Notes under the pieces: model-generated
Databases searched by the model: none
Seen by the model: only the letters and a program-made list of their open reading frames with translations
Told to the model about the DNA's origin: nothing
Program-made: the position numbers and the translations under genes
Shown here: positions 1 to 64,000 of the stretch, one piece after another
Position numbering within the stretch: the first letter of the stretch is position 1
Layout: every line of letters begins with the position of its first letter
Source of the DNA: an uncultured Prochlorococcus sp.
GTDB lineage: Bacteria > Cyanobacteriota > Cyanobacteriia > PCC-6307 > Cyanobiaceae
Assembly: GCA_902536555.1 (NCBI GenBank)
Contig: CACAXR010000004.1
Coordinates: 1 to 64,000, forward strand
Direction: 5' to 3'
DNA length: 64,000 bases

Positions 1-195
1 GATCTTATACTTCTTCGAGGTTCAGGAGCTTATGATCATATTAAAGAATTATTAGACAAGAAATTTATTGTCAAACGGAAGCAAAAAGATGGAAGATCAT
101 ATTGGTTATCATTATCAGAAAAGTTTTTTCAAACTTTTGCTGTAAGTAATGAATATTTATCAAATATAGGAAACATTGATAGTAAGCAGCAATAA
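1..195 (+). CDS. scpB: Segregation and condensation protein B, C-terminal end (partial)
   Basis: The window opens inside this gene; 64 codons and the TAA stop are visible. The peptide begins with LILLRGSGAYDHIKELLDKK, followed by GRSYWLSLSEKFFQTF, the typical end of the second winged-helix domain of ScpB. ScpB works with ScpA and SMC as the bacterial condensin that compacts and segregates the chromosome. The family assignment rests on this C-terminal block only, since the start lies outside the window. YggT follows on the same strand after 38 bases. Confidence 0.8.
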   Translation, partial: DLILLRGSGAYDHIKELLDKKFIVKRKQKDGRSYWLSLSEKFFQTFAVSNEYLSNIGNIDSKQQ

Positions 196-233
196 TAAGT
201 AAATGTTAGTATGTATATATTAACGAAAAGATA

Positions 234-512
234 ATGTTATCTGAGATTTTTGCAGTTCTGGGCCAAACTTTATCAATCTACTCTTTCATATTGATAATAA
301 GAATTTTACTTACATGGTTTCCAGGTATTGATTGGAGTAACGGTGTTTTATCTGCATTAGCGTCCATCACAGATCCTTATTTAAACATATTTAGGGGTAT
401 TATCCCTCCAATAGGTGGATTTGATATTTCATCTTTGTTAGCTTTTTTACTTTTAAATGTTATTCAAAATTTAATTACAAATCTTCAGTATGCCAGCTTA
501 GGTTATAACTGA
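234..512 (+). CDS. YggT/YlmG (Ycf19-type) membrane protein
   Basis: A 92-residue protein with two hydrophobic helices (about residues 5-25 and 65-88) around a short polar loop. The loop has the family signature RILLTWFPGIDW followed by a TDPYLNIFRGIIPP stretch, which identifies the YggT/YlmG family (Ycf19 in plastids). These proteins sit in the cytoplasmic or thylakoid membrane; plastid and cyanobacterial relatives have been linked to nucleoid distribution and cofactor assembly, but the biochemical role is not settled. Its place directly behind scpB is a common cyanobacterial arrangement. It converges on the MazG-like gene with 2 bases between the stop codons. Confidence 0.85.
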   Translation: MLSEIFAVLGQTLSIYSFILIIRILLTWFPGIDWSNGVLSALASITDPYLNIFRGIIPPIGGFDISSLLAFLLLNVIQNLITNLQYASLGYN

Positions 513-514
513 AT

Positions 515-844
515 TTATCTATCATCTCCAGAACCTCTTATATTTCCTTTAGCGGCTCTTAATTTTAATTTTTCAAGATTTTGTAATGCAACGTCCTCTA
601 AATTAAAATTTAATTCTGTACAAAGATTTGATATGTACCACAATACATCTCCTAACTCTTTTTTGATACCTAATTTTGATTCGTTATCAAATATTCCATT
701 TTTATCTCTTATAACCTTTTTCACTTTTTCTGCCACCTCACCAGCCTCTCCAACTAAACCAAGAGTTGGATAAATATTATTAGAGCCCAAATCTGGATAT
801 TGTGCTGTTTCTCTAGCTTTTATCTGATAAGTTTTAAAATCCAT
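515..844 (-). CDS. MazG-like nucleotide pyrophosphohydrolase
   Basis: A 109-residue all-alpha protein of the single-domain MazG/all-alpha NTP pyrophosphatase family. Visible signatures are the metal-binding GLVGEAGEVAEKVKK segment (about residues 29-43) and the ELGDVLWYISNLCTEL segment (about residues 64-79), giving the ExxE...ExxD pattern that binds Mg2+. Such enzymes hydrolyse (d)NTPs to monophosphate and pyrophosphate and are usually treated as house-cleaning enzymes. The substrate cannot be told from sequence. The gene stands alone on the minus strand, divergent from pyk. Confidence 0.8.
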   Translation of the reverse strand: MDFKTYQIKARETAQYPDLGSNNIYPTLGLVGEAGEVAEKVKKVIRDKNGIFDNESKLGIKKELGDVLWYISNLCTELNFNLEDVALQNLEKLKLRAAKGNIRGSGDDR

Positions 845-905
845 GACTTAAATAACTAACTTTGGGTATGGTAAATTTATTTATATCTAGCAATATTATC
901 TATAT

Positions 906-2696
906 ATGTCGAATATTGATTTAAAAAGAAGAACAAAAATAGTAGCAACTATTGGTCCTGCAACACAATCTGAAGAGATAATTACAGATCTAATTAAAGC
1001 TGGAGTAACAACATTCAGATTAAATTTTTCACATGGAGATCATAAAGATCATGCTGAGAGAATAAAAACCATAAGGGAAGTATCAAAAAAGTTAGATATA
1101 GATATTGGAATATTGCAAGATCTTCAAGGACCTAAAATACGCTTAGGGCGCTTTAAAGATGGGCCAGTAAAAATTAAAAAAGGCGATAAATTCACACTGA
1201 CATCAAATGAAGTCGAATGTACAAATACTATTGCAAATGTAACTTATGACAAACTTTGTCAAGAAGTGAGCGAAGGTAAAAGAATACTTTTAGATGATGG
1301 AAAAATAGAAATGATTGTAGAAAAAGTTGATAAAAAAGCTAATAATTTGGATTGCATTGTAACTGTAGGAGGGGTTCTTTCAAACAATAAAGGTGTTAAT
1401 TTTCCAGATGTTCAATTATCAGTAAAGGCATTAACAGCAAAAGATAAAGAGGATTTAAAATTCGGTTTATCTGAAGGAGTTGATTGGATAGCACTAAGTT
1501 TCGTAAGAAATCCATACGATATAAATGAGATAAAAGATTTAATAAACAAAAATGGGCATTCAACTCCTGTAGTCGCAAAAATAGAAAAATTTGAAGCAAT
1601 TGATCAGATCGATACAGTATTACCCTTATGTGATGGGGTTATGGTTGCAAGAGGTGATTTAGGAGTAGAAATGCCTGCTGAAGAAGTTCCTCTTTTACAA
1701 AAGGAATTAATAAGAAAAGCTAATACATTAGGTATCCCAATAATTACAGCGACTCAAATGCTTGATTCTATGGCTTCTAACCCAAGACCAACTAGGGCCG
1801 AAGTTAGTGATGTTGCTAATGCAATTCTGGATGGTACGGATGCTGTAATGCTTTCAAACGAAACTGCAGTTGGCGATTATCCTGTAGAGGCAGTTGAAAC
1901 GATGGCAACCATAGCAAGAAGAATAGAAAGGGATTATCCACTTAAGGCTATTGAAAGCCACTTACCCAGTACAATCCCAAATGCTATAAGTGCAGCAGTA
2001 AGTAATATAGCTAGACAACTTGATGCAGGAGCTATAATCCCTTTAACTAAATCAGGGTCTACCGCTCGAAATGTAAGTAAGTTCAGACCCCCAACACCTA
2101 TCTTGGCAACTACTACAGAGAGAAGTGTAGCGAGAAGATTGCAACTTGTTTGGGGAGTTACACCAATAGTAGTTAAAAATGATCAAAGAACAGCAAAAAC
2201 TTTTAGTTTAGCTATGCAAATTGCTCAGGAGATGGGGATCCTAAATCAAGGTGATTTAGTAGTCCAAACCGCAGGTACATTAACTGGAATTAGCGGCTCT
2301 ACAGATTTAATAAAAGTCGGTTTAGTAAGAAAGATTGTATCAAGAGGAATTTCAATAGGGGAAGTCGGTGTTACAGGTAAAGCCAGAATAATTAAAAATA
2401 ATCTTGATATATCATTAATTTGTCCAGGAGAAATATTATTTGTTCCAAAGGAATTAATGCAAAATATTCCACTGAGTAAAAATATTGCTGGTATTGTAAC
2501 GAACCAAAATGTAAATGATGTTTATGCTTTGTACAACAAAAATAATAAAAAGATTTCTACAATTTGTAATTTAGAAAATATCGATAATCATCAAATCAGT
2601 AATGGCGACCTGATTACACTCCAGCTTAATGAAGGTGTTATATACATGGGACAAATTGAAGATGATGATGCAATAGATAAATACAAATATGTCTAG
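906..2696 (+). CDS. pyk: Pyruvate kinase
   Basis: A 596-residue pyruvate kinase that converts PEP and ADP to pyruvate and ATP, the last glycolytic step. The N-terminus TKIVATIGPAT, the FRLNFSHG motif (about 37-44), the active-site VVAKIEKFEAI stretch and MVARGDLGVEMP from residue 246 are all present. The protein is about 120 residues longer than the E. coli enzymes. The extra C-terminal part (from about 480) resembles the PEP-utilising-type extension of Bacillus and cyanobacterial enzymes, but lacks a clear catalytic histidine motif. The next gene starts inside its last codons (8-base overlap), so the two are probably cotranscribed. Confidence 0.95.
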   Translation: MSNIDLKRRTKIVATIGPATQSEEIITDLIKAGVTTFRLNFSHGDHKDHAERIKTIREVSKKLDIDIGILQDLQGPKIRLGRFKDGPVKIKKGDKFTLTSNEVECTNTIANVTYDKLCQEVSEGKRILLDDGKIEMIVEKVDKKANNLDCIVTVGGVLSNNKGVNFPDVQLSVKALTAKDKEDLKFGLSEGVDWIALSFVRNPYDINEIKDLINKNGHSTPVVAKIEKFEAIDQIDTVLPLCDGVMVARGDLGVEMPAEEVPLLQKELIRKANTLGIPIITATQMLDSMASNPRPTRAEVSDVANAILDGTDAVMLSNETAVGDYPVEAVETMATIARRIERDYPLKAIESHLPSTIPNAISAAVSNIARQLDAGAIIPLTKSGSTARNVSKFRPPTPILATTTERSVARRLQLVWGVTPIVVKNDQRTAKTFSLAMQIAQEMGILNQGDLVVQTAGTLTGISGSTDLIKVGLVRKIVSRGISIGEVGVTGKARIIKNNLDISLICPGEILFVPKELMQNIPLSKNIAGIVTNQNVNDVYALYNKNNKKISTICNLENIDNHQISNGDLITLQLNEGVIYMGQIEDDDAIDKYKYV

Positions 2697-3921
2697 GAAT
2701 ATTTCCATTAAAGAAGCCTTAGGTATGGCCACAAAAACATTGGTTTCGAACAAATTGAGAAGTTCGTTAACAATGTTGGGGATAATTATAGGAAATGCAT
2801 CAGTTATTACACTTGTTGGGCTTGGAAGAGGTGCTCAAACATTAGCTAAAAACCAATTAAGTAATTTAGGTGCAAATGTTTTATTCATTGTTCCTGGAAA
2901 TAATGACACCAGAAGAAGAGGTATTTCATTTCCTAAAAATCTTGTTTTAGAAGATGCACTAGCAATAAGTAATCAAGTCCCAACAGTTAAAAAAGTTGCA
3001 CCTCAAATTTCTGCTAACGAAATAGTGCAGTCAAATTCTAAAAGTCTAAATATATCAATTGCAGGTGTCACTCCTGAATTTCTTGAAGTAAGAAGCTTTG
3101 AAGTTGATAAGGGAAGATTTATATCTAAGAGTGATATTAATAGTGCAAGAAGTTATGTAGTAATAGGTCCTGATCTTAAAGACGAATTTTTCAATGATAA
3201 TTCTTCATCTCTTGGGGAAAAAATCAGAATTAAAGATCATACTTATGAAATTATTGGAATATTGAAACCAAAAGGTGCTGTATTTGGAAGTAATCAAGAT
3301 AAAAATGCATATATTCCATTAACCACTATGGTCAATAGGATTACAGGGAAAGACCCAACATATGGAGTAAGTTTAAGCTTCATTAGTGTTGAAGCTATAA
3401 ATAAAAATTCAACTAGTGCCGCTAAATTTCAGATTACTAATTTATTAAGGCAAAGACATAAAATAATCAGAGATGATGACTTTGCGGTTAGATCACAAGA
3501 AGATGCATTGAATATTGTAACCAATATAACAAGTGGGCTAACGTTTTTATTGGCTGGTATTGGAGCTGTATCTTTGGTCGTTGGAGGCATAGGAATCATG
3601 AATATTATGCTTGTTTCTGTAAGTGAAAGGACTGAAGAAATTGGACTTAGAAAAGCAATAGGAGCTAAACAGTCAGATATATTAATTCAATTTTTGATTG
3701 AGGCATTGATTTTATCAACAATTGGCGGATTAATTGGAACAACAACAGGATTATCAGGTGTTTTTCTTTTATCTCTGATAACACCACTTCCTGCATCAGT
3801 AGGAGTTACAACTACTTTTTCTACCATGATCATTTCAGGATCAATAGGTTTAATTTTTGGCGTTTTACCAGCAAAAAGAGCTTCTAAATTAGATCCAATT
3901 GTTGCATTGAGAAGTTTATAA
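2689..3921 (+). CDS. MacB-like ABC transporter permease
   Basis: A 410-residue permease with the MacB/FtsX layout: one N-terminal helix (about 18-45), a large extracytoplasmic MacB_PCD-like domain (about 50-265) and three C-terminal helices (about 280-405) of the FtsX domain. The stretch SERTEEIGLRKAIGAKQSDI after the second helix is a hallmark of this family. MacB-type systems do not move solutes through the membrane but couple ATP hydrolysis to periplasmic work or export of lipoproteins, peptides or macrolides. No ATPase or adaptor gene lies beside it, so the partner must be elsewhere. It overlaps pyk by 8 bases. Confidence 0.85.
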   Translation: MSRNISIKEALGMATKTLVSNKLRSSLTMLGIIIGNASVITLVGLGRGAQTLAKNQLSNLGANVLFIVPGNNDTRRRGISFPKNLVLEDALAISNQVPTVKKVAPQISANEIVQSNSKSLNISIAGVTPEFLEVRSFEVDKGRFISKSDINSARSYVVIGPDLKDEFFNDNSSSLGEKIRIKDHTYEIIGILKPKGAVFGSNQDKNAYIPLTTMVNRITGKDPTYGVSLSFISVEAINKNSTSAAKFQITNLLRQRHKIIRDDDFAVRSQEDALNIVTNITSGLTFLLAGIGAVSLVVGGIGIMNIMLVSVSERTEEIGLRKAIGAKQSDILIQFLIEALILSTIGGLIGTTTGLSGVFLLSLITPLPASVGVTTTFSTMIISGSIGLIFGVLPAKRASKLDPIVALRSL

Positions 3922-3935
3922 ATAGAATTTATAAT

Positions 3936-4505
3936 ATGCTCAATTTTTATAGATTAATTGAGATACTGGTGAGTCTTCAATCACTTGTAATAACATCAAT
4001 GTTACCTGTTTATATTCCACTACCTTTTATCTTTAAATCTAGTAATAACTTTGAGTTACCTATTACATGGCAAATTCCGACCATAATTTTATTAACACTT
4101 ATATTCCATAAAAAAGTTGTTTTCATAGCATTTTCTATATATATAATTTTGGGGTTATTTATACTTCCTGTCTTTCATCAAGGAGGTTCATTAGGTTATT
4201 TGTTCACTCCAAATTTTGGATATTTATTAGGTTTATATCCATTAATCAAAATAATTGATAATTTAAATAATCGAAATAAAATAAACGTTGGTAACTTTTT
4301 AAAAAACGGATTTATAGCAATAGGTACTATGCATTTAACTGGTATATTTTACAACTTCATACAAGTTATATTCTACAGTCAATACAATTTATTTTTATAT
4401 AATTTAGGGAAATACTCATTAGGTAAGATTGGATATCATTTTTTAATGCTTTTCCCACTTTTATTACTTATTAAACCTATAGAACGTTTAAAACGTAGCA
4501 AATAA
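3936..4505 (+). CDS. BioY family membrane protein (putative biotin uptake S component)
   Basis: A 189-residue very hydrophobic protein with five or six helices. It carries the BioY-type core GLFILPVFHQGGSLGYLFTP (about residues 70-89) followed by NFGYLLGLYPLI, matching the family GG-x-GYL-x-GP-x-x-GYLLGF pattern. BioY is the substrate-binding S component of energy-coupling-factor biotin transporters. No ECF T component or ATPases are beside it; BioY alone can work in some bacteria. Biotin as the substrate is inferred from the family. It ends in a TAATG overlap with lspA and lies in a plus-strand run after the permease. Confidence 0.75.
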   Translation: MLNFYRLIEILVSLQSLVITSMLPVYIPLPFIFKSSNNFELPITWQIPTIILLTLIFHKKVVFIAFSIYIILGLFILPVFHQGGSLGYLFTPNFGYLLGLYPLIKIIDNLNNRNKINVGNFLKNGFIAIGTMHLTGIFYNFIQVIFYSQYNLFLYNLGKYSLGKIGYHFLMLFPLLLLIKPIERLKRSK

Positions 4506-4963
4506 TGACTTTTAATATAAAAACAAAATTATATTTTCTATCTTTAAGTATATTTATTGTTCTAATAGATCAATATACGAAGTATTTAATGATTTATAAT
4601 AAAAAATTATTTTTTAAAAAAGATTTTCTTTTATTCAAATTAGACTTTGTAAAAAATTACGGAGCAGCATTTAATATATTTAGTGGCAGTAGAGTATTTT
4701 TATCTATAATAAGTATTTTTTTTTCTATATTACTTATTTATTTGATATTTAAGAAGAATACATTAAACTCAATCGAACTATATTCTTATAGCTTTATTCT
4801 TGGGGGAACTATTGGTAATGGTATAGATAGGATATATAGAGGTTTTGTAGTTGATTTTATAAATTTAAATATTATAAATTTTCCAGTATTTAATATTGCT
4901 GATATATCAATTAATATTGGTTTCTTTATTTTACTGTATAACATTTTTAAAAATAATCGATAA
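4505..4963 (+). CDS. lspA: Lipoprotein signal peptidase (signal peptidase II)
   Basis: A 152-residue membrane aspartyl peptidase that removes signal peptides from prolipoproteins. Visible family motifs are the VKNYGAAFNIF block (about residues 49-59), the GNGIDRIYRGFVVDFI block (about 103-118) and FNIADISINIG, which carry the two catalytic aspartates. Four hydrophobic helices fit the family and the length is normal. The start codon overlaps the bioY stop by one base. A likely client in this window is the urea-binding lipoprotein UrtA. Confidence 0.92.
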   Translation: MTFNIKTKLYFLSLSIFIVLIDQYTKYLMIYNKKLFFKKDFLLFKLDFVKNYGAAFNIFSGSRVFLSIISIFFSILLIYLIFKKNTLNSIELYSYSFILGGTIGNGIDRIYRGFVVDFINLNIINFPVFNIADISINIGFFILLYNIFKNNR

Positions 4964-4964
4964 A

Positions 4965-6464
4965 ATGAAATACTTGAAATTAAAGTATATAAAGTATGTA
5001 GTATTGATATTATTTCTTTATATTTTACTTTCCATATTTGTAAGAATAGTCAATATTTATACCCTTTTATTTTTAATTATAATTATTTATGCTTTTTATA
5101 ATATTGATAAAAAATTATTTAAAAAAATAGTTTATAAAGTTATATATAAAAATAAAAAAAATACACTTTCATTAAAAAACACATATGGTGCTGCCAAGAT
5201 AAGTTTGGAAGGAGTCGAGAAAATTAATAAAAAAATTAACGATAAAGTAAAAGCTGAATTGTTAAATTACCAAAAAAATAAACTAGAGTCCCAATTAAAA
5301 ACAGGAGATTATAAAGTTACTCTTTTTGGAGCAGGTTCCTCAGGAAAAACATCTATAGCAAGATCTTTATTGAAAAATATTGTAGGACAAACTTCAGCAA
5401 AAATTGGTACAACAAAGCAAATTAATAGCTATAAAATTCGTATTCCAATTTTAAAAAGAAACATTAATATAGTTGATACTCCAGGTTTATTCGAACCATC
5501 TAAATTAGGAGAAGAAAGAGAAAAAGCAACAATTATACAAGCATCAAATTCTGACTTAGTTCTTTTTGTGATAGATCAGGACATAAATAAATACGAAAAC
5601 TATTTAATTAAAGAATTATTAAAATTAAGGAAAAAAATAATAATAGTTCTAAATAAATGTGATTTAAGGTCTAGAGATGAAAATAACCTTATTAAAGAAA
5701 ATATAATTTCTATAACTTCTGCTAGAAAAAATAAAATTTCATTCGTACAAACAATTGCAGTCCCTCAGAAATTTCCCTATATAAAATCAGATGCTTTAAA
5801 TTTAGTTCCAGAGGTAGGAAGTTTATTTAGAGAAATAATTGAAACCCTCGATAATAATGGTGAAGAGTTATTGGCGGATAATATTCTTTTTCGCTCAAAT
5901 AAGTTAGGTATTAAAAGTAAAAATTTCGTACAAGAACAGAGATATTTAATGTCAAATAAAGTGATTAATAAATATATGTGGATAACAGGAGGAGTAATAC
6001 TAGTTAATCCCCTACCAGCTGTTGATTTTCTTACTACTACCTCCGTAAACCTTCAAATGATAATGGAGTTATCGAAAATATATGAAATAAAGCTTACAAA
6101 AAAAGATGCAAAGGATTTGGCGACTTCATTGCTAAGCACATTGGCTAAACAAGGAATACTAAAAGGGGGTCTCGGCATCCTTTCCGCTGCTTTAGCTACA
6201 AGCTTGTCTAAAATAATATTATCTAAATCTATACAATCTGTTACAGCAGGCTGGTTAATAAGAATAGTAGGACTAAGTTTGATTGAATATTTTAAAAATG
6301 GTCAAGATTGGGGAGATGGAGGAATTCAAGAAGTAGTAGATAAGATCTATAGAATAAGTAAAAGAGAGGATATTTTAAATAATTTCGTAAAAGAAGCTAT
6401 TTCAAAAATTGAAATGAAAAAACATTTCAAATCAAATAAAAGTTTACCTCCATTTACTAATTAA
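4965..6464 (+). CDS. DUF697-type membrane-associated GTPase
   Basis: A 499-residue GTP-binding protein. Two N-terminal hydrophobic stretches (about 8-45) come first, then a TRAFAC-class G domain with P-loop GAGSSGKTS (about residue 122), G3 DTPGL (about 170) and G4 NKCD (about 229), and a C-terminal hydrophobic DUF697-like region (about 320-480) with the typical NPLPAVDF segment. Related cyanobacterial proteins are annotated as small GTP-binding, DUF697 proteins; the function is unknown. I place the start at the ATG 1 base after the lspA stop rather than at an upstream codon inside lspA, because the N-terminal MKYLKLKYIKYVV fits a membrane anchor. It converges on the small gene at 6457. Confidence 0.8.
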   Translation: MKYLKLKYIKYVVLILFLYILLSIFVRIVNIYTLLFLIIIIYAFYNIDKKLFKKIVYKVIYKNKKNTLSLKNTYGAAKISLEGVEKINKKINDKVKAELLNYQKNKLESQLKTGDYKVTLFGAGSSGKTSIARSLLKNIVGQTSAKIGTTKQINSYKIRIPILKRNINIVDTPGLFEPSKLGEEREKATIIQASNSDLVLFVIDQDINKYENYLIKELLKLRKKIIIVLNKCDLRSRDENNLIKENIISITSARKNKISFVQTIAVPQKFPYIKSDALNLVPEVGSLFREIIETLDNNGEELLADNILFRSNKLGIKSKNFVQEQRYLMSNKVINKYMWITGGVILVNPLPAVDFLTTTSVNLQMIMELSKIYEIKLTKKDAKDLATSLLSTLAKQGILKGGLGILSAALATSLSKIILSKSIQSVTAGWLIRIVGLSLIEYFKNGQDWGDGGIQEVVDKIYRISKREDILNNFVKEAISKIEMKKHFKSNKSLPPFTN

Positions 6465-6588
6465 TATTGGATAATTGATCATTTAGATAAGTTCTGAAAT
6501 CAAAGATAGTTATTAATAGTAAATAAGCAATGCAAATAGCTATAGAGATAAACCCTGTTACTATTGCAATAATTTTTGGTCTTCCCAT
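6457..6588 (-). CDS. Small single-helix membrane protein (43 aa)
   Basis: This 43-codon frame starts MGRPKIIAIVTGF, continues with a hydrophobic helix (about residues 5-28) and ends in a charged tail containing TIFDFRTYLNDQL. It begins 9 bases after the stop of the decarboxylase gene on the same strand, and its stop overlaps the 3' end of the DUF697 gene by 8 bases. A second in-frame ATG two codons upstream is possible. I do not recognise a named family. The clean helix followed by a polar tail and the tight operon spacing make it a likely real small protein. Confidence 0.6.
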   Translation of the reverse strand: MGRPKIIAIVTGFISIAICIAYLLLITIFDFRTYLNDQLSNIN

Positions 6589-6597
6589 ATTCATTAG

Positions 6598-7983
6598 TTA
6601 AGCATCTAGAAGTCTCAAAAGTTCTTCAATATCAGAATCCTTTGTATTGTAATTTCCCATGACAACCCGTAAAAAATATTTACCTTTAAATTTTGGTCTA
6701 GAAAGCATAAAATTTTTGTCAATTAGTTCATTTACTTTATTTTGAGTCCATGCATCAGAGTCTTTTGGCTCAAGTTTATTTGGTAAGAATGAAACAATAT
6801 GAAGAGGACCTGAATATATATCAAATTTATTTTTACTAATATTTTTTACAAAAAGATCTTTTCTTTTAATTGATGACATTAATATATTTTCTATTCCTTT
6901 GAGACCTAAAAAACGCAACCCAAGCCATAGTTTAATAACCTCTGCAGGTCTAGAACCTTGTATGCCTAATTCTCCTCTATTTATAATTTTTTCTTTAGAT
7001 GATATGTATGGTAGTCCAGTATTAAAAGTATTTTCTAAAGTACTCATATTTGAAACCAATAACAAAGATGAAGTCTTTGTTATACCAATAATTTTTTGTG
7101 GATTTATCGTTATCGAATTAGCATGATTAATATTATTTAGACCTTCTATTGGAATAGAAGTTATAGCAAAAATCCCTCCAATTGAACCATCAATATGTAA
7201 CCATATGTTTCTTTGTTTACAGATTTCACTTATTTCTTTAATTGGATCAATGGCTCCTCTTACAGTTGTCCCAAGGGTGGCAACAATCGCAAATATTTTT
7301 TTATTTTTTATTGAACATTTATCTAAAGAGTTTCTCAGATCGTTTATATCCATTCGACCTTGATTATCAGTTTTAATCTTGACAAGATTCCTAGTATCAA
7401 GACCCATTACTCTTATACATTTCACGAAAGAAGAATGAGCATCTTCACTAACAAGTAATACAGAATTTGGATCTGAACCTAATCCAGCATTATTTCTAGC
7501 TGCAATAAGTGCATTCAGATTACTTAATGTACCTCCGCTAGCAGCTATACCTCCTGAGAAATCATTAAACCCTATTTTCTTGGCAAACCATTTGCATAAT
7601 GATTCCTCAAGCAAGGTTACACTTGGTGATAACTCGTAAGCGAGAAGATTATTATTCAAACCAGCAGCAATTAAATCACCCAAAATAGAAAAAATTAAAG
7701 GTGGGGGATCAAGGTGAGCTAGTGAGCCAGGATGAACGGGATTAAATGAATTATTCAAAAGAGATTCAATATCAGAAAACAAATCTTCCTCAGAGTTACC
7801 ATCTTCCGCAGGCATAATACAATTGAAACTATCATCAAAAGGTAAAGGACCATTTTTATCAGCTTTAGAGAACCAGTCACAAAGAGTTCTAGTTGCTCTA
7901 TTAAGAAGAGTAATCAATTTGTCATTAGTCCCTAAATTTGAGGGGAAATATATATCTTGATTATTAATTAAATCTTCAGCCAT
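6598..7983 (-). CDS. Group II PLP-dependent amino acid decarboxylase
   Basis: A 461-residue enzyme of the glutamate/aromatic amino acid/2,4-diaminobutyrate decarboxylase fold. Seen in order: a substrate-side LAHLDPPP segment, the cofactor-binding GGIAASGGTLSNLNALIAAR block, a HIDGSIGG motif with the aspartate that pairs with the pyridine nitrogen, and NPQK with Lys297 in the position of the Schiff-base lysine (the family usually has DPHK). The substrate cannot be assigned from sequence; 2,4-diaminobutyrate or an aromatic amino acid are possible. The gene is divergent from tadA (43 bases) and followed by a small membrane protein gene. Confidence 0.8.
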   Translation of the reverse strand: MAEDLINNQDIYFPSNLGTNDKLITLLNRATRTLCDWFSKADKNGPLPFDDSFNCIMPAEDGNSEEDLFSDIESLLNNSFNPVHPGSLAHLDPPPLIFSILGDLIAAGLNNNLLAYELSPSVTLLEESLCKWFAKKIGFNDFSGGIAASGGTLSNLNALIAARNNAGLGSDPNSVLLVSEDAHSSFVKCIRVMGLDTRNLVKIKTDNQGRMDINDLRNSLDKCSIKNKKIFAIVATLGTTVRGAIDPIKEISEICKQRNIWLHIDGSIGGIFAITSIPIEGLNNINHANSITINPQKIIGITKTSSLLLVSNMSTLENTFNTGLPYISSKEKIINRGELGIQGSRPAEVIKLWLGLRFLGLKGIENILMSSIKRKDLFVKNISKNKFDIYSGPLHIVSFLPNKLEPKDSDAWTQNKVNELIDKNFMLSRPKFKGKYFLRVVMGNYNTKDSDIEELLRLLDA

Positions 7984-8026
7984 CAGATAAGATATCTATT
8001 AATAATTCTATTCTCAATCTTGGTAA

Positions 8027-8542
8027 ATGAGATATATTTTTGAAAATGAAAATAGTAATGAAGAACAACAACCAAAAACAAATAATTCAAAATACACTTC
8101 GTGGATGAATTCGATATTAAGAAGATCCAAAGAAATTGGGAAAGTTGAGCTACCAATCTGTTCAATTATTTTAGATGAAAGAGGAAGATGTATTGGGAGA
8201 GGGGTTAACAGAAGGAATATAAATAAAGACCCATTAGGTCATGCTGAGATAATGGCACTTAGGCAGGCATCTCTAATAAAAAATGATTGGAGATTTAATG
8301 AATGTACTATTATCACAAATTTAGAACCTTGTACTATGTGTTCCTCTGCACTTATTCAAGCACGGATGGGTAAAGTTATTTTCGGGGCTTACGATAAAAA
8401 AAGAGGTGGATTGGGTGGTTCTATTGACCTATCAAAACATGAAAGTGCTCATCACAAAATGGAAATAATTGGAGGGATCCTAGAAGATGAATGCAGTCAA
8501 ATTTTACAAATATGGTTTAAAAAGTTGAGGACTCAAAAATAG
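8027..8542 (+). CDS. tadA: tRNA-specific adenosine deaminase
   Basis: A 171-residue member of the cytidine/deoxycytidylate deaminase fold. It has the zinc and proton-shuttle motif H72-A-E74 and the second zinc motif P101-C102-T-M-C105. TadA converts the wobble adenosine of tRNA-Arg(ACG) to inosine. The neighbouring sequence GRGVNRRNINKDPLGHAEIMAL is typical of bacterial TadA. The first 25 or so residues are a polar extension beyond the family core; translation could instead start at the ATG before NSILRRS. Its 3' end overlaps the convergent aminotransferase by 26 bases. Confidence 0.9.
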   Translation: MRYIFENENSNEEQQPKTNNSKYTSWMNSILRRSKEIGKVELPICSIILDERGRCIGRGVNRRNINKDPLGHAEIMALRQASLIKNDWRFNECTIITNLEPCTMCSSALIQARMGKVIFGAYDKKRGGLGGSIDLSKHESAHHKMEIIGGILEDECSQILQIWFKKLRTQK

Positions 8543-9701
8543 AATATTTCTTTAACTCAGTATCAAATAGGTTTAATAATCTATCTACATTCTCTTCACT
8601 TGAATTAAAGCCCATCAATCCAATCCGCCATACCTTACCAGACAATTCTCCAAGTCCGTTTCCGATCTCAATTCCAAAATTTCCTAAAAGATGATTTCTA
8701 AACCCATCCCCATCCACTGCTGGAGGAATCTTAACTGTAGTAAGAGTTGGTAATCGATAATCCTCTGATACATGTAATTCCATGCCTAGACTTTCTAAAC
8801 CATTCCATAGTTTCTTTGCATTAATATTATGCCTACTCCAAACATTCTCTAAACCTTCATTTGCAATTAATCTTAAACCTTCACGAATGGCAAAATTCAT
8901 ATTTACAGGGGCAGTATGATGGTAAACGCGATCAGAACCCCAATATTTATTTAAAAGGGATAGATCTAAATACCAGTTGGGAACTTTTGTTTTTCTAGAA
9001 CTTAGTTTTTCTTCAGCTCTCTCATTCATTGTAAAAGGACTTAATCCAGGCGGGCAACTTAATCCTTTCTGGCTACAACTATAGGCTAAATCTATTTTCC
9101 ATTCATCTACCAATAGTTCTAGAGCGCCAAGAGAAGTGACTGCGTCAACTAAAAACAAGCAGTTATTTTTTCTACATACATCACCAATTCCATCAAGAGG
9201 TTGCAAAACCCCACTAGATGTTTCAGCGTGAACAATAGCAAATATAGCTGGTTTTTTAGTCTCTATTTCATATTTAATTTCTTCATAATTAAAAGCCTCT
9301 CCCCATGGTTTTTCAATAACGGAAACTTGAGCTTTGTATCTAGTTGCCATATCAACTAGTCTGTCTCCAAAATATCCTTTTTTAGCGATAAGAATTTTTT
9401 CCCCTTCCTCTATAAAGTTCGCTATTGAAGCTTCCATAGCAGCACTTCCAGTACCGCTCATTGGAAGAGTCAGACGATTATTACATTGCCAGGAATATCT
9501 AAGAAGTTCTTGAACATCAGACATCAAAGATATATATGCTTCATCTAAATGGCCAATTGGATTTAACGATAGAGCTTTTAATACCTCTGGATGTGCGTTT
9601 GAAGGACCAGGACCTAATAAAAGTCTAGAGGGAACATAAGTCTTTGAGAAATGAGATAAATTCTCTTCATTTAAAGCCGAAATAAGTTTTGCTTCTGTCA
9701 A
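8517..9701 (-). CDS. Serine-pyruvate / alanine-glyoxylate aminotransferase
   Basis: A 394-residue class V PLP aminotransferase. Recognisable are the substrate entry region PSRLLLGPGPSN, SGTGSAAMEASIANF, HAETSSGVLQP and SQKGLSCPPG, whose Lys212 is the expected Schiff-base lysine. The family transfers the amino group from serine or alanine to glyoxylate or pyruvate, the photorespiratory step that makes glycine and hydroxypyruvate. In this window it fits with the putative glycerate kinase at 44.9 kb, which would act later in the same C2 route. The length is normal. It is divergent from glnA. Confidence 0.88.
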   Translation of the reverse strand: MTEAKLISALNEENLSHFSKTYVPSRLLLGPGPSNAHPEVLKALSLNPIGHLDEAYISLMSDVQELLRYSWQCNNRLTLPMSGTGSAAMEASIANFIEEGEKILIAKKGYFGDRLVDMATRYKAQVSVIEKPWGEAFNYEEIKYEIETKKPAIFAIVHAETSSGVLQPLDGIGDVCRKNNCLFLVDAVTSLGALELLVDEWKIDLAYSCSQKGLSCPPGLSPFTMNERAEEKLSSRKTKVPNWYLDLSLLNKYWGSDRVYHHTAPVNMNFAIREGLRLIANEGLENVWSRHNINAKKLWNGLESLGMELHVSEDYRLPTLTTVKIPPAVDGDGFRNHLLGNFGIEIGNGLGELSGKVWRIGLMGFNSSEENVDRLLNLFDTELKKYSIFESSTF

Positions 9702-9851
9702 AGCATTATATTCAATTACTTTTAAGTTAAACTAACATCGCCACTTAAGCGATATTTATTTATAGAAATTAATTCAATTTAAATATTTAGGTAAACATTT
9801 ATTAAACTTATGACTTGAAACACTAAAAGAAGTCATCAAAACTTATAAAAA

Positions 9852-9893
9852 GTTACCATTGATACATAACAAGAATCATCAAGTTATTAATTT
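9852..9893 (+). promoter_or_regulatory. NtcA-activated promoter of glnA (predicted)
   Basis: GTT-N8-TAC at 9852-9865 is followed after exactly 22 bases by a TAN3T -10 element (TAATTT, 9888-9893). This is the class II NtcA promoter layout (GTAN8TAC, 22-23 bases, TAN3T) known from cyanobacterial nitrogen genes, with one change in the first half site. The leader to the glnA ATG would be about 15 bases. The surrounding sequence is almost the same as in front of urtA. NtcA binding is inferred from the pattern. Confidence 0.75.
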
Positions 9894-9914
9894 CATATAA
9901 GGTATTTCAAAATT

Positions 9915-11336
9915 ATGTCTAAGTCTCCTCAAGATGTTTTAAGTCAAATTAAAGACGAAGGAATTGAACTCATCGATTTAAAATTCACAGATATTCACGG
10001 AAAATGGCAACATTTAACTCTTACATCAGACATGATTGAAGAGGATTCTTTTACAGAAGGCTTAGCTTTTGATGGCTCATCAATAAGAGGTTGGAAAGCA
10101 ATTAATGCTTCGGATATGTCAATGGTGCCCGATGCAAGTACAGCTTGGATAGATCCTTTTTATAAACATAAAACTCTAAGTATGATTTGCTCTATTCAGG
10201 AGCCTAGAAGTGGGGAGCCTTATGATAGGTGTCCAAGAGCTTTAGCTCAAAAGGCATTAAAATATTTAGACTCCACTGGTATAGCAGATACCGCATTTTT
10301 TGGACCAGAACCAGAATTCTTTTTATTTGATGATGTTAGATATGACTCTAAAGAGGGAGGTTGTTTTTATAGTGTAGATACTATTGAAGCACCATGGAAT
10401 ACAGGGAGAATTGAAGAAGGAGGAAACTTAGGATACAAAATACAATACAAAGAAGGGTATTTTCCAGTAGCTCCCAATGATACTGCGCAAGATATTAGAT
10501 CTGAGATGCTTCTTCTTATGGGTGAATTAGGTATCCCCACAGAGAAACATCACCATGAAGTTGCTGGAGCTGGCCAACACGAGCTAGGAATGAAATTTGA
10601 TTCGTTAATAAATGCTGCTGATAACGTAATGACTTACAAATACGTGGTGAGAAACGTAGCTAAAAAGTATGGCAAAACAGCTACCTTTATGCCCAAGCCT
10701 GTATTTAACGATAACGGAACCGGAATGCATGTTCACCAAAGTTTGTGGAAAAGTGGACAGCCACTATTTTTTGGTGAAGGAGCATATGCAAATTTATCTC
10801 AAACAGCAAGATGGTACATCGGAGGCATACTTAAACATGCACCATCATTCTTAGCATTTACTAACCCAACTACAAATAGTTATAAACGATTGGTTCCAGG
10901 ATTCGAAGCACCTGTAAATCTAGTTTATTCTGAGGGTAATAGATCAGCTGCAGTGAGAATACCTTTAACAGGTCCAAGCCCTAAGGCTAAAAGATTAGAA
11001 TTCAGATCAGGCGATGCACTTGCAAACCCTTACTTGGCCTTCTCTGTAATGATGCTTGCTGGTATTGATGGAATCAAAAATCAAATTGATCCTGGTGACG
11101 GAGTAGATGTAGATTTATTTGAACTTCCAGCTGATGAACTTGCAAAAATTGATACGGTACCTTCCTCTCTAAATGATTCCCTAAATGCGTTAAAAGCAGA
11201 TAAGGATTATCTATTAGCTGGTGGAGTATTTACTGAAGATTTTATTGATAACTTTATCGATATAAAATACGAAGAAGTACAACAACTAAGACAAAGGCCT
11301 CATCCGCATGAATTCTTCATGTATTACGATGCATAA
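9915..11336 (+). CDS. glnA: Glutamine synthetase type I
   Basis: A 473-residue GSI subunit that makes glutamine from glutamate, ammonia and ATP and assembles as a dodecamer. Seen are the N-terminal [12 protein letters not shown], the latch [17 protein letters not shown], the ATP/Mg region [12 protein letters not shown], the metal-ligand stretch [18 protein letters not shown] and [11 protein letters not shown], and the C-terminal region ending in EFFMYYDA. The length is normal for cyanobacterial GlnA. A predicted NtcA promoter lies upstream and a strong hairpin terminator follows, so it is probably monocistronic. It would assimilate the ammonia released by the urease encoded at 49.7-54.8 kb. 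Confidence 0.97.
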
Positions 11337-11361
11337 TTAAAAGAACTCATTAGTTTAAATT

Positions 11362-11410
11362 AATCAATTTGAGAAATATCACAAAATATTCTCAAATTGA
11401 TTTTTTTTTT
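11362..11410 (+). terminator. Rho-independent terminator of glnA
   Basis: A perfect 14-base stem (AATCAATTTGAGAA at 11362-11375 pairing with TTCTCAAATTGATT at 11389-11402), a 13-base loop and a run of ten T residues. It lies 25 bases after the glnA stop and before the methyltransferase gene. The A-T-rich stem is as expected for this genome. Confidence 0.85.
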
Positions 11411-11438
11411 GTTGGAATATATGTATATAAATTGAAAA

Positions 11439-12494
11439 ATGGCTAGAGAATCTATTTCAAAAATTGCATATAAAACCCTACAACAAAGTAAAAGCATTGC
11501 AGGTTTTGCTCACAAGCAGATCAGTTCGAGACTAATGAATTTTATTCTTCCCGATTCAAAGCTTGAAAATTTTGATATAAATAAGGATCTTTTAATGCAA
11601 ATACAAAATTCAATGGATCTTTTAAGAGAAGAAGATTGGAATGATGCAGAAAAAAATATTTATCCAAAAAAATTATTATTTGACGAACCATGGCTTAGAT
11701 ATTTAACTCAATATCCTAAAATTTGGCTCGATATGCCTAATACATGGGATAGACGCAGAAAACAAAACTTTGATGATCTTCCAAAATCTATTGATAAAGA
11801 TAATTATCCTCAATATTACTTGAGAAATTTTCATCATCAAACAGATGGTTATTTATCAGATTTTTCAGCTAGCATTTATGACCTACAAGTAGAGATACTT
11901 TTTAATGGAAGTGCTGACTCAATGAGGAGAAGAATAATTAAGCCAATAAAAGAAGGACTTAAATCTTTTAGCGACAGAAAAAAAAGTTCCATAAATATAC
12001 TTGATGTAGCTACAGGATCAGGAAGAACATTAAAACAATTAAGAGCGGCATTTCCTAAAGAAAAAATTACAGGACTTGATTTATCTGATTCATACTTAAA
12101 AGAGGCAAGTAGATATATTTCAGATTTAGATGGAGATTTAATTCAATTAATAAAAGGTAACGCTGAAGAATTACCTTTTGAAAATGATAGTTTTCAATGT
12201 ATATCTTGTGTTTACTTATTTCATGAATTACCTCGAACAATTAGAGCGAAAGTATTAAATGAATTTTTTAGAGTTATTGAACCTGGTGGGATATTAGTAT
12301 TAGCTGATTCAATTCAAATAAGTGATTCACCTGACTTTACATCCGTAATGGAAAACTTCTATAAATCTTTTCATGAGCCTTTTTATTGTGATTACATAAA
12401 AGAAGATATAAATTCTAAAATAGAGGAAGTAGGGTTTAAAGATGTAAAATCTAATTCCTTTTTTATGACCAAAGTATGGTCTGCTGTAAAGTAA
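11439..12494 (+). CDS. SAM-dependent methyltransferase (UbiE/Methyltransf_11-like)
   Basis: A 351-residue protein with an N-terminal region of about 170 residues of unknown role and a C-terminal Rossmann methyltransferase domain. Motif I is ILDVATGSGRT (about residue 187), followed by GLDLSDSYL and the motif IV-like CISCVYLFHELPR. The substrate is unknown; the fold is shared by quinone, phospholipid and tocopherol methyltransferases. The small 87-residue gene follows after 12 bases and is probably cotranscribed. Confidence 0.8.
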   Translation: MARESISKIAYKTLQQSKSIAGFAHKQISSRLMNFILPDSKLENFDINKDLLMQIQNSMDLLREEDWNDAEKNIYPKKLLFDEPWLRYLTQYPKIWLDMPNTWDRRRKQNFDDLPKSIDKDNYPQYYLRNFHHQTDGYLSDFSASIYDLQVEILFNGSADSMRRRIIKPIKEGLKSFSDRKKSSINILDVATGSGRTLKQLRAAFPKEKITGLDLSDSYLKEASRYISDLDGDLIQLIKGNAEELPFENDSFQCISCVYLFHELPRTIRAKVLNEFFRVIEPGGILVLADSIQISDSPDFTSVMENFYKSFHEPFYCDYIKEDINSKIEEVGFKDVKSNSFFMTKVWSAVK

Positions 12495-12506
12495 ATAAAA
12501 ACTTCT

Positions 12507-12770
12507 ATGACCTATTGGGATAAAGATACTATTCAGCTTGTTCAAAGTCTTAATGATAAATTAAAAATTGATCATTCTAAATGGCATAAAGATAAAGGAA
12601 ATAAATATAAACGATCTGCAGAACTAATTTCGGCGGGATTATGCCATTTAATTATTTCTTGTAATGAGAATGAAACTATTGAGTATATAGAAGAAAGTAT
12701 AAAATGGTTAAAAGAAATTAACGTAGATCAGCCTTGCCCTAGTAAAAATCACCTTTTTAAAGCCAACTGA
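12507..12770 (+). CDS. Conserved small cyanobacterial protein (87 aa)
   Basis: An 87-residue mainly helical, soluble-looking protein with no membrane helix. It has a KWHKDKGNKYKRSAELI stretch and a C-terminal QPCPSKNHLF tail. It probably belongs to an uncharacterised cyanobacterial DUF family; I cannot name its function. It follows the methyltransferase by 12 bases and overlaps the convergent anti-sigma-like gene by 22 bases. Confidence 0.7.
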   Translation: MTYWDKDTIQLVQSLNDKLKIDHSKWHKDKGNKYKRSAELISAGLCHLIISCNENETIEYIEESIKWLKEINVDQPCPSKNHLFKAN

Positions 12771-13183
12771 AGCCTATTACCTTTACTACTCCATCTAATG
12801 TCATCAAAACATTCATTAATAATGTAAAGGCCACGGCCATTAATACTACTTATTTTTTTTGGTAAGTTATAGTCTCTTTTTTTTATTTCTAAACCATTAC
12901 CTTGATCTTGAATTTGCCAAACACACCAATTAGGAGTAATTATTCTTCTTACTCTAATATTTTTTTTTGGATCTAATTTATTACCATGTTTTACTGCGTT
13001 AACCAGAGCTTCATGTAAGCCAAGTTTTATAAGATAGCTTGATTGAGAATTTTCAATAGGTTCTAATAATTGATCGACAAATTCATTTAACTGTAATGAT
13101 GATTCGAATTCGTAGTTTGACCAATTAATCTTTGATCTTTTAAAAATTTTTTTTAAAATATTCTTGCCCCGAAATAAGGACAT
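12749..13183 (-). CDS. RsbW-like anti-sigma regulatory ATPase
   Basis: A 144-residue GHKL-type ATPase domain with N box HEALVNAVKHGN (residues 57-68), G1 box DQGNG (93-97) and G2 box NGRGLYII (115-122). Stand-alone domains of this type are usually anti-sigma factors or serine kinases that phosphorylate STAS-domain antagonists. A STAS protein with the conserved DSSG motif is encoded at 37.2 kb in the same window and is a plausible partner, though no data here show they interact. The gene is followed by convergent overlap with the 87-residue protein. Confidence 0.8.
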   Translation of the reverse strand: MSLFRGKNILKKIFKRSKINWSNYEFESSLQLNEFVDQLLEPIENSQSSYLIKLGLHEALVNAVKHGNKLDPKKNIRVRRIITPNWCVWQIQDQGNGLEIKKRDYNLPKKISSINGRGLYIINECFDDIRWSSKGNRLQLALKR

Positions 13184-13231
13184 AATAATATTTTGATACT
13201 GTCTTAATTTTAACTTATTAAATACCTAAAT

Positions 13232-13951
13232 TTAAAGAATATTATTATGTCTCTCTGCAATAGCAGGATGTTTAAGGATGGAGTCCATAAGTCTTACTCC
13301 TCTTAGTTGATTTATTAAAGGCATATGTCCATCAGGAGCATCCAATGACCAGCAAAAAGATCCAGGGTATCTAGTCCATAAACCCTCTTTTTTCCAACCT
13401 ATTTTCGGCCACATTAATTCATATTTTTTTCCTACTGATTTTAATATCTTTGCCTGAATTGAGAATCCAAATCTACCAGTAGAATAAATAGTCCATAATC
13501 TATCTATTGTTTCTAAATCTTTACCTGACATATTCCCAACTTCACTATAGAAAACATATCCACGTTTTTCAGCTAATTTTCCAGCTAATTTTCGTAAATA
13601 GGAACTTGTTAATCTATCTGCCTCCTCAAATTTTTGCTCAACTAACATCAATTGTAAATCTTCATAATTAATATCAAGATCTGAATATGTATTAAACCAA
13701 TTATTGAATTTAGAGTTTTCAAAGAATTCAGGCTTAAATTTTTTTAAAACTTGTAATATCCAACCAGCAGCCCAGTCGTCTCCATCCCTATCAAAAATAT
13801 CAAATAGTGATGGTCCAAGATTAAAAATATTTTCGAATTCAGATTCTATTTGAGTTAATGAATTTATTCTTTTTCTTTGATTGGAATCTACAAATTTTTT
13901 TATCAGATCTAATGTAGCATTATTATAATTATCTTTTTCTTTGTTATTCAT
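13232..13951 (-). CDS. gun4: GUN4-domain protein, Mg-chelatase activator
   Basis: A 239-residue protein with the GUN4 core in its C-terminal half: DLETIDRLWTIYSTGRFGFS (about 143-162) followed by GWKKEGLWTRYPGSFCWSLDAPDGHMP. GUN4 binds protoporphyrin IX and Mg-protoporphyrin and stimulates magnesium chelatase, the first committed step of chlorophyll synthesis. The N-terminal half is the helical bundle found in cyanobacterial GUN4. It is divergent from mnmH with 35 bases between. Confidence 0.9.
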   Translation of the reverse strand: MNNKEKDNYNNATLDLIKKFVDSNQRKRINSLTQIESEFENIFNLGPSLFDIFDRDGDDWAAGWILQVLKKFKPEFFENSKFNNWFNTYSDLDINYEDLQLMLVEQKFEEADRLTSSYLRKLAGKLAEKRGYVFYSEVGNMSGKDLETIDRLWTIYSTGRFGFSIQAKILKSVGKKYELMWPKIGWKKEGLWTRYPGSFCWSLDAPDGHMPLINQLRGVRLMDSILKHPAIAERHNNIL

Positions 13952-13986
13952 TTTAAAAAATCAATCTAAAAACATAAAAACTATCC

Positions 13987-15027
13987 ATGTATTTCAAAAG
14001 AAAAGAACTAGAGAAATTTAGAAGTTTAAAAGGACCACTTATAGATGTTAGAAGCCCGAGTGAATATTATAAAGGACACCTGCCTAATTCTATTAACATT
14101 CCATTATTTGATAATAATGAGAGGTCTATAATTGGAACGATTTATAAAAAAGAAGGAAGAAAAAAAGCAGTCATAGAGGGATTAACATTTTTTGAAAGAA
14201 AAATGGAGTCACTTCTTGATAATTTATTCAAGAGTATTGAATCTTATAAAACTATTCCTAATAAAAATAATGAATTTTTTATCAGAATATATTGCTCTAG
14301 AGGAGGAATGCGTTCACAAAGCATTGCTTGGCTACTTGAGAAATATAAATTTAATCCAATAACACTAAAGGGAGGATACAAAATATATAGAAGATGGGTA
14401 TTAGATAGTTTCTCAAAAAAAATGAATATAGTAGTTATTGGCGGGAAAACAGGAACAGGGAAGACAAGATTATTATCATTACTAGATAAATATAAATATC
14501 AAACTATTGATCTTGAAGGGTTTGCTTGTCATAGAGGAAGTACATTTGGAGGTTTAGGAATGAAAGAACAACCTTCAAATGAAAAATTTGAAAATTTAAT
14601 TGCAGAAAAATTATATTCTTTTAAGTGTTCTAATAATATTTTTGTAGAAGCTGAAAGTGCAAATATAGGGAAATGCAAAATACCCCATGAATTCTTCAAT
14701 CAGATGAAAAATTCAAGGAGAATAGAAATCATAAGGAGCGAATCTAACAGGTTAGATGAATTGATAGATACATATAGTGTTTTTAAGAAAGAAGAACTCC
14801 AAGAATCTGTATTAAGGATTAAAAAAAGATTAGGACCACAAAGAACAAAAATAGCTCTCGAATCAATTAATAATGAGAGATGGGATTTAGTTTGCAAATC
14901 AGTTCTAGATTATTACGATAAATGTTATGAATATGAAAAGGTTGGTAAAACAAATATAAAGATATTAGATTTAACAGACAAAAAATATGATGAAAGTATA
15001 ATAGGGTTAGTAGATAATGTTTTATAA
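13987..15027 (+). CDS. mnmH: tRNA 2-selenouridine/geranyl-2-thiouridine synthase
   Basis: A 346-residue protein with an N-terminal rhodanese domain containing the catalytic Cys103 in YCSRGGMRSQS, and a C-terminal P-loop ATPase-like domain with GGKTGTGKT (about 153-161). This two-domain layout is specific to MnmH (SelU/YbbB), which replaces sulfur by selenium in wobble 2-thiouridine of tRNA, or adds a geranyl group. No selenophosphate synthetase gene is in the window, so selenium use cannot be judged here. Length and domain order are normal. Confidence 0.88.
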   Translation: MYFKRKELEKFRSLKGPLIDVRSPSEYYKGHLPNSINIPLFDNNERSIIGTIYKKEGRKKAVIEGLTFFERKMESLLDNLFKSIESYKTIPNKNNEFFIRIYCSRGGMRSQSIAWLLEKYKFNPITLKGGYKIYRRWVLDSFSKKMNIVVIGGKTGTGKTRLLSLLDKYKYQTIDLEGFACHRGSTFGGLGMKEQPSNEKFENLIAEKLYSFKCSNNIFVEAESANIGKCKIPHEFFNQMKNSRRIEIIRSESNRLDELIDTYSVFKKEELQESVLRIKKRLGPQRTKIALESINNERWDLVCKSVLDYYDKCYEYEKVGKTNIKILDLTDKKYDESIIGLVDNVL

Positions 15028-15086
15028 ATAACTACAAACGAATGTGAAAAATATTTCCTAAAATAATAAATTATTAAACTAACATC

Positions 15087-15440
15087 ATGACAGCAAATAA
15101 AACTGCAAAAATACAATTTTATGAAGGAACTGATGAACCTGTAGTACCTGAAATAAGACTCACTAGGAGTAAGGATGGTACCACCGGCCAAGCTTTATTT
15201 TTGTTCGAAAAACCTCAGGCATTATCTTCAATTACGGATGGTGAAATCACAGGTATGCGTATGATCGACTCAGAAGGTGAAATACTAACTAGGGAAGTTA
15301 AAGTAAAGTTTGTTGATGGAGAACCAATATTTTTAGAAGCAGTTTATATTTGGAAGAACACATCTGACTTTGATAGATTTATGAGATTTGCAAATAGTTA
15401 TGCCAAATCAAATGGATTAGGATATTCTGAAAAGAAGTAA
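15087..15440 (+). CDS. psb28: Photosystem II assembly protein Psb28
   Basis: A 117-residue soluble protein with family blocks [20 protein letters not shown] and [10 protein letters not shown] and the [10 protein letters not shown] segment. Psb28 binds transiently at the cytoplasmic side of photosystem II assembly intermediates near CP47 and protects them; it is not in the mature complex. The match is over the full length. It lies between mnmH and the AI-2E permease, with no clear operon partner. Confidence 0.92.
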
Positions 15441-15453
15441 AATATTGTGAAAA

Positions 15454-16497
15454 TTGAGTAGTTCTTCATATTTCAAGTTAGTAGTAATTTTAATCACTTC
15501 CTTAATAATATGGACTTTAAGAGATTTTCTCCTCTTAATTATTTGTTCTTTAGTAATTTCAAATATTGTATGTAATTTATGTAATCAAATACAAAAGGGG
15601 TTGAAAATTCCCCGACCGCTGTCATTGTTTCTTGTCTTAACTGTTATATCAGTAATAGTATTTACTATTTTTATTCTTGTATTGCCTCCGTTTATAAAAG
15701 AATTCAATGAAATACTAGTTGATATTCCAAATGGTTTATCAAAAATAAATATTTTGATTAATACAAATCTGAATAAATTTAATGTTTTATTATATGGTGA
15801 ACAATCGGAAAATGTTATAGACATTTTCCGTCTTATAAATAATGTAGTAACTATTCCAGATGCCTCAACTATTGCAAAAGCTATTCAAGAAAGTTTTAAA
15901 AATTTAATAAACATAGCGGGGAATCTTGGTTCAGGTCTTTTGAAATTAATATTCGTATTAGCAGTGAGTTTAATGATTTCTATTGAACCAAAACAATATA
16001 AAGAAAATATACTTCTATTAATTCCAAAAAATTATCGCAACAAATTTAGAAATATTCTGGAAAAATGCAATACCGCATTAGCAAATTGGACCTTTTCTAT
16101 GGTCATAAGCTCATTATCAGTAGGTCTATTATCTTTAATAGTTCTGTCTATATTAGACGTTAAATATGTTGTCTCAAATGCTTTAATAGCAATGGTTCTT
16201 AACATTATTCCAAATATAGGCCCAGTTATTAGTGGGATATTTCCAATCTCAATTGCACTACTAGATAATTTTTGGAAACCACTTGCCGTTTTAGGAGCAT
16301 ATGTAATCATTCAAAATATTGAAAGTTATATAATAATGCCATCTATTATGAAGAAAAAAGCAAACTTACTTCCTGGTTTAACATTAATATCACAATTTGG
16401 ATTTACCTTCATTTTTGGTCCATTAGGCTTAATACTTTCTCTTCCATTAGCTGTAGTAATTCAGGTTTTAATCAAAGAATCATTTAAAGATATTTAA
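15454..16497 (+). CDS. AI-2E family (PerM-type) transporter
   Basis: A 347-residue polytopic membrane protein with about eight hydrophobic helices. The C-terminal IPNIGPVISGIFPISIALL region and the final FGPLGLILSLPLAVVIQVL are typical of the AI-2E/PerM permease family. Substrates are unclear: family members have been tied to AI-2 export or Na+/H+ exchange. The likely start is TTG, 13 bases after psb28; no in-frame ATG lies near the N-terminal helix. Confidence 0.8.
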   Translation: MSSSSYFKLVVILITSLIIWTLRDFLLLIICSLVISNIVCNLCNQIQKGLKIPRPLSLFLVLTVISVIVFTIFILVLPPFIKEFNEILVDIPNGLSKINILINTNLNKFNVLLYGEQSENVIDIFRLINNVVTIPDASTIAKAIQESFKNLINIAGNLGSGLLKLIFVLAVSLMISIEPKQYKENILLLIPKNYRNKFRNILEKCNTALANWTFSMVISSLSVGLLSLIVLSILDVKYVVSNALIAMVLNIIPNIGPVISGIFPISIALLDNFWKPLAVLGAYVIIQNIESYIIMPSIMKKKANLLPGLTLISQFGFTFIFGPLGLILSLPLAVVIQVLIKESFKDI

Positions 16498-16500
16498 AAA

Positions 16501-16680
16501 CTACTTTATTTTTTTATATAAATATGGGTAAGAAAAAAGTATAAAGAAAGCTAAGGGATGTTTACCAATAGCAAAATATAGTGAATTAAAAGTAAAATGA
16601 TCAAATAATATTCTTAGCTCAGTAGAAAGATCTATTAAAACTAAAGAAAATAAAATTATCAAATAGTAATTCAATTTCAT
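16501..16680 (-). CDS. Small membrane protein behind secF (59 aa)
   Basis: A 59-codon frame starting MKLNYYLIILFSLVLIDLST, then a polar segment RILFDHFTF, then a second hydrophobic stretch and a YKKIK end. It looks like a two-helix membrane protein. It starts 18 bases after the secF stop on the same strand, so it would be the last gene of the long ksgA-to-secF operon. No named family is recognised. The stop is 3 bases from the convergent AI-2E gene. Confidence 0.6.
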   Translation of the reverse strand: MKLNYYLIILFSLVLIDLSTELRILFDHFTFNSLYFAIGKHPLAFFILFSYPYLYKKIK

Positions 16681-16698
16681 AAAATTAGAAGCCTAATC

Positions 16699-17613
16699 TC
16701 AGTCTTTAAGCAACAAAGATGGAGCCAATAAAATACTTGAATAACTTCCAACTATAATTCCTAATGATAAGGCTAAGGAAAACCAAAATAGCGAGTAAGA
16801 TCCAAACAAAATTATGCTTAATAAAGGGATTAGAGTTGTAATACTTGTAAACGTTGTTCTCCTAAATGATTCGTTTACTGATAATTGAATAGTTTCGTTA
16901 TAGCCTTCTTTATTTGATTTTAAATTTTCACGAATTCTATCAAAAATAACAACAGTATCATTTACAGAATAGCCAGCAATAGTAAGCAAGGACACAGCAA
17001 ATAAGCTATTTACCTCGACAGATAATATAATTCCCAACCAAGAGAATATACCGAAAACAATTAATAAATCATGGAATAAAGCTAATAATGCAAATAATGC
17101 ATATTTTTTATCAAATCTAATAGTTATATATAAAGAAATAGCAAATAAAGAAACTAACAATGAAGTAACACAATTAGTAAGTAATCTTTTCCCAAGCTTT
17201 GGACCTATTAATCTTGAATCCTTACTCTCATAATTTAGAGGTCCAATAATATTACCAAGATTACTAATAAGATTATTTGATTCTTCGATACTCAAATAAG
17301 GTGTTCTTATTGAAATCAATTTATTATTATTTTGGGATTGTAATTTAATGTTATTTAATAAGTTTTTATTTTTAGAGTTCTCTCTAAGATTTTCTAAAAC
17401 CAAATCAGGAGAAAAATTAGAACATTCCTCCTTACAAATTCTCTCTATTCTTAGTTCATTTCCCCCAACAAAATCCATCCCTAAATTTATAGGTTTCTTA
17501 TAAGAAGTATTAAAAGTAGAATATAAAATTCCTAAAAGACTCAACAAAATAAGAACCGTTGAAAAACCAATTATCCTACTTTTATTTTTTATTAGTTCGA
17601 GATTGTATTTCAT
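16699..17613 (-). CDS. secF: Protein translocase subunit SecF
   Basis: A 304-residue protein with six hydrophobic helices and a periplasmic domain after the first. It shows the SecF signatures GMDFVGGNELRIE, the SVNDTVVIFDRIRE motif in the fourth helix region and RRTTFTSITTLIPLL. SecD/SecF are RND-type proteins that use proton motive force to help pull proteins across the membrane after SecYEG/SecA. The gene follows secD after 21 bases, in the usual order. Confidence 0.93.
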   Translation of the reverse strand: MKYNLELIKNKSRIIGFSTVLILLSLLGILYSTFNTSYKKPINLGMDFVGGNELRIERICKEECSNFSPDLVLENLRENSKNKNLLNNIKLQSQNNNKLISIRTPYLSIEESNNLISNLGNIIGPLNYESKDSRLIGPKLGKRLLTNCVTSLLVSLFAISLYITIRFDKKYALFALLALFHDLLIVFGIFSWLGIILSVEVNSLFAVSLLTIAGYSVNDTVVIFDRIRENLKSNKEGYNETIQLSVNESFRRTTFTSITTLIPLLSIILFGSYSLFWFSLALSLGIIVGSYSSILLAPSLLLKD

Positions 17614-17634
17614 GGGAAAATTAGAAATAAAAAT

Positions 17635-19101
17635 TTAATTTGAAAAATTATTTCTGGGTAGATAGAGATTTTTTTGTCTTAAAGATTGATATGTTGTAAA
17701 AAATCGCAAAATAGTTTTAGAACAATTTAATGAGGTAAACAAGCTAATTAAGACTCCAATACCTAATGTTGCAGCAAATCCTTTAACAAAATTTGTTCCT
17801 AATAAAAACAAAACAAAACAACTTAGAAGAGTTGTAATATGTCCATCAACTATGGATGAAATAGCTCTCTGAAAACCACTATCAATTGATCTTGTAAGAG
17901 TATTACCATCATTTAATTCTTCTCTAATTCTCTCAAATATTAGAATATTTGCATCAACAGCCATACCAATGCTAAGTATAAGCCCAGATATTCCTGGTAA
18001 AGTCAAAGTTACAGGAATTAAAGAATAAAGAGCTAAGTTAAAGAAACCATAAAGTACTAGAGAAAGAACTGAAACAAAACCTAGAATTCTATAATTAAAA
18101 ATCATAAAAATACCAACAAAAATTAATCCACTAATAGCTGCATAAAGACTTTTTAAAATATTTTTGGATCCCAACAGAGCCCCTATTGTGTTAGTTTCTA
18201 CTATTTCAATTGGCAATGGCAATGAGCCTCCTTTAAGTTGAACTTCTAATTCTCTAGCATTTTCAGCACTAAAATTACCGCTTATTGTTGCTGATCCACC
18301 TGTAATCCCAGTACTTGTAAACTGATTGCCAACACTGGCTTCGCTTATTGATTCACCATCTAGAATGATAGCCAATAGTTGATTAGTGCCAGCAATTGAC
18401 TTTGTAATTTCAGCAAACTTTTCACCTCCTGAATTACTAAAAGTTAATAAAACTTCCCAATTACTATTTGTTTGTTCTTGTCTCCTTCCCGCGTTAATAA
18501 GATCCTTACCAGATAAATCTGTTTTAATAAATAAATTTGTAATTTCTTTATCAACATATTTTTTGATTTCAATTAACTTACCATATAAATCATTTCTAGT
18601 AGATGAGTAATTCAATTCTTGCTCTATATCTTTAAGATCATCTTGAATAACTTTTAAGTTATTATCATTTTGACTTTTTTCTGCAAGGGAATATTGTTCA
18701 ATTAATTCTTTAATACTCAATCTTTTTAGTTGCAGGGTTTTTAAATCTGTAGAGGTTCCTTCTTTTTGCGTTCTAAATTCTAATAAAGCAGTCTTACCTA
18801 ATACCCTTGAAGCAACTAATGGATTTTGTTCACCTGGTAATTCTAAAATCAATTGATCTCCACCGAGGGTTTGCAAATTAGACTCAGAAACTCCTAAATT
18901 GTTAACGCGCTTATCTATAACCGAATTAACTGCTTCAAGTTCATCCCTTGTTACCTTACCTTCCTCTTTAATAATTTGTAGTGTAAGTTGAGAACCCCCT
19001 TGTAAATCCAATCCCAACTGTAAGGGATAATTTATTAATAGATAAATAGATAAAGTAAGTAGAAATATAATTAAAAAAAGCCAACCTTGCCTTCTTTTCA
19101 T
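17635..19101 (-). CDS. secD: Protein translocase subunit SecD
   Basis: A 488-residue protein with one N-terminal helix, a large periplasmic region (about 30-310) and five C-terminal helices. It contains the D1 motif YPLQLGLDLQGGSQLTLQI and the AVDANILIFERIREEL motif. SecD forms a complex with SecF. The gene begins 3 bases after the pdhB stop, an unusual tight link of protein export with pyruvate dehydrogenase that suggests cotranscription. Confidence 0.94.
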   Translation of the reverse strand: MKRRQGWLFLIIFLLTLSIYLLINYPLQLGLDLQGGSQLTLQIIKEEGKVTRDELEAVNSVIDKRVNNLGVSESNLQTLGGDQLILELPGEQNPLVASRVLGKTALLEFRTQKEGTSTDLKTLQLKRLSIKELIEQYSLAEKSQNDNNLKVIQDDLKDIEQELNYSSTRNDLYGKLIEIKKYVDKEITNLFIKTDLSGKDLINAGRRQEQTNSNWEVLLTFSNSGGEKFAEITKSIAGTNQLLAIILDGESISEASVGNQFTSTGITGGSATISGNFSAENARELEVQLKGGSLPLPIEIVETNTIGALLGSKNILKSLYAAISGLIFVGIFMIFNYRILGFVSVLSLVLYGFFNLALYSLIPVTLTLPGISGLILSIGMAVDANILIFERIREELNDGNTLTRSIDSGFQRAISSIVDGHITTLLSCFVLFLLGTNFVKGFAATLGIGVLISLFTSLNCSKTILRFFTTYQSLRQKNLYLPRNNFSN

Positions 19102-19104
19102 TGT

Positions 19105-20088
19105 CTATATACTCCCACTAATTAAATCTTCAACTTTTTCAACTATTTGATGTGGTTGGATTATTGTCAAATTCTCAAGATTTCCATTATAAGGAGTTGG
19201 AATATCCTGACTAGATAATCTAATTGGTCGGGCATCAAGATCATCAAAGCACTCTTCTGTTATCAAGGCAATTAATTCTGCACCAATACCTCCAGTCTTC
19301 ATACATTCTTCAACAATAACTACTTTATTTGTTTTTCTTATTGATTTTGAGATGGTTTTCATATCAAATGGTTTTAAACTTATTAAATCTATTAACTCAA
19401 CATCTATTCCTTTTTTTTCTAATTCTTCAACAGCTTTAAGGCAGTGATGTCTCATTCTTGAGTAAGTCAATAAAGTAATATCTTTACCTTCTTTTACAAC
19501 GTCAGCCTGATCTAAGGCGCAAGTATAATCACCATCAGGTAATTCTTCAGACAAATTATATAGAAGAACATGTTCGAAAAATAGAACCGGATTATCATCT
19601 CTTATAGCCGCTTTCATTAAACCTTTAGCATTTGTTGGTGTACTACATGCAACAATCTTTATGCCAGGAACTGCATGAAAATATGCTTCGAGTCTTTGAC
19701 TGTGCTCAGCGCCAAGTTGACGGCCAACTCCTCCAGGTCCTCGAACTACTGCTGGTATTTTATAATTTCCACCACTTGTATATCTAAGCATACCCATATT
19801 ATTTGATATCTGATTAAAAGCTAAAAGCAAAAAACCCATATTCATTCCTTCTACTATTGGTCTTAAGCCAGTCATTGCTGCACCCACAGCCATACCCGTA
19901 AAACTATTCTCTGCAATAGGAGTATCTAAGACTCTTAACTCTCCATATTTTTCATATAAATCCTTAGTTACCTTATAAGATCCTCCATATTGACCAACAT
20001 CTTCCCCCATAACGCAAACATTTACATCATTTGCCATTTCTTCATCAATTGCCTCTTTCAAAGCATTAAATAATAATGTTCCAGCCAC
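19105..20088 (-). CDS. pdhB: Pyruvate dehydrogenase E1 component, beta subunit
   Basis: A 327-residue E1-beta subunit of the alpha2beta2 type. Seen are [19 protein letters not shown], the cofactor-domain segment ERxxD-like [20 protein letters not shown] and a [21 protein letters not shown] block with the conserved histidine. It decarboxylates pyruvate with thiamine diphosphate together with PdhA and feeds acetyl groups to lipoyl E2, linking to the pyruvate kinase product. The start is GTG ([10 protein letters not shown]), the usual N-terminus for this family. A small membrane protein gene lies 49 bases upstream. Confidence 0.94.
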
Positions 20089-20137
20089 AATTAATTACCT
20101 AATTAATCACATATATAATCCTACCACTTTGAATAAT

Positions 20138-20233
20138 TCAACCTCCTTCAGCGAAGGTTATGAGTAGCAATATTGATAAAATCATTCCAGGTGACAGCAA
20201 AAGGACCAAAAGGCCTAAGTCATGTAAAGACAT
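20138..20233 (-). CDS. Very small single-helix membrane protein (31 aa)
   Basis: A 31-codon frame starting MSLHDLGLLVLLLSPGM, followed by a second hydrophobic stretch and ending TFAEGG before a TGA. It lies between the DUF3082 gene (34 bases upstream) and pdhB (49 bases downstream) on the same strand. The size and single-helix form recall the small subunits of photosynthetic membrane complexes, but it does not match PetG, PetL, PetM, PetN or the PSII small subunits that I know. The function is unknown. Confidence 0.5.
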   Translation of the reverse strand: MSLHDLGLLVLLLSPGMILSILLLITFAEGG

Positions 20234-20267
20234 TAAAAGCAAGTGTTTTCTTAATATTATTGGCAAT

Positions 20268-20570
20268 TCAATTTTTCTTCAGAAAAAAACTGCGAATAAA
20301 TACAATAAAAAGTCCTATGCCTATAAAAGCAAAAGAGAAAGTAAGCAAAAATGATAATCCAATTATTAAGGTATTAATACTAGAAGAAATATTTTGGACA
20401 ATTTCAGAAGAATTAGATGGTTTATGCACTGAAAAATAAATTGCAATTTTATTACTTAAAAAATAAAAAAATATAAATAATAAAAAACTTGTTAATGATC
20501 CTACAATAAAATTTAACGGTCCTTTTTCGGGAATGTTATTTTCAATATTCTCATTACTATTACCAGCCAC
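20268..20570 (-). CDS. DUF3082-type membrane protein (100 aa)
   Basis: A 100-residue protein with a polar N-terminus, PEKGPLNFIVGSLTSFLLFI leading into the first helix, and a second long hydrophobic stretch (about 65-97). The pattern fits the cyanobacteria-specific DUF3082 family of unknown function. The start is probably GTG. It sits 23 bases after ispE and is in the ksgA-to-secF operon. Confidence 0.7.
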   Translation of the reverse strand: MAGNSNENIENNIPEKGPLNFIVGSLTSFLLFIFFYFLSNKIAIYFSVHKPSNSSEIVQNISSSINTLIIGLSFLLTFSFAFIGIGLFIVFIRSFFLKKN

Positions 20571-20593
20571 AATAAAATTTTGTATAAAAAAAT

Positions 20594-21529
20594 TTAAATG
20601 AATGTTATTCCCTTTTCAAGGAAAGTGCAAACCCATGAATCGTAACCTTTATTTCTAAAAAATTTATAATTTGCAGTTAATTCTTTTTTAGCAATCTCTA
20701 TATCTTTAAAGAGTGCAAAGCATGTAGGTCCTGAACCACTCATTGAAAATGTGAGACAATTTTCTAATTTAGAAAGTAAATATAATGCCTGCTTTACAGA
20801 ATCATTTTCATTTTCAACAACTAACTGCAAATCATTTTTAATAGATAAATGTTGATTATTAAAATTTAAGTTATTTAAACCATTATCTCTTAAATTTTTT
20901 CTTATGTTCTCAATCATTTCTCTATCAGTAAGATATTGATCACAAAATCTATTACTATATTTTTTATATGTTTCAGCTGTAGATACTGATACATTTCGAT
21001 TTTTTAAAAGAATTACTCCGTATTCAAAGTTTGAATCTAATTTCTCCAAAATTTCTCCTCTTCCAAAACATAATTGAATACCACCATTTATAAAAAAGGG
21101 AATATCAGATCCTAAAGTTGATGCTAACGAACATAATGTTTCTTGATCTAAGTTCAAATCCCATAATTTATTAAGACCAACTAATGTTGCTGCCGCATTG
21201 CTGGATCCACCAGCTAATCCTGCGCCAATTGGAATATTTTTTCTCAAAAATATATTCGCACCGTAATCTATATTTGATTTTTTCCTTAATAGATTTGCCG
21301 ATTTAACAATTAAGTTATCATCAGATAAGCTTAAATCATTACAATCAGACTCAAGTTTAATTAAACCTTCATTACTAACTTCAAATTCTAAATAATCAGA
21401 AAGATCGATATTTTGCATAATCATTGCTAACTCATGAAATCCATCCTCTCTTTTACCAATAACTTCAAGGTGCAAATTTATTTTGGCAGGAGATTTTATA
21501 TTAATTTTCGTTTTAGCTAAATCTTGCAT
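20594..21529 (-). CDS. ispE: 4-diphosphocytidyl-2-C-methyl-D-erythritol kinase
   Basis: A 311-residue GHMP kinase of the MEP isoprenoid pathway; it phosphorylates CDP-methylerythritol with ATP. The N-terminal SPAKINLHL (13-21), the ATP-binding PIGAGLAGGSSNAAA loop (100-114), TLGSDIPFF and the C-terminal SMSGSGPTCFALF glycine motif are all present. Products feed carotenoids, the phytyl chain of chlorophyll and quinones. It starts 12 bases after the ksgA stop. Confidence 0.94.
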   Translation of the reverse strand: MQDLAKTKINIKSPAKINLHLEVIGKREDGFHELAMIMQNIDLSDYLEFEVSNEGLIKLESDCNDLSLSDDNLIVKSANLLRKKSNIDYGANIFLRKNIPIGAGLAGGSSNAAATLVGLNKLWDLNLDQETLCSLASTLGSDIPFFINGGIQLCFGRGEILEKLDSNFEYGVILLKNRNVSVSTAETYKKYSNRFCDQYLTDREMIENIRKNLRDNGLNNLNFNNQHLSIKNDLQLVVENENDSVKQALYLLSKLENCLTFSMSGSGPTCFALFKDIEIAKKELTANYKFFRNKGYDSWVCTFLEKGITFI

Positions 21530-21541
21530 ATACTTAAATTT

Positions 21542-22366
21542 TTATTTTTTAATTTTAATACAATTTTCCGCAAGCTTAATCCATTGGTCAATTGAAATAT
21601 CTTGTGGTCTTAAATTAAAACAAACTTTTGAAGTTTCAGATAATTCATTTATCTCTTCATTTGAAAGTATTGAATTAAGGGTATTTCTAAGCATTTTTCT
21701 TCTTGAATTAAATGAAATTCGAAGAAGTTTATCTATATATTTTTCTAGACTAATATCCAATCTTAAATCATTTTTAATTGGTTCGAAAACTACTAAAGAA
21801 GAAAAAACTTTTGGAGGCGGACTAAATGATGAAGGCGGCACATCACATATTCTTTTTATTTTTGATAATAGTTGCATTCTTATACTAAGCGCACCCGCAT
21901 TGGGACTACCTTCTTGTGACAAAATTCTATCTACAACGTCTTTCTGCATCAAAAATATTATTTTTTCATAATTAAAGTTTCTTATAATGCCCAATCGACC
22001 TATGAAAATATCCAATATTGGGCCAGTAATATTGTAAGGAATATTTGCAATCACTTTTGTAATCTTCTTATTAATCGAATCTAAATTTACAGAAAGAATA
22101 TCTCCCTGCTGCAGTGAAAACTTATCATTATTATTGAATTTATCATTTAATAAATTTATTAAATCTTTATCTAATTCAATTGCATGTAATTTTTTAATTT
22201 CTGAATCTAACAACTTAGATGTTAAAGCTCCTTTACCAGGACCAATTTCTAAGATAAAGTCATTTTCATTAAGAACAGCAATTTCTTTGATTTTTTCTAA
22301 TATTTTTTTATTTACCAACCAGTGTTGTCCAAATCTTTTTTTTTGATGATAGTTTTTAGAATTCAT
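21542..22366 (-). CDS. rsmA: 16S rRNA dimethyladenosine transferase
   Basis: A 274-residue methyltransferase (KsgA/RsmA) that dimethylates two adjacent adenosines near the 3' end of 16S rRNA. It starts with the family [15 protein letters not shown], has SAM motif [13 protein letters not shown] (about 39-50) and the catalytic [12 protein letters not shown] motif. The [20 protein letters not shown] segment is typical of the C-terminal half. It is the first gene of the operon that continues into ispE, and is divergent from the Asn-rich gene. Confidence 0.94.
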
Positions 22367-22422
22367 CTAAAAGATAAATAATATGTTTAAATTAAATATG
22401 AATTTATTTAATACTTTATATC

Positions 22423-22755
22423 ATGAGCTTATCAAAAAAAAATTTAGATAAACTCAATAAATTTAAAACAAAGAAAAATTTAAATAACGAAAGTGAAAAT
22501 ATAAATAATTACACAAATATAACGAATAATGATAATTTAATCACCAATCCACTTAATTCAGAAGATCCCAATAAAATTTTTTATTCTTTAATTGATAATT
22601 CAGAATCTTTAGAAGAGACTTCTAACATTAATAACTCACTAAGAGAAAGTGAGATTAATCAAATTAATATGAATTCTAAAAAACATAATTTATCCAATAA
22701 ATTAACATCCGAAGAAGAACTATATGATGAATTTAATTATCTTCTTGATGAATAA
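22423..22755 (+). CDS. Asn-rich low-complexity protein (110 aa)
   Basis: A 110-residue hydrophilic protein rich in Asn, Ser, Glu and Lys, without a membrane helix. The beginning KKNLDKLNKFKTKKN is basic and the end SEEELYDEFNYLLDE is acidic. The middle looks disordered. No domain is recognised. It stands between the divergent ksgA and rlmH, 19 bases before rlmH, so it may be cotranscribed with that gene. Confidence 0.55.
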   Translation: MSLSKKNLDKLNKFKTKKNLNNESENINNYTNITNNDNLITNPLNSEDPNKIFYSLIDNSESLEETSNINNSLRESEINQINMNSKKHNLSNKLTSEEELYDEFNYLLDE

Positions 22756-22774
22756 TTAGTTTTATTATTTACTT

Positions 22775-23191
22775 ATGCTTCAAAGTAATAGATTAGAAAT
22801 TTATGCTATCGGCAAAATAAAGAAACTTTGGATTAGAGATGGAATTAATCAATATAAAATAAGAATGCCTGAACTTGTCATTAATGAGTTAAAGACTTTT
22901 AATTTAAATAATCTTAGATCCAATAACAATATTATTATCTGCCTGAGTGAAGAAGGGAAACAGTTTAATTCAGTTGAACTATGTTCCTTACTCTTAAATT
23001 TTAAAAATAAAAAAATTAATTTCTTAATCGGTGATACTGATGGAGTTAGTTCAGATATAAAAGAAAAGTCAGATCTTGTACTAAGTCTATCTCCTTTAAC
23101 TTTTCCTCATGAATTAGCTAGATTAATCCTAATCGAGCAAATCTACAGAGCTATTTCCATATCTAACAACTCCCCTTATCATCGTTCTTAA
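22775..23191 (+). CDS. rlmH: 23S rRNA pseudouridine1915 N3-methyltransferase
   Basis: A 138-residue SPOUT methyltransferase that methylates pseudouridine 1915 in helix 69 of 23S rRNA on the assembled ribosome. Seen are the [19 protein letters not shown] start, the [12 protein letters not shown] segment, the SAM-binding knot [10 protein letters not shown] and the C-terminal [20 protein letters not shown]. The family often ends in PYHR, as here. Length is a little shorter than E. coli RlmH. Confidence 0.92.
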
Positions 23192-23262
23192 AAAGATTAG
23201 ATTCAATCTAAAATTAATCTATAAAAGTTTAATAACTAACTATTTTTTGATTTTTTGCTATA

Positions 23263-23278
23263 TAGTACATATATACTA
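23263..23278 (+). promoter_or_regulatory. LexA-like operator of the umuDC genes (predicted)
   Basis: TAGTACATATATACTA is an inverted repeat (TAGTA, six bases, TACTA). It differs by one base from the cyanobacterial LexA pattern AGTAC-N4-GTACT. A TATACT -10 element lies inside the right half (23272-23277), 12 bases before the umuD TTG start, so bound repressor would block the promoter. Binding by LexA is inferred. Confidence 0.55.
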
Positions 23279-23289
23279 TTAATTTAACC

Positions 23290-23706
23290 TTGGATTCTTT
23301 TGATTCAACTACTAAAAAATTTAAAATCCCCTTATTAGCTGATTCGGTATCAGCAGGGTTTCCTTCTCCTGCAGATGACTATACAGAAGAAAATATTGAT
23401 TTAAACGAACATTTAATATCTAATCCGTTTAGCACTTTTTTTCTTAGAGTTAAAGGTGACTCAATGATAAATGCAGGAATTAAAGATAAAGATTTAATAA
23501 TAGTAGACAAGAGCTTAACAGCCAGGCCAGGGAATATCATCATTGCAATGATAGAGGGAGAATTTACAATAAAAAGATTATCTATAAAAAATAATGAATT
23601 ATATTTAAAAGCAGAAAATCATAATTATCCTGATTTTAGATTTAAAAACCATATTGATGTACAGATATGGGGAGTTGTTATTTATTCAATACATAGCTAT
23701 TTATGA
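23290..23706 (+). CDS. umuD: UmuD-like peptidase, DNA polymerase V subunit
   Basis: A 138-residue S24 peptidase. The self-cleavage site is Ala22-Gly23 (SAGFPSP), with catalytic Ser58 in GDSMI and Lys95 in FTIKRL, at the same spacing as E. coli UmuD (Ser60, Lys97). Cleaved UmuD' dimers join UmuC to form the translesion polymerase V during SOS. The start is TTG; it encodes the normal N-terminal length. The gene overlaps umuC in an ATGA junction and lies behind a LexA-like inverted repeat. Confidence 0.9.
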   Translation: MDSFDSTTKKFKIPLLADSVSAGFPSPADDYTEENIDLNEHLISNPFSTFFLRVKGDSMINAGIKDKDLIIVDKSLTARPGNIIIAMIEGEFTIKRLSIKNNELYLKAENHNYPDFRFKNHIDVQIWGVVIYSIHSYL

Positions 23707-24989
23707 GAATTTCAAATATTGATGCAATAGCTCTTATAGATGCTAATAATTTTTACGCGTCATGTGAACAAAATATTAATCCTCATTTGAGAAATAAACC
23801 AGTAGTAATTTTATCTAATAATGACGGATGTATCATTGCAAGAAGCCCTGAAGCGCGAGCTTTAAAAATTAAAATGGGAACTCCGTATTTTAAGGTCAAA
23901 GAAAGACTAAATAAATTAGATGTGGCAGTCTTAAGCTCAAACTACTCGCTTTATGGGGATATGAGCAGAAGACTAATGAATTTACTGAAAAATTACTGTG
24001 AACAGATAGAAATTTATTCTATTGACGAAGCATTCGTCTCGATTTCTAGACCTAATGATGAAAATCTGTATCCTTGGGCAAGAAGCATAAGATCATTAAT
24101 ATATCAAAATCTAGGGATTACCATAACAGTAGGAATAGGAGAAAATAAAGTAAGAGCAAAAATTGCTAATAAACTAGCTAAAAATATTGATTATTCAGCT
24201 GGAATATTTGATTTAGCTAGAACCGAAAATGAGAATAATTATTTGAAAAGAATTAGTATAGATAAGATATGGGGAGTCGGGAAACAAACCTCTAATTGGT
24301 TGCAAAGTAAAGGTATTAAAAATGCGAGAGAACTAAGAGATATGGAAGAAAATGAAATCATTAAGAAATTAGGCATCGTAGGGAAAAGACTGCAATTAGA
24401 ACTGAAAGGCCATAGATGTCTGCCCATAGAAAAAAACAAGAAATCAAAAAAAGAAATTCAAGTGAGCAGGAGTTTCGGAACGCCTATCACAAAATTAGAA
24501 GACTTAACTCAAGCACTGGCAACTCACGCAATAAAAGCCTCTGAAAAAATGAGAAGTCAGAATTTGCAATCATCTGATATTAGAGTATTTGCCAGAACCA
24601 GTAAATATTCAAGTCAAAATTATCAAAGAAGTGCTCATAGAAAACTTACAAATGCAACAGATGACACGAGTAAAATTTTAAAAATAGTAGTTGAATTATC
24701 TAAAGAAATTTATAATCCCGAATATAAATTCTCAAAAGCTGGTGTTTTAATGCAGGATTTAACTAATAGCGAATATTTACAGCAATCAGTTATCAATTAC
24801 AAATCTCAGAAAGACTTGAAAAAATCAGCAAATCTTATGAGAACGATTGATTTATTAAATAAAAGATTTAATAACAATGCAATTACATGGGCCATTACAA
24901 AAAATCCACAAAGTTGGAAGATGAATAAGAATTTCCTAAGTCGCTCATCTACAACTGATATAGAACAAATCCCAACTATAGTGAAGTAA
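23703..24989 (+). CDS. umuC: Y-family translesion DNA polymerase UmuC
   Basis: A 428-residue Y-family polymerase. The catalytic palm motifs are ALIDANNFYASCEQ (about 9-22) and YSIDEAFVSI (about 106-115), each with metal-binding acidic residues, and the thumb and helix-hairpin-helix region IDKIWGVGKQT comes later. The little-finger part contains SRSFGTPI. With UmuD' it copies damaged DNA with low fidelity. Start overlaps the umuD stop (ATGA), so translation is probably coupled. Confidence 0.93.
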   Translation: MRISNIDAIALIDANNFYASCEQNINPHLRNKPVVILSNNDGCIIARSPEARALKIKMGTPYFKVKERLNKLDVAVLSSNYSLYGDMSRRLMNLLKNYCEQIEIYSIDEAFVSISRPNDENLYPWARSIRSLIYQNLGITITVGIGENKVRAKIANKLAKNIDYSAGIFDLARTENENNYLKRISIDKIWGVGKQTSNWLQSKGIKNARELRDMEENEIIKKLGIVGKRLQLELKGHRCLPIEKNKKSKKEIQVSRSFGTPITKLEDLTQALATHAIKASEKMRSQNLQSSDIRVFARTSKYSSQNYQRSAHRKLTNATDDTSKILKIVVELSKEIYNPEYKFSKAGVLMQDLTNSEYLQQSVINYKSQKDLKKSANLMRTIDLLNKRFNNNAITWAITKNPQSWKMNKNFLSRSSTTDIEQIPTIVK

Positions 24990-24999
24990 ACAAAATAGA

Positions 25000-25467
25000 A
25001 TGGAATTTATATTATTTTTGAGCAAATTAGATAAAGAGATTCTTAACTTATTAATTAAAGCAAACTACATAGTTGAAGAAAATAAAATTGAATGTTTATT
25101 AAACAAAGAAATAAAAGGACTACATAATTTTAAAGAAAATAAAATAATAATATGTACTGAAAACGCAAAAAGGAAAACAAATTATAGAAATAAGAATCAA
25201 CAACCAATTAAAGATAACTTCAAAACAGAAAGGGCGATAAGAAAAGCATTAAGACACGAAGCAACTCATGCGATACAAAAATGTAATGACAATAAAACAA
25301 TAGGGGATATAAAAAAATTAGAAAGCAAATTGCATCAAAGTAAAAGAAAAGCATTAGAGTTCTCTAGTTTAAATTTTTCTGGGACTTATGCAAAAGAAGT
25401 AGAAGCTTATGTTCTTGAAGATAAACCAAAAAAAGTTAAAAACTTGATTAAAAAATACTGCCTATAA
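25000..25467 (+). CDS. HEATH-motif putative metalloprotease downstream of umuC
   Basis: A 155-residue basic protein with an HExxH zinc-peptidase motif at His86-Glu87-Ala-Thr-His90 and a following Cys95, plus an EVEAY segment (133-137) that could supply the third zinc ligand. The HEATHAIQKC spacing recalls the HExxHAxxxC pattern of the M76 (Atp23) family, but the rest is too diverged to assign. It starts 10 bases after umuC, so it is probably part of the same damage-inducible unit. Proteolytic activity and substrate are inference. Confidence 0.6.
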   Translation: MEFILFLSKLDKEILNLLIKANYIVEENKIECLLNKEIKGLHNFKENKIIICTENAKRKTNYRNKNQQPIKDNFKTERAIRKALRHEATHAIQKCNDNKTIGDIKKLESKLHQSKRKALEFSSLNFSGTYAKEVEAYVLEDKPKKVKNLIKKYCL

Positions 25468-25483
25468 ATTAAAAATTTTTATA

Positions 25484-27517
25484 TTAACTAGCGATAAAAT
25501 TTCCACAACGTTGTTTATCTAAAAAATTAATATGTTGCCTTTCTAAGTAATATAATTCCTGAAATTTGATCGCATCTGAGTTTAATTCCTTAAAAAGATC
25601 ATCTATCTCTTTATTTGTATTTGAAGAACCTGAAGAAGGATTATCAATTAAAATAGATATACAATTTTCTAAAGTTTTTAATCTTTGAGATCCCCAAGAT
25701 TCGATTAAGTGTCTACATCTTTTTAAAGAATTATATTTTTCAAGAAGTGATAATGTTCCTAGTAAATTATCTTTAGGATTACTCAGCAATGTTAAAAACA
25801 ACTCATTTGGATTAATAAAAATATTAATTTTATTTGATGATTCAGGATTATTGAGAGCTAAGTAATCAGGCAGAAGTGAAATTAAGTTAATAGAAGAAAA
25901 ATCTTTTTGAAGATTTTGACTATTTGATTGTTTTAAATCATTTAAGTAGTTTAAACCTAAATTATTTTGTTCAATTTTTGAAATAGCTTCCCATAGACTT
26001 TGCATATAACTAGTATTAAAACCATTAATTTCTCTTTTGAGAAATTCATCACGAATAGTTAGCCTAAGATCTGGACAATGTAAATAATAAAAGATTATTT
26101 CCGATTCATTTTTCTCGCGTCGGGAAATTTCATTTGGTTGTTCAAATTTTTTTGATCTCCCATGCCAACGAAATCCCTTTACTTGATTTCTTAAATCTTG
26201 TTCAAACTGTATTGCTAACCTAGCTTGTCCCTTACTTAATTTTTCGGATACTTTTTGTAGATAATGAGTTCTGGTTGATGATTGAGGTAATTTACTCAAC
26301 AATTTAACCAGTGACGAAATAACATTCTGGAAAATTTCAGACTTAGTTAAATCTTTATCTTTAAAGATCTGATCAATCTCCCAATCAATCCAAAAGGATG
26401 AATTATCAATTAAATTAAAATAATCTTCAGGAGTATGACTATTTAAATATTCGTCAGGATCTTTAAAATCACTTAGTTGAAGTATTTTAAGATTAATTTG
26501 ATCATGAATAGATAGACTCTCAACTTCTTTAATTACTCTTTTTGTAGCTAAAATACCTGGATTATCAGAATCAAAATTCAAGATTATATTTTTATTATCT
26601 GTACATCTACATAGTTGAGAAATTTGATACTTATTTAATGCGGTACCGAGAGAAGCCACAGAATTAGTAATGCCCCTTGAATGAAGAGAAATAACATCAA
26701 AGTAGCCTTCAACAATAATAGCTTTATCTCTTTTCCTAATATTGATAGAAGCTTTTTCGAATGCAAACAACATTTTGCCTTTTTCAAATATCTCTGATTC
26801 CGGAGAATTAAGGTATTTAGGTTCCTGACCATCAAGAGATCTTCCTCCAAAAGCAACTACTCTTCCCTGCATATCATGTATTGGAACAATTAATCTATTT
26901 CTAAAACGATCATAAATCTTGTCAGTATTATCTTTAGAAATTGCAAGGCCTGAAGCTAAAATTAAATTGATAGGAAATTTTTCTACCTTGGATAGATAGT
27001 TAAATAAATCATTCCATGAATTTGGGGCAAAACCTAATTCAAAGTTATCAATAATCTTGTTACTCAAGTTTCTCTTTGATGTTAAATATTTCATAGCTTC
27101 AACACCAAGAGAATTATTTAATTGAGACTTAAACCAATTTTTAGTGACTCTTAATATTTTATAAAGCTCTTCTTTTCTAGATAATTGTTTTTTATAAGCT
27201 TCTACTTGGGGACCTTCGAGATTTTCAACATTAATATTATTCTTTTTAGCGAGAGAAAGTACAACATCTGAAAAATTTGCACGAGTAAATTCCATTAAAA
27301 ATTTAATAGAGTTACCACCAGCACCACAAGAAAAACAATAATAGAATTGTTTACCAGGTGATACTGTCATAGATGGCTTAGTATCATCATGAAAAGGGCA
27401 AATCCCAACAAATTCCTTGCCTTTCTTCTTAAGAACAATATGTTCAGATATAACGTCAACAATATCTGCTTTTTCCTTAACCTCTTGAATAGTTCTTGGG
27501 TGTATAGAATGAACCAT
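25484..27517 (-). CDS. dnaG: DNA primase
   Basis: A 677-residue primase that makes RNA primers at the replication fork. The N-terminal CHC2 zinc-binding ligands are Cys40, His43, Cys61 and Cys64 (CPFHDDTKPS, YYCFSCGAGG), followed by the TOPRIM domain with AIIVEGYFDVISLHSRG and NIILNFDSDNPG carrying the metal-binding acidic residues. The C-terminal part is the helicase-binding domain, which is diverged. The start MVHSIHPRTIQEV is usual in cyanobacteria. It is divergent from the EamA gene. Confidence 0.95.
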   Translation of the reverse strand: MVHSIHPRTIQEVKEKADIVDVISEHIVLKKKGKEFVGICPFHDDTKPSMTVSPGKQFYYCFSCGAGGNSIKFLMEFTRANFSDVVLSLAKKNNINVENLEGPQVEAYKKQLSRKEELYKILRVTKNWFKSQLNNSLGVEAMKYLTSKRNLSNKIIDNFELGFAPNSWNDLFNYLSKVEKFPINLILASGLAISKDNTDKIYDRFRNRLIVPIHDMQGRVVAFGGRSLDGQEPKYLNSPESEIFEKGKMLFAFEKASINIRKRDKAIIVEGYFDVISLHSRGITNSVASLGTALNKYQISQLCRCTDNKNIILNFDSDNPGILATKRVIKEVESLSIHDQINLKILQLSDFKDPDEYLNSHTPEDYFNLIDNSSFWIDWEIDQIFKDKDLTKSEIFQNVISSLVKLLSKLPQSSTRTHYLQKVSEKLSKGQARLAIQFEQDLRNQVKGFRWHGRSKKFEQPNEISRREKNESEIIFYYLHCPDLRLTIRDEFLKREINGFNTSYMQSLWEAISKIEQNNLGLNYLNDLKQSNSQNLQKDFSSINLISLLPDYLALNNPESSNKINIFINPNELFLTLLSNPKDNLLGTLSLLEKYNSLKRCRHLIESWGSQRLKTLENCISILIDNPSSGSSNTNKEIDDLFKELNSDAIKFQELYYLERQHINFLDKQRCGNFIAS

Positions 27518-27613
27518 TGAGATTATTATCTAAAAATAAATAATGATTTATCTGTTATAGGTCAAAATCAAATAAGAATCTACTTAATTTCACAATAAAA
27601 TTATTTTTTTTAA

Positions 27614-28504
27614 ATGATAAATATCGAAGAATTAGAAAAAAGACTTAATTCATTAAAAAAGTATAATTTAGTATTTGCCTCATTCTTCTTTAGTTTGATG
27701 ACTTTGTGCGTAAAAAATATTGATAAAAGGATACCTATTTATGAATTAGTTTTATTCAGATCATTGTTAAGTCTAATAATTACATTATTAATAATTAATA
27801 CAAAAAATATAAATCCTTGGGGCAAAAATAGACCATTACTTATCTTAAGAGGTTTTTTAGGAACTTTAGCTTTAGTTTGTATTTTTTATGCGATAAGAAA
27901 TATGCCTCTTAGTATATCTACAGTCATTCAGTACACATATCCTATTTTTATATCTATATTTGCTGGCATATTTATAAACGAAAAAATAACACGTAATATA
28001 ATTTTTGCTTTAATTATCGCCTGGACTGGAATATTAGTAATATTAAATCCAAGCCAATTATCAAATATAAACGTTGAAGTTGAAATTATTTCGATTTTGA
28101 TAGCATTTCTTGGAGCAATCTGCACAGCATTAGCTTACGTTACAGTTAAGAAACTCTCATTTAGTGAAGATATTTATGTAATTATTGAATATTTTCCACT
28201 TGTTTCTTTTATAACTCTATTACCAATTGTATTAATCAATTGGGTTACCCCAAATTGGAGTGAATTAGTTTGGATATTAGGAATTGGCTTATTTACTCAA
28301 TTAGGTCAGACTTTCTTAACTATAGGATTAAAAAATTTACCTGCTTCTGAAGCATCAATAATTAATTATTTACAAGTTTTATTTGGTTCAATTTGGGGGG
28401 TTTTGTTTTTTAGTGAAATAATAAACATAAATTTTTTATTAGGAGCCTTTCTAGTTTTATTAGGAACCATTATATCCACTACCAAAATAATCAAAAGGAC
28501 ATAG
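27614..28504 (+). CDS. EamA/DMT family transporter
   Basis: A 296-residue membrane protein with ten hydrophobic helices in two repeated EamA halves. Family features include the RGFLGTLALVCIFYAIRNMP region and the NYLQVLFGSIWGVLFF stretch near the end. Members export amino acids, purines or other metabolites; the closest E. coli-type relatives are of unknown substrate. It begins 96 bases after the divergent dnaG start and precedes the small secreted gene by 18 bases. Confidence 0.82.
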   Translation: MINIEELEKRLNSLKKYNLVFASFFFSLMTLCVKNIDKRIPIYELVLFRSLLSLIITLLIINTKNINPWGKNRPLLILRGFLGTLALVCIFYAIRNMPLSISTVIQYTYPIFISIFAGIFINEKITRNIIFALIIAWTGILVILNPSQLSNINVEVEIISILIAFLGAICTALAYVTVKKLSFSEDIYVIIEYFPLVSFITLLPIVLINWVTPNWSELVWILGIGLFTQLGQTFLTIGLKNLPASEASIINYLQVLFGSIWGVLFFSEIININFLLGAFLVLLGTIISTTKIIKRT

Positions 28505-28522
28505 AATATTATTAGATTAAAA

Positions 28523-28885
28523 ATGATGATGAAATTTCACTATTTAGCTTTAATATTTTGTTTTTCTCCTATTGCTCAAGTTAATGCAACAACCCCAAAA
28601 TCAGTAACTTGTACAAGAACTGAATATAGAGAAGAGTACATTCCTGGAACGAAATCAAACCCAGGCTACGTAAAAAGTTATGAAGTAGACGTTGTAATAC
28701 CTTGTGGAGGTCAAAGCAAGGCTGAAAAAATAGATGATAATGACTGCAGTGAAGGTTCTGTTATAGGAGGTCTTCTTGGTGCTGGAATTGCATTATCCTC
28801 ATCTAGAGGGAAAGACAGGTTCTGGGCCGTACCTGCTGGCGGTACTGCAGGAGCGCTAATTGGATGTCAGGTGGATGGTGGTTAA
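28523..28885 (+). CDS. Secreted Gly-zipper-like protein (120 aa)
   Basis: A 120-residue protein with an N-terminal signal peptide (hydrophobic about 6-18, probable cleavage after residue 22, AQVNA). The mature part has five cysteines and a Gly-rich SVIGGLLGAGIALSS and GGTAGALIG stretch like the glycine-zipper 2TM segments of surface-antigen-type proteins. Function is unknown. Its stop touches the ruvA start, so the two are probably cotranscribed. Confidence 0.7.
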   Translation: MMMKFHYLALIFCFSPIAQVNATTPKSVTCTRTEYREEYIPGTKSNPGYVKSYEVDVVIPCGGQSKAEKIDDNDCSEGSVIGGLLGAGIALSSSRGKDRFWAVPAGGTAGALIGCQVDGG

Positions 28886-29563
28886 TTGATTAGTTGGATA
28901 AATGGAGATTTAGTTGATTTTTGGCAAACAAATCAAAAATTTTTTGTTTTAATAAATTGTCAAGGATTAGGATACGAAATACAAATACTAGAATCCTTTT
29001 TTCTCAAATTAAAAACAAATCAGATATCTACTAAAAACATCACTCTTTGGATAAAGCATATAAAAAAAGAAGATTCGGATTTATTATTTGGCTTTACATC
29101 AAAGGATCAAAAGAATTTCTTTATTGAAATTTTAAGTATTCGAGGTGTTGGATCTCAAATTGGTATTGGGATATTAAACAAATTTTCTATTAGTGAAGTT
29201 ATAAATGCAATAAAAAAACAAGACAAAAAATTAATTTGTTCTGTACCTGGAATAGGACAAAAAATGAGTGATCGGTTAATTTTAGAATTAAAAAGTAAAT
29301 TTAAAAATGAAATATTATCTGAAGAAGAAAAAAGTAAAGATGAATTTAAGATTATGGATCCTGAGATAAATAAAATGATAGAAGACCTTCAGTTAACCCT
29401 TCAATCATTAAGTTACAAAAACAAAGAAATAAATACTATTTTGCCAATTATTATTAAACAAATAGGTCCCTTAGGTAAAAAAGAAAATACTTTATCATTT
29501 GAAAAACTATTGAAATTAGCTATGCATTATCTGGATGAGGATAGTAGTAATATTGTTAGATGA
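28886..29563 (+). CDS. ruvA: Holliday junction branch migration protein RuvA
   Basis: A 225-residue RuvA that binds Holliday junctions and loads RuvB. The N-terminal OB fold has VLINCQGLGYEIQI, the helix-hairpin-helix region contains LSIRGVGSQIGIGIL and SVPGIGQKMSDRLILEL, and the C-terminal domain III begins about residue 160. The start is TTG directly after the TAA of the secreted-protein gene; no ATG is available at this N-terminus. Confidence 0.9.
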   Translation: MISWINGDLVDFWQTNQKFFVLINCQGLGYEIQILESFFLKLKTNQISTKNITLWIKHIKKEDSDLLFGFTSKDQKNFFIEILSIRGVGSQIGIGILNKFSISEVINAIKKQDKKLICSVPGIGQKMSDRLILELKSKFKNEILSEEEKSKDEFKIMDPEINKMIEDLQLTLQSLSYKNKEINTILPIIIKQIGPLGKKENTLSFEKLLKLAMHYLDEDSSNIVR

Positions 29564-29595
29564 CGTAGTATCATAGATAAAAAGAAATAAATTTT

Positions 29596-29865
29596 ATGTC
29601 ATTAGATACAGCTGAAAAACAGAAGCTGATTGAAAATCATCAAGTACATCCAACTGATACAGGTTCAGTTGAAGTACAAGTAGCAATGCTTTCTAAAAGA
29701 ATATCTAAATTAAGTGAACATCTTCAAGGAAACATTCATGATTTCGCTTCAAGGCAAGGATTATTAAAAATGATTGGTAAAAGGAAAAGATTACTGTCTT
29801 ACTTAAAAGACAAAAACGTTCAAAAATATCAAGAACTAGTTAAGAAAATTGGAATCAGAGGATGA
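29596..29865 (+). CDS. rpsO: Ribosomal protein S15
   Basis: An 89-residue S15 with the family signature [36 protein letters not shown] and the [10 protein letters not shown] end region. It binds 16S rRNA early in 30S assembly. Length is normal. It precedes the PAM68-like gene by 9 bases. Confidence 0.97.
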
Positions 29866-29874
29866 TCTCAATTA

Positions 29875-30324
29875 ATGAAAAAAAAGCAATCAAAAAAAAA
29901 GACACAAAATAAAAAGAAAAAGAACTATTCTGAAACAACTGCTTTCACTAATCTAGAAAAAACATCTATTCCTGTAACCAAGCCAAAGCGATCATCAAGT
30001 GGCATCCCAAAATATGTTGCTGACAGAATGGCAAGAAGAATATTCTTTACAGCTGGAATACCGACAATATTAGGAATGTCTGTTTTTGTTGTTAGCTACA
30101 TTATAGTTACAAGAAATATTGCTGAAATACCTCCTTCCTCAACCATTGCAATTTCAGCATTGTTTTTTTTATTAGGTCTAGCAGGATTGAGTTTTGGAAT
30201 ATTATCAGCTAGTTGGGATAAGGAGCCTGGATCTTTTTTTGGTATTGAAAATATACCAATGAACATACAACGTGCAAAAGCTGCCTTTAAACCTGCAACT
30301 CAAAATTTTGAGGATAAAAGTTAA
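29875..30324 (+). CDS. PAM68-like (DUF3464) membrane protein
   Basis: A 149-residue protein with a strongly basic N-terminus (first 25 residues mostly Lys, Gln, Asn), a GIPKYVADRMARRIFFTAGI segment, and two hydrophobic helices (about 60-80 and 88-108). The end includes SWDKEPGSFFGIENI. This fits PAM68, a thylakoid protein needed in plants and cyanobacteria for early photosystem II assembly, possibly at the ribosome. The position behind rpsO is in keeping with a translation-linked role. Confidence 0.82.
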   Translation: MKKKQSKKKTQNKKKKNYSETTAFTNLEKTSIPVTKPKRSSSGIPKYVADRMARRIFFTAGIPTILGMSVFVVSYIIVTRNIAEIPPSSTIAISALFFLLGLAGLSFGILSASWDKEPGSFFGIENIPMNIQRAKAAFKPATQNFEDKS

Positions 30325-30325
30325 T

Positions 30326-33300
30326 CTAGGAAACTAAAGATTTCAAATTTACTTGGAATGATTTATCTTCTAATAATTTGCGAGCTCCTTGAATATCGCC
30401 AATACAGAATTGTTCACCAAATTTTACGTAGGTAACACTATTTTTATTTTTTACTGCAGCCAAAACTGGAATCTTGATTCCACATTTACCTTTATCAGGT
30501 TTAAATTTTATTAAGCAGTCTCTCAAGGTATTTTGTACCCTTACATCTGATGCTTGAGAACTTTCAAGATTAATAATTAGCAATTTAAGATTATCGATTT
30601 CTCTACAATCATCAATTATTAATTGAGTCTTATCACTTTTATTATCAATTGTTCCCCATATCAATAATCTTGTATCGGTCAGAAGAAATTCTGATAATCT
30701 GATATAGGTTTTTGGAAAAACTATTGCTTCGCAACTTCCTGAAAGATCTTCTAACTGAACTATAGCCATCCTGTCTCCTTTTCTCGTTGTAATTTGCTTC
30801 AAATCAGGGATCATTCCAACTAAAGAGACTTTGGTTCTATCTTTTGTTTCTTCTAACTGCGAAATGCTTATAGGAGATATAAGTTTTGCTGGCTTAGTTA
30901 AATGCTTTAGAGGATGATCAGATAAATAAAAGCCTAATAGCTGTTTTTCTAACTTTAACTTCTCAATAAGTGAATAATCCTCAACCTTAGCTACTTGTGA
31001 ATCTGAAAAAGCAACATTAGAAAATTCTTCTTTAGAATCAAAAAGATTTCCTTGCCCGGATAATCTATCACGATTTCTTGAAGAGGCCCACTCAATAACA
31101 TTTTCGAGATCTGACAATAATTGAGCTCTATTATTATCAATTGAAAACTCATCTAGTGCTCCACAATGAATTAGAGATTCAAGACTTCTTTTGTTAAGAA
31201 CATTAGAAGGTAGACGATCGCACAAATCCGCTAGAGACTTAAATATTCCAAAACTATTTCGGTTTTCAATTATATTTCTTATTGCAGAATCTCCTAAATT
31301 CTTAATCGCAGATAACCCGAATAAAATCTGATTATTCTTAATAGTGAAATCAACACCAGAAAAATTAATGCTTGGTGAAATAACTTCTATTCCCATGGAA
31401 TAACAATTAGAAATATATCTTTGCATCTTGTCGCTAGAGCCAGAATTTACGCTTAAAAGGGCTGCCATATATGCAACAGGAAAATGGGCTTTTAAAAATG
31501 CAGTTTGATAAGTTACAGCACCATAAGCAGTTGAGTGACTTTTGTTAAAGCAATATTCTGCGAATAAAACCATTTGATCAAAAAGATCATTCGCTAATTT
31601 TTCATTTACACCTTTCTTCAAAGAACCTTCTACAAAAATATTCCTATGCTTTACCATCTCAGACACTTTCTTTTTTCCCATAGCTCTTCGAAGTAAATCA
31701 GCATCGCCTAAAGAATAGCCAGCTAGGTCTTGAGCAATTTTCATGATTTGCTCTTGATAAACCATAATTCCATAGGTTTCAGTAAGAATTGACTTAATAA
31801 AAGGATGAGGGAAGTCAATCTTTTCATTACCATTTTTTCGATTTATAAATTTAGGAATTAAACCCGCATCAAGAGGACCAGGTCTATAAAGAGCCAATAT
31901 GGATGAAATATCCTCTAGAGAGTTAGGTTTGAAATCCTTAACGACTTGTTTCATACCCGAAGATTCAAGCTGAAAAATACCTTCAAGATCTCCTCTTCCA
32001 ATAAGCTCAAAGGTTTTACTATCATTTTGCGGTAACTCATCGATATTTACTTTCTTTCCAGTGGATTGATTAACAAGAGAAACTGTCTTTTCAATCATGG
32101 TGAGATTCTTAAGACCCAAGAAATCCATTTTCAATAATCCAAGTGATTCAATATCATCCATAGAATATTGGGTTATTATTTGTCCTTCATTATTCCTTTG
32201 AAGAGGTACAAGTTCGTCGAGAGGATCTGATGCGATAACAACTCCAGCAGCATGAACTCCATATGTTTTATTAGTTCCTTCAATTCTCAAAGCCAAATCA
32301 ACCCATTTTTTTACCCTATTATCATTAATATATTTATCTCTAAACTCTTGGTTAGGAGAATTATTATCAATCATTTCATTTAGTTTATAAGGTTTCCCTC
32401 TTACAACCGGTATTAACTTAGCCAATTTATCCGCCTCTCCGTAAGGTATATCTAGAACCCTTGCAACATCTTTTAAAACCGCTTTAGAGGTCATTTTATT
32501 GAAAGTAATTATTTGTGCAACTTTATCCTCTCCATAACGATTAGTAACATAATCAATAACTTCATTTCTCCTATCAATACAAAAGTCGGTATCAATATCT
32601 GGCATAGACTTTCTTGCTGGATTTAAAAATCTCTCAAATAACAATCCATGCTCGACAGGATCAATATTTGTGATTTGAAGTGCATAAGCTACTAGTGAAC
32701 CTGCAGCAGAACCTCTACCTGGTCCTACTGGAATAGAGTTGTCCCTGGCAAACTTGATGTAGTCCCAAACAACCAAAAAATAATCTGGGAAACCCATATC
32801 TTTTATAATTTTCAATTCGGAAGTTAGTCTTTCTTTGTAGTTCTCATCAACTTCTGCAAAATCATTTTTTTTAAGTCGTTTTAAAAGACCTTCTTTAGAT
32901 AATTGTTTTAGGAAAGAAAATGAATCTTTATTTTCATTAAGAGGAAATTTGGGCATTCTATAATTACCAAACAAATCAAATACTTCAACTTTTTGAGAAA
33001 TTTCTACTGTATTGTTCACTGCCTCAATAATTGATTTATCATCAATATGATCTTTAAAAAGTTCAAGCATTTCATTTTCACTTTTAATATATTCTGTACC
33101 GGTATATCTCAATCTTTTTTCATCACTTATTAGTTTTCCTGTTAATACACAAAGTAAAGCATCGTGAGCTTCAACATCCATACTTGATAAGTAGTGGGCG
33201 TCGTTGGTGGCGATGACTTTTATTTGGTGCTTCTTTCCAATTTTTATTAATTCAACGTTAACAATTCTATCCTCAATAGAGCCGTGATCTTGTATCTCTA

Positions 33301-33829
33301 GATAAAAGTCATCTGCAAATAATTTTTTATACCAAAGAGCTATATCCTCTGCTACGTCTAATCTACCTTTTAAGATAGCCTGAGGTATCTCTCCACCAAG
33401 ACAAGCTGTAGCGACTATAAGACCATCACTATATTTGCTTAAAAGAGATTTATCAATACATGGTCTAGAGAAAATGCCTCGACCCCTCATCCCATTTAGG
33501 TGACTAATTGTTGTCAACTTCACTAGATTTTTATAACCAGTATAATTTTTTGCTAACACCACCAAATGATATCTTTTTTCTTTTTTTGGTTGAGGATCAT
33601 CAATAGACCCATTAATCACGTACATTTCATTGCCAATAATTGGCTTTATGCCTTTTTCTTTACACTTCTTGACCAAATCAAGAACACCATACATAACTCC
33701 ATGATCTGTGAGAGCAATAGAATCCATTCCAAGATCACAGGCTCTTTCTACAATTTTTGATATTTGACTGGCACCATCAAGTAAGCTGTAGTCACTATGA
33801 TTATGAAGCGGAACGAAAGCCATATTCAA
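30326..33829 (-). CDS. dnaE: DNA polymerase III alpha subunit
   Basis: A 1167-residue replicative polymerase. It begins with a PHP domain (FVPLHNHSDYSLLDGAS, TDHGVMYG), and the palm catalytic motif PDIDTDFCIDRR has metal-binding Asp411 and Asp413. The GPGRGSAAGSLVAYAL stretch lies just before it. The C-terminal OB-fold region (about 1000-1070) binds single-stranded DNA. This is the main chromosomal replicase. It converges with the PAM68-like gene, with 1 base between stops. Confidence 0.96.
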   Translation of the reverse strand: MNMAFVPLHNHSDYSLLDGASQISKIVERACDLGMDSIALTDHGVMYGVLDLVKKCKEKGIKPIIGNEMYVINGSIDDPQPKKEKRYHLVVLAKNYTGYKNLVKLTTISHLNGMRGRGIFSRPCIDKSLLSKYSDGLIVATACLGGEIPQAILKGRLDVAEDIALWYKKLFADDFYLEIQDHGSIEDRIVNVELIKIGKKHQIKVIATNDAHYLSSMDVEAHDALLCVLTGKLISDEKRLRYTGTEYIKSENEMLELFKDHIDDKSIIEAVNNTVEISQKVEVFDLFGNYRMPKFPLNENKDSFSFLKQLSKEGLLKRLKKNDFAEVDENYKERLTSELKIIKDMGFPDYFLVVWDYIKFARDNSIPVGPGRGSAAGSLVAYALQITNIDPVEHGLLFERFLNPARKSMPDIDTDFCIDRRNEVIDYVTNRYGEDKVAQIITFNKMTSKAVLKDVARVLDIPYGEADKLAKLIPVVRGKPYKLNEMIDNNSPNQEFRDKYINDNRVKKWVDLALRIEGTNKTYGVHAAGVVIASDPLDELVPLQRNNEGQIITQYSMDDIESLGLLKMDFLGLKNLTMIEKTVSLVNQSTGKKVNIDELPQNDSKTFELIGRGDLEGIFQLESSGMKQVVKDFKPNSLEDISSILALYRPGPLDAGLIPKFINRKNGNEKIDFPHPFIKSILTETYGIMVYQEQIMKIAQDLAGYSLGDADLLRRAMGKKKVSEMVKHRNIFVEGSLKKGVNEKLANDLFDQMVLFAEYCFNKSHSTAYGAVTYQTAFLKAHFPVAYMAALLSVNSGSSDKMQRYISNCYSMGIEVISPSINFSGVDFTIKNNQILFGLSAIKNLGDSAIRNIIENRNSFGIFKSLADLCDRLPSNVLNKRSLESLIHCGALDEFSIDNNRAQLLSDLENVIEWASSRNRDRLSGQGNLFDSKEEFSNVAFSDSQVAKVEDYSLIEKLKLEKQLLGFYLSDHPLKHLTKPAKLISPISISQLEETKDRTKVSLVGMIPDLKQITTRKGDRMAIVQLEDLSGSCEAIVFPKTYIRLSEFLLTDTRLLIWGTIDNKSDKTQLIIDDCREIDNLKLLIINLESSQASDVRVQNTLRDCLIKFKPDKGKCGIKIPVLAAVKNKNSVTYVKFGEQFCIGDIQGARKLLEDKSFQVNLKSLVS

Positions 33830-33907
33830 ATAATTTATATATATAAGATAGAGAAGATTTCTAAAAGATCTATACTTTGTGATTACAAATTAATTATTAA
33901 TACAAAT

Positions 33908-35356
33908 TTAAAATAAAGGTCTTTTCTTAATTACCTGAGCATCAATTTCAAAGATATTTGCGGCATTCAATATTCTATCTTCCTCTAATACATTGCCTAT
34001 TAATTGCATTCCTATAGGTAATCCTTTAGTATCAAAACCGCAAGGAATACTAATTGCTGGGAGGCCTGCTAAATTAGCAGGAACAGTTAATAGATCAGAC
34101 AAATACATTGAAAGTGGATCATTGACAAAATCTCCCTTCAAAAAAGCAGTGGTTGGGCAAGTTGGAGTTAATAAAACATCTACTTTCTTAAAAGCATTAT
34201 CAAAATCTTTTCGTATAAGTGTCCTAACTTTTTGTGCTTTCTTGTAATAGGCATCACTATATCCAGCTGACAAAGCATAAGTTCCTATCAAAATTCTTCT
34301 TTGTACCTCATCTCCAAAACCTTCAGCTCTACTTTTTGAGGTCATATCTATAAGATTTGAACCTTCATTCGATCTATAGCCGTATTTAACACCATCATAT
34401 CTAGCTAAATTTGCGGAGGCTTCAGATGGTGCAATGACATAATATGTCGCAATTCCATCGTTAAATCTTGGACATTCAACTTCGATAATTTCAGCGCCTA
34501 AAGCTTGGAATCTATCAACTCCAGAAAGAACAGATTCCTTAACTTCTGGATTAAGCCCTGGGTGTTCAAAACATTCTTTAATAATTCCAATTTTTAAGCC
34601 ATTTATAGATTTATTTAAGTCAGTAAAATAATTAGGTACTGGCTTATCGAGACATGTTGAGTCTAAGGGATCTTTACCAGATATTGAATAAAGAATTTCA
34701 GCTGCATCTGAGACAGTATTTGTAATTGGACCAATTTGATCAAGAGAGCTAGCAAATGCTACAAGTCCCCATCTGCTTACTCTGCCATAAGTAGGTTTAA
34801 GACCTACGACGCCACAAAAAGAAGCTGGTTGCCTTATTGATCCTCCTGTATCAGAACCTATAGCAGCTGCACAAAATCCAGCGGCTACTGATGCAGCGCT
34901 ACCGCCTGAACTGCCTCCTGGCACTCTATTAACATCCCAAGGATTTGAAGTGACACCAAATACAGAAGTTTCCGTTGAACTACCCATTGCGAATTCGTCT
35001 AAATTTGTTTTTCCTAAACAAATTGCGCCTGAAGATAATAATTTACTCGAAGCTGTTGATTCATAAGGCGCAACAAAGTTTTTGAGCATTTTACTTGCAC
35101 AAGTTGTTGCAACTCCTTTGGTACAAATATTATCCTTTATTGCTATTGGCATCCCCGCGAGAGGAGGCAATTCTTCTTTATTTTGAATTAATTTATCAAT
35201 GTTCTCTGCTTGCGCGATAGCATTATCTTTTGTGGTACAAATATATGAGTTAATTTCAGGATCTTTTTGATAGATTTTGTCAAAGATATCATTAATTATT
35301 TCCTTAACAGAAGCATTATTGCTAGTAATTTCTTTTCTTAAAGAATTAAAATTCAT
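33908..35356 (-). CDS. gatA: Glutamyl-tRNA(Gln) amidotransferase subunit A
   Basis: A 482-residue amidase of the GatCAB complex, which converts misacylated Glu-tRNA(Gln) (and Asp-tRNA(Asn)) to the correct form with ammonia from glutamine. The catalytic triad is Lys74 (AIKDN), Ser149 (PGGSSGGS) and Ser173 ([11 protein letters not shown]), with spacing as in other GatA proteins. Length is normal. GatB and GatC genes are not in the window. Confidence 0.96.
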
Positions 35357-35385
35357 TACTTAATTTATTTCTAAAAACAAAACTA

Positions 35386-35601
35386 TCAAATTGTTAATGG
35401 TTCTTCTTTTTTACAACGTACCAAACTGTGTTTAATATTTATGGACCCTTCATTAGAAAGATCTTTAATAAAAGAAGACATATTTTCTTTTAAACTACGT
35501 TTTGTAATAAATGGGCCGAACCAGTATGTACTACTAGGTTGTTCTGTCTCAATTTTAGCCCACCAGGCTAAGCCAAGTTTGTTTCCAAAGTTTCTAATCA
35601 A
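35386..35601 (-). CDS. DUF1816 small protein (71 aa)
   Basis: A 71-residue protein with the DUF1816 block GLAWWAKIETEQPSSTYWFG followed by KRSLKENMSSFIKDLSNEG. DUF1816 is found in cyanobacteria and its size and fold resemble small CpcD-like phycobilisome domains; the role in Prochlorococcus, which lacks phycobilisomes, is unknown. The start is TTG; no ATG lies in frame near it. It precedes gatA by 29 bases. Confidence 0.7.
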   Translation of the reverse strand: MIRNFGNKLGLAWWAKIETEQPSSTYWFGPFITKRSLKENMSSFIKDLSNEGSINIKHSLVRCKKEEPLTI

Positions 35602-35746
35602 TTTTTTTGGCCTGTTAGACCATAATTCTTGTTAAATTCTATACAATTTTATAGTGAAAATTCAATAAATTTTTATTAATCATAAAAATGTATTGAAACA
35701 ACAACATTATTAGTAGTCTTTAAAACAGTGATTATTAAAAATAAAA

Positions 35747-36751
35747 TTATTTACCTGTCAAGTGAAATAGGGATATGGCGGCCGCCACAGAGGCATTTAA
35801 ACTTGAAGTCTTACCTTTAAGAGAAATACTTAAAATAAAATCACATTTTTTTTGAGTAAGCAAAGAAATACCTTTATCTTCAGAGCCAACTACAATTACC
35901 AAAGGTGCTTTTTCTTGAAAATTTGAGATAGATATTTGACCATCTCCAGATAAGCCAACAACAAGAAACCCATTTTTCTTAAGTTCCTCAAGTGCTCTAT
36001 TTAAGTTAACAACCCTGCTTACATTAAGGTGTTCTAAGGCTCCTGCAGCTACCTTGGCGACTGTTCCAGTCAATCCTGCAGACCTTCTCTGAGGAATGAT
36101 TACACCCTTACAATCAAATGCTTCAGCAGATCTTATTATCGCGCCCACATTATGAGGATCAGTTATACCGTCCAATGCGAGTATTATAGGATTTGTACAC
36201 TTTTGTTTAGAAAAATCGATTAATTTTTCTAGGGATATTGTTTTAGAGCATGCTAACTGCAATGCGACCCCTTGATGTGAAGCACCATATGTCAATTGCG
36301 AAAGCCTGTTCCAAGAAACCTCTTCAATAAGAACTCCTTTTGATTTAAGATCCTTAAGCAAAATATAGAATTTGTCTGAAGAAAAGATTTCCGAAGTACA
36401 CCAAATCCTATTAATAGCTCTATCACTGCTAAGAGTCTCATAAACCGAATGCTTTCCCCATATCCAATCATCAAAATTTCTCTTCTTAGTAAATTCATGA
36501 TGTATATCAGAATTTTTATTAGGAAATTCTGTATTAGATTTTAATCTTGTATTTCTTCTTTTTAAAGACGAAAAGGTATTATTTTCGTCATTTTTTTTTA
36601 AATTATCAACTTTTTTATTTTTAGCGTAATTGTTCGAAAATCTATCGTTTTTTTCTGAACGATTTGTATTTTTTGAGTAATAATCAAAATCCGAATGTTT
36701 TTTGTACTCTTTATTATTTTTTCCGCGAAATCTATTTGAGGAGTTTTTCAT
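35747..36751 (-). CDS. rlmB: TrmH/RlmB family rRNA 2'-O-ribose methyltransferase
   Basis: A 334-residue SPOUT methyltransferase. The first 95 residues are a basic, Asn/Lys-rich low-complexity extension. Then come a substrate-binding domain (WIWGKHSVYETL onward) and the knot with DGITDPHNVGAIIRSAEAF, VVGSEDKGIS and SLNASVAAAISLF. RlmB methylates the ribose of G2251 in 23S rRNA; a tRNA target is possible for family members. The gene follows the mini-RNase III gene by 4 bases. Confidence 0.85.
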   Translation of the reverse strand: MKNSSNRFRGKNNKEYKKHSDFDYYSKNTNRSEKNDRFSNNYAKNKKVDNLKKNDENNTFSSLKRRNTRLKSNTEFPNKNSDIHHEFTKKRNFDDWIWGKHSVYETLSSDRAINRIWCTSEIFSSDKFYILLKDLKSKGVLIEEVSWNRLSQLTYGASHQGVALQLACSKTISLEKLIDFSKQKCTNPIILALDGITDPHNVGAIIRSAEAFDCKGVIIPQRRSAGLTGTVAKVAAGALEHLNVSRVVNLNRALEELKKNGFLVVGLSGDGQISISNFQEKAPLVIVVGSEDKGISLLTQKKCDFILSISLKGKTSSLNASVAAAISLFHLTGK

Positions 36752-36755
36752 ATAT

Positions 36756-37154
36756 TCAATTCATTTTTAATTCTAAATATTCAAAAAGTGTTGATAATCT
36801 TTGAGGATCTTTTAAAAATAGCCAGCCAATAAGAGTTTCAAAACCAGTTGCTCTTGAGTATACGGTAGGGTCAGAAGATTTTGGATATCTCTTTGTTTTA
36901 TTTCTAGCACGCCTAATTAGATCCATTTCATTTGAATTTAATAAATGTTCAATTTGACTTAATGATTTTGACTGAGATTTTGCTTTTACTTCGTTTACTA
37001 CAGATAAATGGAGGTCTTTAGATTTTAAAGGAAAATGAACATGTCTTAATCTTTGGTGAAGCTCCCATACAGAATCTCCAAGCCAAGCAAGTTGAATAAC
37101 ACCTATATCCTCGGGAGATCCATAAGGAACCAAGTTTTGAATCCAATAATTCAA
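36756..37154 (-). CDS. mrnC: Mini-ribonuclease 3
   Basis: A 132-residue single RNase III catalytic domain without a double-stranded RNA-binding domain. Seen are LAWLGDSVWELHQRLRHV, with the conserved acidic Asp, and ARNKTKRYPKSSDPTVYSRATGFETLIGWLFL with the catalytic Glu. Mini-III trims 23S rRNA ends. It overlaps the STAS gene by 4 bases and precedes rlmB by 4 bases, so an rRNA maturation and modification pair sits together. Confidence 0.88.
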   Translation of the reverse strand: MNYWIQNLVPYGSPEDIGVIQLAWLGDSVWELHQRLRHVHFPLKSKDLHLSVVNEVKAKSQSKSLSQIEHLLNSNEMDLIRRARNKTKRYPKSSDPTVYSRATGFETLIGWLFLKDPQRLSTLFEYLELKMN

Positions 37155-37450
37155 TTTTTTAAATAATTTAATGCATCTTCAAGGCTTGACTTCAAATTAA
37201 GAAAATCCCCTAAACGAACAAGTTTAATTGTTTGAGCCACTCTAGAATTACCAATGACAGAAAACCCGAGTTTGGACTTTTTGCATTCTTTTGCAGTTTG
37301 TACAAGTGCCCCAAGACCCGAGGAATCTAAAAAATCTATTTTTGTGAGATCAATAACGAATGGAAGATCATTTTTTAAGTTGTTAGTAACAAAAGTCTTA
37401 AATTGTTTTTCTGAGAAAGCATCAAGTTGGCCTTTAAAAGTAAAAACCAT
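37151..37450 (-). CDS. STAS-domain anti-sigma factor antagonist
   Basis: A 99-residue STAS domain with the DFLDSSGLGALV motif (39-50), whose Ser43/Ser44 correspond to the phosphorylated serine of SpoIIAA/RsbV-type antagonists. When not phosphorylated such proteins free a sigma factor from its RsbW-like partner. A candidate partner is encoded at 12.7-13.2 kb. The gene overlaps mrnC by 4 bases. The sigma factor concerned is not known. Confidence 0.82.
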   Translation of the reverse strand: MVFTFKGQLDAFSEKQFKTFVTNNLKNDLPFVIDLTKIDFLDSSGLGALVQTAKECKKSKLGFSVIGNSRVAQTIKLVRLGDFLNLKSSLEDALNYLKN

Positions 37451-37577
37451 AATGTTTGTTTTAACCTCAAGGTTTCCTCTTAAAGAAACGGTTAACTTCT
37501 GGAAATCTTCTATGATCTAATACCTCCAAAAAATTAATATATCAAATGTAATTATCAAATCAAAAGAAAACAATATG

Positions 37578-38717
37578 TCAACATCTTTCTAACATTAGAG
37601 AAACAAATTTTTTAAATAAATAATCTGAATCATGTGGGCCAGGTCCTGCTTCTGGATGATATTGCACACTAAATATAGGCTTATTATAAACCTCTAGGCC
37701 AGCTACAGTATTATCATTAAGGTTATAGTGTGTAATTCTAACTATGTCCTTTGAGAGAGAATTGGGATCAATAGCAAAACCATGATTCTGACTAGTTATC
37801 TCAATTTTATTATTTTCACCACAAGGATGATTTAAACCACGATGTCCAAAAGGTAATTTATAAGTTGAAGCTCCTAATGCTAATCCAAATATTTGGTGGC
37901 CAAGGCAAATACCAAACATAGGTATTTCACCATATTCAATGAGTGATTTTGCTAAGTCTATACCTTCAGAAACAGAAGAAGGATCGCCTGGACCATTTGA
38001 GAAAAATATACCATCCGGCTTGTTAGACAGAACATCATTCAGAGAAGATCGAGAAGGTAAAACCAAAACTTCACAACCATGTGATACCAGTCTATTAAGA
38101 ATTGAATTTTTAATTCCAAAATCAATTGCTACTATTTTTAACTTTTTAGAAGATTCATCATATCTTTTTCTTAAATCAAAACTTGTTTGCGTATGGCTTT
38201 TCCATAAATATTGTTTCTTTGTTGAAACAACTTTTGATAAATTTTGTCCCTCCATCTTTGGAGTATCACAAATTATCTTTAAACAACTTTCATCAGTTTT
38301 ATCTAGAGAGGTAATAACTCCATTCATCGCGCCACTAGATCTTAAAATTTTAACAAGAGCCCTTGTATCAATTCCATATAGACCTACGATGTTTTTCTCA
38401 ACTAACCATTGATTAAAATTCTTTTGAGATCTCCAGTTACTGCTGTTAGATGAAAAATTTCTAACAATTATACCTTTAACATTAATATGGGATTCTGAAT
38501 CTTCAAAATTAATACCAGTATTTCCAATCTCTGGATAAGTGAATGTTAATATTTGTCCATAATAACTTGGATCAGTAATAACTTCCTGATATCCGGTCAT
38601 TCCAGTATTAAAAACTATTTCACCAATGGCTGTACCAGAAGCACCAAAAAAGAATCCTGGGAATACAATTCCATTACTTAAAACCAATTTCGCGTTTTTC
38701 TTATATGGATTAATCAT
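37578..38717 (-). CDS. carA: Carbamoyl-phosphate synthase small (glutaminase) subunit
   Basis: A 379-residue subunit that releases ammonia from glutamine for carbamoyl phosphate synthesis (arginine, pyrimidines). It has a CPS small-chain N-terminal half (GTAIGEIVFNTGMTGYQEV) and a class I glutaminase half with the nucleophile Cys in GICLGHQIFG and the HPEAGPGPHDS histidine motif. I start it at MINPYKKN, because longer frames run into trpD; this leaves 14 bases after the trpD stop. carB is not in the window. Confidence 0.94.
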   Translation of the reverse strand: MINPYKKNAKLVLSNGIVFPGFFFGASGTAIGEIVFNTGMTGYQEVITDPSYYGQILTFTYPEIGNTGINFEDSESHINVKGIIVRNFSSNSSNWRSQKNFNQWLVEKNIVGLYGIDTRALVKILRSSGAMNGVITSLDKTDESCLKIICDTPKMEGQNLSKVVSTKKQYLWKSHTQTSFDLRKRYDESSKKLKIVAIDFGIKNSILNRLVSHGCEVLVLPSRSSLNDVLSNKPDGIFFSNGPGDPSSVSEGIDLAKSLIEYGEIPMFGICLGHQIFGLALGASTYKLPFGHRGLNHPCGENNKIEITSQNHGFAIDPNSLSKDIVRITHYNLNDNTVAGLEVYNKPIFSVQYHPEAGPGPHDSDYLFKKFVSLMLERC

Positions 38718-38731
38718 CAATTTAAAATTAA

Positions 38732-39766
38732 TTAATTTGTATGTAAAAAATTTTTTAAAAGTAAAAACTTTTTCCAAGGGTCTCCTTGATTTATCGAAAA
38801 TAAAGCTTTATTAAATCCTTCATTTAAATCATCCTCAATGCCTGCGGCCCATAGCACTAAAGCAGAGTTCAAGGCAACTATATCAATATGAGATTTTTGT
38901 CCAGAACCATTTAAGACAGACTTTAATATTTCCTCGTTAGACTCAGAATCTGAAACCACAAGCTTTTCGTTAGATATATTTTGTTGGTTAAAGTCTGAAA
39001 TATTTATTTCTGAAAACCTCAATTCACCATTATCAACAAATACTAATTTATTTACTCCTTGAAGCGAAGCTTCATCAAGGCCACCAGACCCATGAACGAC
39101 TATTGCTCTATTCATACCCATTTTTAAAAGCGCACTTCCCATAGGTTTTAAAAGATCCTCAGAAGCAACACCCAAAACTTGTGCATTGGGTCTTAAAGGA
39201 TTTACCAATGGTCCAAGTTGATTAAATACTGTCCTTATTCCAAGAGTTTTTCTTAATGGAGCAAGTTTTATTAAAGATTTATGCCAAACAGGTGCGAACA
39301 AAAAAGTTATTCCAATTTCACTTACGGCTTTAATTACTTTTTCTAATGAACAATTTAAATTCAAACCAAGATTCAACAAAACATCTGCAGAGCCAACTTT
39401 TCCACTAGCACTTTTATTTCCGTGTTTTGCAACTTTTACTCCACAAGATGCAGCTACAAATGCAACTGCAGTTGAAATATTGAATGTATTAGCTCCATCA
39501 CCCCCTGTTCCACAAGTATCTACCAAATACAAATTTGGTCTTGCTACTGGCAATTCGCAAACATTTAAGAGTTCCTCAGCCATAGAACTTAGTTCGACAC
39601 CTGTAGAACTCTTAGCTCTCAAAGCACTTAAAAAAGCTCCTGTTTCAACATCTGAAATTTCATCATTAAGCCATCTTTGCATTAAGGATCTAGAAGTTAA
39701 TTCATCAAGGTCCCTTCCCTCCAACAAATTATTTAAGATTTCAGAGTTTGATAGATTAGAAGACAT
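38732..39766 (-). CDS. trpD: Anthranilate phosphoribosyltransferase
   Basis: A 344-residue enzyme of tryptophan synthesis that transfers phosphoribose from PRPP to anthranilate. The PRPP-binding [18 protein letters not shown] and the anthranilate-site [17 protein letters not shown] motifs are intact. It precedes carA closely, so both glutamine- or anthranilate-related steps may be cotranscribed. The ATG lies 33 bases after the DUF3288 stop. Confidence 0.95.
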
Positions 39767-39799
39767 TTATTTATGGAAGAAAAATTATGCAGATTAAAT

Positions 39800-40114
39800 T
39801 CAATTTGAGGTATCAAAACCTGAGCCAACTAAATCTTTATTTGTATTAGAAGGCCTGAAGCTTTTTGACCAAATAATTTTTGTTTTTGAAAAAAGTTCAT
39901 TTTTAGTGATCTTCCAAAAATTTAAAATTTTTTCAATATCGTTTTTAATTTCAATTTCTCCTGGGAAATTGGTATAACGATTTATTAATCGAGCTAAATT
40001 TATATAGTCAAGATCTTCAGGTGTTTTTTTAGTGATAAGGGAATCTATAATGTTTTTGTCTGTTTCATGTAATGGATGAGTTTGCTCGTTACCCATAAAT
40101 AAATACTGAATCAT
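39800..40114 (-). CDS. DUF3288 protein (104 aa)
   Basis: A 104-residue soluble protein with HPLHETDKNIIDSL, a LARLINRYTNFPGEI segment and a C-terminal LFSKTKIIWSKSFRPSN, fitting the cyanobacteria-specific DUF3288 family. Function is unknown. The start could be the ATG six codons later, before GNEQTHPL, which suits the family N-terminus. It is followed by trpD after 33 bases. Confidence 0.75.
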   Translation of the reverse strand: MIQYLFMGNEQTHPLHETDKNIIDSLITKKTPEDLDYINLARLINRYTNFPGEIEIKNDIEKILNFWKITKNELFSKTKIIWSKSFRPSNTNKDLVGSGFDTSN

Positions 40115-40176
40115 TTATAAAATTAGCTCACATATTCAAAAATGAAACATTATCTTAATCATATCGGCAAAATAAA

Positions 40177-41922
40177 ATGAAAAATTTAAAGATAAAAGTT
40201 ATATCTAAATACCTAAGACCTTACAAAAAAGAATTCTTATATGGAGCTTTAGCTCTCTTAATAGTAAATATACTAAGTGTCGTTATACCCTTAGAAGTAA
40301 AAAATATAATTGACCAATTACAAAATGGGTTTTCTTCGGATTTTGTTATTTCTAAATCTTTATGGTTAATATTTTTAGCAACTTGTATGGGTTTAATAAG
40401 ATTATTCTCAAGGCAGATTGTCTTCGGAATAGGTAGAAAAGTAGAAGTAAATCTTCGTCAAAAACTTTTTGACCATTTACTTATTCAAGATCCAGAATGG
40501 ATCCAGAAAAAAGGTAGTGGAGACATTATTAGTAGAGCCACTAGCGATGTTGAAAACATAAGAAGACTTTTAGGTTTTACAGTTTTAAGCTTGTGCAACA
40601 TTGTCTTGGCATATTCATTCACTATCCCTTCAATGTTTTCGATTAATAAAACATTAACAATATCAGCTTTAATGATTTTTCCATTAATCCTCGGAATTGT
40701 AACTCTATTTGGCGGCAGAATGGTGAATCAAAGAAAAGCTCAACAAGAATCATTATCAAAACTTAGTGATCTAATACAAGAAGATCTTTCTGGCATAAGC
40801 GCAATCAAAATTTATGCCCAAGAGAATGCTGAGAAAAAAGAATTTAATATATACAATAGTGACTATCGAAATTCAGCAATAAAACTTGCAAGAACAGCGA
40901 GCACTCTATTCCCTTTGTTACAAGGGATTTCCTCAATTTCATTATTGATTTTATTATCACTAGGAACTTTTCAATTAGAGAGTGGATTTATTTCGATAGG
41001 TGGTTTAGTAGCTTTAATTCTTTACGTAGAAAGACTTGTCTTTCCAACCGCTCTATTAGGTTTTACCTTAAATACTTTTCAACTTGGTCAAGTAAGTTTA
41101 GATCGTGTTGAAGAAATTTTTCAGAACAATCCGAATATTGTAGATAGAGCAGAAACTAAATTTTTAAAAAGAAAGGTTAAAGGATTCTTAGAAGCAAAAA
41201 ATTTAACAATAAAATATCCAGGATCAAAATTTAATTCATTAAATGGTCTCAATTTTAAAATTTATCCTGGAGAACTTATTGCAATAGTTGGCCCAGTAGG
41301 TTGTGGCAAGACAACATTAGCAAAGTCTTTAGGACGGACTATTGAAATTCCAGATAATCAATTATTTTTAGATGAAATTGATATAAAATCCTTAAAATTA
41401 AGTGATCTTAGAAAAAATATTTCAATCGTTCCTCAAGAAGCATTCTTATTTACTTCCACAATCTCAGAAAACATAAGTTTTGGAGAACCCAAAGCTTCTA
41501 AATATTTAGTTAAAGAAAGCGCTACAAAAGCTGGATTAATTGATGATATCAATAGTTTTCCAGAAAGGTTCAAAACTATTGTTGGTGAAAGAGGTATTAC
41601 ATTAAGTGGTGGACAAAGGCAAAGAACTGCACTAGGTAGAGCCCTTCTTGTCAATTCTCCTATTGTCGTTCTTGATGATGCTTTAGCAAGCGTAGACAAT
41701 AAAACAGCTGCAAGAATAATAGATGAAATGAGTGATAGAAGTAATAAAACAATCATAATGATCAGTCACCAACTTTCTGTTGCAGCTACCTGCGATAGGG
41801 TTTTAGTAATGGATAAAGGAGAAATAGTACAAGAAGGGGCTCATAAAGATTTAGTAAAAGTGAAAGGGCTATATAAACAACTGTGGGAGAGAGAACTAGC
41901 TACCAGAATTGTTAAGAGCTAA
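40177..41922 (+). CDS. ABC-type exporter, fused permease and ATPase (MsbA-like)
   Basis: A 581-residue half-transporter: six hydrophobic helices in the N-terminal membrane domain (about 1-310), then an ATPase domain with Walker A GPVGCGKTT, signature LSGGQRQ, Walker B IVVLDDALASVD and an H-loop ISHQLSV. It should work as a homodimer or with a second half. Substrates in this family include lipids, lipopolysaccharide precursors and peptides; the substrate here is open. It is divergent from the DUF3288 gene and followed by msrA. Confidence 0.86.
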   Translation: MKNLKIKVISKYLRPYKKEFLYGALALLIVNILSVVIPLEVKNIIDQLQNGFSSDFVISKSLWLIFLATCMGLIRLFSRQIVFGIGRKVEVNLRQKLFDHLLIQDPEWIQKKGSGDIISRATSDVENIRRLLGFTVLSLCNIVLAYSFTIPSMFSINKTLTISALMIFPLILGIVTLFGGRMVNQRKAQQESLSKLSDLIQEDLSGISAIKIYAQENAEKKEFNIYNSDYRNSAIKLARTASTLFPLLQGISSISLLILLSLGTFQLESGFISIGGLVALILYVERLVFPTALLGFTLNTFQLGQVSLDRVEEIFQNNPNIVDRAETKFLKRKVKGFLEAKNLTIKYPGSKFNSLNGLNFKIYPGELIAIVGPVGCGKTTLAKSLGRTIEIPDNQLFLDEIDIKSLKLSDLRKNISIVPQEAFLFTSTISENISFGEPKASKYLVKESATKAGLIDDINSFPERFKTIVGERGITLSGGQRQRTALGRALLVNSPIVVLDDALASVDNKTAARIIDEMSDRSNKTIIMISHQLSVAATCDRVLVMDKGEIVQEGAHKDLVKVKGLYKQLWERELATRIVKS

Positions 41923-41959
41923 AAGAAATTTTTGTTCTTATAATAAATAGATTTAAATT

Positions 41960-42688
41960 ATGTTTAAATTCCTGAAAAACATCATGAATAATGAGGAGGT
42001 AAATTTAACTAAAGATTCTTATTCATTACATAGAATATTAAAAACAGATATCAAGAAAGATCCCAAAGTAGAGGAAGATGAAATAATTTTTGGATGTGGT
42101 TGTTTCTGGGGTGCTGAAAAATGTTTTTGGAAACTTCCTGGAGTTATAACAACATCTGTAGGTTATGCTGGAGGACAAAAAAACAATCCAACTTATTATG
42201 AAGTATGTTCCGGCTTAACTGGTCATTCAGAAGTTGTAAGAGTTATATGGGATAAAAGGGAAATTGATGTAAGTGATTTATTAAAAATGTTTTGGGAATG
42301 TCATGACCCTACACAAAAAAACAGACAAGGTAATGATATGGGAACACAATATAGATCAGCTATATATTACAAAAATGAAAATAATATTAAAACCATATTA
42401 GCCAGTAAGGAACAATATCAAAAAGAACTAAGCAAAAAAAATCTTGGTTTAATTGAAACTGAAATAAGAATGATTGATTCATATTTTTATGCGGAACAAT
42501 ACCATCAACAATATCTTGCATCATCTGGAAGCAGGCAGTATTGTTCCGCTTCTCCTACAAAAGTTAAGTTGGGAAGTTTTACTGGAAGCAACTATAAATT
42601 ACAAGACCATATATGGGAAAACTTTAATTGGGAAGTTGAAAAGTGTGTATTGAGATCTGATAACAATCCTATTAAGAATAACATTTAA
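41960..42688 (+). CDS. msrA: Peptide methionine-S-sulfoxide reductase MsrA
   Basis: A 242-residue MsrA that reduces the S form of methionine sulfoxide in proteins. The catalytic Cys48 is in GCFWGAEKCFW, and YAGGQKNNPTYYEVCSGLTGHSEVV follows. The QYHQQYL and YCSASPTKVKLG segments near the end are typical. About 40 N-terminal residues precede the core, so the true start might be later. It lies just upstream of tRNA-Pro. Confidence 0.92.
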   Translation: MFKFLKNIMNNEEVNLTKDSYSLHRILKTDIKKDPKVEEDEIIFGCGCFWGAEKCFWKLPGVITTSVGYAGGQKNNPTYYEVCSGLTGHSEVVRVIWDKREIDVSDLLKMFWECHDPTQKNRQGNDMGTQYRSAIYYKNENNIKTILASKEQYQKELSKKNLGLIETEIRMIDSYFYAEQYHQQYLASSGSRQYCSASPTKVKLGSFTGSNYKLQDHIWENFNWEVEKCVLRSDNNPIKNNI

Positions 42689-42715
42689 ATCAATCTAATC
42701 TTTATAGTAAAGATG

Positions 42716-42789
42716 CGGGGCGTAGCGCAGTTTGGTAGCGCACCACTTTGGGGTAGTGGGGGTCGTGGGTTCAAATCCCGCCGTTCCGA
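42716..42789 (+). tRNA. tRNA-Pro (anticodon GGG)
   Basis: A 74-base cloverleaf without the CCA end. The acceptor stem pairs 42716-42722 (CGGGGCG) with 42782-42788 (CGTTCCG) through two G-T pairs. The anticodon stem CCACT/AGTGG encloses the loop TTGGGGT, giving anticodon GGG for proline. The T arm is GTGGG TTCAAAT CCCGC, with a clear TTC. The discriminator is A. Confidence 0.95.
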
Positions 42790-42942
42790 TTATTTATCCT
42801 CTTCATTTATAAGCGATTTGTATAGTTTATATGAACTTATGCCTACTGCTATGAATGTAAAAGATGAAAAAAAAGCTAAAACTAATATAGTAAGATTTGA
42901 AACTTCCACTTCACCTAATTGGAAAGATATAAAAATGTTCAT
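42790..42942 (-). CDS. Small membrane protein opposite and next to tRNA-Pro (50 aa)
   Basis: A 50-codon frame that starts MNIFISFQLGEVEVSNLTIL, has one hydrophobic helix (about residues 17-36) and ends with the charged YKSLINEEDK. The final codons and stop abut the last base of the tRNA gene on the opposite strand. The plus-strand frame through the same bases has no helix or family signature, so the minus-strand reading is preferred. It lies 54 bases after the uppP stop. The family is not recognised. Confidence 0.55.
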   Translation of the reverse strand: MNIFISFQLGEVEVSNLTILVLAFFSSFTFIAVGISSYKLYKSLINEEDK

Positions 42943-42996
42943 TGAAAAGAATTTTTTAAAACCTTAACACAATTGAAAAAGTTTTTTTTCAACCAA

Positions 42997-43797
42997 TTAT
43001 AAATTTAAAAGAATTACAAAACCAAAAATAATTCGATAGATGATGAATATTTTCAATCCATTTGAAGAAAGATACTTTAATAAAAAATCTATTGCTAATA
43101 AAGAGGACAAAAATGTCGTAATAAGAGCAATAAAAAGAAGGGGGAAACCTAATGAAAAAAAATCATTAAAAGAAGAAATAAATTCAACAATCGCAGCAAG
43201 AGAAATAGCTGGCATCCCTAAAAGAAAAGAAAATTTTGCAGCATCGCCTCTTTCCCATCCTGATATTAAAGCGCTAGAAATAGTGACCCCCGATCTTGAA
43301 ACACCAGGAAAAATTGCAAATGCTTGAAAGAAACCTATCAAAAAACTATTTGAATAATTATGGTTTTTAATATTAATAGAGCCTCTTTTCGAACTATCTG
43401 CCAAGTACATAAAAAATGCCATTAGAAATGAGACCAATGCTATTGATAAATTTGAACGAAGAACGTTTTCAAAAAAAGAAGGGATAAATATTTTTATACT
43501 CCCACCAAGGAAAATAATTGGTATAGTGCCAATCAAAATAGACTTAAATAATTTTTGATGTAAGAGATATTCATGAAATTTTTTTGAATATTGACTTCTG
43601 AAATTAAAAATATCATTCCTAAAATAGCAAGCTATGGCAAGAACACTTCCAAGTTGAATAGTAGCTGACAAGGATGATCCAGGATCATCAATACCTAAAA
43701 AATGAGATATAACTTTTAAATGAGCTGTACTACTTACAGGGATAAATTCTGTCAACCCTTGGATTAATCCATATAAAACAAATTTTAAATATTCCAA
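42997..43797 (-). CDS. uppP: Undecaprenyl-diphosphatase
   Basis: A 266-residue membrane enzyme (BacA/UppP) that recycles the lipid carrier of cell-wall synthesis by removing a phosphate. It has the two inverted-repeat motifs GLTEFIPVSSTAHL (14-27) and FPGVSRSGVTISSAL, which carry the catalytic Glu, Ser, His and Arg. Seven or eight hydrophobic helices fit. It stands alone on the minus strand, followed by the 50-codon gene. Confidence 0.92.
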   Translation of the reverse strand: MEYLKFVLYGLIQGLTEFIPVSSTAHLKVISHFLGIDDPGSSLSATIQLGSVLAIACYFRNDIFNFRSQYSKKFHEYLLHQKLFKSILIGTIPIIFLGGSIKIFIPSFFENVLRSNLSIALVSFLMAFFMYLADSSKRGSINIKNHNYSNSFLIGFFQAFAIFPGVSRSGVTISSALISGWERGDAAKFSFLLGMPAISLAAIVEFISSFNDFFSLGFPLLFIALITTFLSSLLAIDFLLKYLSSNGLKIFIIYRIIFGFVILLNL

Positions 43798-43864
43798 AAA
43801 TTACAAAATTACCTAATTAATTAATAGCAATTTACATTTAAAAATTAAAAGCTAGTATGAAAAA

Positions 43865-44137
43865 ATGAAAAAAAAATCTTTTTTAATATTATTTTTTCTT
43901 TTTTCCTTAATCTTTTATGGTTCTGCGAAAGCTAATTACTGGTTAATAATTGGAACTTATAGACAAGGACCTGGAGGAAGGCCAGAGGTTAGTGGAATAA
44001 CAAGCCCTTCTTTACACTCTATTCCCATGAAAGATTTAGATACTTGTAATAAGGCAGGAGAAAAGATTACTAATGAAATATATAAACCCGTTTGGCAATT
44101 TGATAGTAGATGGACCTGTGTATTTAGAGGTGATTAG
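43865..44137 (+). CDS. Small secreted protein (90 aa)
   Basis: A 90-residue protein with a basic start KKKSFLILFFLFSLIFYG and cleavage likely after SAKA, leaving a mature part of about 67 residues with two cysteines (DTCNKAGEKI and WTCVFRGD). The mature end FDSRWTCVF looks compact. No family is recognised; the two cysteines may form a disulfide in the periplasm. It lies alone between uppP and a minus-strand small gene. Confidence 0.65.
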   Translation: MKKKSFLILFFLFSLIFYGSAKANYWLIIGTYRQGPGGRPEVSGITSPSLHSIPMKDLDTCNKAGEKITNEIYKPVWQFDSRWTCVFRGD

Positions 44138-44145
44138 TAATAAAG

Positions 44146-44280
44146 TTACCTTTTAACATCGTGAGCACAACCATCACCTTTATAGTTTTCACTTTCGTAA
44201 AAATCATTTTTTGTCCCAAAATAAACTGTTAATAAGACGAAAGGTAAGCTTAATATAAATAAAATAGTTGTTAAATCCAT
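44146..44280 (-). CDS. Small single-helix membrane protein (44 aa)
   Basis: A 44-codon frame, start MDLTTILFILSLPFVLLTVY, one hydrophobic helix (about 4-21), then a charged soluble end with NYKGDGCAHDVKR. It has the form of small photosynthetic-complex subunits but I do not recognise it. A second similar small gene follows 62 bases upstream in the same direction. Confidence 0.6.
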   Translation of the reverse strand: MDLTTILFILSLPFVLLTVYFGTKNDFYESENYKGDGCAHDVKR

Positions 44281-44342
44281 AGTGTTATCTTATTCAAAAT
44301 GGTTATGAAAAATCAAAATTGCGATTTTTCATTAACTAATGT

Positions 44343-44468
44343 TTAATAATCTGTGGGTCCTTTAATACCAAGATAAAAGAAGGCTCCTAACCCCACTAAA
44401 AGTAGAACACCAGCGATAGCTGCAGAAGGGACAAATCCACCTATTGCAAAGGAAGAAAAATAATACAT
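44343..44468 (-). CDS. Small single-helix membrane protein (41 aa)
   Basis: A 41-codon frame, start MYYFSSFAIGGFVPSAAIAG, hydrophobic helix about 7-33 with Gly and Ala repeats, and a short end LGIKGPTDY. The form is like that of PSII and cytochrome b6f small subunits, but no known one matches. It is upstream of the 44-codon gene on the same strand with 62 bases between. Confidence 0.6.
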   Translation of the reverse strand: MYYFSSFAIGGFVPSAAIAGVLLLVGLGAFFYLGIKGPTDY

Positions 44469-44557
44469 CTATTAAACTAAATCTAGTTTGATAATATCAA
44501 TAAAAATCAGGTATTTGTAAAAAATTTTGACTCGAAGACAATTAGATAATATCCGTT

Positions 44558-44785
44558 TTATGCTACTAAAGTCGAATCTTCGTTATCAGAGGAAATTCTT
44601 ATTCTTTCTTCCAACTTAGGGCCATATAATTCATTTCCCCAGATTTCAACTCTTGAATCATTTGGGGCCATAAAAGTGAGAATGTCTGTTGGAAATAAAA
44701 CTCTCTCTAAGAAAAAATTTGATGGACCTACACATCTTAAGACAACCATCCTACAACCTTCATTTTTGTAAGAAAACTCAACCAT
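44558..44785 (-). CDS. DUF1830 protein
   Basis: A cyanobacterial DUF1830 protein with the family block SYKNEGCRMVVLRCVGPSNF, FFLERVLFPTDILTFMAP and the WGNELYGPKLEERI end. I place the start at the ATG before VEFSYKNEG, giving 75 residues; a longer frame adds eight codons. It has no membrane segment. The function is unknown. Confidence 0.75.
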   Translation of the reverse strand: MVEFSYKNEGCRMVVLRCVGPSNFFLERVLFPTDILTFMAPNDSRVEIWGNELYGPKLEERIRISSDNEDSTLVA

Positions 44786-44877
44786 TCTTAATAAGCAAAA
44801 TATAATCAATTAAACACTATTGAGAGCTTAAAAAAATGTATAAAAAATTACTGAAAAAAAAACAAATTTAGAAAATG

Positions 44878-45822
44878 CTACAAATTCAATCCAGCCTCAA
44901 CTAAATTTCTTTCTTGATCAATTAATAAAAGCGCATAGGATTTAATAACATCAAAACTTTTATGAGGAATTGAGACATTAAGCATTCTCAAAAAATTAGA
45001 TAATTTTTCATCTTTAAGGGCTTTACCTTTCTGTAAAAACATTTCTTTTTCCTGATTTGTTTTCCATATATTCATATATTCAATCTTCAAGGGCTTTAAG
45101 TGCCAAATATTGTCAATTAAAGTCCAAATATCTAAATATTCGTTTAGGTTATTCTGAATTTTTAATATATAAGATGATTCATCAAAACTCAAATTTGTTG
45201 TGTTTATGGGTCGATTATTTATGTCAAAAGAATAAGGTTTAATCCCCAAAAACCATCCCTCAAGAATTAATAAATCAGGATTATCTAATCTCCAATGAGA
45301 TCTATCTCCTAAACCATTTCGTAAAGATTTATCGAAAACAGGCACATTTAATTCTCCATTTTTCTTCCAATTTAATAATTTTTCATGCATTAATTTTACT
45401 GAGTGACTGCCAGGAAACCCTCTAGAAACATTCCAAGGGTTATTTTTAATTGCTAACTTCATTTCATTTGATGGGAGATAAAAGTCGTCAATTGAAATAA
45501 CCGAAATTTTGAAGTTTAATTTTAACGATATAGCTTCTAACCATTTACCTAGTGTTGTTTTACCTGTACCAGGTAAAGCTGAGATTCCAATAATTTTTCT
45601 ATCAGAAAAATTATTTTGAAATTTATAAGCCTGAGATAAAAGAGGTAAAGCCAAACCCCAAATCCAGTCATCATTTACTTTATTATTCCAATATTGATCA
45701 GTTGAAAGGATGTTTCTTTTATTATTCCAAAAATTAAACCATTCATCCAAGGATTCCCAACCAATATCAATAATTAATTTTTCAAATTTATCAAGAGGAA
45801 AATTAATATCTAAATCTTTCAT
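44878..45822 (-). CDS. D-glycerate 3-kinase (GLYK-type)
   Basis: A 314-residue P-loop kinase with Walker A ALPGTGKTT (82-90), then ISIDDFYLP, a GSHSVKLMHEKLL segment and LLILEGWFLGIKP. This is the plant/cyanobacterial glycerate kinase layout, which phosphorylates D-glycerate to 3-phosphoglycerate, the last photorespiratory step. Here it lies 4 bases behind gpgP, suggesting that it also recovers glycerate freed from glucosylglycerate. Substrate is inferred from family and context. Confidence 0.8.
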   Translation of the reverse strand: MKDLDINFPLDKFEKLIIDIGWESLDEWFNFWNNKRNILSTDQYWNNKVNDDWIWGLALPLLSQAYKFQNNFSDRKIIGISALPGTGKTTLGKWLEAISLKLNFKISVISIDDFYLPSNEMKLAIKNNPWNVSRGFPGSHSVKLMHEKLLNWKKNGELNVPVFDKSLRNGLGDRSHWRLDNPDLLILEGWFLGIKPYSFDINNRPINTTNLSFDESSYILKIQNNLNEYLDIWTLIDNIWHLKPLKIEYMNIWKTNQEKEMFLQKGKALKDEKLSNFLRMLNVSIPHKSFDVIKSYALLLIDQERNLVEAGLNL

Positions 45823-45826
45823 ATTA

Positions 45827-46624
45827 CTAACTTAGTTCTCGCTTATTTATCAATCTATTGATTTCATTTCTCCAACCATATCCATTTGGTTCAGAAGCTA
45901 AAGTAAATTCTAAATCTTTTAATTGATCTAGTAAATTTAAGTTAGGTCCATCTATTCCAGGGATTATAATTTTAACATCTGAGTTTAAAAGTAGAGGTAA
46001 ATCATTTGGAGAATCACCCAAACCTATAATTTCAATATTTTGAATATTTGAATATTCTTTAAGAGCATTTATAGCTTTACCTTTATTCGATTTTGTAGAT
46101 AATAAGTGACTCATTCTATTTCCCTTAAAAATATCAACATTGAACTTTTTACAACAGATATTGATTTTCTCTTCTAAATAACTTGGCGGATTTAAAAAAG
46201 GCATGCTCCAATGCCTATCACGCATTAAGTCCAATGAATCACCTTTTAAACCTGTGAGCTGAGTAGCATCTTGATCAGTGAGATTATTAAGAGGAGTAAG
46301 TTTATAATCAATTTCTTTAGAAATAGAATTTAAGATTTCTTCAAGAGATTCGTATTTTATTCCAAGAATAATTTCTCCATTAACTCTTTTAAGAGATTCA
46401 CCATATATTGCTGCACCATTTTCAACAATATAGGGATCCGTCAACTTAAGTTCCTTTCTAATAACTTTTACTTCGGAAGCAGTTTTGCTTGTACAAAGAA
46501 TTACAGGTATAGATAATTTTTGTAGTTTTTTTATAGTTTCTCTAGCTGGTGTTAAATCATAGGAGTGATCCATTAAAGTACCATCCACATCACTCACTAC
46601 CCAAATAGAAGAATTTTCTATCAT
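45827..46624 (-). CDS. gpgP: HAD phosphatase, glucosyl-/mannosyl-3-phosphoglycerate phosphatase
   Basis: A 265-residue HAD hydrolase of the MPGP group. Motif I has Asp12 and Asp14 (VVSDVDGTLMD), motif II is CTSKT, the cap contains GDSLDLMRDRHWSMPF, and the last acidic motif is IGLGDSPNDLPLL. Such enzymes remove the phosphate of glucosyl- or mannosyl-3-phosphoglycerate. With GpgS divergent nearby, glucosyl-3-phosphoglycerate is the likely substrate, giving glucosylglycerate. It is 2 bases behind the GH13 gene. Confidence 0.82.
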   Translation of the reverse strand: MIENSSIWVVSDVDGTLMDHSYDLTPARETIKKLQKLSIPVILCTSKTASEVKVIRKELKLTDPYIVENGAAIYGESLKRVNGEIILGIKYESLEEILNSISKEIDYKLTPLNNLTDQDATQLTGLKGDSLDLMRDRHWSMPFLNPPSYLEEKINICCKKFNVDIFKGNRMSHLLSTKSNKGKAINALKEYSNIQNIEIIGLGDSPNDLPLLLNSDVKIIIPGIDGPNLNLLDQLKDLEFTLASEPNGYGWRNEINRLINKRELS

Positions 46625-46626
46625 TT

Positions 46627-48387
46627 TTATAAAGCACTAAGCCAAATTACTTGAAAAGGATCAAGACTAATATTTTTGTAATTATATTTTGCGGATGTTA
46701 AAAAATCTTGGGTATTGAAATCATTATCAATTATTTTTGGTAGATCTTTATCATTCAATTGATAATTAATTTTGTTTTCAGTCATATTATGAATTGCAAA
46801 AACAGACTCAGGACCTTTACTTCTCTTGATTACGACAATATCACTTCTACCTTTAGACAAACATTTCATTTCCGAACGAGGGTGAAATTGCTTTAATTCT
46901 GATCTAACATCCATAGCTTTACGAAGATATTTTAAATTTTTATTAGCATTAGATTCAGGATTATTTAAAACGGCTAAAAGATTTTCTGATTTAAACTTTT
47001 CTCTATTTAAATCCCTTCTTTGACCAGTCATAGAAAAACTTTTGATATCATTTTCTGAAGCTAGTAATGCTGGCAAATAAAAGGCAGGAACACCTTTTAA
47101 AGCCATTACTAATAATTGGCTCAAAATAAATCTTTCATATTGAAATTTTTTGGAATCTCTACTGGAGTCTTCCATTGCACTCCACCAACTAATATTCAAC
47201 TCATAAGGTTTATCATCACCATTTGATAAACGTCTATGACTTACTAATCCGCCCCTTTTCTCACAATTAATTAATAAATCTTTTATTCTTACCTCGTCCA
47301 TTAAGCCTTCAAGAGCTCTAAGCCCAACGCCATCATGCGACGCAGTAAAATTAAAAAGGGTAGTATTGTTTGGTAATTCTGGCCAATTAAAAATCCATGA
47401 GTTTAGGATATCAGCTCTAGAAGTAATAATTGCCTCTAGGAGGAGAGGAGGTAATGGGAAATTGTATGCCATATGGGCTTCATCATCAGGAATTAGATAA
47501 GATAGATTTTCCTTCTGAGGAACATTAGTTTCAGTTATTAAAACTCCCTCATCAAGAAGATTATTTAAAAGAACCCTCAAGAGTTTCACAATTGAATGTG
47601 CTTTTGGTAAATGCAAGCAGGTTGTCCCTGATTCCTTCCAAATAAAACCTACAGCATCAAGCCTGAACCATTTAATTCCATTAGATAAATAAGTAATAAT
47701 CAAATTTAAGAACTCAAGAGTCATATTTGGATTATGCCAATTCAAATCAATTTGATCTGGACCAAAAGTTGTCCAAACTTGTTTAATGCCATCTTCAGTA
47801 TTTATTTGAGAGAACAAGGAGGAACTTCGTGGCCTAACTACATTTGACCAGTCGAGATTTTGTTTCGGTGAAAAAACATTTGATATCCCTGGTTCTTGGG
47901 ATTTAATAAATTGTTGAACCCATGGGTGAGATGATGAGACATGGTTTAGTACTAAATCAGCCATTAAATCATGATTTTTAGAAATACTTTTGAGATCATC
48001 CCAACCACCAAATTTTTCTTCCAAGGAATCATAACTTGAGACCGCAAAACCTCCATCACTTGTAGATTTTAAGAAAGGAAGAATATGTACAACTTTAGAA
48101 AGGCTGCCAAAATGTTTACTTAACAAGTCACTAAGAGTTATTAATGTTGCCTCGCCATTTTTATAAATACTATCTGCATAAGTTATCAAAACTGAATGAG
48201 ATTCATCCCACCTTTCCTTATCTCTTATTTCTTCATAAGCAGATTTGTCTGAGAAATCTTCTAAAATCTGTAATAATTGATTTGAAATATAATTAATTTC
48301 TTCTGTAGTATTATTTGAATAAATTGTTTTTAACAATTTACCAATTTTTAATCTATCTAATTTTTTCTCTGAATCAATTTGCTTCAC
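46627..48387 (-). CDS. GH13 sucrose/glucosylglycerate phosphorylase-like enzyme
   Basis: A 586-residue alpha-amylase family protein of the GH13 subfamily 18 type. The catalytic nucleophile is Asp244 (WFRLDAVGFIWKESGT), the acid/base is Glu286 (LITETNVPQKENLSYL) and the transition-state stabiliser is Asp352 (FTASHDGVGLR). The subfamily covers sucrose, sucrose-6-phosphate and glucosylglycerate phosphorylases. Its place next to gpgP, gpgS and glycerate kinase favours glucosylglycerate: it could split it to glucose-1-phosphate and glycerate. The start is GTG, and the upstream region is shared with gpgS. Confidence 0.8.
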   Translation of the reverse strand: MKQIDSEKKLDRLKIGKLLKTIYSNNTTEEINYISNQLLQILEDFSDKSAYEEIRDKERWDESHSVLITYADSIYKNGEATLITLSDLLSKHFGSLSKVVHILPFLKSTSDGGFAVSSYDSLEEKFGGWDDLKSISKNHDLMADLVLNHVSSSHPWVQQFIKSQEPGISNVFSPKQNLDWSNVVRPRSSSLFSQINTEDGIKQVWTTFGPDQIDLNWHNPNMTLEFLNLIITYLSNGIKWFRLDAVGFIWKESGTTCLHLPKAHSIVKLLRVLLNNLLDEGVLITETNVPQKENLSYLIPDDEAHMAYNFPLPPLLLEAIITSRADILNSWIFNWPELPNNTTLFNFTASHDGVGLRALEGLMDEVRIKDLLINCEKRGGLVSHRRLSNGDDKPYELNISWWSAMEDSSRDSKKFQYERFILSQLLVMALKGVPAFYLPALLASENDIKSFSMTGQRRDLNREKFKSENLLAVLNNPESNANKNLKYLRKAMDVRSELKQFHPRSEMKCLSKGRSDIVVIKRSKGPESVFAIHNMTENKINYQLNDKDLPKIIDNDFNTQDFLTSAKYNYKNISLDPFQVIWLSAL

Positions 48388-48437
48388 TTTGAAAAAATCA
48401 ACGAAGTATTAATACTATTCTGCACATCAATCAGAAA

Positions 48438-49664
48438 ATGGACTTTCAACAAGGGTTAATCACAACAATACATGAATATGGAGTTACAAGTAATTTACTT
48501 AAAGAATTAAATAAAAGTCTTAAAAAAAGATCAACTAGCATTTTAATACCTTGCTTATATGAAGAGTTTGAGCGTCCAGCATTAAAAGACATAAGAGAAG
48601 TTTTAAAAGACCTTACAGGCTTAAATGAATTAGTTATTGCCCTCTCTGCAAAAACTGTTGAGCAAGTTAAAGCCGCAAAATCATTCTTTGAATCAATGCC
48701 ATTTCCAGTTCACGTTCAATGGACTAATTCACCCTCTGTAATAGAACTATTAAAAAGCCAAGAAAAAAATGGCTTAGAACTTTTAGGAACTCCAGGAAAA
48801 GGATGGGCTGTCTGGCAAGGCATAGGAGTTGCGACAAGAAAATCAGAAGTTGTTGCTCTTTTCGATGCAGATATAAGAACTTTTAGTCCTTTGTATCCTT
48901 CAAGAATGATCCTTCCACTTCTAGATGAATCATATGGAATATCATATGTAAAAGCTTTTTACAGCAGATTATCCTTAGAGACCAATCAATTGCAAGGTAG
49001 AGCAACAAGATTGTTTGTAGGACCCTTATTGGCAAGTCTTGAGCAGTTAGTAGGGAAAGGTCCTTTTTTACAATATCTACAATCATTTAGATATCCATTA
49101 GCAGGTGAGTTTGCTTTCACTAAAGACCTTGCTATGAATTTACGAATTCCTTGTGACTGGGGCTTAGAGATAGGTTTATTATCAGAGGTCTATAGAAACG
49201 TAAGAACCTCCAAGATAGCCCAAGTTGACCTAGGTTTGTTTGATCATAAACATAAGAATATTGGTGATTCATCTAAAGAAGGATTGCAAAAAATGTGTAC
49301 AGAAATACTTTCAAGTGTTTTAAGAGGTCTCATGGAACATCAAGCCGAGACTTTAACAAGTACTCAACTAGCAACCCTGGAAGTTCTTTATAAAAGAGTT
49401 GGCGAAGATAGAGTAAAACAATTTGGATTAGATTCGGCTGTTAATCAACTTCCATACGATAGGCATGAAGAAGAGTTATCAGTGCAAAAATTTGCTAAAT
49501 TACTAAGACCAGCTACTGAAGAATACCTAGCTTGTCCTACGACGCAGCAGTTACCAAGTTGGTCAAGAGTTCTATCTTGTGAGAACAAACTACAAGAAGA
49601 TTTGGCAATTGCTGGGTCACAAGATATAAAGACAACAGAAAAAGAATTAATTAAAAACTTCTAA
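48438..49664 (+). CDS. gpgS: Glucosyl-3-phosphoglycerate synthase
   Basis: A 408-residue family 81 glycosyltransferase that moves glucose from an NDP donor to 3-phosphoglycerate. Seen are [18 protein letters not shown] near the N-terminus, [16 protein letters not shown], the metal-binding [33 protein letters not shown] and a DWGLEIGLL segment. GpgP then removes phosphate, giving the compatible solute glucosylglycerate, which is known in marine cyanobacteria of nitrogen-poor water. The stop overlaps the convergent ureC by 4 bases. Confidence 0.88.
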
Positions 49665-51370
49665 AGTAAAAAGTACCTTTGAGCCATTGGGACTTCATCA
49701 AGAGGTTCACAAGTAAGAAGTTGCCCATCAGAAAAAACTTCATAAGTTTGAGGGTCAACTGAAATATTTGGAAGTTTACTATTAAGTTTTAAGTTCGATT
49801 TATTGATATTTCTGGTATTCTCTACGGCAATACATTTCTTTTGTAAGCCTAATTTATTTGGAATATTTTGATCAATTGAATTTTTACTTAAAAAGGTGAG
49901 AGAACTCTTAACTAGAGATTGCCCGAAACTTGCAAACATAGGACGACTATGAACAGGACCTGGAGTAGGAATTGAAGCATTTGCATCACCCATCTGGGCC
50001 CAAACTATGGATCCTCCTTTAACAACTAATTCAGGCTTTACCGCAAAAAAGGAAGGTTTCCATAACGCCAAATCAGCAATTTTACCCTTTTCTATAGACC
50101 CAACATGATTATCAATACCATGAGCTATTGCAGGATTAATCGTGACTTTAGAAATGTATCTCTTTATTCTGAAATTATCGTTTCTATCAGAATCCTGCGA
50201 TAGTGGCCCCCTTTGGACTTTCATTTTATGAGCGGTTTGAAAAGTTCTTGTAATTACTTCACCAACTCTTCCCATAGCTTGAGAATCACTAGCAATAATT
50301 GAAAAGGCACCCATATCATGCAATATATCCTCCGCAGCAATAGTTTCTCTTCTGATCCTTGATTCAGCAAATGCGATATCTTCTGGGATTTTAGAATCTA
50401 AATGATGACAAACCATTAACATGTCAAGATGTTCTTCTAATGTGTTTCTCGTATAGGGTCTTGTTGGATTAGTACTACTTGGAAGAACATTTTTTTCTCC
50501 ACAAATTTTTATGATGTCTGGCGCATGACCTCCACCTGCTCCTTCGGTATGAAAAGTATGAATAGTTCTTCCTGCAATAGCGTTGATGGTATCTTCAACA
50601 AAGCCTGCCTCATTTAAAGTATCAGTATGAATACATACTTGTACGTCAAACTTATCTGCAACATTAAGACATGAATTTATTGTAGAGGGAGTTGTTCCCC
50701 AATCCTCATGAAGCTTCAATCCACATGCACCAGCTTCAACCTGATCAATAAGATTTCTCTCGTTTGTTGAATTTCCTTTTCCAAAAAATCCTAAATTCAT
50801 GGGAAATGCCTCTGCAGATTGAAGCATTCTTGAAATGTGAAAAGAACCGGGAGTACAAGTAGTGGCATTTGTGCCAGTTGCAGGTCCAGTTCCTCCTCCC
50901 AGCATGGTTGTAATTCCTGAGGCTAGTGCTGTCTCAATTTGTTGGGGACAAATAAAGTGAATGTGGGTATCTATTGAACCTGCAGTGAGAATATGGCCTT
51001 CGCCAGCTATTACTTCTGTTGATGCTCCAATAACAATATTGACATTATCTTGAATATCAGGATTACCAGCCTTACCAATTTCAAAAATCATTCCATCTTT
51101 AATACCCACATCAGCCTTAATTATTCCCCACCAATCTACGATCAAAGCATTGGTTATTACGGTATCTACAGCTCCATCAGATCTTCTTACTTGAGACTGT
51201 CCCATCCCATCTCGAATAACTTTACCTCCACCAAATTTAACTTCATCTCCGTATGTTGTTAAATCCTTTTCTACTTCTATAAAAAGTTCGGTATCAGCAA
51301 GCCTTACTCTATCTCCGGTAGTGGGTCCGTAAGTTTGCGCATAAGTATTTCTGTTAATTTTATAGGACAT
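49661..51370 (-). CDS. ureC: Urease subunit alpha
   Basis: A 569-residue catalytic subunit that hydrolyses urea to ammonia and CO2. It has the nickel ligands HIHFICPQ, the carbamylated Lys219 ([11 protein letters not shown]), [10 protein letters not shown] and [14 protein letters not shown], and the mobile flap Cys-His in [13 protein letters not shown]. Length and all catalytic residues are as usual. The order ureA-ureB-ureC is on the minus strand with 2-4 bases between genes. Confidence 0.97.
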
Positions 51371-51374
51371 AATT

Positions 51375-51695
51375 TTAAGAATCTAAAGAACCGTTAACCA
51401 ATGAATTGAAACCATATGCAAATCTTAAACCTGAATAGGGAACTAATCTGACTTCAGTTGTATCTCCAGGTTCAAATCTAATTGCTGTTCCTGCAGGAAT
51501 GTCAAGACGCATGCCAAGTGTTGACTCTCGATCAAAAATTAATGCCTTATTAGCTTCAAAAAAATGATAGTGAGATCCAATTTGCACAGGTCTATCTCCA
51601 GAATTAGAAACTTTTACTGTTTTAACTTCCTTACCAAGATTTAATTCAATTTCACCTTGTTCAGGAATTATTTCGCCAGGAATTAAATTACTCAT
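51375..51695 (-). CDS. ureB: Urease subunit beta
   Basis: A 106-residue beta subunit, with [18 protein letters not shown] and the [20 protein letters not shown] motif. It is a structural part of the urease alpha-beta-gamma trimer. It lies 4 bases upstream of ureC and 2 bases after ureA. Confidence 0.96.
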
Positions 51696-51697
51696 AA

Positions 51698-52000
51698 CTA
51701 GTTAATCGGATTGTGAATAGTAACTAACTTTGTCCCATCAGGGAAAACTGCTTCTATTTGGACTTCATCAACCATTTCAGGAATGCCTTCCATAACTTGT
51801 GATTTTGAAAGCCAGGTAGTTCCCTCTGACATTAATTGACTTACACTTTTTCCATCTCGAGCTCCTTCAAGAACTTGAAAACTCAAAAAAGCAATTGTTT
51901 CAGGATAATTAAGCTTAAGACCTCGACTAAGTCTTCTTTCAGCTAAGAGCGCAGCAGAAAAAATTAATAATTTATCCTTTTCTTGAGGTGAAAGATGCAT
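51698..52000 (-). CDS. ureA: Urease subunit gamma
   Basis: A 100-residue gamma subunit, with [27 protein letters not shown] and [21 protein letters not shown] in its usual place. It is the small structural subunit of the urease trimer. It follows ureD after 50 bases, so the order ureD-A-B-C is one minus-strand unit. Confidence 0.96.
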
Positions 52001-52050
52001 AATAAAAAATTAGTCTATAAATTCTTAAAAAAGGTTCTTTCTGAACATAA

Positions 52051-52953
52051 TTAATAATTCATAGAATCTTGTAAAGGCCATACACCTTGATATTTTGGCT
52101 CACAAAATCCACTAACAGACCTAATTTGTTTCCAAATACAAAAAAAACATTTCCTAGCTTCTTGAGAAGAACTACCGAGGAATCTTACAGAGATTCCATT
52201 TTCAAGTATTCCAATAGATAAATTATTATCAGTTTCATTAAAAATCTTTTTTATATTTCCCACAAGATTATTTATTTTTGACTTAGAAAAATCTTTTTCG
52301 CAAATCCAAATTAAGGATCCAAAAATAGGCATGTAATCCATACCTGACTTGGCCACATAACTTCCCTTAGATAATTCAATTTGATCAACATACTCCCAAT
52401 CATCATATAAATCATTATTTCTCATAATTTCTAATTTAGACCTAAAAATTCCACGCTCAATAGATTCTCCGGAGGAAGATCTTCCAAGTCTTATTAAATC
52501 AGTAAATAAAAAACTTGAAGTTTCTGAAATAGATACTTTAAACTTTTGCTCATATAAACCATTTGCAAAGATAATTGTTTCTTGAGGGAGATATTCCAAA
52601 TGAGAATTATCAAGAATGTTTATGAGATTTTTTTGCTTTGAAAAAAGTCCTTTTGGATTGATTTTAGATATCCCAACTGATCCATATACTTTCTGAGCTG
52701 AAGAAGTAGTCAACAATACCTTAGAGTTTTTTTCAAGATTTACCTCAAATTTAAGCAAATCACCGCCAACCAACCCCCCTGCAGTATGAAGGACAGGTAA
52801 AATGCATCTGCCCTCCTGATCATGAGTAGACTTTAATAACTTGTAAGGAGAAGTTGATTTAGATTTAAAGATTGTTTTATCAACATTTCCTAAACTTGCT
52901 TTATTATTGAAAAAATTTAAGAAACAATTACCTTCCCAAGAAGTTTTAATCAT
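52051..52953 (-). CDS. ureD: Urease accessory protein UreD
   Basis: A 300-residue protein that with UreF and UreG carries nickel to the urease active site. Family parts are [39 protein letters not shown] and the DYMPIFGS end region. It is divergent from ureE with 48 bases between starts. No clear NtcA site was found in that space. Confidence 0.93.
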
Positions 52954-53001
52954 AAATTGTTTTCTTTAATTACTAAATTAAAGTAACCAAAAATTTTGAT
53001 T

Positions 53002-53451
53002 ATGAGAATGAATAAACAAATAGTTGTAACTGATTGGATTAAGGAAAAACCTCGACTAGGTTCATTTTTAAAACTTACCCTAAGTTCAGATGAAAGAAGA
53101 ATCTTACGAGGTAAAAGATTAACTGATTGTGATCAAGAAATAATTTTACAATTACCTAGAGAGGGTAAATTAAATGATGGAGATATTCTTATAACTAATG
53201 TGTCCAATTTTTATGTAGAGATAATTGCCAAAACAGAAAATTTAATTGAAATAAGTTCCAATTCTAAAATTGAACTTATTAAAACTGCTTATCATCTAGG
53301 AAATAGACATGTAGAAGTAGAAATTGAAGAAGATATTCTTCTAACAAAAGGTGATTACATAATTGAAAATATGCTTAAAAATTTTAGTGTTGAGATCGTA
53401 AATACCCAGAAAAAATTTTTTCCGGAAAGAGGTGCCCACAGTCATGAGTAA
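53002..53451 (+). CDS. ureE: Urease accessory protein UreE (nickel metallochaperone)
   Basis: A 149-residue UreE. It has an N-terminal peptide-binding domain, a middle metal-binding domain with AYHLGNRHVEVEIEED, which includes the conserved His, and a short end with ERGAHSHE. It delivers nickel to the UreDFG complex. I start at the ATG (MRMNKQIVVTD); a TTG two codons upstream is also possible. It is followed by ureF after 6 bases. Confidence 0.92.
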   Translation: MRMNKQIVVTDWIKEKPRLGSFLKLTLSSDERRILRGKRLTDCDQEIILQLPREGKLNDGDILITNVSNFYVEIIAKTENLIEISSNSKIELIKTAYHLGNRHVEVEIEEDILLTKGDYIIENMLKNFSVEIVNTQKKFFPERGAHSHE

Positions 53452-53457
53452 AAAGTC

Positions 53458-54144
53458 ATGAGTAAAAGTCATTTATTAAAATATTTATTAATAAGCCCTA
53501 ACTTACCAGTTGGAGGATTTTGTTATTCCGAGGGATTGGAGAGTTTCCTTAATAGTAAAGATTTAGAAGACGCAAATTCGGTAAAAGAATTAATCATAAG
53601 TGAATTAAAAATTGGTCAGATTAGACTAGATGCAAAACTATTATTAGATTTTTTTGATATTTTCAATGAGTTAAACAAAGGCAAAAATTTAAAAAGTAAT
53701 TTGCATAAGCTATTGAGTTTGGATAAATGGATCCTCTCATCAAAAGACTCGGTCGAAATGAGAGAACAACAAAATCAAATGGCAAAATCTCTCTTTGATT
53801 TAAACAAGGAATTTGGATTTGAATATCTATATAAAAAAAATAAAAAGAACTCCTGGCCTTTAGCGTGGAGTTGGGCTTGTTATTGTTTTGAAATTACAAA
53901 GTTGGAAATGGTTGAGAATTTTTTCTATGCATGGAGTGCAAACCAAATTAGTGCTGCAGTAAGGATTATTCCTATTGGTTCAACAAAAGCCCAATTAATT
54001 CAGATAGGTTTATTAGGAATAATTTCAAAAGTTTCTAAAGAAATTATGGACAAAGAAATTGATGACATCTATTTTGGCAATGTAGGTTTAGCTATGGCAC
54101 AACAAAATCATAATGATCTTTATACAAAACTTTTTAGAAATTAA
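53458..54144 (+). CDS. ureF: Urease accessory protein UreF
   Basis: A 228-residue all-helical protein with ISPNLPVGGFCYSEGLES at the start and the FYAWSANQISAAVRIIPIGSTKAQ segment. UreF binds UreD and UreG and acts as a checkpoint for nickel loading. It lies between ureE (6 bases) and ureG (3 bases). Confidence 0.93.
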   Translation: MSKSHLLKYLLISPNLPVGGFCYSEGLESFLNSKDLEDANSVKELIISELKIGQIRLDAKLLLDFFDIFNELNKGKNLKSNLHKLLSLDKWILSSKDSVEMREQQNQMAKSLFDLNKEFGFEYLYKKNKKNSWPLAWSWACYCFEITKLEMVENFFYAWSANQISAAVRIIPIGSTKAQLIQIGLLGIISKVSKEIMDKEIDDIYFGNVGLAMAQQNHNDLYTKLFRN

Positions 54145-54147
54145 TTT

Positions 54148-54759
54148 ATGAGCAGCAAATTGAGAGTAGGAGTTGCTGGCCCTGTAGGTTCAGGAAAAAC
54201 TGCATTATTAGAGACTCTATGCTTAAGCCTGAAAAATAATTATGAGATAGCAGTTGTCACAAATGATATCTACACCAAAGAAGATGCTAACTTTCTAATA
54301 AATAAAAAAGTTTTAGAGGAAGGAAGGATTATTGGTGTAGAAACAGGAGGCTGTCCTCATACAGCGATAAGAGAGGATTGTTCCTTAAATAAAAATGCAG
54401 TTTTAGATTTAGAAAATAAATATAATCCTCTAGATTTTATCTTTGTAGAAAGTGGAGGTGATAATTTAGCATCTAGTTTTAGTCCGGAACTTGTAGATAT
54501 ATCAATATATGTGATTGATGTATCTGCTGGAGACAAAATCCCTCGAAAAGGTGGACCAGGGATAACAAGGTCAGATTTATTATTAATAAACAAAATTGAC
54601 TTAGCAGATATGGTTGGTGCAGATTTAAATATTATGAAAAGTGATACGGAATTCATGAGAAAAGGGAAACCTTGGTTTTTTACTAACCTTAGTAGTGGCA
54701 AGGGAGTTGAAGAAATAACTCAATTTTTAGAATCACATATACCCAACAATCCAAACTAG
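54148..54759 (+). CDS. ureG: Urease accessory GTPase UreG
   Basis: A 203-residue SIMIBI-class GTPase. It has the P-loop [17 protein letters not shown] (8-24), [12 protein letters not shown], the metal-binding [16 protein letters not shown] with its CPH motif, VESGGDNLA and NKIDLAD for guanine. GTP hydrolysis drives nickel transfer to urease. It ends the ureEFG unit; urtA follows after 128 bases with its own predicted NtcA promoter. Confidence 0.96.
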
Positions 54760-54797
54760 AAAAATATTCATTACTAATATATTGGATTCAACAAAAA

Positions 54798-54839
54798 GTT
54801 ACGACTGATACAAAACGAATCCTCACTCGTTAATAACTT
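54798..54839 (+). promoter_or_regulatory. NtcA-activated promoter of urtA (predicted)
   Basis: GTT-N8-TAC at 54798-54811 followed after exactly 22 bases by TAACTT (54834-54839), a TAN3T -10 element. The element and its flanks (AAAAAGTTAC, three variable bases, TGATACA) match the glnA promoter at 9847-9866. This would give a leader of about 45 bases to the urtA ATG. Confidence 0.78.
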
Positions 54840-54887
54840 TTATTTTATCCCCCTAATGAGGGTCAATTACCTAATTTATCCTAATTC

Positions 54888-56165
54888 ATGAGAATTTCAA
54901 GGCGTATTTTGGCAGGATTAGCTACTGCCTCACTTGCGGTCACAGCAACTTCATGCGGTGGAGGTGGAACCTCCGGAAGTTTCGATGACACAGTAACCGT
55001 TGGTATTTTGCATTCCTTATCTGGAACAATGGCGATTTCTGAATCAACCCTTGTTGATACTGAAAAAATGGCTATTGAAGAGATAAATGCTGCTGGTGGA
55101 GTAACAGTTGGCGGCAAAAGCTACAAAATAGAATACATAGTTGAAGATGGTGCATCTGACTGGCCTACTTTTGCTGAAAAATCTAAGAAACTTATAGACC
55201 AAGACGGGGTTCCTGTCGTATTTGGTGGTTGGACATCTGCAAGTAGAAAGGCAATGTTACCTGTCTACGAATCAAAGGATGCTTTCCTCTACTACCCAAT
55301 TCAATATGAAGCCCAAGAATGTTCTAACAACATTTTCTATACGGGAGCTACACCAAACCAGCAGTCAGAACCTGCTACAGATTTCATGTATAAGCGTTCT
55401 CCCGCAGCTGGTGGAGATTTCTTCCTTGTAGGCTCTGATTATGTTTTCCCAAGAACTTCCAACACAATTACAAAAGCTCAGGTAAAGCAGTTAGGAGGTA
55501 AAGTTGTTGGAGAAGATTACCTTCCATTAGGAAATACTGAAGTTGCTCCAATTATCTCAAAAATCAAAAAGGCTCTTCCTGAAGGTGGAATAATCATTAA
55601 TACACTTAATGGTGACCAAAACGTTGCATTCTTCAAACAGATTCAAGACGCAGGTATCACACCTTCAAGTGGCTACTACGTAATGAACTATTCAATTGCT
55701 GAAGAAGAAATTAGTACAATTGGTCCTGAGTTCCTTGAAGGCCACTACGGCGCTTGGAACTACATGATGTCAATTGATACTCCTGCATCAAAGAAATTTG
55801 CTGCAAGTTTCAAGAAAAGATGGGGAGCTGATCGTGTTGTAGCTGATCCTCAAGAATCTGCTTATAACATGGTTTATTTATGGAAACAGGCCGTTGAAGA
55901 TGCTGGAACATTCGACGACAACGCAGTAAGGGAAGCTCTTGTTGGACAAACCTTTGATGCCCCACAAGGTCCTGTTGAAGTTATGCCTAATCACCACTTA
56001 TCTCAAACAGTAAGAATTGGAGAGATTAATGCAGAGGGTGGATTTACAATTCTTGAAGAGACAGGAGTTGTTCTTCCTCAAGCATGGAACCAAAAGCATC
56101 CAAGTTCAAAAGGATTTGCATGCGATTGGACAGATCCTTCAAAAGGAGAAAAGTATAAGCTTTAA
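54888..56165 (+). CDS. urtA: Urea ABC transporter, substrate-binding lipoprotein
   Basis: A 425-residue periplasmic-binding protein of the branched-chain amino acid/amide type. The signal peptide ends at lipobox Cys23 (TATSC), so it is a lipoprotein. TVGILHSLSGTMAISEST is typical of the UrtA start, as is GHYGAWNYMMS further on. It binds urea and hands it to UrtBC. Its codon use is less AT-rich than its neighbours, which fits high expression. A strong hairpin lies downstream before urtB. Confidence 0.95.
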   Translation: MRISRRILAGLATASLAVTATSCGGGGTSGSFDDTVTVGILHSLSGTMAISESTLVDTEKMAIEEINAAGGVTVGGKSYKIEYIVEDGASDWPTFAEKSKKLIDQDGVPVVFGGWTSASRKAMLPVYESKDAFLYYPIQYEAQECSNNIFYTGATPNQQSEPATDFMYKRSPAAGGDFFLVGSDYVFPRTSNTITKAQVKQLGGKVVGEDYLPLGNTEVAPIISKIKKALPEGGIIINTLNGDQNVAFFKQIQDAGITPSSGYYVMNYSIAEEEISTIGPEFLEGHYGAWNYMMSIDTPASKKFAASFKKRWGADRVVADPQESAYNMVYLWKQAVEDAGTFDDNAVREALVGQTFDAPQGPVEVMPNHHLSQTVRIGEINAEGGFTILEETGVVLPQAWNQKHPSSKGFACDWTDPSKGEKYKL

Positions 56166-56186
56166 TTTAATTAAAACCTTTACTTC

Positions 56187-56224
56187 AAATAAAAGGAGGT
56201 TAACACCTCCTTTTATTTTTTATA
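56187..56224 (+). terminator. Hairpin between urtA and urtB (partial terminator)
   Basis: A perfect 14-base stem: AAATAAAAGGAGGT (56187-56200) pairs with ACCTCCTTTTATTT (56205-56218) around a TAAC loop, followed by T-rich sequence. It lies 21 bases after the urtA stop and 28 before the urtB start. It can end most transcripts at urtA while letting some continue, as is common when a binding protein is made in excess over its membrane parts. Confidence 0.82.
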
Positions 56225-56245
56225 ATCAAATATTTTTTTTCTAAA

Positions 56246-57400
56246 TTGGAGTTACTTCTAGATAGTCTTTTTAATGGTGTTGCGATCGGATCTGTACTAC
56301 TTGTTGCTGCATTAGGTCTTGCGATTGTTTTTGGTCTTATGGGCGTAATTAATCTTGCCCATGGAGAACTTATGATGCTTGGGGCTTACACAACATACGT
56401 TACACAATTAATTTTCAAATTACCAATACTTAAACCCTTCTACAACTCATACATAATAGTTTCAATTTTTCTAGCTTTTATTGTTAGTGGAGTAGTAGGC
56501 ATTCTCCTGGAAAAAACTATAATAAGAAAGCTTTATGGAAGTCCACTAGAAACACTCCTCGCAACTTGGGGCGTTAGCTTAATTCTTCAACAATTTGTCA
56601 GAAGTGTACCTTTAGCTTATGGAACTGGTCTAGTTATAAGTCTGATAATTGGTTTATTTTTACCAACAACTTTTCCTTCAAAAATAAAAGAATCAATAAA
56701 TTTCAAATATTTTAAATTTAGTTCTTGGATATTTGCTGCTTTAACTGGGGTTCTTACCGGTAGCGTTATTTCATCCACTGTCAGCAAACTTAGTAGAGCA
56801 AGTGCTCGTAATGTTGATGTAACAGCTCCCTCATGGATGAGAGGTCAAGTTGAAATTATTGGAACCGCATTTCCTAAAACAAGATTAATGATAATTGTGA
56901 TTACACTTATCTCTGTAATAGCAATAACATTATTTCTAAATCAAAGTGCTTGGGGAATGCGTATTAGAGCAGTTACTCAAAACCGACAAATGAGTGATTG
57001 CCTTGGTATATCTACTGAAAAAGTGGATATAATTACCTTTGGAATTGGATCTGGCTTGGCAGGAGTTGCCGGAGTAGCAGTATCACTATTAGGTTCTGTA
57101 GGACCAAATGTTGGCGGAAATTATATAGTTGGTTGTTTTATGGTTGTAGTCCTTGGAGGAGTAGGAAATTTATTAGGAACAGTACTTGCTTCTTTTGGAA
57201 TAGGAATAATGACAGATTTAATTGGAGCTGGAAGGCTTTTATCAATATGGCCGGACATGCCGATACCTCTTTCAAACACAATCAACTTTTTTGCGACAAC
57301 AAGTATGGCAAGAGTAATGATATTTGCATTAATAGTTATATTCTTACAGTTTAAACCTACAGGTTTGTTTCCTCAAAAAGGCAGGATGGTGGAAAACTAA
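56246..57400 (+). CDS. urtB: Urea ABC transporter permease UrtB
   Basis: A 384-residue LivH-type permease with about eight to ten hydrophobic helices. The N-terminal LDSLFNGVAIGSVLLVAALG and INLAHGELMMLGAYTTYVTQ are typical. The central region has the cytoplasmic EAA-like loop RIRAVTQNRQMSDCLGI. The start is TTG; the next in-frame ATG is about 32 codons in, past the first helix. The stop overlaps urtC by one base. Confidence 0.93.
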   Translation: MELLLDSLFNGVAIGSVLLVAALGLAIVFGLMGVINLAHGELMMLGAYTTYVTQLIFKLPILKPFYNSYIIVSIFLAFIVSGVVGILLEKTIIRKLYGSPLETLLATWGVSLILQQFVRSVPLAYGTGLVISLIIGLFLPTTFPSKIKESINFKYFKFSSWIFAALTGVLTGSVISSTVSKLSRASARNVDVTAPSWMRGQVEIIGTAFPKTRLMIIVITLISVIAITLFLNQSAWGMRIRAVTQNRQMSDCLGISTEKVDIITFGIGSGLAGVAGVAVSLLGSVGPNVGGNYIVGCFMVVVLGGVGNLLGTVLASFGIGIMTDLIGAGRLLSIWPDMPIPLSNTINFFATTSMARVMIFALIVIFLQFKPTGLFPQKGRMVEN

Positions 57401-58530
57401 TGTCTCTAAGTAAAATTAAATTTGATAAAAAAATAGTATTATCATTTTGGATAATATTAATAGCCTTAATTGTTGCAGCACCAACTCTACTCCCTGTATT
57501 TAGACTAAACCTTCTAGGAAGATACTTATCTTTGTCAATAGTTGCTCTTGGGGTTGATCTTATATGGGGATACACAGGTTTACTAAGTCTTGGACAAGGT
57601 ATATTTTTTGCACTAGGTGGATATTGTGCTGCAATGTATTTACAAATAACCAGCTCTTCTGAATTTCCAAATAACATTCCTGAATTTTTTGCTCTATATG
57701 GTGTAGAAAAATTACCTTTTTTCTGGGAACCATTTAGATCGCCAGTTTTCACGTTCTTCGCTATCTGGATCATTCCAGCATTGGTTGCTGGTTTAATTGG
57801 ATTTCTTGTTTTCAGGAATAGAATCAAAGGGGTATATTTTTCTATACTTACTCAAGCTTCTCTTCTTGTATTCTTTAACTTTTTTAATGGGCAACAAAAA
57901 CTTATAAATGGAACAAATGGATTAAAAACAGATGTAACACAACTATTTGGTCAGATGGTAGGTTCCGAATCCATGCAAAGACTGTTCTTTTGGATAACTA
58001 CCGTACTAGTAATAGCAGCATGGTTTTTTGCAAAGTGGGTAGTCAAAGGAAGATTTGGCAATATTCTTATAGGAATACGAGATGATGAACCAAGAGTTAG
58101 GTTTACAGGTTACAATCCAGTGATATTCAAGACGATAATATTTTCTATTGCTGGAGGTCTCGCCGGAATTTCGGGAGCTTTATATACAGTTCAGTCAGGA
58201 ATAGTATCACCTCAATTCATGACAGTTCCATTTTCTATAGAAATGGTTATATGGGTTGCTGTTGGAGGTAGAGGAACTTTATTGGGAGCAATATTAGGAG
58301 CAGTTTTCATCAACTATGCAAAAAGTCTAGTAAGTGAAGCTTTACCTGCTAGCTGGATGTTTATTCAAGGAGGGTTATTTATCTTAGTTGTAACAGCTCT
58401 GCCAGAAGGAGTTTTAGGATGGATTCAAGGAGATGGTCCTAGGAATCTTCTTCAAAGATTTGGTTTGAAAAGGAAGATTGAAACCTACCCAAGCTTAGAA
58501 GTTAACAATAAGGATGGGAATAATGAATAA
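57400..58530 (+). CDS. urtC: Urea ABC transporter permease UrtC
   Basis: A 376-residue LivM-type permease with about nine hydrophobic helices. Typical parts are YTGLLSLGQGIFFALGGYCA near the N-terminus and IGIRDDEPRVRFTGYNPV in the ATPase-contact loop, followed by GGLAGISGALYTVQSG. It forms the membrane channel with UrtB. The gene overlaps urtB by one base and urtD by 8 or 17. Confidence 0.94.
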   Translation: MSLSKIKFDKKIVLSFWIILIALIVAAPTLLPVFRLNLLGRYLSLSIVALGVDLIWGYTGLLSLGQGIFFALGGYCAAMYLQITSSSEFPNNIPEFFALYGVEKLPFFWEPFRSPVFTFFAIWIIPALVAGLIGFLVFRNRIKGVYFSILTQASLLVFFNFFNGQQKLINGTNGLKTDVTQLFGQMVGSESMQRLFFWITTVLVIAAWFFAKWVVKGRFGNILIGIRDDEPRVRFTGYNPVIFKTIIFSIAGGLAGISGALYTVQSGIVSPQFMTVPFSIEMVIWVAVGGRGTLLGAILGAVFINYAKSLVSEALPASWMFIQGGLFILVVTALPEGVLGWIQGDGPRNLLQRFGLKRKIETYPSLEVNNKDGNNE

Positions 58531-59272
58531 AAAAGATCTTCTTAATTTAATTGATATTACTGTTAGTTTCGAGGGTTTTCTAGCTCTCAACAAACTTAAT
58601 TTAAATTTAAAGAAAGGAGAATTAAGAGCTGTAATAGGACCCAACGGGGCAGGTAAAACAACATTTCTTGATGTAATAACTGGAAAGGTTAAGCCAACAA
58701 AAGGTGAAGTAATTTTTAAAGGGAAATCTTTAGTAGGTAGAAAGGAGCATAAAATAGCTAGACTAGGTGTTGGAAGAAAGTTCCAAAGTCCAAGAATCTT
58801 TGAAAATCTAACAGTTAAAGAAAATCTTGAAATATCGGTGACAACTCCTAAAAGTCCCTTAAATCTTATAAAAAAAAGTATCAAGGATGAGCAGATTAAT
58901 GAGATTGAACGACTTCTGAAAATTGTTAATTTATCTCAAAAAGTTAATTCAAAAGCAGGTTCTTTGTCTCATGGCCAAAAACAGTGGCTTGAAATAGCAA
59001 TGTTAGTAGGACAGAAGCCAGACTTAATGCTTGTAGATGAACCTGTTGCTGGCTTAACTGATGAAGAAACTGATCTTACAGCTGATTTATTAAAATCATT
59101 AGCTGGAGAAAATACCGTAGTGGTAATAGATCACGATATGGAATTCATAAGAAGACTTGATAGTAATGTTTCAGTATTAAATCAAGGCACAGTATTATGC
59201 GAGGGGACAATGGAAACTATACAAAAGGACCAAAAAGTTATTGATGTTTATCTAGGAAGGCCTGAGGATTAG
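58514..59272 (+). CDS. urtD: Urea ABC transporter ATP-binding protein UrtD
   Basis: A 252-residue LivG-type ATPase: Walker A GPNGAGKTT, signature LSHGQKQWLEI, Walker B LMLVDEPVAGLTDEET and an H-loop VVIDHDMEFIRRL. It powers urea uptake with UrtE. Two in-frame ATGs are possible (MGI or MNKK), so the overlap with urtC is 17 or 8 bases. Confidence 0.95.
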   Translation: MGIMNKKDLLNLIDITVSFEGFLALNKLNLNLKKGELRAVIGPNGAGKTTFLDVITGKVKPTKGEVIFKGKSLVGRKEHKIARLGVGRKFQSPRIFENLTVKENLEISVTTPKSPLNLIKKSIKDEQINEIERLLKIVNLSQKVNSKAGSLSHGQKQWLEIAMLVGQKPDLMLVDEPVAGLTDEETDLTADLLKSLAGENTVVVIDHDMEFIRRLDSNVSVLNQGTVLCEGTMETIQKDQKVIDVYLGRPED

Positions 59273-59274
59273 TT

Positions 59275-59985
59275 ATGAAAAACTTACTGGAAATCAAATC
59301 ATTGAATACATATTATGGCGAAAGTCATATTCTCAGAGATGTAGATTTAAATGTTAAATCAGGAGAAATGGTTTGTTTGATTGGAAGAAATGGAGTTGGC
59401 AAAACAACTTTATTGAAATCACTTATTGGTTTGTTAAGACAAAAAAAAGGAGATATTTTTTTGATTGGCGAAAATATTAATAGAAAAGCACCTCATCAAA
59501 GGGCGAGGAAAGGAATGGCTTACGTTCCTCAAGGGAGAGAAATTATTCCATATCTATCAGTTGAAGAGAATCTTATGTTAGGAATGGAGTCGCTGCCAGG
59601 TGGATTATCTAAGAACAGGAAAATAGATCCATTTATTTATGATCTCTTCCCAATCCTAAAAGATTTTCTACAAAGGAAAGGAGGAGATCTCAGTGGTGGA
59701 CAACAACAGCAACTAGCTATTGCAAGAGCGTTGCTAGGCAAACCTCAACTACTATTACTTGACGAACCAACGGAAGGGATTCAGCCAAATATAGTTTTAG
59801 ACATAGAAAATGCAATCAATCAGATAATTAGAGATACAGGGATTGGTGTTTTATTAGTAGAACAACACTTGCATTTTGTAAGACAAGCCAATAGATATTA
59901 TGCGATGCAACGCGGAGGTATTGTTGCAAGCGGAAATACTAGTGAGTTGAGTCAAGCAGTTATAGATAAGTTCTTAAGTGTTTAA
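59275..59985 (+). CDS. urtE: Urea ABC transporter ATP-binding protein UrtE
   Basis: A 236-residue LivF-type ATPase with Walker A GRNGVGKTT, signature LSGGQQQQLAIARALL, Walker B LLLLDEPTEGIQP and VLLVEQHLHFVRQ at the H-loop. It starts 2 bases after urtD and ends the urt operon. No strong terminator is seen downstream. Confidence 0.95.
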   Translation: MKNLLEIKSLNTYYGESHILRDVDLNVKSGEMVCLIGRNGVGKTTLLKSLIGLLRQKKGDIFLIGENINRKAPHQRARKGMAYVPQGREIIPYLSVEENLMLGMESLPGGLSKNRKIDPFIYDLFPILKDFLQRKGGDLSGGQQQQLAIARALLGKPQLLLLDEPTEGIQPNIVLDIENAINQIIRDTGIGVLLVEQHLHFVRQANRYYAMQRGGIVASGNTSELSQAVIDKFLSV

Positions 59986-60016
59986 ATAAATTATCCAGAT
60001 TACTCAAAACTTTTAT

Positions 60017-60196
60017 TCATTTTTCGCATCTTATTAGGTCAATACTGTTTGGATGTTCATTTATGTATTTATTAAATTCCATTGCTAGTGTTCTAGCCTC
60101 GTAAGCGTCAGAAGCATAAAAACAATTTTCTAATCTTAAATTTTGAAAATCACGGTAATGCACTGTATATGGCTTCAACATATTATTCTTGTTCAT
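60017..60196 (-). CDS. Conserved-looking small protein (59 aa)
   Basis: A 59-codon frame starting MNKNNMLKPYTVHYRDFQNL, then CFYASDAYEARTLAMEF and a INEHPNSIDLIRCEK end. It has no membrane helix and looks like a compact alpha/beta fold. The amino acid content is balanced, unlike chance frames in this AT-rich region. It converges with urtE with 31 bases between. No family is recognised. Confidence 0.65.
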   Translation of the reverse strand: MNKNNMLKPYTVHYRDFQNLRLENCFYASDAYEARTLAMEFNKYINEHPNSIDLIRCEK

Positions 60197-60335
60197 TTTA
60201 ATTTGCTAAAAAGCTATAACTATATATCAACCATGCATATGTTCATAAATTTAAAGCACTACTTTTGTTCTTATCAAAATATATTTTCTTAAATTATGTA
60301 TTTAAAAATACTTTATGAAGAAAAAAGTAATTAAT

Positions 60336-60446
60336 CTATTTTTTTTTATTTTTAGAGTCTGGCTTCTTACCTTCTATTAAAAAAACAAATTTAGATAAAA
60401 TAAAACCAAAAACTGGTACCCAAAACTTTTCATAAAAATATTTCAT
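60336..60446 (-). CDS. Very small protein with a hydrophobic core (36 aa)
   Basis: A 36-codon frame starting MKYFYEKFWVPVFGFILSKF and ending in a basic EGKKPDSKNKKK tail. It begins 5 bases after the stop of the 57-codon gene, as in a two-gene operon. The hydrophobic stretch may be an amphipathic or short membrane helix. No known family. Confidence 0.5.
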   Translation of the reverse strand: MKYFYEKFWVPVFGFILSKFVFLIEGKKPDSKNKKK

Positions 60447-60451
60447 AAAAA

Positions 60452-60625
60452 TTAAGCAGCCAATGATTGGTCATCTTTAGTTTCATTTTCATTTATAAGC
60501 TTCAAATCGATAGAATTAAATAAATGTTGCATAAGAAGAAAATCTAGTTCCCCATTTAACAAATTAACATCGGATGAAAGTAGATCATCAATAAAATCAT
60601 CAAAAGTATCTGAAAGAGGATTCAC
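60452..60625 (-). CDS. Small acidic protein (57 aa)
   Basis: A 57-codon frame with GTG start (NPLSDTFDDFIDDLLSSD), acidic and helical, with DFLLMQHLFNSIDLKLINE in the middle and a DDQSLAA end. An in-frame stop lies upstream, so GTG is the earliest start. It is followed 5 bases later by the 36-codon gene. No known family. Confidence 0.5.
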   Translation of the reverse strand: MNPLSDTFDDFIDDLLSSDVNLLNGELDFLLMQHLFNSIDLKLINENETKDDQSLAA

Positions 60626-60735
60626 AATTAAATTTTATTTTTGTCATTATCGTCTCATTAAAAATAAAAGTCAACCAAACTTGAATATTAATTTTTGATA
60701 TTTTAAAAATTAATGAATAAAGACTAAAAATTTAA

Positions 60736-60771
60736 ATAATAAATATTAATTAGATAATAAATATTAATAAG
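60736..60771. repeat. Two-copy 18-base tandem repeat
   Basis: ATAATAAATATTAAT occurs at 60736-60750 and 60754-60768, each followed by a three-base tail (TAG, AAG), giving an 18-base period. It is entirely A/T apart from the tails and may be chance in this composition. Confidence 0.6.
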
Positions 60772-60821
60772 CAAAATAATAGATTTAATATCAAGCTTAG
60801 GGTCTTTGAATTAAATTTCAT

Positions 60822-60917
60822 TTATCTTGCTTTTCTTATTTCTATATCTCTCCCGCTTAGCATTATCAAAACAACCAAACACATATTTGCTGAACAGAAG
60901 TTTAAATAATTCATCAT
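60822..60917 (-). CDS. Doubtful very small frame (31 aa)
   Basis: A 31-codon frame starting MMNYLNFCSANMCLVVLIML and ending in the basic GRDIEIRKAR. One short hydrophobic stretch with a basic end is suggestive of a small membrane protein, but there is no operon partner and nothing recognisable. It may be chance. Confidence 0.3.
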   Translation of the reverse strand: MMNYLNFCSANMCLVVLIMLSGRDIEIRKAR

Positions 60918-61044
60918 CAAACCAATTAATTTATTTATAGCAAGACTATTGATGTGCCAATTCCAAAAGAATCACTTATAAAATTTTTAGTGGCAATATA
61001 TTTTTGATGACAATCAAAGTTGATATTATAAATCAGATTTAAAA

Positions 61045-61359
61045 TTATTTTTTAATTAGCTCGAAGTAACCATTTTTATTTAATAAGTACTTATCAAACC
61101 AAAGGCTTAATAGATTATCTAATCCTATTCCATTCATTTTATTTATTTGAGAAGTCTTATAGTCTGAAAGTGCAAGCAATAAATACGGAAAAATCATATC
61201 AGATACCCCTTTTGGCAGTTTTTCTAAAGGTACTCCATGCGCTCTATCCCATAAAATTTGCATATCCTGAGAGAACAAAGAACTCCAATAACTAAAATTA
61301 CAATATAACTTCTTGGGAGGGAGTAGATTTACAGATAAAACTGGGAGAGATGAATTCAT
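61045..61359 (-). CDS. Hypothetical protein (104 aa)
   Basis: A 104-residue protein with FSYWSSLFSQDMQILWDRAHG, a LEKLPKGVSDMIFPYLLLALSDY helical region and a NLLSLWFDKYLLNKNG end. It looks soluble and helical. No known domain is recognised; the balanced composition supports a real gene. It lies downstream of the ribbon-helix-helix gene on the same strand, with 126 bases between. Confidence 0.6.
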   Translation of the reverse strand: MNSSLPVLSVNLLPPKKLYCNFSYWSSLFSQDMQILWDRAHGVPLEKLPKGVSDMIFPYLLLALSDYKTSQINKMNGIGLDNLLSLWFDKYLLNKNGYFELIKK

Positions 61360-61485
61360 AGGAATAAATATTATATGGAAAATTTAATTTAGATTTTTCA
61401 AATGGTAATAAATAATTTCTAATACAAAAATCCTCTAAAGATACAAATTAAATTTAGCGCACAGTACAGCACTAAGCAACACTTA

Positions 61486-61884
61486 TTACGTATCATATTT
61501 TTCTGTCATTTCCTGAAATTTAAGGAATGATAAAAACTTTTTATAAGTTTTAAAGTCAAAAGCCTCGTTATTTCCTTCATTTAATTGGTTAGAATAACTT
61601 GGATTAAGATGATTTACTAATTTAGTATTGCTTAAGGGTTCTGATTTATCTATAAAGTCAGCAGAATTATCAGATAAGTTTTGTGAATGAGCTTCAGGAA
61701 GCTGAAATAATTTGGTTGCTTTACCATTATTTTTATTAAATATGCCCCTTATAGAAAGTGCTTCCTCTACCAAAATACTTATTATTTTTGAATTACTTAA
61801 ATTGTTCTCTATGCTCAACTTATCAATTATTCTCATAACATCTTCTCTAGGGATAAAACCAACTCTTTTTTTCTTGGTAGGCAT
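61486..61884 (-). CDS. Ribbon-helix-helix-like putative DNA-binding protein (132 aa)
   Basis: A 132-residue protein. The basic N-terminus PTKKKRVGFIPREDVMRIID and the following helix pair LSIENNLSNSKIISILVEEAL (to about residue 43) fit a ribbon-helix-helix DNA-binding fold: a basic beta strand and two helices. The rest is polar and looks flexible, ending EMTEKYDT. DNA binding is inference. A GCAACACTT inverted repeat flanks the gene, and a palindrome lies in its upstream region, shared with a divergent small gene. Confidence 0.55.
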   Translation of the reverse strand: MPTKKKRVGFIPREDVMRIIDKLSIENNLSNSKIISILVEEALSIRGIFNKNNGKATKLFQLPEAHSQNLSDNSADFIDKSEPLSNTKLVNHLNPSYSNQLNEGNNEAFDFKTYKKFLSFLKFQEMTEKYDT

Positions 61885-61921
61885 TTATAAATTAATTAAA
61901 GTTCGGCACTTGACTGTATTA

Positions 61922-61932
61922 AGTGTTGCACT
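61922..61932. promoter_or_regulatory. Candidate operator between the RHH-like gene and the 49-codon gene
   Basis: AGTGTTGCACT has arms AGTG and CACT around three bases. It lies in the 70-base divergent region between 61884 and 61955. Ribbon-helix-helix proteins bind such short repeats and often repress their own gene. Related GCAACACTT (in the opposite orientation) occurs at 61476-61484 at the other end of the gene. The assignment is tentative. Confidence 0.3.
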
Positions 61933-61954
61933 ATATTCATTATAAGTCAATTAA

Positions 61955-62104
61955 ATGCTAATGATTTTACCAACAACTTTACTTTTAGGAGCCCTTGGAT
62001 ATCTTTTCTACACTTCAAAAAAGGAACTTTCACCTGATCACCTTGACCTTAAAGAAAAAGAAAATGATGATTTATATAAAGATTTAGAAGATCTATTTAT
62101 TTAA
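61955..62104 (+). CDS. Small single-helix membrane protein (49 aa)
   Basis: A 49-codon frame starting MLMILPTTLLLGALGYLFYT, then a charged tail with KKELSPDHLDLKEKENDD and ending LYKDLEDLFI. The N-terminal helix with an acidic cytoplasmic tail is typical of small membrane proteins. It is divergent from the RHH-like gene. No family is recognised. Confidence 0.6.
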   Translation: MLMILPTTLLLGALGYLFYTSKKELSPDHLDLKEKENDDLYKDLEDLFI

Positions 62105-62206
62105 AATCATTCGCTTTATAAAAAAATATAAAAAAAACTTTGTTTCTTGACTAAATATATACAAAACCTTAAACATAATTAGAATAAAATTAAAGATATA
62201 AAATAG

Positions 62207-62503
62207 ATGACTGTTCATCAAGATTACGAAATAAAAATCAATCTAAATGAATTGATTGAGAAGAGAATTCCATGTTGTGATTTACTTCATCCAGATCATT
62301 GTCTAACTGAAAAACAAGTTTCTGAAATTGCGCATGATATTCGTATGGATTTAAATTTGCATGATCTTTACAAGCAAGTAGATCAACACATTATGAATTA
62401 TGTAAATGCAGCTGGTATTGATAACAAAGACCATTGGGTTGAACCACATCTTCCAGATTTGGAGAGAGATTTAAAAGAAGAAGTTGGTATAGAATTTGAT
62501 TGA
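62207..62503 (+). CDS. Hypothetical protein (98 aa)
   Basis: A 98-residue acidic, helical protein with KRIPCCDLLHPDHCLTEKQV near residue 19-38 (three cysteines and two histidines, a possible metal site) and DLERDLKEEVGIEFD at the end. It lacks a membrane helix. No known family. It stands alone, 102 bases after the 49-codon gene. Confidence 0.65.
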   Translation: MTVHQDYEIKINLNELIEKRIPCCDLLHPDHCLTEKQVSEIAHDIRMDLNLHDLYKQVDQHIMNYVNAAGIDNKDHWVEPHLPDLERDLKEEVGIEFD

Positions 62504-62522
62504 TTTTTTTCTATAGAAGAAA

Positions 62523-62672
62523 TTAATATATATATTTTTTTTCTAAATCATCTATTAATTTATAAATATTTTTAGCTGATTTCTTTCTTTTTTTTAAAAT
62601 CCTTAAAACCATAAAGCCAATCAATACTGCAAAAATAGGAGTGAAAATAATAATTTCATGATTCATAACCAT
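62523..62672 (-). CDS. Small single-helix membrane protein (49 aa)
   Basis: A 49-codon frame starting MVMNHEIIIFTPIFAVLIGF, followed by VLRILKKRKKSAKN and a DDLEKKYIY end. One helix then a basic stretch (positive-inside) fits a membrane protein with its tail in the cytoplasm. A second ATG two codons on is possible. It converges on the 98-residue gene with 19 bases between. Confidence 0.55.
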   Translation of the reverse strand: MVMNHEIIIFTPIFAVLIGFMVLRILKKRKKSAKNIYKLIDDLEKKYIY

Positions 62673-62837
62673 CAAACAGAAGCATATTATTAAAATTATT
62701 AAAAAGTCTGCACCAATAAAATAGGTACTTTATACAAATATCTTTCACTATAAAAAATTAAGATTTCTCAAAGAAAAGTGAAAGAATAAAAATTTTTTGT
62801 AAATTATGTAGATATAAATTTTAATTCAATAAATATA

Positions 62838-63020
62838 ATGATTAATTATTTTGCTTTAACAGTAACTGAGATGGGTATCGGTAAGATAGAGTTAGCAGTT
62901 ATTGGCGCGGTAATTTTAATATTTCCAGTTTTATTTGTTTATGCATCTAAAAACCTTGATGCTAAGGGGGTTTTCGACTGGATGATGGAGAAACCCAATG
63001 ACTGGATTGGTAAAAAATAA
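62838..63020 (+). CDS. Small membrane protein (60 aa)
   Basis: A 60-residue protein with one hydrophobic helix (about 17-36, ELAVIGAVILIFPVLFVYA) and a soluble tail DAKGVFDWMMEKPNDWIGKK. The tail with two Trp and WMMEKPNDW looks conserved-type. No family is recognised. It stands alone. Confidence 0.65.
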   Translation: MINYFALTVTEMGIGKIELAVIGAVILIFPVLFVYASKNLDAKGVFDWMMEKPNDWIGKK

Positions 63021-63042
63021 AAATTTTACAGTTTACATTTTT

Positions 63043-63384
63043 CTAGTTAAATTTTAAATTTTCTAAATTACTAATTTCAAAATCATAAACCTGGCAATTA
63101 TTTTCTAAATCATTAACTATTGAATTTTTCAGAAGAGAATAATCTATTAACTTATTGAGTTTGTTATTTTTAAATTCCTTATTAGTCTCTCCAATAGCAA
63201 AAGCCAAAGCTCCTTCATAAGAAATGCCGAATTTGGTAGTGTTGCAGAAAGTTCTAGTAAACTTGTTAGAAATCTTTCTAGTGTACTTTTCAAGAGTTTT
63301 AGAAGAAGTATCTAGTGAGTAAACTGGATTAATAAATAGAAAAAGCAAAGTTAAAGTGAATATCGCAAAAACTCTTTTGATCAT
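63043..63384 (-). CDS. Secreted hypothetical protein (113 aa)
   Basis: A 113-residue protein with a signal peptide (IKRVFAIFTLTLLFLFINP, cleavage likely after VYS) and a helical mature part with RTFCNTTKFGISYEGALAFAIG and a second Cys near the end. It would be periplasmic. Function is unknown; it converges with the 60-residue gene. Confidence 0.65.
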   Translation of the reverse strand: MIKRVFAIFTLTLLFLFINPVYSLDTSSKTLEKYTRKISNKFTRTFCNTTKFGISYEGALAFAIGETNKEFKNNKLNKLIDYSLLKNSIVNDLENNCQVYDFEISNLENLKFN

Positions 63385-63751
63385 AATATTTCATAAATTG
63401 CAAATTTAATATAGTTTAGAATTTAACTCTGCCGACTATGTTTTATTAAAAATATAGAAATTAAAAATTGATTAACCACAATAGCTTTTTCATATTTTTG
63501 AAGATAAAAACTATCTAAATGTGTGTTTTATAGTTTGAATCTTTTTTGGAAGTTTTTTTTAAAAACGCCTAAAAGCTTTTGGCATAATAAAAATTCTTGT
63601 CAATAATTAATAGATAACAAATAATACATGGGTATTCAATAAATAATTTTCTAAAAATTAAGTAAATTAATTATTAAATATATGGATTGAGCTATGGAAA
63701 TGTATTTGAACATGAATTATCGTTTAATTAATTATTAAATACAAAATTAAT
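63385..63751. other. Gene-free AT-rich stretch of about 370 bases
   Basis: No gene longer than a few codons is seen. A 15-base direct repeat, ATTAATTATTAAATA, lies at 63666-63680 and 63727-63741, just upstream of the 64-codon gene; its core TTAAT-T-ATTAA is palindromic. No tRNA or hairpin terminator was recognised. Confidence 0.5.
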
Positions 63752-63946
63752 ATGGCACTACCAGAACTTATTTATGCTCCTATAGATGGCGGAACAATAC
63801 ATAGATATGAAATTAGTGGTGGCAAAAGAAAATTTTTAAGATTTATAGGTTGTTATTTGGGTCAATGTAATTTCCACAAAAATATTGATGATGCTATTGA
63901 ATACATTAAAAATTTGAAAGAATCACAAAAGATACAAAAAAAATGA
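63752..63946 (+). CDS. Hypothetical protein (64 aa)
   Basis: A 64-residue protein with LPELIYAPIDGGTIHRYEIS, GKRKFLRFIGCYLGQCNFHK and a NIDDAIEYIKNLKES end. It appears to be a compact soluble alpha/beta protein with Cys42 and Cys47 in CYLGQC. No family is recognised. A 15-base direct repeat lies upstream. Confidence 0.6.
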   Translation: MALPELIYAPIDGGTIHRYEISGGKRKFLRFIGCYLGQCNFHKNIDDAIEYIKNLKESQKIQKK

Positions 63947-64000
63947 AATAAAGATACATAGATACGACAGAGACTCAATATTTTTCGATAACTACATAAT

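Follow-up and report, generated by a model that had tools for sequence, protein, structure and literature searches.

The window, that is, the whole stretch of DNA that was analysed, comprises 64,000 nucleotides from an uncultured Prochlorococcus sp. Its source genome consists of 968,566 bases in 39 contigs and is 58% complete. Four adjoining genes assigned to glucosylglycerate (GGA) metabolism were located as follows:

44878-45822, minus strand: GLYK, 314 aa, putative class III (plant-type) D-glycerate 3-kinase
45827-46624, minus strand: gpgP, 265 aa, HAD phosphatase
46627-48387, minus strand: ggaP, 586 aa, GTG start, GH13 gene whose predicted product is a GH13_18 glucosylglycerate phosphorylase (GGaP)
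48388-48437: divergent spacer of 50 bases from the ggaP start to the gpgS start
48438-49664, plus strand: gpgS, 408 aa, putative glucosyl-3-phosphoglycerate synthase

The open reading frame calls leave 4 bases between GLYK and gpgP and 2 bases between gpgP and ggaP. These coordinates agree with the preliminary description, in which GLYK, gpgP and the GH13 gene formed one minus-strand unit with 2-4 base spacing and gpgS was divergent. Transcription of the unit as an operon is predicted from this gene order. gpgP lies on the catabolic side together with ggaP and GLYK, and gpgS stands alone on the other strand. The block is flanked by open reading frames for a DUF1830 protein and UreC; ureC (49661-51370) is convergent with gpgS, and the 3' ends of the two genes overlap by 4 bases. 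Among the open reading frames of at least 80 aa inside the block or immediately next to it, none was recognised as a transporter with Pfam. The named relatives whose GGaP is 91-95% identical were Prochlorococcus and uncultured Synechococcaceae, and the genus of the window is taken to be Prochlorococcus.

The distance of 50 bases between ggaP and gpgS recurred in 90 of 121 loci from several genera, and the two divergent promoters therefore probably overlap or extend into coding sequence. Neither promoter-like sites (23 versus a shuffle mean of 24.9) nor terminator-like sites (3 versus 2.4) gave a signal above shuffles, and no promoter consensus stood out at the spacer.

Family assignment of the four proteins

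GpgS matched NF040724 over nearly its full length (E 1.1e-120) with 403.2 bits, under the curated cut-off of 700, and NF010496 with 104.5 bits, under the curated cut-off of 262. The solved GpgS chains 7pdo/7p5l were matched at E 1.3e-17, and a DAD stretch is present in the translation. The putative GpgS identity rests on the NF040724 match, the solved GpgS chains and the gene context, not on a cut-off. GpgP passed the cut-offs of both NF001215 (567 bits, cut-off 488) and TIGR01486 (308 bits, cut-off 164.75), two models that carry a mannosyl name and cannot separate a glucosyl from a mannosyl substrate. Its translation contains DVDGT and GDSPNDLPLL stretches. GpgS and GpgP had been proposed as the pair that makes GGA, and the family assignments support this prediction.

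For GLYK, no Pfam family was obtained at E 0.001. The solved D-glycerate-3-kinases 7xpc (E 2.5e-16) and 6ckg (E 6.3e-16) were matched with phmmer, and the translation contains the P-loop ALPGTGKT. Class III GLYK is described from plants and some cyanobacteria in the consulted part of PMC10970406; the plant enzyme forms 3-phosphoglycerate, and bacterial and animal enzymes form 2-phosphoglycerate. By analogy with that class property, the product of the window's GLYK is predicted to be 3-phosphoglycerate.

The GH13 protein matched PF00128. Its nucleophile is D244 and its acid/base residue E286, which lies in a TETN stretch; these residues and D352 are presumed to fill the GH13 catalytic roles, and loop A carries E396 in PYEL. 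According to the accessible text of PMC7178133, strict GGaP enzymes are marked by (T/S)ETN at the acid/base residue at the tip of strand 5 and by a loop-A Glu where most other clades have Gln, and both marks separate them from sucrose phosphorylase. The catalytic residues, TETN and the loop-A Glu were kept in all 122 aligned loci, a set in which the window's own locus (L081) is counted and several genomes occur twice, but which leaves out L164-L167 as well as a GGaP remnant in genome G114 that fell short of the E limit of the alignment. Escherichia coli YcjM, annotated as glucosylglycerate phosphorylase, and a Meiothermus taiwanensis homologue, to both of which the window GGaP is 34-36% identical, have both TETN and the loop-A Glu. 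An annotated Enterococcus sucrose phosphorylase lacks TETN and carries YQ in loop A.

That the GH13 protein might be a sucrose phosphorylase, or have another GH13_18 specificity, in which case there would be no loop, is highly improbable. The best NCBIfam name was indeed sucrose phosphorylase (TIGR03852, E 1.6e-48), and the closest solved structures are glucosylglycerol, sucrose-6-phosphate and sucrose phosphorylases; however, the TIGR03852 score of 165.5 bits is about half the cut-off of 334.4, the gene is tied to gpgS and gpgP within the family, and both specificity marks are those of strict GGaP. The sucrose phosphorylase assignment was rejected on the residues and the cut-off. The preliminary description had required a phosphorylase of the right subfamily and named activity on sucrose only as the finding that would speak against it; the residues point to the former, and no sign of the latter was seen in the sequence. 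Since XpGP is described as a bifunctional, sucrose-active GGaP in the consulted part of PMC11009771, some sucrose activity of the window GGaP is conceivable. GGaP is characterized there as catalysing reversible phosphorolysis to glucose-1-phosphate and D-glycerate.

Conservation of the gene block

The family survey covered 121 genomes, namely 120 of at least 90% completeness and the window's own. GGaP was present in 55 of them, and gpgS and gpgP were present in all 55. The GGaP matches kept all exceeded 500 bits; GH13 matches at E 4e-36 or weaker were regarded as other GH13 enzymes and excluded. GpgP and GpgS were each found in 56 genomes, the one beyond the GGaP set being G114. A GpgS match was counted when it was nearly full-length and at least 53% identical, which left out fragments in two genomes (G073 and G119) and matches of 35-38% identity in two others (G070 and G101). 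Co-occurrence of the GH13 gene with GpgS gave a Fisher p of about 5e-34 over the 121 genomes, a value that ignores shared ancestry.

All four genes, with order and strands unchanged, were found on 78 of the 80 named contigs retrieved with the GH13 protein (the best 80 of 198 confirmed), and the block is therefore not a chance arrangement; the other two contigs (L052 and L076) end inside gpgP. In the window's genus, 26 of 36 further genomes had GGaP, and the 10 that did not were all less than 90% complete. At 90% completeness or more, GGaP was present in 12 of 12 genomes of the genus. In G114, which is 93% complete, gpgS, gpgP and GLYK surround a GGaP gene reduced to a short piece that contains stop codons; because only this remnant is left, recycling looks dispensable there. 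In G073, GLYK lies beside a partial gpgS.

Outside the family, the trio of gpgS, ggaP and gpgP was intact at two loci (L125 and L128). At two further GGaP loci (L126 and L127), neither gpgS nor gpgP was matched within the 13-14 kb fetched, and the tie between the three genes is therefore a family-level result. A TauE/SafE gene was observed near gpgS in three other genera. An inverted second copy of the block on one contig of G025 (L119) looks like an amplification chimera and was not counted. A tblastn search of 50,697 phage records retrieved none named as cyanophage; the 33 records matched, all at less than 60% identity, were named Listeria (21), Bacteriophage (5), Arthrobacter (4) and Enterococcus (3).

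GLYK was distributed more widely. It was matched in 117 of the 121 family genomes, in some weakly (down to E 4e-7), including 57 genomes without a match to any GGA gene. All 55 GGaP-positive genomes had a GLYK match, three of them a weak one (E 1e-12 to 1e-14), but only in 25 did the gene lie within 5 kb of GGaP; in the remaining 30 it was farther away or on a different contig. Of the four-gene co-occurrence that the preliminary description named as a check, the part concerning GGaP, gpgS and gpgP held in 55 of 55 genomes, and the part concerning an adjacent GLYK did not hold throughout, so that only certain genera show all four genes together. GLYK adjoins GGaP in each of the 13 near-complete genomes examined from the window's genus. 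In a tree of 35 GLYK proteins, all 14 module-adjacent kinases fell into one part together with 6 separate ones; two of the 14 lie beside remnants (G114 and G073) and two loci are cut short by their ends (G105 and G076). Two changes of the adjacency label are needed on this tree, which is compatible with gain or loss.

Glycerate sources and the role of the kinase

Routes to and from glycerate were surveyed in 28 chosen genomes, comprising the window's own, 13 near-complete genomes of the same genus and 14 of other genera. Glycerate kinases of class I (PF02595) and class II (MOFRL, PF05161) were found in none of the 28 genomes; 5 and 4 of 14 controls, respectively, were positive. For the glycerate-forming families, near-full-length or strong matches only were counted. 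Within the genus, none of the 13 near-complete genomes had a full-length GlcD, FMN-type glycolate oxidase or tartronate-semialdehyde reductase (TSR). Among the other genera, 6 of 14 genomes had a full-length FMN oxidase, 8 had a full-length GlcD and 13 had TSR, of which the TSR of G114 has an internal stop. Throughout the 28 genomes the GlcD and TSR matches all scored below the curated cut-offs, the full-length ones in other genera among them, and presence or absence was therefore judged by how long and how high-scoring a match was.

Each of the 13 same-genus genomes also gave low-scoring, partial hits to GlcD, TSR, FMN_dh and PF02826, which we take to be other enzymes of the same folds. The FMN_dh hits (36-39 bits over about 105 of 350 positions) exceeded the Pfam cut-off, as did some of the weak PF02826 hits. 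A strong PF02826 match was present in 13 of 13 genomes as a 528-aa SerA-like protein, the sole strong one in 11; the other two (G121 and G144) have in addition a 318-aa hydroxypyruvate-reductase-like protein. The GlcD-model hits covered mostly about 130 residues of a protein of about 450 aa, possibly glcD2 as described in PMC9723591. In the accessible text of that paper, glcD2 is a candidate of doubtful role in strain MIT9312, whose pathway is incomplete, 2PG phosphatase and glcE/glcF being absent; TSR candidates are named there only in the other three organisms. The opposite view, that Prochlorococcus keeps complete photorespiratory gene sets, is expressed in the consulted part of PMC6278635, citing Kern 2011.

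Because the other glycerate-forming families lack full-length matches, GGaP would be the main recognised glycerate source in the genus, a reading from absence at the sensitivity of the models used. GLYK is probably kept for GGA recycling and not for photorespiration, since most of the photorespiratory supply of glycerate seems to have disappeared. The further proposal that GLYK has changed jobs, its photorespiratory feeders having disappeared and the gene surviving locked in the GGA operon with GGaP as the main or only source of glycerate, is put forward tentatively, at somewhat less than even confidence. A hydroxypyruvate reductase not recognised by the models of the survey (GlcD, FMN-type oxidase, TSR and PF02826) would weaken the recycling role of GLYK.

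The alternative, in which GLYK is primarily a photorespiratory kinase and the GGA genes are a three-gene unit with an unrelated neighbour, is considered unlikely. The wide distribution of GLYK in the family, also where GGA genes are not matched, its distance from the module in other genera, the claim of complete photorespiratory sets (PMC6278635, as far as consulted), the partial GlcD-model hits and the hydroxypyruvate-reductase-like protein of two genomes would all fit such a kinase. Within the genus, however, no full-length match to GlcD, the FMN-dependent oxidase or TSR was obtained in any of the 13 genomes, the only strong PF02826 match in 11 of them is the SerA-like protein, and GLYK lies beside GGaP in all 13; the gaps described for MIT9312 (PMC9723591, in the part consulted) argue in the same direction.

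Taken with the assignments above, the locus is very probably the Prochlorococcus operon for GGA metabolism, serving both to make and to recycle the solute, with GLYK probably kept mainly for recycling. GpgS would transfer glucose from a nucleotide sugar to 3-phosphoglycerate, yielding glucosyl-3-phosphoglycerate, which GpgP would dephosphorylate to GGA, a compatible solute free of nitrogen. Phosphorolysis of GGA by GGaP would yield glucose-1-phosphate and D-glycerate, and GLYK would convert the glycerate to 3-phosphoglycerate at the expense of one ATP, so that the GGA store could be drawn down. The direction of flux in this scheme is predicted from the enzyme families. The GpgS scores under the NCBIfam cut-offs, the low identity of GGaP to YcjM and the Meiothermus homologue, the separation of GLYK from the module in 30 of 55 GGaP-positive genomes and its presence in 57 genomes without GGA matches, the GGaP loci L126 and L127 outside the family, the remnant of G114 and the lack of a promoter or terminator signal count against this reading.

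It is also improbable that the catabolic half mainly serves imported GGA from other microbes, for example Alteromonas, although such scavenging is compatible with internal recycling and is not a full alternative to it. Scavenging was proposed for strain NATL2A because transcripts for degradation and for a transporter were raised (PMC11631117, in the part consulted), and according to the accessible text of PMC7178133 a putative GGaP gene is present in many organisms that are not believed to be GGA accumulators. In the 121 family genomes, by contrast, GGaP never occurred without GpgS and GpgP, and a transporter was not recognised among the window's open reading frames of at least 80 aa within or directly beside the block.

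If the make-and-recycle reading holds, GGA is a possible carbon store in organisms of the nitrogen-poor ocean, and the loop is a route for its draw-down in the dark. If the role change of the kinase is also true, one of the most abundant photosynthetic lineages has made an end-enzyme of photorespiration the final step in the turnover of a stored compatible solute, and the presence of a supposedly photorespiratory enzyme in genomes seemingly unable to salvage photorespiratory carbon is explained.

Relation to known systems

The recycling loop to glucose-1-phosphate and 3-phosphoglycerate had been offered by the preliminary description as its own deduction. It is right, but it is already in print for Prochlorococcus NATL2A (PMC11631117, in the part consulted) and is therefore not new. 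The module has been described before and is nothing unusual in the genus; the new point is modest and concerns the reason for the persistence of GLYK and its likely change of role. In the limited literature searched, GGA and photorespiration occurred together in one paper, which names GGA only in a reference, and GGA appeared with glycerate kinase only in a GH13 review and a liver-cancer paper.

According to the accessible text of PMC11631117, transcripts for precursor synthesis were depleted in dark-tolerant NATL2A, and those of the recycling genes (to glucose-1-phosphate and 3-phosphoglycerate) were enriched. Together with the divergent arrangement, these shifts suggest that gpgS and the ggaP-gpgP-GLYK half may be regulated oppositely. 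In the consulted part of PMC9606707, NATL1A acclimated to low salt had fewer transcripts of gpgS and gpgP, and an increase of gpgS in AS9601 at high salt is cited; in MED4, gpgS and the gene that the paper names gpgP were unchanged at low salinity, which counts against the main reading of the locus. In Synechococcus WH8102, SYNW2435 lies by number between gpgP (SYNW2434) and gpgS (SYNW2436), and it was added to the GGA network in 2010, the accessible text of PMC2874817 giving it no enzyme name.

The operon of NATL2A resembles the window most closely, belonging to the same genus, with co-located genes of GGA metabolism and recycling of GGA to glucose-1-phosphate and 3-phosphoglycerate; glycerate is among the figure abbreviations (PMC11631117, as far as consulted). 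It differs in a transporter gene immediately adjacent, whereas none lies directly beside the window's four genes. The term 'glycerate kinase' has no occurrence in the accessible text of that paper, whereas GLYK is part of the window's block. Strict GGaP (EC 2.4.1.352) of Meiothermus silvanus, Spirochaeta thermophila and E. coli shares TETN, the loop-A Glu and the catalytic residues with the window protein, and strict GGaP genes are often near genes for glycerate kinase, GpgS or GpgP, as in the window (PMC7178133, in the part consulted). The YcjM operon of E. coli contains ABC-transporter and other sugar genes, in place of which the window has gpgS and gpgP. The plant and cyanobacterial class III GLYK of PMC10970406, as far as that text was accessible, is like the window's GLYK homologous to solved D-glycerate-3-kinase; unlike it, the GLYK of the genus appears to have lost its photorespiratory glycerate feed, and its gene lies in a GGA operon.

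Flanks and divergent spacer of the block

Downstream of the class III glycerate kinase gene (GLYK), the block was followed by a DUF1830 gene on the same strand, as was also seen in the same-genus loci inspected. The core TATTAATA was located inside the spacer between the divergent units in most same-genus loci, and a recurrent ATTCTGTTGC-like stretch was found upstream of gpgS in several other genera. At the opposite flank, the convergent genes gpgS and ureC overlap at their ends.

Features at the flanks and spacer of the block in the window
44558-44809, minus strand: DUF1830 gene, 68 bases past GLYK
48388-48437: divergent spacer, 50 bases
49661-49664: overlapping ends of gpgS and ureC

The last sense codons of gpgS and ureC were separated by 2 bases in all named loci containing both genes (79 of 79, from the best 80 of 198 matches to the GH13 protein of the window). 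No ureC match was found within 2.6 kb past gpgS in genome G022 (locus L166).

In three other genera, a TauE/SafE-family transporter gene was observed near gpgS.

TauE/SafE-family transporter genes
L123, 4111-4884: assigned by Pfam
L121, 1301-2080: grouped by blastp with the L123 gene
L124, 11493-12269: grouped by blastp with the L123 gene

Inverted copies, remnant and apparently decaying modules

The block was present twice on one contig of genome G025 (L119), with the copies inverted and the glucosylglycerate phosphorylase gene (GGaP) cut in one of them; this arrangement is probably an amplification chimera. In two further genomes, the module was incomplete.

Incomplete modules
L112 (G114), 4971-5393: GGaP remnant between gpgS and gpgP, with stop codons inside
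L113 (G073), 3455-5351: GLYK adjoining a partial gpgS

Given the remnant, glucosylglycerate seems to be made and not phosphorolysed in G114. In the genome of its congener G088, GLYK was present and the three glucosylglycerate genes were without a match. Neither gpgP nor GGaP was matched in the G073 genome, and its module looks to be in decay.

Relatives of GGaP, GLYK and gpgP

Both published marks of strict GGaP, the TETN motif and the loop-A Glu (PMC7178133), were detected in GGaP-like genes of two loci outside the family, L126 (G057) and L127 (G047), where gpgS and gpgP were unmatched within the 13-14 kb fetched. In the tree of 35 GLYK proteins, GLYK of the genus of the window (44878-45822 in the window) was placed on a long branch of 1.21 changes per column. 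The gpgP of the window is located two genes away from gpgS; in Table 4 of PMC9606707, gpgP of MED4 and NATL1A is given with locus numbers distant from gpgS. Judged by that table, the gene named gpgP there may be another HAD phosphatase.
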